This document shows positions 1-34,725 of a stretch of DNA of 34,725 nt, in pieces (positions within the stretch are counted from its first letter, which is position 1; each line of letters begins with the position of its first letter). The notes beneath the pieces were generated by a model that saw only the letters and a list, made by a program, of their open reading frames with translations, was not told the origin of the DNA and did not search any database. Source of the DNA: Saccoglossus kowalevskii (Eukaryota; Hemichordata; Enteropneusta; Harrimaniidae); NCBI RefSeq assembly GCF_000003605.2, contig NW_003137828.1:654534-689258 (forward strand). The letters are read 5' to 3'. The position numbers were made by a program, and so were the translations under genes.

Positions 1-245
1 AATAAAATTGTAAATTATTTTTTCCAGGTCTTTGATGATATTAGCCGGCATGTTTGGAAGAACTGTCAACACATGAACCAGTTTTGAAATTGCTAATGTT
101 TTTACCACTGTAACTTTTCCTATGAGTGTCAAGTGCCTCTTTTCCCATGACTTAAACAACCTTTTAATATCATTGATAGCGGGAATATAATTAAGGTCAC
201 ACAGTAGATTTAGATTCACATCAAATGTGACCCGGAACCTTTGTT
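1..245 (-). mobile_element. LINE (non-LTR retrotransposon) reverse transcriptase fragment, C-terminal part
   Basis: Read on the minus strand, this stretch gives an open frame with the signature that follows the polymerase core in L1/Tx1-type LINE ORF2 proteins: an FDVNLNLL segment, then IKRLFKSWEKRHLTLIGK, VTVVKTLAISKLVHVL, and PNMPANIIKDLEK. The order and spacing are those of the conserved block in which a tryptophan, an LT-x-IGK motif and a KLxHVLxxLP motif follow one another. The frame runs off the left edge of the window and meets a stop codon near 247, so only part of the element is seen here. Promoter, endonuclease and 3' tail are not visible. It is most likely a dead 5'-truncated or broken copy. 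The clade assignment is approximate. Confidence 0.8.
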
Positions 246-2134
246 AGTACCTTCAATGCTGTGTTGTAAACAACAGTCACTGAACAGTATCGGCAATGGG
301 AGTTAAACGTTGTGCGTATGGCGAATGTAAGAGTGATTCAAGGTTTGAAAAGAAGGATTACATGAATGGCGTGTTTTTTGCGCGTTTCCGAAGCCGAAAC
401 TGTATCTGTTTTATCTGGGATTTTATCTGTTTGAACAGTTAAAAAAAATAATAAAATATGATATTTCTATATCTCAAAGAAAGAGGATTATCTGGGAAGT
501 AATTGTTAAAACTAGAGTAACTAGACGAGAATGCACAAACAAACAATGTGATTATATGGCAAAACAAATAAACATTTTACAAACCATAGACCCTATGGAC
601 AAACATAATTATTAACAGTCATTGAGAGCGCCCGCATTTCAAACTTCTATAAATGAAAAAAAATATGCAAATGAAGGTGCAGCGTTCATTACGTGGAATA
701 TGCTTTGTATATTCTCTGCAGCGATGTTCACCATGCATAAATTCAGACAAACCACGTGGCTATGTCGCATTTCCACATGCAAGTATGCTACAATCAACTT
801 CAGATTACGAACTGTTAGTCTTGTTGATTTACATTACCTGTCAAGCGTGGAGCACTGTCAGAATTACAATACTACTAGTATATTACTTGATATCTTCTTG
901 ATAAAAAATGTAATGACATTCATATTTGATGACTGAACATAGTGACCAATATATTAAAGTTTAGTATTAAAGTCTAATAATTCTACATTGTAAAAGGCTA
1001 TGGTCGTCTAATGTACGTATGTTGCATGACCATGAGGGAACTAGCATGCGCCTGTCCCTTCGTACTCCAATATTTAAACGATACGTGCAATTTTACAAGA
1101 CCGTACATACTTTACCTTGAGAATGGTAGAGACAAAAAACCCTCCCTGATTGTAATATTCTCCAGATTCAACAATAATTAGATTTCTGTAAACAGAAAAA
1201 AAAACCGTTTTATAAATAAACAACACAGTTGAATTCCGGCAATCATGAAATGTTTGAAAATTTTATTACTGGTAATCAAACAAACAAAGCCGGAACGTAT
1301 TAAGACGTAACACTCCTTAGAGATTGGTTTCATTAACGAATGCCAGTGAACACAGTGTTGGATAATCACCAGAAAATTGTAATTTTGTATGACTGCCGAC
1401 ATTTAAGGTAAACTACCATGGTATTTGAATGCAATTTTCATTTCCAACATAACGGATGGGGTTTAATATACACAACGAAGTTCGTTGTCCGGAATACTCT
1501 AGTCTACATATATATGCTTTTAGTCGACGGATATCAGGCAGGTTAAATGGCCAATCGCATCTTTGTTTGTTTTGTTTTTGACAACGATGGAGCAATGTCA
1601 ATTTTGTCCCTACTTCATATGATATTAGCATTAGCGGTTGTACTTGTGACGCGTACTTCACAAATCGTCAAATAACACCACATCCGTGACATTTATTGTC
1701 AGAAAGTGACTTCAACCACAAGAATATAAATACTTCAGAGTTGTCTAATCTTGCAGTGTTTTGGCGGGAAATTGTTGATGTGACATAGTTTGAAAGGTTA
1801 TTTATTGGTCAGCGCATTTAAGGATAAAAATGATTAGATTGGCGATACTGTAAATATTTGTAGTACTGCAAACAGCTGTCAAATATTGTGTACTGACTCA
1901 TATTTAACCTACAGATAGGACAACGTATTATATGTATATTAACCACAACAAATACACGTTCATGTTGTGTGATTTCAACGGAAGCTTCCATGCATGTAAT
2001 CAGGAATCATCACTAGTTACTTATTTCTATTATTATAAACTATAAATACTACTTTACATATATCGTGGGTAGATTACGATTGGGGTCGTTTCACAGGTTA
2101 CTATAGAGGAATACTATATTTATTTGTATTGAAC
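246..2134. other. Intergenic, nothing recognised
   Basis: No open frame here looks like a protein to me. The short frames near 622-936 and 1178-1661 lack splice context, family motifs and plausible composition. The DNA is AT-rich with no tandem array that I could see. Confidence 0.5.
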
Positions 2135-2651
2135 ATGGATAATTTTAGTCGAGTCGCCGAGTACCTCAACGTTCAAACTGATAATGTATATCGACCACCT
2201 GAATTCGGCAGAATTCATCTCCAATCGACCAATTTAGATTCTACTAAATTCTTGGACACGGTTTCGAAATTTAGAAAGAAATTTAAAACGTTTAAAATGG
2301 ATCTATACCCTGATATTTCGCACCAACTTCTGGAAAACACTTTTTAAAAACACGTTGACATGAAAACCCCACCACTTGAAACAGTTTTACAAGAAAAACT
2401 CAACCCTAATTACAAATACAGTATATCACAATCTCGGTAAAGTGGATCTATCACACACATATCACACATTATATCAACACAGCAAAAATACGATCTTTTC
2501 GATTTCTAAAAATGTTGAAAAGGAACCCTTTGCCGTTTTTGAAAATATAATTGTTAGACGCCTTGGGAGCCTCCCATTCCTGTCGGCAGTTACTATGATT
2601 GGAAATAATCGTTACAAAAATGTAAAATATTTTATTGATAACGACCCATAA
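2135..2651 (+). pseudogene. Unrecognised broken ORF pair (possible relic of a mobile element)
   Basis: An ATG at 2135 opens a frame of about 70 codons (starting MDNFSRVAEYLN) that stops at 2345-2347. From about 2376 a second frame, offset by one base, runs another 91 codons to 2651, ending in RYKNVKYFIDNDP. Both have protein-like composition with mixed charged and aromatic residues, and together they read like one ORF broken by a frameshift. No family motif is recognisable. There is no clear intron between them. Antisense frames just downstream (2743-3162) are also protein-like, so this may be the edge of a decayed transposon, but that is inference. Confidence 0.3.
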
Positions 2652-2742
2652 AAGTGCAGTTCATTTCTTTGTTGCTTTGTATGAACAGATGATTTGCATT
2701 GATAAGTTCTTTTACGTCACAACTATTTTTGTTTAACAACTT

Positions 2743-3162
2743 TTATATGTTGTGTTGAACTTTGGAGTCATGTCGCTTAACAAGAACAGATAAATATATA
2801 TTATAATACCATGATTTTGAAACTAAAAATACGGGTTTACACAAAAGACAAGTGGGAGAATTGGGATTGAGATCGGGACGAAGAGCATGAGACATTACGA
2901 TTGATGGCGATTGGGTTATATTCACGTAACGTTATTAGAATGGCACGCCTCGAGTTGGCTCACTGACATCAGGGATCATTAGTACTGTCATACATTCAAC
3001 GTGCCCACAAAACATAAACTGACCATCTGCATATAAAAAAATATGTTTCATTCTTACATGGGTTAAAATGCGCTCATCGTGACCGCTTGAACTAAAATGC
3101 AGTCGTGTCACCTCTTCACGTTGATACAACGGTTGATGTATTGGCGGCCTCGGTATTATCAC
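2743..3162 (-). pseudogene. Two adjacent minus-strand ORF fragments, unrecognised
   Basis: Read on the minus strand, one frame covers 3162-2935 (beginning MIIPRPPIHQPLYQREEV, later HIFLYADGQFMFCGHVEC) and ends in a double stop. A second covers 2925-2743 and includes a CLLC pair. The composition resembles real protein more than random frames do, and the two abut with only about 10 bases between. No domain could be assigned. They converge on the plus-strand fragment at 2135-2651, an arrangement seen in decayed mobile elements. Chance open frames cannot be excluded. Confidence 0.2.
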
Positions 3163-6132
3163 TTCGTATCAGATCAGCCGACTATATGCCCCGATAAGGC
3201 GATGTTCTTTTTGGGGGTGCAGATAAACATTGGCCTATAACTTATGGTACTGCTACAACTATATCTAGTTGTTCGACTCAAATACCTCACAAGAACTCAG
3301 TAACATCGCAAAACGTACCTGTTTACGCTCAAGCGTGATTTGATTTTTGATTTTATTCACGATGACCCATGCCGTGCGCCCAGTACCACTACAATACGGA
3401 CGAGATAACAAAGCGGTGTGGTCTTCTATGCTTCTAATTTGCGTTTAGAAGTAGCTATGAACTTTGAACTCTAACATGGTGACACGGTTCGATCACAATG
3501 ACCGCCGGTGACCCTATTATGCCGGTTGTCAGTGTGTGCATATCACATAAGGTCTAATACAACAATTAATCTCCCAATGGAGATTGAAACAATGAACACA
3601 TTTGAAATGCGTTGCTATTTAACACTTAGAAGTAATGCAACTTTACAAAAAGTGATTTGTCTTTTTTAAAAATCTAATAGTCATGGCACATAAACTGGTA
3701 TTGGCAAAATTTCGCAAACTTTTTCTTAAAAAATCTAAGGCTTTCCTATTCTATATTACTAAATAAAACAGTTTGAAATCCAAGCATGGCATCCCTTACG
3801 ATAATTGTTTTCAGATTTCAAAAGTTTCGCCAAAATGATCATTTTGGATCCAAATTACGAACACCGAGATCACATGATCAAACGTCGGATATGAAGGAGT
3901 GCGATTTACGGCGAAGTGAACAACAAATATATTACAAACATTTTGTACAGTTACAACAATACTTTACTATTTATGTCAATTCGCAATCTCAGCAAGTCTT
4001 TTAAGTGTTTCTGTATTCGATGTTGTCATAATGAAAGTTTCACGAGTTGCAGAGATGTAATAATAATTTGAAATGTACATGTGTTTGAATGAATTAATGA
4101 ATGGGCATATCAAGAGAAAATTATATTACTCTTCAATTTCTTGAAAGTCTCAAAGAGGGCGACATTGTTCACTGCACTGCAAATCAATCACCTAGCCAGT
4201 CTCAATACTGAGAGGATGGCGCGACGCGGATTGTAAATTACATTGTCTGAACAATCAGATGATTGTGTAAGGAACAAACTAGCAAAAGTATTTGTTTTAA
4301 CAATTGATCTTCAAATTTATTGTAGCTTTGTATCATTCGAATGTGCGGGAATTTATATATACATTACACAATAAAATATTGTTATCTATATTAGACATTT
4401 TTTCTTTTATTAATATCACATTCTTGAAAATCACAGCAGATGTGTTTTACCAATTTAGTTAAATATTTTTGACAAGAACCTGAAAATACAACAGAAATGA
4501 TAAAGATTTTTTTGAATGACAGATACTGTAGACTTTGTAAGCTTGGAAATACTGGTCAACATGATGTTTTTAATATTGTTGTAATCTTGTTGCAATAAAC
4601 GCAATATAAAGTGCATATATACAGTTACAATGAGATCGAGTCGGCAACAGCGTGATGTTTGAATCGAAACCAGTCGTTGCTAAACAACTGACAATAAAGT
4701 ACTACTCACAATACCTCGTATTGCGTAAGATAATCGATATTATCTACGTTAAGTAATCATCTTGTAATCGATTGTACGGGAAGATTGTCGATTGAGCGTG
4801 TATGTGTCGGTATTCTTTGTTAATTTGTGTCAGTGATAGATTGTGATATAATTATAGAAATGTGTTGGAAAATATGCAAAATGGGGTATGGATATATATG
4901 TAAAAATATGGTAATTTCTGTGGTTGCCATTATGCTTAATCTCCAAGCATAAATAGATTATTATCGTTGATGGCGTGCTCGACACATCTCGATGCTTGAA
5001 AATGTCCTAGGTTCTTAATACAACGAATGTTTGCACTCAAAAAAGTACACTTTTTGATTCTATCCAATAAAGCAAAAGATACCCTCGATATAAATTTTGT
5101 GATCATCTGAAATACCTATATCAATACACTATACTGTAAAGCACAACAAAATGAAACAGTTAGCTAATGCTATATAGTAACATTCGGAACAATTTCACAC
5201 TCTCTTCTTTGAGATTAAATTACATCGCTATAGATGTGTTTATTATAATAATAATATATATGTTTATATGCAAACATACTACATATATATACATATGTAT
5301 ATCACAAATTATCTATTCATAAAATACCTATGATTAAATAACAAATAAAATGGTTATCCATTAACCAACGTACGAGCTCTTGTGAAGTACAGATGCTGGG
5401 GTATGAGTGGGAAATTGATATGTTGGTAGGTTGAAAAGGTCATGTTTGCCGTGCCATCAAGTACAGCATGGACCTACTAGTATCTTTGTTTGTATATGGC
5501 TCATCTAGGAGACACGAGGGATACACTCTTTATAACGTTTGGTAATGGCACATGTTTTCAATATTAGAAAGTCTGGATCAGTTAGTGTATTGGTCATTTT
5601 GAGTACACCTAGTATTTTGAGTGTCCGAAGACTATACACAATATCATCACGCAATGGGAACAGCTACAGCGACAGTCATTACTATAGTAAATACTAAAAA
5701 CGTGCTGACAACACATGCATATTATAATCGTATATTAAATAGGTTACTCCTGAGCCTATGAAGAATATTTTTTTCTTTTAATTCTAGCAGTCACGTCCAT
5801 CGATCTTTGTATGGGTGAGGTCTTCCAATACTCCACAACAGTAACTCCAGGCCTCTCACTCAAACTTTTGAGTGTGATTTTAGAGCCTAACCATTGATTG
5901 ACTGATTGCAGTGTGCACTGGTTAATCATCAATTGAGAGGACGGGGATTTCACAATTTAGTATTTATGTTACAGTATACTGTGCAATAGACATGCTAGTA
6001 ATTTGAGTGGTGACTTTTCAGCATGTGTGAGTGTGTGCGAGGTCCTTGGCACCATAACTGTAGCTGCAACATCTTGACGGCGAGTAGTTGGTATAGGTAG
6101 TAGGGAATTAGGAAAAGGATAGTGTAATTCAG
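3163..6132. other. Intergenic and presumed promoter/5' UTR of the SLC18B1-like gene
   Basis: No convincing gene is present. The stretch is AT-rich, with short AT microsatellite-like tracts near 5236-5310 and an inverted GATA-type palindrome at 4728-4745. The transcription start of the downstream gene must lie within or near its right end, but no TATA element at a convincing distance from the ATG at 6133 was found. Confidence 0.5.
4728..4745. promoter_or_regulatory. Inverted pair of GATA-type sites
   Basis: AGATAAT and its exact reverse complement ATTATCT flank a 4-bp CGAT core. Palindromic GATA sites of this kind can bind GATA-family zinc fingers with high affinity. It lies 1.4 kb upstream of the SLC18B1-like start codon. 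A match this short in AT-rich DNA may be chance. Confidence 0.2.
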
Positions 6133-9100
6133 ATGGCATCATTGAAAGAGCTACAAGACAACAGTTGTGGCGATGAACTATTAGAAGACTATGCCGAGGA
6201 CTATGGCGAAGGGGACGCGTTTCTCAGTAAAGCATCTGAAGTCAGCGATTTTGATTCGCCAGACAAACAGCAGAAATCAGTTTTTCATTTCACAAAGACA
6301 CAGAAGTGGACACTACTTGGTCTATCCGTTGCCACGATGGTTGATCTTCTGGCCAACAGCATTCTTGCCCCGTTTTTCCCACGAGAGGTACGTTTTTCCC
6401 GCGAGAAGTACATTCTACACAATGACTGACTGTAAATGAGTTTAAATCAAAACAAATTGTTGAATAAAATTAAGTTATATCTTATGTTAATTACCCTGGA
6501 TTCGCTATGTTGAACTCGGGATTGAACTGATTAGATTTCAAATATGTTCTTAAAATTGTTATCATATTAAACAATAGTCGCGTATTTTTATCAAGCGTGT
6601 TTTACGTCTCATGGCGACCATATCGAACGAGGCATGTCGCGATGTGTGAGACGTAACCGCAAGTCTATGTACTAATTTATCTTTAATTTATATAAACGTG
6701 TTTTTTTTATAAATGTTAATAAATTTCTTTTTTCCTTTAGGCTAACAAAATGGGCATGTCAGATGCTATAATTGGGCTAATATTTGGATGTTTTTCCTTG
6801 ACTATGTTTATAATGTCACCCATATTTGGGAAATTTGTAAGTATATGCATTATGACATTTCCTAAATGTTCTCGTAGGCTATATCAAGATATGCTAATTT
6901 AAAAGCCAATATGAGGATGGTCACATGCATATGATTCAATCTGATGTTTTTTTATTCACCTTTCACCCTAAATCTTGTAAATTCATTTAAAAGTATGTGC
7001 TACATTGTCGCTAATGTTCAGAAAATCACAATATATTTATTTTGTTATTTTTATAGATTTCTCAAATTGGGTGCAAAGTTATGTTTCTTGCAGGTTCATT
7101 TCTCTGTGGAGTGTGTGCAATAATATACGGGTAAGAAATCAAACACTGTCAAATTTATTATAATATACCGTGAGGGGGCGAAGTGTGGTATATTTCTCCA
7201 GGGAATGTCACTAACGTACAAAAGAACAAATTAGAAGTTTGATTTGATGTGGTGAGAAAATATGTATTGTTGTGTATGACAGAAAATAGTGTACAAATAC
7301 ATATACTGCAAACCACATACATCATCATGTATCGTTGGCTGTCCAATCAATGTGAAACTGAAATATATAATTATTAACTATTTCTATAGCTTTCTCAATA
7401 ACTTGGATTCCAGACCAGTGTTCGTAGCTTCTTGCTTTATCGTAAGGTCAGTTGAGGCAGTTGGGGCAGCTGCTTCCACAACGGCATCAGGTGCAATCGT
7501 TGCAAAAGTGTTCCCAAACAACACTACACTCACTTTGGTAAGTATCTGTTCAACCTTGCATAGAATGCTAGATAATTATTCAAAAAACTATTTGTAATTT
7601 GCTTTTAGTGACGACACTTTATACGCAACACCGAATCCATTTCAGTAGTGTCAGTTTCCAACAACAGCATATATTCTAAATGTAAGTTATTAACACACTG
7701 AGCGATCTCTGACAATAGTGACGAACTCTTTCCTCGTTGTAGGGAATACTTGAGGCATTTGGTGCCCTAGGTCTCATGCTGGGGCCACCTTTAGGTGGAT
7801 ATCTTTACCAGGTAAGTATTGGAATGAAGTTAAGACGATTATTATGTGAGGTTTATACTCTTGTGGCAAAACAAGTAGTCCGATTTCAGTTGATCAATAC
7901 AGATATATTTAGGACATTAATAGTTTGTCATTATTGGCTGTATTTCTAACTATGTTATGGTCGATTGTAATGTTGATTGAATAATGTGTTAGGAAAGTGC
8001 CTAAAGCATACCAGTTTTCTATCAGTATTTAACTTTAAGAAGGCAATATAAATGCTCAGCTGTATAGACTTTTTTCCTCTGAAACAAGGTTTAGCGGCAT
8101 ATAGGCACACAGCAAATGAACAATCACAAGCTTTTATTTATAATTTTACTGATTTGACTATGGACTGTGATGTCAGTTCTTGTCGATTGTATTGTGTTCT
8201 TGAAATTGAAATTCCTGGGGATAGTTATCGTTTGGGAACCTCATAACTACGTTCATGAAAAGACCAATTTCAAGTTTCATAATAAATTTAAAGAAATTAA
8301 AATATAAAGATATCAGTGAGTATATAACTTGATGGATCAAAATAAATCATTTTAGGCGCTTAAGATGCGTTTTTTTTTAGGACGGCGTTGTATATAAATT
8401 CATATCCACCTCAAATAACAACTCGTGAGCCCATCAATTGATGACGTATAAAAAAGTAGTACAAAAACTGGTTTGTTTGCCGATCGAGAGACACGTGATT
8501 ACAGTAGTAAACCTGATATTGAGTACAAACAATGAAATAGACACAAATTGTATATCAACTATATTCCCATCATCATAATCTGTTTTCTGTTTTTCTATTT
8601 TTTTTAGGCTGGCGGATTCTTCCTACCATTTACTGTGCTAGGAGGAATGGCAGTACTCGTGACGTTTTTCAACTTTTGTATTCTGCCCAATGTCAAAGGT
8701 ATAGTCGTAATATAGGTACATACATTGGGACACCAAAACTGTTATCACAATCATTATTTTGATAGACGGAATTTAAAACGGCTGCATTCTATGTATGTAG
8801 ATGTTACAGTATCTATATGTTGTGCGTATTGTCCGAGATTCGTCTTCGAAATAGGTGCTGTGAGGGCGGTATTAACTAATCCTATATACATGCTATGGTA
8901 GGTAGCGCGCATTTCTACATTTGTAAGCCGTTTGCATTCATCGTGTGTTCGAATCCCATGTGATAATTTATTTTGTTCAGGTGCCTGTAATTATACTGTG
9001 TCTGAGTAGTTTTCCCTCGGTAGAACTCATTGATTCCACAGGAAGTGGACCCTATATTATTTATGTATTCACTGAATTTACTGTTTTACAAAAAAATACG

Positions 9101-12100
9101 CTACAATCACGTCATATTTACGAGTCGTCGCGAGCCGTGAAGAGACGAGTCAAAATATGAAGATCAGTGAAACAGTGCGATGCCACTGGGTTGTCCTGTA
9201 ATACTACCGGCACAACAAACCCTTTCCCCTCATCTTTAAAAATATTTATAAATGTCAATGACTAATCAACGAGCGTAGTACGCAATGACATCAGATGAAA
9301 ACTTTACAATGTTATTCAATCGACCAACAGAAACCGCTCGTGTAGGTTTGAATGTGATGTCCATAAACAAACTATGATGTAATTTGCATTGTACATTTTC
9401 CTGCAAGGGCTCTGTGTGGTACAGGAAATAGCGTTTCAGGGGGTCTAGATTTCAATTTAATAAGGTGATGGTGAAGCTATCTCGCCCCCAATGCAAAATG
9501 TCATGCCGCCGCCACTGATGTCGATGGATATGTCATACATGCATATGGTTTCATGGTTTGTATGTGCCACGGGACAAATACAGATGATTTCGAAGCAGAT
9601 TTCTTTATCTTTTGTAGAACTAGATGCGCGCACTGAAAGCTGTGAACAACACACAGACACGCGCGCTCTTGGTCGAAGTTCGTAGAACATTTCAGAGTTG
9701 ATTGTTGATTGCGTACGCTTAGTTTAAACTACGGCACAATTTTGTCGATCATGACTGCTTATGACCGGGGCTTATGACGACGTGTGAACTATTTTAGTAA
9801 TGCTTTTGTAAAAAAAATTAAATTACTCTGAAGCCAATACGTACGTTGATATGCCTATGCAATTAATGGAATGTCTGGTTGAAATTAGATACACAGTTAT
9901 ATCATAACGTCTTCGGGATGATGCGGTAAACTAATTACTCGTTCTCAGTCGAACGTAGAACACCAGCTAAAAATGCCAAGCGCACACAATAGCTATACAA
10001 TTTTTGATCAGTGATCATAAAAAGTTGTAAAAAAACATTGCAACACACCGTAGTCGAGTTTGTAACGCAAATAAATACAGAAAAAAAATATTTTCTGTAT
10101 TTGACGAGTCGCTGAAGATGGGATCATATTTTAATGTATGATCACGGACCGCATGTTTCATGTCTGATCAAATATTAAAGGATAGTGGTCTTTGCGAAAG
10201 GCAGGACACGGCGCGACGCCCACCACACTTTAACTATCAAAGGTTCTAAGCGGTCATGGAGTTCCAAGTCACATACACCACAAATAAATCTTTCTGACGA
10301 ATAGTGCTTACAACCTGCTCGAAATATTGTTTTTCATGTTTGCAGATGAAGGAGCCCCAAAGTCAGGATCAATAATACAATTGTTGAAAATACCGTCAGT
10401 TATTGTCACTTCTATATCTGTTATCACTGGTTCCATGGCTTTAGGTGTGTTGGATCCTTTATTGACGAAACATTTGACACCGGTAAGGAGTGCTAATCTC
10501 GTATTGTCGTCGGGTTACCCCAAGTTTACTTTATTTATTTATTTGTTTGTTTACATTTTAACATTCACATATTTGTGTTTTTTTAAGTTTCGCCTAAATA
10601 GTGCTAATGTTGGTTCAGTATTCATGGCAATGGCAGGTCCGTATGCAGTCTCTGAGCAGCATTTATTGTTGGCTGGCTCACAGATAAATGGGTAACTATA
10701 TCCAATTTATATGTACTAGTATTCCAAATTGCTATCATGATTAAAATTAACATATAACGCTTTATCTGAAATTCCATATGAATGGTGTATTTTTGTGTAG
10801 AGACAAGTCAAATTTGCAAAGTCAATTCTGACCAGCTGCTGGGATAGACTAACCACAATCGAACGAGCTCGTGTTACAGTATGAACATATTATTATATAA
10901 TAATATCATTCTATTAAATTTGTTTTCTTCGCTAGAATATTGGTAAATTATTAATGATAGTAGGTAACATTGGTTGTGTGGCTGGATATCTTTATGTGGG
11001 ACCATCTCCATTTTTAAACATAAAATCGTAAGTATCGATCAGATCATTTTAACGAGCTAACACATATGTTATTAACAAACTGGTCTTTATTTAATTTAAA
11101 TTGGATTATTATTTTGTAGTGAATTATGGATCGTTATTTTGTCTCTGGTCATCATCGGCATGGGAGTGGCTTGTTCACTGGTGCCGACATTTACGGACAT
11201 TGTTGAATCAGCAAGGTATGTCATTATCATCGTCTCTTTGTCGGAATCGTCCACATTAATACCTTTTATAATGGAATTCACGGGTAATGTCTTTGGCACG
11301 CATGTGGAATCAAATTGTTGAACTCCAGCAATATATGAATTGATCAACAATGTTATTTTTTATTTATTTTTTAGATGGTATGGTATGGAGCAACACATGG
11401 GTACATATGGAGTGGTATCTGGCGTGTATCGTGCTTTGGAGTCAATAGGGTACGTACAATAATAATCTACCCTCGGTGGTTCCAATGTGTAACATAATAA
11501 GGTTGGATTGACCTCGTACGTACAAAGCGTTACCCACAAAATACACCACAAGATCCAGCACCCATTTTCTCACAATGCGACTGAAATTACGCATATGTTT
11601 TCTTTCACTCGGCGAATGACATTTCTTAATGTGAAAAAAGGTCTCTCTGAGTATGGCCTATATCAAATATAGTATTATAAAGCCATTTTTTGGGCAAACG
11701 TACAATTCCAATAGTTATTAGGAATTTCAATCGAAAAATACATCAAGTGAATGTATACACTTTCTATTTCAGGGGTTTTATCGGTCCTACAGCTGGGGGA
11801 GCTTTGGAACAAGCCTATGGTTTTAGTTGGGCGGCATGCATCATGGCGTTAATATATCTCATGGTTTCATTTATACTGATTGTATTTTGTATATGGGAAT
11901 ATCAATGTGGAAGAGGGTAGGTTTCCGTTCTGTATGAAGTATTTTTGATTTTGTTTTGTTTGAGCACACATTACATGACACGAGTGACATAACGTGACAT
12001 GCATAACATAACGTGACAAAACGTGACATGTGTGACATAACGTGATATGTGTGACATAACGTGACATGTGTGACATAACGTGATATGTGTATGACATAAC

Positions 12101-12345
12101 GTGACATGTGTGACATGTGATATGTGTATGACATAATGTTACATGTGTGACATAACGTGATATTTGTGACATAACGTGACATGTATGACATAACGTGACA
12201 TGTCTGACATAACGTGACATGTCTGACATAAAGTGACATGTGTAACAATCATTCCATTTGCAGAAGACGGAAATCAGACAAACGACCCAGCGTGATTCTT
12301 CTGGTTAATTCCGCCGAATCAAAGACAGAGAATGGAGACCTGTAG
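6133..12345 (+). CDS. SLC18B1: SLC18B1-like MFS transporter (vesicular polyamine transporter family), 13 exons, frameshift in exon 8
   Basis: Predicted exons: 6133-6387, 6741-6836, 7057-7130, 7390-7537, 7743-7811, 8608-8698, 10346-10482, 10588-10691, 10936-11027, 11120-11215, 11375-11449, 11773-11916, 12264-12345. All have GT..AG introns, and the phases agree except inside exon 8. The product would be about 487 residues, near the roughly 456 of human SLC18B1. Family landmarks are the TM1 segment MVDLLANSILAPFFP, then GMSDAIIGLIFGCF, the TM4 run SVEAVGAAASTTASGAIVAKVFPN, LGLMLGPPLGGYLYQ, LGVLDPLL, and GFIGPTAGGALEQAYGFSWAA. These follow human SLC18B1 order throughout. The family moves polyamines or monoamines into vesicles by H+ exchange. 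The N-terminus is acidic and cytosolic, and the C-terminus ends in a basic stretch (RRKSDKRP) and a short tail. The ATG at 6133 opens the only frame leading into TM1. The frameshift in exon 8 makes its functional state uncertain. Confidence 0.85.
6371..6410 (+). repeat. 20-bp tandem duplication across the exon 1 splice donor
   Basis: Two imperfect copies of a 20-base unit (6371-6390 and 6391-6410) cover the end of SLC18B1-like exon 1. The first copy holds the predicted donor, GAG|GTACG at 6388. The second holds a weaker GAAGTACA. Using the second would add 20 bases and shift the frame, so the first copy, which also matches the protein family (PRE then ANKMG), is taken as real. Confidence 0.6.
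10175..10233. mobile_element. Very short TIR-only relic (possible internally deleted MITE)
   Basis: In SLC18B1-like intron 6, AAAGGATAGTGGTCTTTGCG faces an imperfect inverted copy, CGCGACGCCCACCACACTTT, across about 15 bases. The arms resemble the terminal inverted repeats of the larger elements at 27850-28124 and 33279-33571. TTAA occurs at both outer edges, but it overlaps the palindrome and so does not prove a target-site duplication. Confidence 0.35.
10588..10691 (+). pseudogene. SLC18B1: SLC18B1-like exon 8 with an internal frameshift
   Basis: The first part reads in phase with exon 7 (NSANVGSVFMAMAGPYAVS, up to 10653). From 10656 the family-like sequence AAFIVGWLTDKW is in another frame, and that frame is the one that joins exon 9 (NIGKLLMIVGN). 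Two bases (10654-10655) are therefore surplus, or one base is missing. If read straight through, the exon ends in phase 2 and meets an in-frame TAA early in exon 9. No intron can be this short, and no homopolymer is present to suggest a simple run-length error. Either the gene is broken in this allele or the sequence has an indel error. Confidence 0.7.
11960..12243. repeat. 19-bp minisatellite in the last intron of the SLC18B1-like gene
   Basis: About 15 copies of a unit close to ACATAACGTGACATGTGTG, with interspersed variants (ATATGTGT, ATGTCTG, ATGTATG). It lies wholly inside the intron between 11916 and 12264. Long minus-strand frames across it, rich in CHVMSHMSRYVTH, are artefacts of the repeat. 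Confidence 0.9.
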
Positions 12346-13880
12346 TTCATTTTTTATCAATTTGAGGCGCTTTAAAAGGGCATAGTCATGCACTTACAAA
12401 CTCAAAGGCCACCCAACTCCGCGGTGTAAAGTAAATTTGAAGTTCCTGGCGTTATTTCCACTTTCAAGATGTAATATTGCTATTATATGCATCTCTGTGG
12501 ATATACAAGGAGTTGAGTTGAACAGTTGATCTTTGAAGAAGAGTGTCATCTCGGACAAGAGTCCACTGCCTGGCAACGGCCCGTACATTGACAATAGTCA
12601 ATACAATCTTTAAAGAGCCACAGAATACCCCGCATGTTCTATGTGTAATGTTTGCGTAAAAGTGAATGTATGTAAAATATCAATATTTTTGTAATCACAT
12701 AAAAAGAATTTTAACGAAGACAGTGAAAAGTAGTTCCTGAGAGACAGTATACATGGCAATCAATTTTTGTTTCTGATAACATTTTATTAAAGCAGATTAT
12801 CTCAGGACATATACTATTATAATGTACACATCACTTAGTCGTTAGAGGGCGCGGTTTATTGCAAAGGTATATTGTGGTGTACTACAGACAGTGAAACCGG
12901 TATAAGTGTAATTGTAAAAATCTAAGATGACACTTACATATAACGTTAATATGGATTTTATAATTAATTAATTTCCAAGGTATTACGCCATGCTAGGCTC
13001 TGTCGCAGATGTGCAAAGTTTTAAAAATACATGGTAATATTTCGTTTGTTCAACTGTTAGATTATTCGACAGTGGTCTAAATGATTGCGATGGCTGGCAT
13101 TGGTAAATATAATCATTGCCGAAAATTATGTGTGGCAGCTTTTCTGAAATCTAAAATAATAATTATGTTGAGTACAGGGATTTGACAGCGAATCCTCCTC
13201 TTATATATATTGAAACCACCCGAAAAACTAGCCGAAAGAGCTAAACGAGCCAAAACAACCCAAACGATCCACAAACGACCCAATCGACCCACAATCTACC
13301 CAAAACAGGTTCAGTAAACCAACAAATGAATTCTAAAGTAATTTCCAATGTTGAAAGCCTATTCACTGAAAGTACAGTTGCGAATCACGTGATACCTAGT
13401 ATAAAGCGCGTCCACGTCGCCGCGCGGCTGCTCCTGGGAGTGTCGTGGTTGTAGTGACGCTGGTAATGAAAGCGCTCTTCCAGGATTCGTGTATGTGAAC
13501 GTAATCCGAAGTACATCCATGGCCAAGATAAGACGATTTCCATTTTCAAAACCGACTTAGCTGTATTAACGCTTGCACGTTCGGCAGTATTTGCCGTTTG
13601 AAACTGTTACGTTTTTGATTTTCGGCATTTTGATATTTTGAAACCCAACTTTGTCGTTATAACACACGTTTTTGACACGTTATCTTAAACATTTTCGGAA
13701 ACAGTAATCCGACTTTGCCATTATAATGAAACAGGAGCATTAACTACATAAGGTGTTCAACCCATTTTACATTTATTTAAAACAATTATCTTTATGACGT
13801 GATTTAATGTCGACTTTTCCCAAGATACAAACAATAAAAAAAACACTGCAAATAAACAAAAGTAAAATTAATATCAAGCA
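12346..13880. other. 3' UTR of the SLC18B1-like gene, then spacer
   Basis: No canonical AATAAA was found close to the stop. ATTAAA at 12786-12791 is the nearest plausible poly(A) signal. A degenerate array of roughly 9-10-bp units (variants of AAACGACCC) occupies about 13215-13310. Segments near 13640-13735 (CCAACTTTGTCGTTATAAC and CCGACTTTGCCATTATAATG) are partly similar to each other and to the TIR at 15918/16421. No gene is seen. Confidence 0.45.
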
Positions 13881-13961
13881 ATTTTGATAAAAACTATAAA
13901 AACTGCACTAAAAATATTAATATTATCAAAATATTGTGATATAGTCAATGTAAAACACCCC

Positions 13962-14105
13962 TTTCATTATCAATTACACCCCTTTCATTATCAATTACTC
14001 CACTTTCATTGTCAATTACACCACTTTCATTATCAATTACATCACTTTCATTGTCAATTACACCACATTCATTATCAATTACACCACTTTCATTGTCAAT
14101 TACGT
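13962..14105. repeat. 21-bp minisatellite upstream of RLR-1
   Basis: Seven copies of a unit close to TTTCATTATCAATTACACCAC, alternating between CATTATC and CATTGTC, so the higher-order unit is about 42 bp. Because 21 is a multiple of three, an open frame with HFHYQL/HFHCQL repeats appears. It has no plausible start context or flanking gene and is not annotated as a protein. Confidence 0.85.
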
Positions 14106-14530
14106 GTTCACTTCAGCTTAATATTGTTTGTCATTTTTAACACCCTCATTTTCGTGATTCTTCATGATAAGTAATACTGGTCTCCAAGTTGGAAACAGCG
14201 CCCTCACTAAGCTTATAAAAAGGCTGACGCTTGATCCACGGCCAATGTCTTTGGTTAGTAAATAAATACTTATGGGGTGTGATTTATTGGTTTCTAGGTT
14301 GTTTTATTCACAGTTAATTGTGTGTGGGTCGTTTCAATATATTTAAAAGGCCTCTGCCAAATACGTGCTGTAGTTCCGGAGTTAAGTCGGAGCATGAAGT
14401 CACCAGCAACAAGGTTACATCATGGTTTCGGTGCTTAAAAAAGTCGTGCTCGTAGATTATATTCCATGACTATCAAGCGAGCATAGTACAATTACCATTG
14501 TATCGTTCGTGGTGTGCGGCAATGCATTGT

Positions 14531-14567
14531 GGGATAAGTGCGAACAATTCTTTGAATTTATGAGTCA
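14531..14567 (+). promoter_or_regulatory. RLR-1 proximal promoter: AP-1 site and decayed kappaB-like site
   Basis: GGGATAAGTGCGAAC at 14531 aligns with GGGATTTCCCCGAAC upstream of RLR-2, and a TTATGAGTCAC block follows in both genes. TGAGTCA at 14561-14567 is a perfect AP-1 consensus, 85 bases before the ATG. The right half of the kappaB site is missing compared with RLR-2, and there is no TGACGTCA. Position and order relative to the ATG match RLR-2, so the two promoters are homologous. Function is inferred from consensus only. Confidence 0.45.
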
Positions 14568-14651
14568 CTACTTCCCGGTAAACATAACAAGTAGCTTTTG
14601 TGGTGTAATCCCCGCCGCGTTGTCTTCGGTACGTACAGTACACTAATAGTA

Positions 14652-17600
14652 ATGTCTTCACTGAATTCTACGCATACTTGCCGTAACAACAGTTTAGAGG
14701 AGGAACCGGACTATGAAGACCCGATTGAGATCAAGGTTCTTCGAAAACAACGGGGCGATTTTATGCATGGCATTATACCGTCGCAGATTGTCCCTCATTT
14801 GACATGTCTGACCCGTGCTGACGAATCGTGTATCCTGGCTGCGACATCACGGAAAGGTGATATAGAAGGCGCGGGAGTTCTATTATATCACCTCATGACA
14901 AAAAAAGATGTCTGGTATGAAGATTTGTTGAAAGCACTTCGTAACAATGACGTGAAGCTGGAACACCTAGCCACATCACTCGAGAACGGTAAGGACTAAC
15001 TATATCTATAGCTCTGTATGCATGTAATAATGCATATGTATATTAATTAAATAATTACTTGAGCGTATAAAGTACCCCCCCTACCGATGACTATAGTGTA
15101 ATACGAAAGTCGAATAATATTATACACTTGCCAGCGAATGAGTCAGCTAAAAAGACCACGTGACTCGAAGTTGACCAATAGAGAATAGTGTCAGGTTACA
15201 TCAGACTGCATCAGTAGTTCTTAATAACTAACGAGCGTTATGCATTCAAACGTTATGTATTTTTTACCTGCGTTCTATTAACTGCTACGCCACCATGTCT
15301 TTCTTCAAACTACCTGAATATTAATGTGTTTTGAAGATAAAACAAAATCTGCCGCAGAAATATTTCCTTCACATTCAACATACCCTATTTTTGTTCTTTA
15401 TAGTATTCTGTACCAAATCCAATTAGTACAGCACAGCCACTTCGTACTACAAAATCACTTCGTACAACACAGCCAGATTGTACTACTGAATAACTTCCTA
15501 CAACACAGCCTATTCGTATTACAGAATCACTTCGTACAACACAGTCCCCCCCCCGGGGGGGATACATATAACTTGCCTAATGGGGACGTACCCCTGAAAT
15601 GGGTGTCGTTTGTTTGAATTTTAGGTTTAAATATCGATCTAATTTCTGGTCAAGATAGGTATAAATATCGGTAATATATACATCAACCCGGAAATTAAAC
15701 ATGGCAATCAACATTCAAACGGAGATTTAACACGAAATAGAATAGGACACACATTGCTCAGTGAAATATAGAGCAAATACGGTAACTGTTTTATTTGAAA
15801 TAAACGGTGATGTCAGAAATGGTACTTTGGTATAAATATGGGTATAGATTTTGCCACTATCCAGGTATAAAAATGGTCACACTATTATGCACTCAGGGCA
15901 CCTCCCAACTTAGGATGGCAAAGTCGGGACTTCTTTTTTGTTTTACAAAAAGAAATAATTGTTTTAAGTCTTTTTAGTTTGATCGTGAAAAGTAACCTGA
16001 CCTATAAAGTAACTTTTTAAAGCCTGATTTGATTCGATAGCAGAAATGGATGCTTTCAGTTTGTTAAGTGCAACGGCAATACTTTCATCCGTGTTTGAAA
16101 ACAAGTCGATTTAAATGTTCAATGTATACGAGTAGTGTTTGAAAATCGCCCGGACAGTGAAAGGTCACGTACATTAACATAGGTTAGAGATGACGTATAC
16201 AGCTGCACTTTGATTCGTTGTCAATGCTAATGGACATCTTTTAATTAGCATAATCACCGGCGTGATTCCGCTCCGGTTTTCTCTCCAATTCAGGGTGTCG
16301 CCTGCAGATGCGTCCAGTCAAGATTTCTTTCGCAGTCACGCTAGTTTACGCGATCGCGTTAAAAAGGCTAAATTAATTATTTATTTTTTGTCAAACAAAA
16401 AAGAAGTCCCGACTTTGCCAGCCTACTCCATACCCAGCTATGTATCAACTGCACCCCGGAACACAGCCACTTCGTACTGCATAATTACTTCGTACAACGC
16501 AGCCACCTCGTACTACAGAATCACTTGTCTTACTATTTTTTCTATTTTCACCTCCAAGCTCATTCACGTACGCATTATATTTTGTAGTTTGATTTGATTT
16601 AAAGTTCTTAATTTGCTATTTTCACTAGAAAGTGTTTCTTTTTCATATTTATTTTCCATTGAGATGTAAAGTATCTGGTAAGTATATGTCCGTGCATATT
16701 ATAATGATAATTTGCATATTCATTTTCTCATTTCAGGTATGTAAGTAAAATATCAAAACCAACATTTGAATACTCATAGTTAATTATTAACTCAGTTAAT
16801 AATAACTCTGTTTTCACTGTGACTATTTTACTCTGATAATATATGGTAATTATTACTTAGAAGTGAAGAAAAGAAAGGAAGAGGTATATGATATAGAAAT
16901 GACATGTGAAGATAGCTACAGTGAAAGTTATGACACGGGAAATCTCGAGTCTCCGCCAAGCCAGAACTGCAATCAAGTATATGCTTGTCATATCATTACA
17001 GGTGATTTGTTTTGCATTTGCATCGCTGAAACAGCAAACCAGTTGCAATGAAGCAATGCAATGACAAAAGTATCAACTCATTGTAAAGTAATATTTGAGT
17101 ATTAAAGCTCTAGGACACATACATGTCATGTAATTAATAACAAGAAAGCGAACATAAAGCAATAGTAAGAGAGTATTATATCCACGTAAAGAGTTATGGA
17201 AATTAGAAATATATCATAACACTAATACAGTCTAATCCAATAACACTTGAAGGAAACTTAAAAGTAACAGTAAAAATACGAATGTGCAATTGGAAGTTGC
17301 ATAGAGTACATAGAAAATACATGGTTAGATCAGTGATATACTGCGAGGTGCTTCAACAAGTTTGAGAAATTCGAGGTATATACCAGACAAATGACATTGA
17401 TGTCATTTTAAATTACATACTCCATATATAGTGTAGTGTAAATCAACATTCTTCAAAACAAAATAACAATCAATCAATTACGCACATTACGTACATAGTT
17501 AAATCAGTAAATAAAAGATATATCGAGCCTAATATAAACATGAGGTGATTCAAATTAGCACATTCTGCTCAACTTATGCCCATATATCATTGGGAGGTAT

Positions 17601-20600
17601 AACTAAGTGGTTTGAGAGTGTTGAAAGATATATCCTTCAAACTCGACAAATATGTTGTCAATCAGATATTCTGACATACTGACAATGCTGATTTATCAAT
17701 ATACTGTAGAATCTGGAACTAAACCTGGAATCAAAACTGAGTTACATGTTCCGGGTGTACCTGATTACCCACCCCCACCTTACTCAAAAGTCGAGCACGG
17801 TTATGATCAAGGTATGTATGAATGTACAGACTGGAAATAACAGTTCATCACTTTACAAAAAGACAGAAATCATAAAAAAATGAAACACCACACACACATA
17901 CATATGTATTGATTCCGCATTCTCTGAAACTCGAAACTCCAACCCACAAAAATATTAACCCTGGCTATAATACACTGTCAATTTCATTCTTCTCATGAAT
18001 GTGATTTATTTCTTGATGTAAATGTTGCATAATAGTTTTTTTTCCATATTTATTTCCCAATTGCGGATATTCTCAAGCTTTGTTAGAATTTGTTTTGGGG
18101 ATTTTATTCTGGTTTTCTATACAGCTTCATAATAGATGAAATGTTTAATATATTTACAGCTCTATCTGTCGATAATGAAGGTTGCCATGGCGATGTCATC
18201 AAGCAAGATGGTGGCAATATTCAGTCTAAAAGAGTGTATGAGAGTGAAGGTAATAACACCCGATATATTTACGTAACACAACTTCCGACATAAATTAGCT
18301 GATAAAATATAGTGATAAATTCCAAACACATCATACATTTACACTCTTAAATATATAAATAATCCGACAATTGCCTACTTATTATTTATCTACGACTCAT
18401 ATTACAAAAAATACACACCTCAACCACACCAAGAAATGGATGTTCAATTGTAATAAAAGCTGTGTGTTTTATCTTTTTAGAAACAGCAAAAGAAAGTTTA
18501 GAGAAAGAGGTAATAAGTCCAGCTGCAGAATCTACACCAGTAGGTACCAGTGAGAGTCAAACAAGGTCAGTAATAATTAATAAAATAAATATATAAGTCT
18601 TCAATTATCAAAGAGACATTACCAATAAAACGTAATTTAATTAATTTTACAGTCCGATTTGACATTGACAATGACCCATTACCTTACAAGTATGTGTGCT
18701 TCTATAGATGTGATTAATGACTAAAGACAATTGTATTATATTATATTATCAGACATGTCATAAACTATGAAGTCCTAAAACCCCGTGGTTACCAGGAGGA
18801 ACTTGCTGGGCCAGCCTGTAAGGGATTAAATTCTATTATATGTGCACCTACGGGTACAGGAAAAACACACGTAGCTATGATGGTGTCCAAGAATCACATG
18901 CACCGTGCTATGGAAGTCCAAGCAGCAGGAAATAGCAGCACCAGCAAGGGAAAGATACTGTTAACTGTCCACATGACTCCCCTCCTTAACCAGACATATA
19001 AGCGTTTTAAGACGTACCTACCATTGTTTGAAACTGGAAAAATTAGTGGGGTTACTACCTCGAAACTAACATTTGAACACTTGGCTAAGATCAACGACAT
19101 TGTCATAACGACAGCTGGTTTCTTTGAAAACATCCTAGAAAGGAAAACTACATCAATATCAGCCTTTTCACTGATAATTTTATATGAGTGTCACTATGCT
19201 ATGTAAAACCATCCTTACAACCGCATAATGAGAGAGTATCTAAAAATCAAGCTAGCTGGTTGCTCTGCCCAGCTTCCACAGATTATCGGTTTGACAGCAA
19301 GCCCTGAACTGTAGGTAAAAGTCATCTCCAGGCTGCACAAACACATTTATTGAAACTATGTGCTAACTTAGATGCTCAGACTTTTGTCACTGTGCAAAAC
19401 CCTGACAATAAAGTCGAGCTCGAAAAGTACGTCAGTATACCCGATAAATTCACTACAATCGCCGCCACGAGATCTCCTGACCCTTTCCAAGACAGAATTG
19501 CTGAAACTATGGCAGAAATCGAACACAAGACTGGCGATATCGAGAGTGAAGGTAATCACACTCCATACATTTACGTAACACAACTTCATTGAGAATTTAG
19601 CTAATAAAATACCGTGGTAAATTCCAAAATGTACACTCTAAAATCTATAAATAATCCAACAATTGCCCAATTATTATTTATCTACGACTCATATGACAAA
19701 CAAATACACACCTCAACCACACCAAAAAATGTATGTTTAATTGTAATAAAATATGTGTGTTTTTCATTTTAGAAACAGCAAAAGAAAGTTTAGAGAAAGA
19801 GGTAATAAGTCCAGCTGCAGAATCTACACCAGTAGGTACCAGTGAGAGTCAAACAAGGTCAGTAATAATTAATAGAAAAAATATCAAAGAGTCATCGTCA
19901 GCTTTATTACCAATGAAACGTGAAAATGATTGTTACAGAATTTTATGTAATTTTACAGTTCGATTTGATATTGACAATGACACATTAACTTACAAGCCTA
20001 TATGCATCTATATATGTTTTTAAAAATGTGATTAATGACTAAAGACGATTGTATTACATTATATTATCAGACATGTCATAAACTATGAAGTCCTAAAACC
20101 CCGTGGTTACCAGGAGGAACTTGCTGGGCCAGCCTATAAGGGATTAAATTCTATTATATGTGCACCTGTGGGTACAGGAAAAACACACGTAGCTATGATG
20201 GTGTCCAAGAATCACATGCACCGTGCTATGGAAGTCCAAGCAGCAGGAAATAGCAGCACCAGCAAGGGAAAGATACTGTTAATTGTCCACATGAATCGCC
20301 TCCTTAACCAGACATATAAGCGTTTTAAGACGTACCTACCATTGTTTAAAACTGGAAAAATTAGTGGGGTTACTACCTCGAAACTAACATTTGAACACTT
20401 GGCTAAGATCAACGACATTGTCATAACGACAGCTGGTTTCTTTGAAAACATCCTAGAAAAGAAAACTACATCAATATCAGCCTTTTCTCTGATAATTATA
20501 GATGAGTGTCACTATGCTATGAAAAACCATTCTTACAACCGCATAATGACAGAGTATCTAAAAATCAAGCTAGCTGGTTGTTCTGCCCAGCTTCCACAGA

Positions 20601-23013
20601 TTGTCGGTTTGACAGCATGCCCTGGAACTGGAGGTAAAAGTCAACTCCAGGCTGCACAAACACATTTATTGAAACTATGTGCAAACTTAGATGCTCAGAC
20701 TTTCGTCACTGTGCAAAATCCTGACAATAAAATCGAGCTCGAAAAGTACGTCAGTAAACCCGATAAATTCACTACAATCGCCGCCACGAGATCTCCTGAC
20801 CCTTTCCAAGACAGAATTGCTGAAATTATGGCAGAAATCGAACACAAGACTGGCGATATCGAAACATGCCCACAACGAGGCACAGAGGAATATGAACAAT
20901 TCATCATCACAACGAGGAATGAAACATTAAATGGGAATAAACATGAGACTGTACAGTGTTGTGAACACCTGATTCAATACAATAAAGGTAAATAATGTTC
21001 TTAAAGACCATAGAAATATATTATATATATATGCAAGCAATCCATTGGTTTTATCTGCTATATATTTTAAATAAATTATACTTTTTTTTAGCAATAATTG
21101 ATTTGATTTATTTTAGCTCTGCAAATAAGTAGCATGTGTCGCATGAGTGATGGGTTAAAGATAATAGACGGCTTCTACAATGAACGATGGCAGCGGGGTC
21201 AGCACGAGACCACTTCTATTGAGAAGTATCTGTACAAACTATTCAGACGTAGGTTGACAATGCTTTATGTTATCTTACTCTATGATATATATCAGAGTAT
21301 CTACAATGTAGGGTTAGCACATGATACGACTCCTTGTCTGTTGTCTGACAGGCTCCGCTGCACTAGACCATTCACAATTTAGTATTTATATTTTAAGTAC
21401 TTGCTTCGGGACGTACAAATATCATGTCAATGATTGCAATAGGAGACACTTTTGTCCACGGAAACTTAGTGGGTATAATGAATATAATAATATACTAGCG
21501 TTGTACGCATTGTGTATACATACTACTTTCTTTTTGTACAAGATATGGATATTGTTTTGAATATTTTACATTATTTCATCAGATATTAGATGAACTCATT
21601 TTATTTTGTTCGTGGGAGCAGTGTATTAAATTAGGCAAGCTGTTATTCTGATTGTGGGATTATTGTAGTATTTTATACTTATGGTACATTGATTCTTCTT
21701 TTTGATACACTATCCACTAGCAATTAAATATTTATTGAATTCAATATTACAATTCAAACTATTTAATATAATTATTTTAAAGGTAATTCCAGTGAGCTGT
21801 TTGACATTAGTGAAGATGAAAACAAATATCCGAATCCCAAAGTTTTGAAATTGAAAGAAAATCTTGCTGAAGAAATTAAAAAAATGGACGAAGAACTCAG
21901 AGGTACTCACACTTATTTTAGAGAAATCACTGGCTTTTTTGAAAATAAACTTTAGTCCAGAATTTCGAGTATACGCTGTCTTCAGGTTCTGGTCGAACGC
22001 TTCTGTACATTTGATGTGACTTCTAATCAATGGAACTTCGACAACAACGGTTCTTCACTGCCAAAACAATTTCTTGTTTTTACCTTTTTCTGGTTCTCGT
22101 GGACATCGAAAAATATACCTCTTTCTCCGCGATATTCCGAACGCACCAGCCAAGTTCCCCGGGATACCACCGCATGATTGGTGGTAATGTTGGAACACAC
22201 AATGGCATTTAACGTAAATATTGTGACGTTTGCCGTTTATCAGTTAGTGATATTTCTGACTAAAAGTCACAACTGTGATTGATGCACGATAATCATGTGA
22301 TAATACATAATATAACCACATCTTATATAATATTTTCAGGAATTATTTTTGTGAAAACAAGGGCTTTGGCACGAGCAATATACGAGTGTATTGTCGACGA
22401 TAAAACACTGAAATCACTGAAACCCGCTATCTTGGTTGGAGTTAAATCGACGGGTGTGGAGTGTATGACGCAAGCTGAGCAAGATACCCGTCTGCGAAAG
22501 TTTGCACTTGGACATTGCAAGCTGTTGGTGGCAACAAGTGTTGCCGAAGAAGGGTTAGACATCAAAGAGTGCCATATGTTAATCAGATACAACTATTCAA
22601 CCAATGTGATATCACTGAGGCAGTCAAGTGGTCGAGCACGTGCGCTGGAGAGCACAGAACATTTCATTGGAGATGAAGATCTTGCTACGCGAGATAGTGT
22701 AAATGTTTTTCTCGACCAGCAAATGGAAAAAGCGATAGACTTGATTCAAGATATGCCGCAGGCGCAACTGCAAGGCACTGTGCGACATACACAAATGAAT
22801 GACATTGCTGAAGTTTATGAAAAAGAATCGAAACACATTCCTGTCAAATTCAAGTCAAATTCTGTCAAATTGTATTGCACTGGGTGTGGCAAATATGTAT
22901 GTAACGGAAATGACGTATATATTTATGATGAGAGCTCCCATATAATTGTAGATAAGGCCATTATTAAAAACATCGCCACCATAATGACCACAAGAAGCGT
23001 GATGCTGGGATAA
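14652..23013 (+). CDS. RIG-I-like receptor 1 (RLR-1): CARD - DExH helicase - truncated C-terminal domain
   Basis: Predicted exons: 14652-14988, 16861-17001, 17710-17811, 18160-18249, 19773-19857, 20071-20987, 21117-21248, 21783-21902, 22340-23013. All phases agree, and the product is 865 aa. Residues ~20-110 form a CARD similar to the MDA5/MAVS type ([18 protein letters not shown]). PPPPY is at 180-184. Helicase motifs: I APVGTGKT (283-290), II DECH (396-399), III TAC (433-435), [21 protein letters not shown] (736-742). The Hel2i region ([17 protein letters not shown]) marks it as an RLR rather than Dicer. Only the first zinc pair (C821, C824) of the RNA-binding C-terminal domain is in frame. 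Such proteins bind dsRNA in the cytosol, hydrolyse ATP and signal through the CARD. Motifs I, III and VI are altered relative to RLR-2, so ATPase activity is doubtful. The model skips a dead duplicate helicase exon at 18753-19551. Confidence 0.82.
15424..15546. repeat. 18-bp minisatellite, left part, in RLR-1 intron 1
   Basis: Alternating 18-base units close to CACTTCGTACTACAAAAT and CACTTCGTACAACACAGC, about seven in all. The same alternating units reappear at 16454-16528, as if a single array had been split by an insertion of about 0.9 kb. The plus-strand frame with repeated [10 protein letters not shown] comes from this array and is not a gene. Confidence 0.8.
15918..16421. mobile_element. 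MITE-like element with ~70-bp terminal inverted repeats in RLR-1 intron 1
   Basis: GGCAAAGTCGGGACTTCTTT at the left is matched by its reverse complement AAAGAAGTCCCGACTTTGCC at the right, and weaker similarity extends about 70 bases inward on each side (both arms include a TTTTT..GATCG block). The roughly 500-base length, long TIRs and lack of any coding frame fit a non-autonomous DNA transposon. No unambiguous target-site duplication was found. It may be nested in a larger element running from about 15547 to 16453, whose ends share CCGGGG..GATACATA in inverted orientation. Confidence 0.65.
16454..16528. repeat. 18-bp minisatellite, right part
   Basis: About four further units of the 18-base array of 15424-15546 (ACACAGCCACTTCGTACTGC, ACTTCGTACAACGCAGC, CACCTCGTACTACAGAAT). 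They lie directly to the right of the TIR-bounded insertion. Confidence 0.7.
17769..17783 (+). other. PPPPY (PPxY) motif in the RLR-1 linker
   Basis: Residues 180-184 in exon 3 read PPPPY, within [14 protein letters not shown]. PPxY motifs are the standard ligands of WW domains in NEDD4-family E3 ubiquitin ligases. The motif is kept in RLR-2 at the matching exon position, although the surrounding linker has diverged strongly. Confidence 0.75.
18481..18565 (+). CDS. RLR-1 exon 5A, duplicate small exon (possible alternative)
   Basis: This 85-base exon ([11 protein letters not shown] ... TSESQTR) is essentially identical to exon 5B at 19773-19857, with intact acceptor and donor. Its phases (1 in, 2 out) would let it splice directly to exon 6B, so it could serve as an alternative to 5B without changing the protein. 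Which copy is used cannot be decided from sequence. Confidence 0.6.
18753..19551 (+). pseudogene. Dead duplicate helicase-1 exon (RLR-1 exon 6A)
   Basis: This is a copy of the helicase exon 20071-20862 that has lost coding capacity. Motif I is intact (APTGTGKT), but the motif II aspartate is a tyrosine (YECH). A TAA stop follows at 19204-19206, and one base is deleted in the TASP region near 19307, followed by a GGA to GTA change. Before these lesions the fused exon would have ended in phase 1 and spliced in frame to exon 5B. The original duplicate could therefore have encoded a protein with two helicase-1 domains in a row. It is presumably skipped now. Confidence 0.85.
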
Positions 23014-23222
23014 AGAAAATATATTGTAAGCACTGCAAGCAAGACTGGGGCAATGCATTAGTTGGGCCAAACTTTTATCCTGTAATCAAAATTACTAGTT
23101 TTATAATTGAATACCCTGGTGGTCAAAGAAAAAAAGTTAAAAAATGGAAACAAACGAATTTTACATTAGAACGATTGGAGACACTACCATCACAACCACT
23201 TCATGATGTTACCGAGAAGTAA
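22966..23222 (+). pseudogene. Out-of-frame remnant of the RLR-1 C-terminal zinc domain
   Basis: After the A5 run at 22966-22970 the open frame continues only to a TAA at 23011-23013. In another frame, from 22971 to a TAA at 23220-23222, the sequence clearly matches the end of RLR-2: [20 protein letters not shown], then FIIEYPGG and KKVKKWKQTNFTLERL. It contains the second zinc-binding CxxC pair. One extra A in the homopolymer would restore continuity, so either a true frameshift or a run-length sequencing error is possible. Confidence 0.85.
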
Positions 23223-23540
23223 TCGAAATTTCAATATATGAAATGAGATTCTAAGAAGATTGACTGCGGAAGTCTTCTCAATATTGTTGTATTATAAAGG
23301 TCGCCTAGATCAAAATTTCTGTTGAGCTGCAATTATGTTATAAGTATATAGTTATGTTAGAGTTTCATAAAATGGAATGAAGTAACAGAAACACGTGGAT
23401 GAGGGCCGTGACGACCGACCTCTTAGAATCATCCTTAATCGGAGTCGACCTTTCAATCATTGGGTATTAATATATCCAATTTCATTCGATTAACAGTAAT
23501 GTTACTGTTAAATGATGAATCCAGAGGAATTGTAATGTGG

Positions 23541-24960
23541 ATGCAGTGCTATTGTATATTAGTTGGTCGATATTGTAATTGTCGACAAAAAGCTAGTGTA
23601 TACTAGTTGGTCAATATTGTAAGTATGAACGAAATGCTAGTGTATATTAGTAGTCGGTCGATATTTTAATTATAGACAAAATGCCAGTTTATATTATTAG
23701 GTCTATATTGTATTTTGAATGCAGTGCTAGGGTTTATTAGTTGGTCGATATTTTAATTATAGACAAAAGGCTAGTGTATATTAGTAGGTCAATATTGAAA
23801 TAATGGACGAAATGCTAATGTGTATTAATAGGTCGATATTTTAATTATAGACAAAAGGCTAGTGTATATTAGTAGGTCAATATTGTAATAATGGACGAAA
23901 TGCGAATGTGTATTAATAGGTCGATATTTTAATTATAGACAAAAGGCTAGTGTATATTAGTAGGTCAATATTGTAATAATGGACGAAATGCGAATGTGTA
24001 TTAATAGGTCGATATTTTAATTATAGACAAAAAGCTTGTGTATATTGGTAGGTCAATATTGTAATAATGGACGAAATGCGAATGTGTATTAATAGGTCGA
24101 TATTTTAATTATGGACAAAAGGCTAGTGTATATTAGTAGGTCAATATTGTAATAATGGACGAAATGCGAATGTGTATTAATAAGTCGGTATTTTAATTAT
24201 AGACAAAATGCCAGTTTATATTATTAGGTCTATATTGTATTTTGAATGCAGTGCTCGGGTTTATTAGTCAGTCGATATTGTAATTATGAACGAAATGCTA
24301 GTGTATATTAGTAGGTCAATATTGTAATAACGGACGAAATGCGAATGTGTATTAATAGGTCGGTATTTTAATTATAGACAAAATGCCAGTTTATATTATT
24401 AGGTCTATATTGTATTTTGAATGCAGTGCTAGGGTTTATTAGTCAGTCGATATTGTAATTATGAACGAAATGCTAGTGTATATTAGTAGGTCAATATTGT
24501 AATAATGGACGAAATGCTAATGTGTATTACTAGGTCGGTATTTTAATTATAGACAAAATGCCAGTTTATATTATTAGGTCTATATTGTATTTTGAATGCA
24601 GTGCTAGGGTTTATTAGTTGGTCGATATTTTAATTATAGACAAAAGGCTAGTGTATATTAGTAGGTCAATATTGTAATAATGGACGAAATTCTAATGTGT
24701 ATTAGTAGGTCGATATTTTAATTATAGACAAAAGGCTAGTGTATATTAGTAGGTCAATATTGTAATAATGGACGAAATGCGAATGTGTATTAATAGGTCT
24801 ATATTGTAATTATGGACAAAAGGCTAGTGTATATTAGTAGGTCAATATTGTAATAATGGACGAAATGCGAATGTGTATTAATAGGTCTATATTGTAATTA
24901 TGGACAAAAGGCTAGTGTATATTAGTTGGTCGATATTGCAGTTTCCATGCAGTGCTACTT
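23541..24960. repeat. 44-bp minisatellite array (~32 units, 88-bp higher-order pattern)
   Basis: Two related 44-base unit types alternate. One is GCTAGTGTATATTAGTAGGT followed by CAATATTGTAATAATGGACGAAAT, the other has GCGAATGTGTATTAATAGGT followed by CGATATTTTAATTATAGACAAAAG. A third variant (GCCAGTTTATATTATTAGGT then CTATATTGTATTTTGAATGCAGT) is interspersed. The array lies between RLR-1 and RLR-2. Degenerate outliers containing GCAGTGCTA occur up to about 25075. There are no non-repeated spacers. Confidence 0.95.
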
Positions 24961-25154
24961 TAAATTATTGGTTTATCCTGTTAATTGGAGTGCAGTGCTA
25001 CATTATTATTGGCGATACTTTAGATGCAGCGTTATTTTCTGTGAAGAGTTTTCCATAATAAATTGAGTGTGCAGTACTACTGTATATTTGATGATTGCCT
25101 GTGTTTTGTAATAATTTAATTTTGGAATAATTTAGGAATAATCTCTATTTCAAT

Positions 25155-25670
25155 TAAGGTAGAGATGCAGGTTTGTAGGCACATGGGAGTGAATTTTTTT
25201 TTGCTTGTTATTATCCAAACAGTTTTGGCTGTAGACTGTTAAAATTTTGTAGAATTGTGAATAGTGGAACATACTCAAAAAACGATTTTAATATATAGAT
25301 AACAGGTGCAAACATTCTCTCTTTTGAATGCTTAGCAAGATTTAGCAAGGCTGTACATAAATAATAAAAAAGAAACATGTTGAAAAAAAGAAATGACGGG
25401 ATCTCCATATTATGCACAATATTTAACTTTTTACAAAACGATAGTACATTTAAATTTGGAACTGTTACAGCCATTTTAATTATGATCATTAGCAAACTTC
25501 TTACTGAGTGAATTGTTATGCAAATTAGCAATTATCTCAGCTTCTTTTTAGTGCACATTCCAGAACTTTAGCTCCTAGAAAATAGGTCCTAGACGCTTTG
25601 ACCTTTTGTTTTGAAATTTACACAAATGATTGACAATGTGTTTATCTTCAAAACGCCGTCGAGGCATTTG
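25155..25670 (+). repeat. ~0.52-kb dispersed direct repeat, copy 1 (3' of RLR-1)
   Basis: This stretch starts at AAGGTAGAGATGCAGG, runs through AATTGTGAATAGTGGAACAT and CAAGATTTAGCAAGGCTGTA, and ends at AAAACGCCGTCG. It recurs in the same orientation and order at 33969-34488 with small differences. A long minus-strand open frame is preserved in part in both copies, but its composition (Phe/Leu/Ile-rich) is not convincing as protein. It could be a dispersed transposable element, or the duplicated 3' flank of the ancestral RLR gene. Confidence 0.85.
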
Positions 25671-25679
25671 TTTGGGTTG

Positions 25680-27380
25680 ACCAGTGTTACAACAATCGTA
25701 CATACAACTAGCATGGGTGTTAATTTATGCATAAACTTGAAGTGGTGAAATTTGAACTGCTGCTCTGCAAAATTGACAACTGGTAGACAGTTGTCAACAC
25801 GGCACTTTCTTCACAGTAAAGAGATGTAGCCGTAAACCAATTTTGACAGGAAACAGAAGCATGGTTTAGAAGCAAATTTTTTTTTAAATCACTTTTGACC
25901 AAAAAAGCACATTTTTGTGCATATTTCAAACTACACTGTCCATAAAAAATACTAACAAAATTTTAAAATTCATACAATAAGCTTTCCGAAAATATATAGT
26001 TTTGTTGACCAGGGAGGTCATCTTGGTTTCCTAATTAACTAATTACAATACCTGTCAGGTAAACTGCAGTGCTATTCTGTAGACAATGATATTGTTTATC
26101 AAAAGTTGTCAATACTATATTTTGATTGTGGTGCTACTTTATATTGGGCGAGACTCAGTGTATTTTGTATTTTTACAATTTTTTAAAACTGTTGTCAACT
26201 TATATTGTTGGGGGTTTCGTTGCATTTCGGTAAACGGGTATTGTATTATATTGTCTACGTTGGTCTTAAAATTGTCGTTTTTTTCACAAGGTCACATTCT
26301 TTGGTATTTTATACACTGTACAAATATAGATCGTGTTCTCTTTGCATCGCTACGGCAGTCTAAGATCACTGGGACAAAGATGATTATTCCCATCGAATGT
26401 GACCATTTTCACCTTGTTTCGCGTATTGCATCACGGGAAAAGATCGACGTATACATTTGCATTACACAATTGAATACCTGAACATGATTGACCTTCTTCT
26501 GAGGTATTGTCTTGTTAGAGACTGTCCAAAATTTGTTGAAATATTTGAGCGAGTGCAAACTTTAATCTTATTATACTCAGTTCGTCCGCTAAAAAACGTG
26601 AAACAAAATAGGTTCACCGTAGTATGACATAATAATATTCGCATATTAGGTTAACGGGCTGCAGCTGAACATAAAAATAAAACTGCATTTCTATAATTTG
26701 ATTGGGTGAAAACAGATGAACGGCAGACATGACTCTACTTCTATGATGGCTGAACGAACGGTTATCGTTGTCTTGTGTCATTGTGCGCACAGCACCGTGC
26801 ACTACGTGTAGTTTGTGTTGTAAAACACAAAACGTGTCGACTTCGGAAGTTCGAAGTCGTTACTGCCGAATCGAAGAAGCACGACGTATTCTAGGTAGTT
26901 GGACTTGGAATAGCACAATTATATATTTAGGCCAGACTTTTATTATCCCTTGTTTCGCGAACCCGCCGAATGAACAGGAGCCGAAAATGAAATAAAAATA
27001 AAATTTTATTTCAGCGTAATTTCTCGCGCCCGCCAACCTGTAAGCGCAAACAAATGCTAACAAAATATTATTTTTATCTTAATTTTTTTTTTACCACCCG
27101 CCGCATAACAAATCCAAGTTGCATTTTCATGGGAGTATCATGATCAAAGTACCAAAGTCTCGCGCAGATGAGTAACAAGGTTATACATGGAATACATTTT
27201 ATTTCATTTCTTCTCTCCGATCAATGATCTCACTTGCAATTCTTTGAGAATCACACAAATCTAATGGAAAAAAAGAATTAATTTTATTTTTTGTCCGCCC
27301 TCCTCAAAAAAATTGCCTTATAAAAACTCGAGAAACAAGGAATAAAAAAAGCCTGGCCTAAAGATCGTACACATACTAGA
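25680..27380. other. Intergenic between the two RLR genes
   Basis: No gene is recognised. The open frames here (for example 26086-26481) are hydrophobic or mixed frames without motifs or conserved splice context. Some weak GCAGTGCTA and GTGGTGCTAC words near 26065-26140 may be scattered remnants of the 44-bp array. Confidence 0.4.
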
Positions 27381-27388
27381 AACAGGAG

Positions 27389-27431
27389 TGACGTCATAGG
27401 GATTTCCCCGAACTTATGAGTCACATAAATA
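27389..27431 (+). promoter_or_regulatory. RLR-2 proximal promoter: ATF/CRE + kappaB + AP-1 cluster and TATA-like box
   Basis: In 35 bases lie TGACGTCA (27389-27396, perfect CRE/ATF palindrome), GGGATTTCCC (27399-27408, perfect NF-kappaB/Rel consensus) and TGAGTCA (27417-27423, perfect AP-1). CATAAATA (27424-27431) directly after them is a plausible TATA element about 85 bases before the ATG. The order, with factor sites almost touching, recalls stress- and virus-inducible enhancers such as the mammalian interferon-beta one, which also combines ATF/Jun and kappaB sites. The kappaB and AP-1 positions align with the RLR-1 upstream region. Binding itself is inference. Confidence 0.6.
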
Positions 27432-27512
27432 GCTTTAACAACGGTATGTAGCGGTAAGCGAAAGAGATGTTTCCCAGTGCTTCGAATTTACTGCAGTATT
27501 AACCGATTAAGA

Positions 27513-27840
27513 ATGAATGCTCACAATACATCTATGGCCATTGGTGTCGAGGAAGATCCAGACTACGTTGATCCCATTGAAATTACGATTTTAAGGCAGC
27601 AGCGAGGCGTATTGATACATGACATTATACCATCGCAGATTATTCCTCACTTGACATGTCTGACCCGTACCGACGAAGGTCGTATCCTGACTGCTGAAAA
27701 CAAAGGTAGTACGATCGACGGAGCACTGACTTTACTGGATCTTCTTGTTAAAAAAAGAACAGAATGGTACGAGGACTTTTTAAAAGCACTTAGGAACGAC
27801 GAGGTCAAACTCGGCCACCTCGCCGCGTCGCTGGAAGAAG
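27513..27840 (+). CDS. RLR-2 exon 1, CARD
   Basis: This single exon encodes 109 residues ending in phase 1. After an acidic lead (VEEDPDYVDPIEI) comes a six-helix death-fold pattern: ILRQQRGVLIHDIIP, QIIPHLTCLT, DEGRILTAENKG, DGALTLLDLLVKK, WYEDFLKALR, VKLGHLAASLEEG. Spacing and the conserved tryptophan match CARDs of the MDA5/RIG-I/MAVS group. The matching exon of RLR-1 (14652-14988) has the same layout and phase. Confidence 0.88.
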
Positions 27841-30800
27841 GTAAGCAGTGAGCTGAAAGGACGGTGGTCGTCGCGTCGCGCATGCGCGACATTTGTGTTG
27901 ATAAACATAGATTTTCCCACAATCCAATGCGCACAAGTTTTGACCCGGATACAACATGCGCTAATTACCGTTGTTGACGCTTTCGACGCCTTCCAAGCAC
28001 TAAACAAATTATCTACGTAAAGCATGGTACTCGGTCTGCACAACAGTCAAAATCGCCATCTTTTTTTCATATCAGACCCATATCGCGCGCATGCTTGACG
28101 CGAAGACCATCGCCCTTCAAAGGTATTCATAATTTGTTGTCAATATCATGACATTGTTTTCAGTCTTATCACAGAAAGTTCCTTTCACGTTCGCATTGTC
28201 ATTGTGCAATGATTCGCCGGGTTCAGTGACTTCTACTGCCATGCCTGTTGACAAATATTAGATTGTTTTGCAACATATTGAAATATACAAAATTATAATT
28301 TATAACCGCTTCCAGTGTATGCAAACATACGTTGAAATGTTATACTATATTGCACTATTTCTAGTCAAAATTTATGCTGTTCGAAGTAGCTCATTTTCAA
28401 TGAAATATATTAAAACTGATTTACTATTAACACTAGGAAATGGATGTGTTTGATATGCAATGAATGGTAAAATGTAAAACTACTTATGATTGGCCAACAG
28501 TTTATAAACCAATTTAGCATATGACATGTATTATATAAAGTCATAATTGAAAGCTGGTAGAGATAATGGTATTACGCCAATGGGGAATTTGTCTTATTTC
28601 TATTTTACTCCCTTTCCATATACAGTTACCGGTATATAGCCCACTGCTTCTTGCTCGTTATATAAACGATTGTATATTTTGAGTGAACATTACATACTCT
28701 TGCATTTACTAGGTGTTGAGAAAGGAAGACAGAGTGAGGCACAGAAAGATGGTATCCGAACGTTTGAAGGTGGATACTCTGAAGGAGAGTCGGCTGCAGG
28801 CAATCTGAAATCACCCCCAAGTCCTGACACGGCTCATAAGCAATACAGCACAAAATTGATTCCAAGATTTTCCCAAGAACATAGAGGTACATTAGTTTAT
28901 TTTGATTGTTTTAACCCACTTCTATTAAGAGGAATCTAGACCCTGGTCTACTTTGCCGGTGACTAGATACCGGTACTTATACACATGTATTGCGTTGTGC
29001 ATGACCAATTATTACAGTGCATACCATCGCGCATTTGCCCACCATTGGTTGTCATTGAACAAGATTTAATTTACTATGCATGATTGACTTGTCAACTGTC
29101 CATGTTTAACTCTTTATATATTGGATAATCTAATCAATCAACTCCACCAGACTTTAATATTTTGTCATGTTAATGATTTACAGGTCGCATAGGACCGGAA
29201 ATAGCACACACTTTTTCATCAGCTGGATATATTCCTGATGACCCACCACCACCTTACACATCTGGTTCATTTATTGAAAATCAAGGCCAACCATTACGGG
29301 GTGCAGAAGAAGATCTTGGAACTAGTCCTAGTCAGTCAGTCGTTAACATTTATATACATAAAGATGCTAAAATACAAAGTTTGCAAATTGGAGATCACAA
29401 TGTATTAGAAGCCGAAAGAAAGCAAGACAATGCTGGTAACAAACTTTATATATATTCATATATCAGTAGTAGCACACGTTTTGATGCAGCTGTACATCCA
29501 TTTTCTAAAAAAAAATCATAAAATTCAAAAGAACTTACATGATGGTAAATAATAGTGAAAGTTTAAAAAATATTATCAATGTTCCTTACCTAAAACATGC
29601 TACTATTAAAGATACTTCTGTGGACGTGGGTTCAATGCATAATTATTCACAATTAGTGTTAATACTCTCATATTTTACATTTAGATTTGTTAATAATTTG
29701 TTTTGAATTATTGTGTAGTTTCACATACAAATACGGAAGACGATGAACCAATAGAAGATGATGGGGACGTTTATTACACGGCACCTGAAGTTCAGAAAGA
29801 TGTCACACAAGGTGAAACAGATTAAATTACGTAATGCTCTTATAACAGTTACATTGCATATTAATTGCCTGTACAGAAATGTGAACTCATTTGGTACGAA
29901 CGTTTATTTTTATTTTATTTCGTAAACAGGAAATGGGGAAGTTGAAAAATGCACACTTGAAATGTCAAAAATGCTCACAAACCAAACGTCATCCACAGTT
30001 GCTGGGAGCATTCAGAAAGTGTAAGTATTTTGTTTTATTGTACAGTGCATGACAATACGAATCATTGGATTTATATGTTAGAGTCATCAAAGTCATTTAT
30101 TCAACTTTATAACTGACTTATAATATATATATATATAGTTTTAATGTGTCCAAATGCTTAGTTTAAAAAAATGACAAAATATTAAGCATATGATAGCATA
30201 TGTAAGTGTGCATATCATGTTAAATTATTTATTTCTTGCAGAATTGTTACTCCAAATTATGAAGAGTTGATACCTCGTAGTTACCAGGAGGAACTTGGAG
30301 GACCAGCCTGCCGTGGATTAAATTCCATAATATGTGCACCTACTGGTACTGGAAAAACACATGTAGCTATGATGATTGCCAAACGCCACATGGAAAATGC
30401 TTTAGCATCTCAAGCCCGAAAAGGTTTTACCACCAGCGGAGCAAAAGTCATCTTTCTGGTTCACAGAATACCTCTTTTGAACCAGACGTATAAGCGACTG
30501 AAGATGTACCTGCCTTTGTTTGAAATTGGCAAACTAAGTGGAGCTTCGTCATCAAACGTAACCTTTGAAAAGTTGGTCGAAATAAATGATATCATAATCA
30601 CCACTACTGATATATTAAAAAACAGTCTTAAACATGGGAAGTCATCTATGTCAACATTTTCTCTCATCATAATAGATGAATGCCATCATGCTATGAAAAA
30701 TCATCCATACAACATAATCATGGCTCAGTATCTCAAAGAAAAATTTGATAACAAATCGTCCTTACCGCAAATAGTTGGATTGACAGCTAGTCCTGGGACT

Positions 30801-33137
30801 GGCAGTAATAGTGAACTCGGAGCAGCAAGGGACCACATTTTGAAGCTTTGTGCTAACTTGGATGCCGGTGAATTTGTGACAGTGAAGAACCCCCGGAATA
30901 AAGCAGAACTAGAGAAGTTTGTCACAGACCCTGATAAAGTAACAACAATTACCACTCCAAGAAATCCTGACCCTTTCCGTGGCAAAGTAGAAGAAATTAT
31001 GGCGAACATTGAAGGGAAAGCCAACTTTACAAATGTATGCCCACCACGTGGTACTCAGCCATATGAGACATTCATCATTTTACAGAGAGATGAAGCCATT
31101 GCCAATAAAAACCACGAAACTGCACAATGTTGTGATCACTTAAATGAATATAACAAAGGTAATTTAACAATAATATCAAGTAATTATCAAGATAGTATGT
31201 ATTGACATACTTGACCCAGGGACACCTTATACATTGTATCTAGGTAGCTGAAAAAAGTATATACCCGAAATATTGTGCCATGTTTCATACACCCAAATTA
31301 AACAAATCCACGTTGTCATTCCGTCATATGCCGCGGTCTCTAATGAAGTATTTCTGCAAAGTAATTCGGTGCAAGGGACACCGCTCATAGCGACAAAAGT
31401 CTTTTGATAAGTGGTTGTCCATCTGTACTGTTTTAAGTCATTTGTCATATTCTAAATAGTGAACGACTACTCAACAAGGTGTCTCATTGAGTAACATTCG
31501 TACATTCATCACCATCATTTTTACGTCACGTACAATCTTTGTCTGTAGAGGGCTCGAATGATAAGAGAGGTATATTATCGATTAATCACTAGTTGTTGTT
31601 TGGTTCCCCAGGTCTGCTGACAAGCGATGTGTGTCGTATGAGTGACGGCTTGCTGAATATAGATGAGTTCTACAACGAAAGAAGGCGACGAGGTCAACAC
31701 AAGAATACTCCAATGGAGGATTACCTATACAGATTATACAGAAGTGAGTTGAAAAATATTCTTGAGCATAATGAAGCACAAAAACATTAGACGATCTAAA
31801 TAAAAAAAATGAAATTATTATTATGTTGTTATATCTGTATATATATATGTATTATCTCAAACTGTGATTTAGGTAATTCTGGTGACCTGTTTGAGGCAAG
31901 TGACAAAGAGAATGATCACCCAAATCCAAAGGTAGTGGCATTGAAGCAAGCATTGAAGCAGGAAGTTCAAGAAAAAGGCAATGATTTTCGAGGTAACGTT
32001 TGCGATATGAATATTCATAGCGATCTGTAACTATAAACAACACTGGACACCCCGGGATATAGTTAGCAATTTTTAAGGCCAGAAATATAAACAGCATATA
32101 TATAAAGTGATTGTTTTCATTTTCTTTGTAAATTCATAGGACAAAAGTATCATGAAGATAAATAAATGCACATCTCAATGTATGGTCTGATAATGATATG
32201 AACATAGACAATTCCCCAGTTCCCCTGCTTTCAATTAAACTTCCTATTTTCAGGCATAATTTTCGTGAAAACCAGAGTTCTAGCTAGTGCAGTTCTTGAC
32301 TGTATAAAGGAGGATCAGGAGCTACAAATGTTGAGACCGAGCAGACTGACAGGGGTGAAAACAGCTGGTGATGAAAGCATGACACAGGCTGAACAAGATA
32401 GTAATCTGCGAAAGTTTGCAGATGGTGATTGCAAACTCCTGATTGCAACCAGCGTTGCCGAAGAAGGGCTAGACATTAAGGAGTGCCACATGGTAATCAG
32501 GTACAACTACGCAACCAATGAGATATCCATGCGGCAGGCACGTGGGAGAGCTCGAGCAACTCAGAGCAAGGAGCATTTTATCGGTGATGAAGAACTTGCT
32601 TCGAAAGATCACGTGAATGTTTTTCTTGACCAGCAAATGGAAAAAGCAATACAAATGGTCCAAGGAATGCCAAGAGAAGACTTCTTGAACGCAGTCTTAG
32701 ACACACAGAAATCTGTAATTGATGAAAGAAGCGAAAAGGAATTGACGATGCGTTTGAAAAGGGGGGAGAATGAAGCAAGTACAGTCAAACTCTTTTGCAG
32801 AGGTTGTGATGAATTTGTCTTTTTTGGAAACAATGTTTATTTATATGGCGAGAGTTCACATATTATTAAGGATATGAATATAATCGAATGCAAGATTGAG
32901 TTTCGCGAACACACTGACAAAAAGAAACGTGATAAAGGTATAAAGAAGATATATTGCAAAGTATGTAGCCAAGACTGGGGTAATACGTTGCCATCTGGAT
33001 ATCCTGTAGTTAAGATTGAAAGTTTCACTCTAGAGTACGCAGATGGTAGCCGGAAAAGAATTAAAAAGTGGAAAAGTGCGGATTTCACATTGGATGTCTT
33101 ACAGCGACTCCCACCGTTCAAAAAAAAAACCAAGTAA
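27513..33137 (+). CDS. RIG-I-like receptor 2 (RLR-2): CARD - PPPPY/RHIM-like linker - DExH helicase - zinc C-terminal domain
   Basis: Predicted exons: 27513-27840, 28713-28886, 29184-29435, 29719-29811, 29930-30020, 30242-31158, 31612-31743, 31873-31992, 32254-33137. All phases agree, and the product is 996 aa. A CARD occupies residues ~20-109 ([26 protein letters not shown]). The linker (110-312) has PPPPY at 188-192 and a RHIM-like motif at ~220-245. Helicase motifs: I APTGTGKT (345-352), II DECH (458-461), [37 protein letters not shown] (797-803). Hel2i spans exons 6-8. The C-terminal RNA-binding domain has both zinc pairs (C884/C887, C937/C940) and a basic tail. RLRs recognise viral dsRNA in the cytosol, filament or oligomerise with ATP, and signal through CARDs to MAVS-like adaptors. 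One CARD rather than two, and no lesions: this is the likely functional copy. The ATG at 27513 is in the CARD frame with promoter elements just upstream. Confidence 0.93.
27850..28124. mobile_element. MITE with CpG-rich terminal inverted repeats in RLR-2 intron 1
   Basis: The left end AAAGGACGGTGGTCGTCGCG is mirrored at the right by CGCGAAGACCATCGCCCTTC, with a further GCGCATGCGCG-type palindrome inside each arm. The element begins about ten bases after the exon 1 donor. Its left interior (TTGTGTTGATAAACA, CCCACAATCCAATGCGC) matches the reverse complement of the right interior of the element at 33279-33571, so the two copies are oppositely oriented. No coding frame is present and no clear target-site duplication was found. 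Confidence 0.7.
29243..29257 (+). other. PPPPY (PPxY) motif in the RLR-2 linker
   Basis: Residues 188-192 (YIPDDPPPPYTSG). This is a WW-domain ligand consensus conserved with RLR-1 (residues 180-184) in a linker that otherwise barely aligns. NEDD4-family ligases use such motifs, and in vertebrates MAVS turnover is controlled by WW-domain ligases, so a regulatory role is plausible but inferred. Confidence 0.75.
29339..29416 (+). other. RHIM-like amyloid motif in RLR-2
   Basis: Residues ~220-245 read VVNIYIHKDAKIQS followed by LQIGDHNVLEAE. RHIMs of RIPK1, RIPK3, ZBP1 and TRIF share a core (I/V/L)-Q-(I/V/L)-G followed two residues later by Asn and then a hydrophobic residue, with an upstream beta-prone segment rich in I/V. 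The LQIGDHNVL core and the upstream VNIYI strand fit that pattern closely. The motif lies in a disordered-looking linker between CARD and helicase, as RHIMs usually do. It is absent from the shorter exon 3 of RLR-1. The assignment rests on motif resemblance alone. Confidence 0.6.
30242..31158 (+). CDS. RLR-2 exon 6, helicase domain 1 and start of Hel2i
   Basis: This 917-base exon is identical in length to RLR-1 exon 6B (20071-20987) and in the same phases (2 in, 1 out). It carries the Q-like region PRSYQEELGGPACRGLNSII, motif I, the Ia region FLVHRIPLLNQTY, motif II in [11 protein letters not shown] and motif III in GLTASPGTG. The Hel2i entry PPRGTQPYETFIILQRDEA corresponds to the MDA5/LGP2 segment that begins the RLR-specific insertion. 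All catalytic residues I can identify are in place. Confidence 0.9.
32780..33137 (+). other. RLR-2 C-terminal RNA-binding (RD/CTD) domain with a complete zinc site
   Basis: After the helicase-2 and pincer region, LFCRGCDEFVFFGNNVYLYG supplies the first CxxC and IYCKVCSQDWG the second. This is the four-cysteine arrangement of RIG-I, MDA5 and LGP2 C-terminal domains, which read RNA ends or the duplex stem. The tail GSRKRIKKWKSADF is basic and consistent with nucleic-acid contact. The domain ends in a lysine-rich tail (FKKKTK). Confidence 0.88.
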
Positions 33138-33275
33138 ATGCAACGATAGCATTTAAAATATTCAATAATAGTATATTAATCAGTCGGAACAGAAAACTGT
33201 ATATCATGTAAAGTAACAGTGTTATTTTAGACATAACCACTGAGTTGAGTTCTTCATGGCAAATGAGTTTGAAAG

Positions 33276-33281
33276 AATAAA
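33276..33281 (+). terminator. Putative poly(A) signal of RLR-2
   Basis: AATAAA lies 138 bases after the stop codon. It sits exactly at the left edge of a MITE (AAAGGGCGG...), so the last As of the hexamer may be contributed by the element. No other AATAAA occurs between the stop and this point. Confidence 0.45.
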
Positions 33282-33571
33282 GGGCGGTAGTCGTCGCGCC
33301 ACGCATGCGCGAGATATATGGGTCTCATATAAATAAAGGTGGCGACTTTGACTGATCAACGAGTGCAAACTGAGACGTTATCAAGCTTCAATTAAGTATT
33401 GTTTAGATGATTGGAAAGTATCAAGGAGTCAAGGAAGTCACCGGCGGTAATCGGTGCAAGTCGCGCCCAGGTCAAACTTCATACTTGTGATTTCCATTAA
33501 ACAAACGCAATGAATTGTGGGCAAATCAGTGTTTGTCAACACATGCGCAACGCGACGACTGCCATCCTTTA
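33279..33571. mobile_element. MITE, second copy, inverted relative to the one in RLR-2 intron 1
   Basis: AAAGGGCGGTAGTCGTCGCG at the left is matched by CGCGACGACTGCCATCCTTT at the right, with an internal ACGCATGCGCG palindrome near the left end. The right interior (GAATTGTGGGC, GTGTTTGTCAA) is the reverse complement of the left interior of the 27850-28124 copy. Length is about 290 bases with no coding capacity. The two copies flank exons 2-9 of RLR-2 in opposite orientation. Confidence 0.75.
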
Positions 33572-33968
33572 AAAAAATAGAAGTAAGGGTATACAGTAAG
33601 AAAGGCGGATATTAATTAGTTTAAGGTGATATGTTTTTACATTTAAATAAATTATACTCTGTATAGATTGTATTTGTCAAATATTTTGCTATTTCTCAGC
33701 TGTGTTTCATCAGATTTAAAAAAATATTCTTTTCATTTGTTTGATTTCACATTCTAGAAAGCATATTTCAGAACTATAAGCTTGTTTCATTCCATTGATT
33801 TAGTAGTATACTTAGTACATATTGATACATGTGTATATTTACAAGATAAATTATCGGTTTCACCTCTCATTCCAAATCAAACTCGAGAAAATGACCATTG
33901 AGACAGAATGTTATATCCATACTTGTTAATATTAAATTTGAATTTGAATCGTTATGATTATAATTGAT

Positions 33969-34488
33969 TTAAGGTAGAGATGCAGGTTTGTGGGCACTTG
34001 GGAGTGAATTTTTTTTTTTGCTTTTTTGCTTTTTATTATCCAAACAGTCTTGGCTATAGACTGTTTAAATTTTGTAGAATTGTGAATAGTGGAACATACT
34101 CAAAAAACGATTTTAAAATATAGATAACAGGTGCAAAATTATCTTTTTTGAATGCTTAGCAAGATTTAGCAAGGCTGTACATAAATGATAAAAAAAAACA
34201 TGGTGAAAAAAAGAAATGACGGGATCTCCATATTATGCACTGTATTTAACTTTTTACAAAACGATAATACATTAAAATTTGAAACTATAAGAGCCATTTT
34301 AATTATGAGCATAAGCAAACTTCTTACTGATTGAATTGTTATGCAAATTAGCAATTATCTCAGCTTCGTTTTAGTGCACATTCCAGAACTTTAAAAAAAA
34401 ATAGCTCAGAGACGCTTTGACCTTTTGTTTTGAAATTTTCACAAATGATTGACAATGTGTTTATCTTCAAAACGCCGTCGGGGCATTG
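33969..34488 (+). repeat. ~0.52-kb dispersed direct repeat, copy 2 (3' of RLR-2)
   Basis: Collinear with 25155-25670 from AAGGTAGAGATGCAGG to AAAACGCCGTCG, with few substitutions and small indels in A/T runs. Its position downstream of RLR-2 parallels copy 1 downstream of RLR-1. That fits a duplicated gene-plus-flank unit, but independent insertion of a repeat family is also possible. Confidence 0.85.
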
Positions 34489-34509
34489 TTTTTACCTTGC
34501 CCGTACCAT

Positions 34510-34541
34510 CAAAGATTTTGTTGTTGTTGTTGTTGTTGTTG
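34510..34541. repeat. (TTG)n microsatellite
   Basis: Eight or more TTG units in a row just beyond the dispersed repeat. The frames with runs of V, L or N across it arise only from this tract. Confidence 0.9.
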
Positions 34542-34725
34542 TTAATAATTGTTATTGTGTGCATAATAACTTTACTAATTCTATTCCAAACTTTATCAAA
34601 CTTGGTCACCTTATTCATCAGTATAAAGTCTTCCCTGAGTTTGAACAACAGATGTCCTGTATGAAAATATCATGCAAAAATTGAGAAAATCTGATAAAAT
34701 ATTTTGACTGTTTCTACTTGACTGA

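Follow-up and report, generated by a model that had tools for sequence, protein, structure and literature searches.

A RHIM-like core in the linker of a predicted single-CARD, MDA5-like RNA receptor of Saccoglossus kowalevskii

The stretch of Saccoglossus kowalevskii DNA analysed here, referred to below as the window (34,725 nucleotides, positions 654534-689258 of the contig numbered C2922 in our scans), holds two tandem paralogues of the RIG-I-like receptor (RLR) family. RLR-1 lies at 14652-23222, its CARD exon starting at 14652, and is separated from RLR-2 by a tandem array of 44/88/175-base units at 23529-24957. Within RLR-1, the helicase exon region is present twice, at 18237-19543 and 19538-20862; the two copies are 91% identical, the first having in-frame stops and the second being open. 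RLR-2 is flanked, at 25154-25673 and 33969-34491, by a repeat of roughly 530 bases (91% identical, same direction), which may be a mobile element or the trace of a gene-copy move. The features of RLR-2 are as follows.

27513-33137, plus strand: RLR-2 gene, nine coding exons, 996 aa, in the order CARD, linker, DExD/H helicase, RIG-I_C-RD
27513-27840, plus strand: exon 1, single CARD (Pfam CARD_2, 1.5e-11, residues 26-99)
28713-28886, plus strand: exon 2, linker (spliced model)
29184-29435, plus strand: exon 3, linker, 252 nt with phase 1 on either side, holding the RHIM-like segment (spliced model)
29243-29257, plus strand: PPPPY proline-rich motif of exon 3 (local alignment to RLR-1 at 17757)
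29339-29356, plus strand: VVNIYI, possible beta-strand or aggregation-prone stretch ahead of the core (aggregation scale)
29381-29407, plus strand: RHIM-like core LQIGDHNVL (translation, top-ranked 14-mer, Pfam RHIM match below cut-off)
29719-29811, plus strand: exon 4, acidic linker (spliced model)
29930-30020, plus strand: exon 5, linker (spliced model)
30242-31158, plus strand: exon 6, helicase domain 1 (spliced model, Pfam)
31612-31743, plus strand: exon 7, helicase region (spliced model, Pfam)
31873-31992, plus strand: exon 8, helicase region (spliced model, Pfam)
32254-33137, plus strand: exon 9, helicase domain 2, RNA-binding C-terminal domain and stop codon (spliced model, Pfam)

This gene model is predicted from the genomic sequence. 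All of its introns are GT-AG, and the nine joined exons give one stop-free frame of 996 aa. Pfam matched CARD_2, DEAD, ResIII, Helicase_C, RIG-I_C and RIG-I_C-RD in the protein, all above cut-off, and the closest solved structure is MDA5 (E 1e-110), followed by LGP2 and RIG-I. The RLR-2 model thus combines CARD, DExD/H helicase, Helicase_C and RIG-I_C-RD, the set by which we recognised a RIG-I-like receptor. Because of this domain set and of MDA5 as the best solved relative, we assign RLR-2 as a single-CARD, MDA5-like RLR.

An earlier note on this DNA had placed an exon at 29184-29435 and proposed a CARD, RHIM-like linker, helicase and RD architecture. The predicted exon agrees with the nine-exon model, and the architecture is real at the level of that model. 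Exon 3 is 252 nt long with phase 1 on both sides, and therefore an isoform that skips it would lose the motif and keep the frame. It could accordingly be pictured as a cassette, or as a mis-modelled exon, that is usually absent from the mature receptor, leaving a plain CARD-RLR. However, the exon is open throughout, has AG/GT borders, and in its PPPPY part resembles the RLR-1 linker at the matching place (17757, local alignment); we regard its usual absence as highly improbable.

The plus strand at 29339-29416 translates to VVNIYIHKDAKIQSLQIGDHNVLEAE, in frame within exon 3, which bears out the earlier reading of a linker with LQIGDHNVL after a VNIYI strand. The further claim that this segment closely matches the RHIM pattern holds for the core and fails for the N-terminal half, where both spacing and letters differ. 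When the RLR-2 core is aligned with RIPK3 of human and mouse and with human RIPK1, its Q, G and N are the invariant columns, and the letters of mouse RIPK1, compared by eye, have the same three in common with it. In GDHNVL, the N stands three residues past the tetrad G and a hydrophobic residue follows two later, as in a RHIM. The N-terminal half of a RHIM, ahead of the tetrad, reads I-[YF]-N-x-[ST]-x, as in the letters of human RIPK3 and mouse RIPK1; in RLR-2, LQIG is preceded by DAKIQS, and this pattern is absent. Moreover, nine residues separate NIY from the tetrad in RLR-2 against four in RIPK3 (NIY to VQVG). An aggregation scale gives VNIYI as the strongest stretch within the linker, just as it gives LVNIY for RIPK3, and a charge-hydropathy plot places the linker as a whole on the side of disorder. 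The core tetrad is given as (V/I)-Q-(V/I/L/C)-G in an excerpt of PMC9444067; Q, I and G of LQIG conform to it, and L stands where V or I is expected. RIPK3 of amphibians and fish naturally has the tetrad LQIG according to portions of PMC12119088, in which most of the human RIPK3 tetrad variants tested activated NF-kappaB, at less than the wild-type level, TQIG and VQSG alone were named as inactive, and all variants were able to drive ZBP1-dependent cell death. By its letters, the RLR-2 segment is a RHIM core and not a full RHIM.

Exon 3 might instead serve as another kind of functional linear motif, for instance by offering a beta-strand for docking or by belonging to a PPPPY adaptor-binding exon, with no amyloid involved. 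The PPPPY motif in the same exon, kept by RLR-1 and a possible WW-domain ligand, speaks for such a role, as does the VVNIYI strand, which is positioned unlike that of a canonical RHIM. But PPPPY ends 41 codons before the core, RLR-1 has PPPPY without the QIG core, and it is the core's Q, G and N that stay invariant in comparison with RIPK1 and RIPK3. We therefore consider this explanation improbable.

The profile search on the linker, which had been proposed as a check of the motif, went against it. Pfam RHIM (PF12721) matched the 26-aa RLR-2 peptide over QIGDHNVL at 11.6 bits (E 0.22), below the gathering cut-off of 20 bits, and was the sole family to match this peptide at E 10. The positive controls scored 42.6 bits (human RIPK3), 38.5 bits (mouse RIPK3) and 24.4 bits (human RIPK1). 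With the 83-aa exon 3, a 35-aa stretch or the whole RLR-2 protein as the query, Pfam RHIM gave no match, and a PDB search with exon 3 and the 26-aa peptide returned nothing at E 10. In the same genome, an 80-aa open frame that is probably without meaning (L034, IQIGNFNFV), and which we did not count as a RHIM, reached 10.7 bits in Pfam RHIM; because of this background frame, the RLR-2 score alone says little. On these data, the RLR-2 motif is not certifiable as a member of PF12721.

The tandem paralogue counts against a functional motif. In the three forward frames of 14400-23400, covering RLR-1, the best local motif matches score at most 28 and none has the core; therefore, the motif was either gained in RLR-2 or lost in RLR-1. 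A second motif-bearing RLR was sought on contigs C3161 and C2797 and none was found in the stretches read, that of C3161 being partly N and stopping short of the distal CARD; the four genome pattern scans placed no motif site on either contig. On another contig, four CARD_2 matches lie within 2.5 kb (C1466:119765-122244), three of them above cut-off and one of those three with an internal stop, which is perhaps a multi-CARD protein or a set of tandem genes.

The main alternative to a functional motif is chance: a disordered, fast-changing linker may happen to spell a RHIM-like core that has no function. The motif is short, its core is not found in RLR-1 and its Pfam score is near background, all of which a chance resemblance would fit. 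Against this, the RLR-2 site is the only match to [IVLM]Q[IVLF]GxxN in the six frames of the whole window. When the 203-aa linker was shuffled 200,000 times, the pattern [IVL]Q[IVL]GxxNx[MLI], picked post hoc, turned up in 28 trials; shuffling the whole protein 50,000 times gave it in 47. Ranking by profile is a fairer test than shuffling, whose patterns were set after seeing the sequence. The window and 21 other loci, translated in all six frames, yield 121,969 14-mers (some loci overlap and give duplicate 14-mers), among which the LQIGDHNVL site ranks first under each of three profiles that leave the site out. It scores 18.2 bits against 14.2 for the runner-up with a profile of four vertebrate RHIMs, 17.1 against 12.6 with a profile of two other motifs from its own genome, and 22.8 against 14.2 when these six motifs are combined.

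We also asked where else the core occurs, scanning the genome (572 Mb, 4830 contigs) with several patterns. The QIGD core, [LIVMF]QIGDxNx[LIVMF], has nine sites genome-wide and three in a reversed control. Three of the nine were recognised in domain-bearing genes, namely RLR-2 and the following two.

C257:872697-875722 (L032), open frame of 1069 aa: TICAM-like TIR adaptor (TIR_2, 4e-7), motif at C257:874197, position 1501 of the locus
C1268:149490-152515 (L040), minus strand: IAP-type protein at positions 381-1613 of the locus, with three BIR domains (1.3e-50), motif at C1268:150989

All three carriers belong to innate-immunity or cell-death classes. The remaining six sites lack a recognised gene domain, which leaves room for chance. 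Those on C446, C998 (twice) and C2722 lie in open frames of 12 to 63 aa, and Pfam found no family in the C446 frame or in 57 of the 63 aa of one C998 frame; the C2031 site has a stop codon within the match, and that on C4497 (QIGDNNIL) is a tandem repeat. A short open frame may be a short exon, and therefore "three" counts the recognised carriers, the other sites being unlikely rather than non-coding.

A loose pattern, [IVLMF]Q[IVLMF]G[DN]xNx[IVLMF], gave 58 sites against 12 in the reversed control, an excess inflated by repeats. Reading frames were inspected for 44 of the 58 sites and for the RLR-2 site, leaving 13; the loose pattern omits CTN leucine codons at three places, and the QIGD-core scan admits them at two. 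Eight short or middle-sized open frames from the scans were run through Pfam, of which one gave TSP_1 and one the 10.7-bit RHIM match described above. The TSP_1 case, FQVGDSNCI, sits inside the domain in a non-immune context and was not counted as a RHIM; it does provide a looser match of the kind that chance would produce. Also not counted was VQVGDENKL in a 317-aa frame (L057), with no Pfam domain at E 1, and the sites on C3649, C4781, C4528 and C3818 have good letters but open frames of 12 to 65 aa. With [IV]Q[IV]GxxNxM, 13 sites were found against 7 in the control: the TIR adaptor, the IAP and 11 others in frames no longer than 43 aa. The RIPK-type ending [IV]Q[IV]GxxNx[LF], taken as a raw count with the letters of one site read, gave 50 sites against 40 in the control, little excess, and the genome pattern scans thus identified no RHIM-bearing kinase. 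A Pfam RHIM search of the same genome returned two sites, at 20.1 bits (above cut-off) and 16.8 bits, each with an internal stop codon; this search also matched in 1 of 14 control genomes and did not return the RLR-2 site. Searches of the genome with exon 3, a 29-aa peptide or the TIR-adaptor segment each found only the query itself. As a separate observation from this genome, mitochondrial COX1 (C4830, L088) reads TGA as Trp, carries ATA codons where other sequences have Ile, and has AAA codons at expected Lys positions. Together with the look of the protein, this code usage would suit a non-echinoderm ambulacrarian, perhaps a hemichordate.

The TIR adaptor carries IIHQHYHITGQHIQIGDMNAMHV, with the core IQIGDMNAM, C-terminal to its TIR. 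In TRIF, too, the RHIM is C-terminal to the TIR. Among solved structures the adaptor TIR is closest to TICAM2/TRAM (E 1.3e-10, the next kind at 5.3e-5), and no TICAM1 chain is among the PDB matches listed for it. The IAP carries IQIGDSNVMHV (core IQIGDSNVM) near its N-terminal end, where it probably starts at an ATG after an in-frame stop; RHIM-like motifs are not a usual feature of IAPs, which makes this protein notable by itself. On the same aggregation scale, the adaptor has a stretch, IPTII, comparable to VNIYI of RLR-2, and the IAP has no strong stretch ahead of its core (best 0.35). Pfam RHIM did not match the adaptor or IAP segment. Therefore, these two motifs are not independent proof of RHIM identity, which for all three proteins rests on the shared core and the kind of gene; the Pfam profile may fail to pick up the form that the motif takes in this animal. 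The same organism thus has other proteins with a matching motif, and the near-identical cores of the C257 adaptor and the C1268 IAP support a RHIM reading of the RLR-2 motif. More importantly, since the only recognised domain-bearing carriers are an RLR, a TIR adaptor and an IAP, chance becomes less likely and candidate partners can be named. Weighing the shuffles, the first rank of the site and the two innate-immunity genes against the points above, we judge a functionless resemblance unlikely, though it deserves to be taken seriously.

RHIM signalling has been described for RIP kinases, TRIF and ZBP1, and vertebrate RLRs signal through CARDs to MAVS. With the RHIM of RIPK1, RIPK3, ZBP1 and TRIF, the RLR-2 segment shares a hydrophobic-Q-hydrophobic-G-x-x-N-x-[LM] core, a location where an innate signalling protein is flexible and an upstream beta-strand-like stretch. 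It differs from PF12721 in its sub-cut-off score, the L that opens the tetrad, the strand nine rather than four residues away and the missing N-x-[ST], and from known RHIM proteins in that its host is an RNA helicase. ZBP1, a nucleic-acid sensor that carries RHIMs directly and has Z-alpha domains and no CARD, is the closest functional analogue, with Z-alpha in place of the RLR helicase and RD. TRIF and amphioxus bbtTICAM, the latter reportedly a TIR-RHIM adaptor, are likewise RHIM carriers in an antiviral pathway, and a similar motif is borne by the TICAM-like TIR protein of this genome; unlike RLR-2, they are TIR adaptors and not RNA sensors. RLR-2 has the CARD, DExD/H helicase, Helicase_C, RIG-I_C and RIG-I_C-RD found across MDA5, LGP2 and RIG-I, and departs from these receptors in the RHIM-like motif of its linker and in having one CARD, where RIG-I and MDA5 have two (portions of PMC8998645). 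Lophotrochozoan RLRs are similar in forming tandem copies with altered signalling regions beside the helicase; the N-terminal grafts named in the same portions are Death, CARD, IG, DED, SAM and CASc, and RHIM is not mentioned there. RLRs have been noted in hemichordates (excerpt of PMC10210618), and nemertean data revealed no RHIM, as stated in part of PMC9835746. SMART found RHIM only in vertebrate RIPKs according to an excerpt of PMC9573974, which the portions of PMC12119088 contradict. The earlier note knew of no described RLR with a RHIM, and our search agrees: none appears in the titles and abstract openings of the best-ranked full-text matches, a body of literature that lies largely outside subscription journals.

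Taken together, the intact exon, the first-ranked 14-mer and the immune-gene carriers make chance less likely and favour a RHIM reading. The earlier proposal to this effect stands in its gene-model architecture and gains from the two other carriers; it falls short in PF12721 membership (11.6 of 20 bits) and in RLR-1, which is without the motif. The two separate polymerising outputs that it drew from this architecture are putative. On balance, and with modest confidence, we favour the interpretation that the RLR-2 segment is a functional RHIM-like amyloid motif in the flexible linker of an MDA5-like dsRNA receptor.

Starting from what was read directly, namely the gene model, its domains, the motif and the two other carriers, we infer assembly, pairing and output as follows. 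dsRNA gathers MDA5 molecules along the RNA, and it would likewise make several RLR-2 receptors assemble side by side. Their linkers would be brought together, raising the local concentration of the motif, and the LQIG cores could then stack into a short cross-beta seed. Such a seed might template the cores of the TICAM-like adaptor (IQIGDMNAM), of the IAP (IQIGDSNVM) or of both, which would pass the signal on towards cell death or into NF-kappaB-type pathways. The RLR-2 CARD would act alongside, giving the usual death-fold nucleation. We hypothesize, more tentatively and at less than even confidence, that RLR-2, the TICAM-like adaptor and the RHIM-IAP form a three-part RHIM circuit in which amyloid templating joins RLR sensing in the cytosol to Toll-like sensing through the TIR, possibly without a RIP kinase.

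RHIM and RLR are each already known, and what is new here is an RLR with a putative RHIM-like amyloid core. If this reading is true, RNA helicases and IAPs can be connected to RHIM networks, and viral RNA would lead to cell death by a path that is more ancient or runs in parallel.
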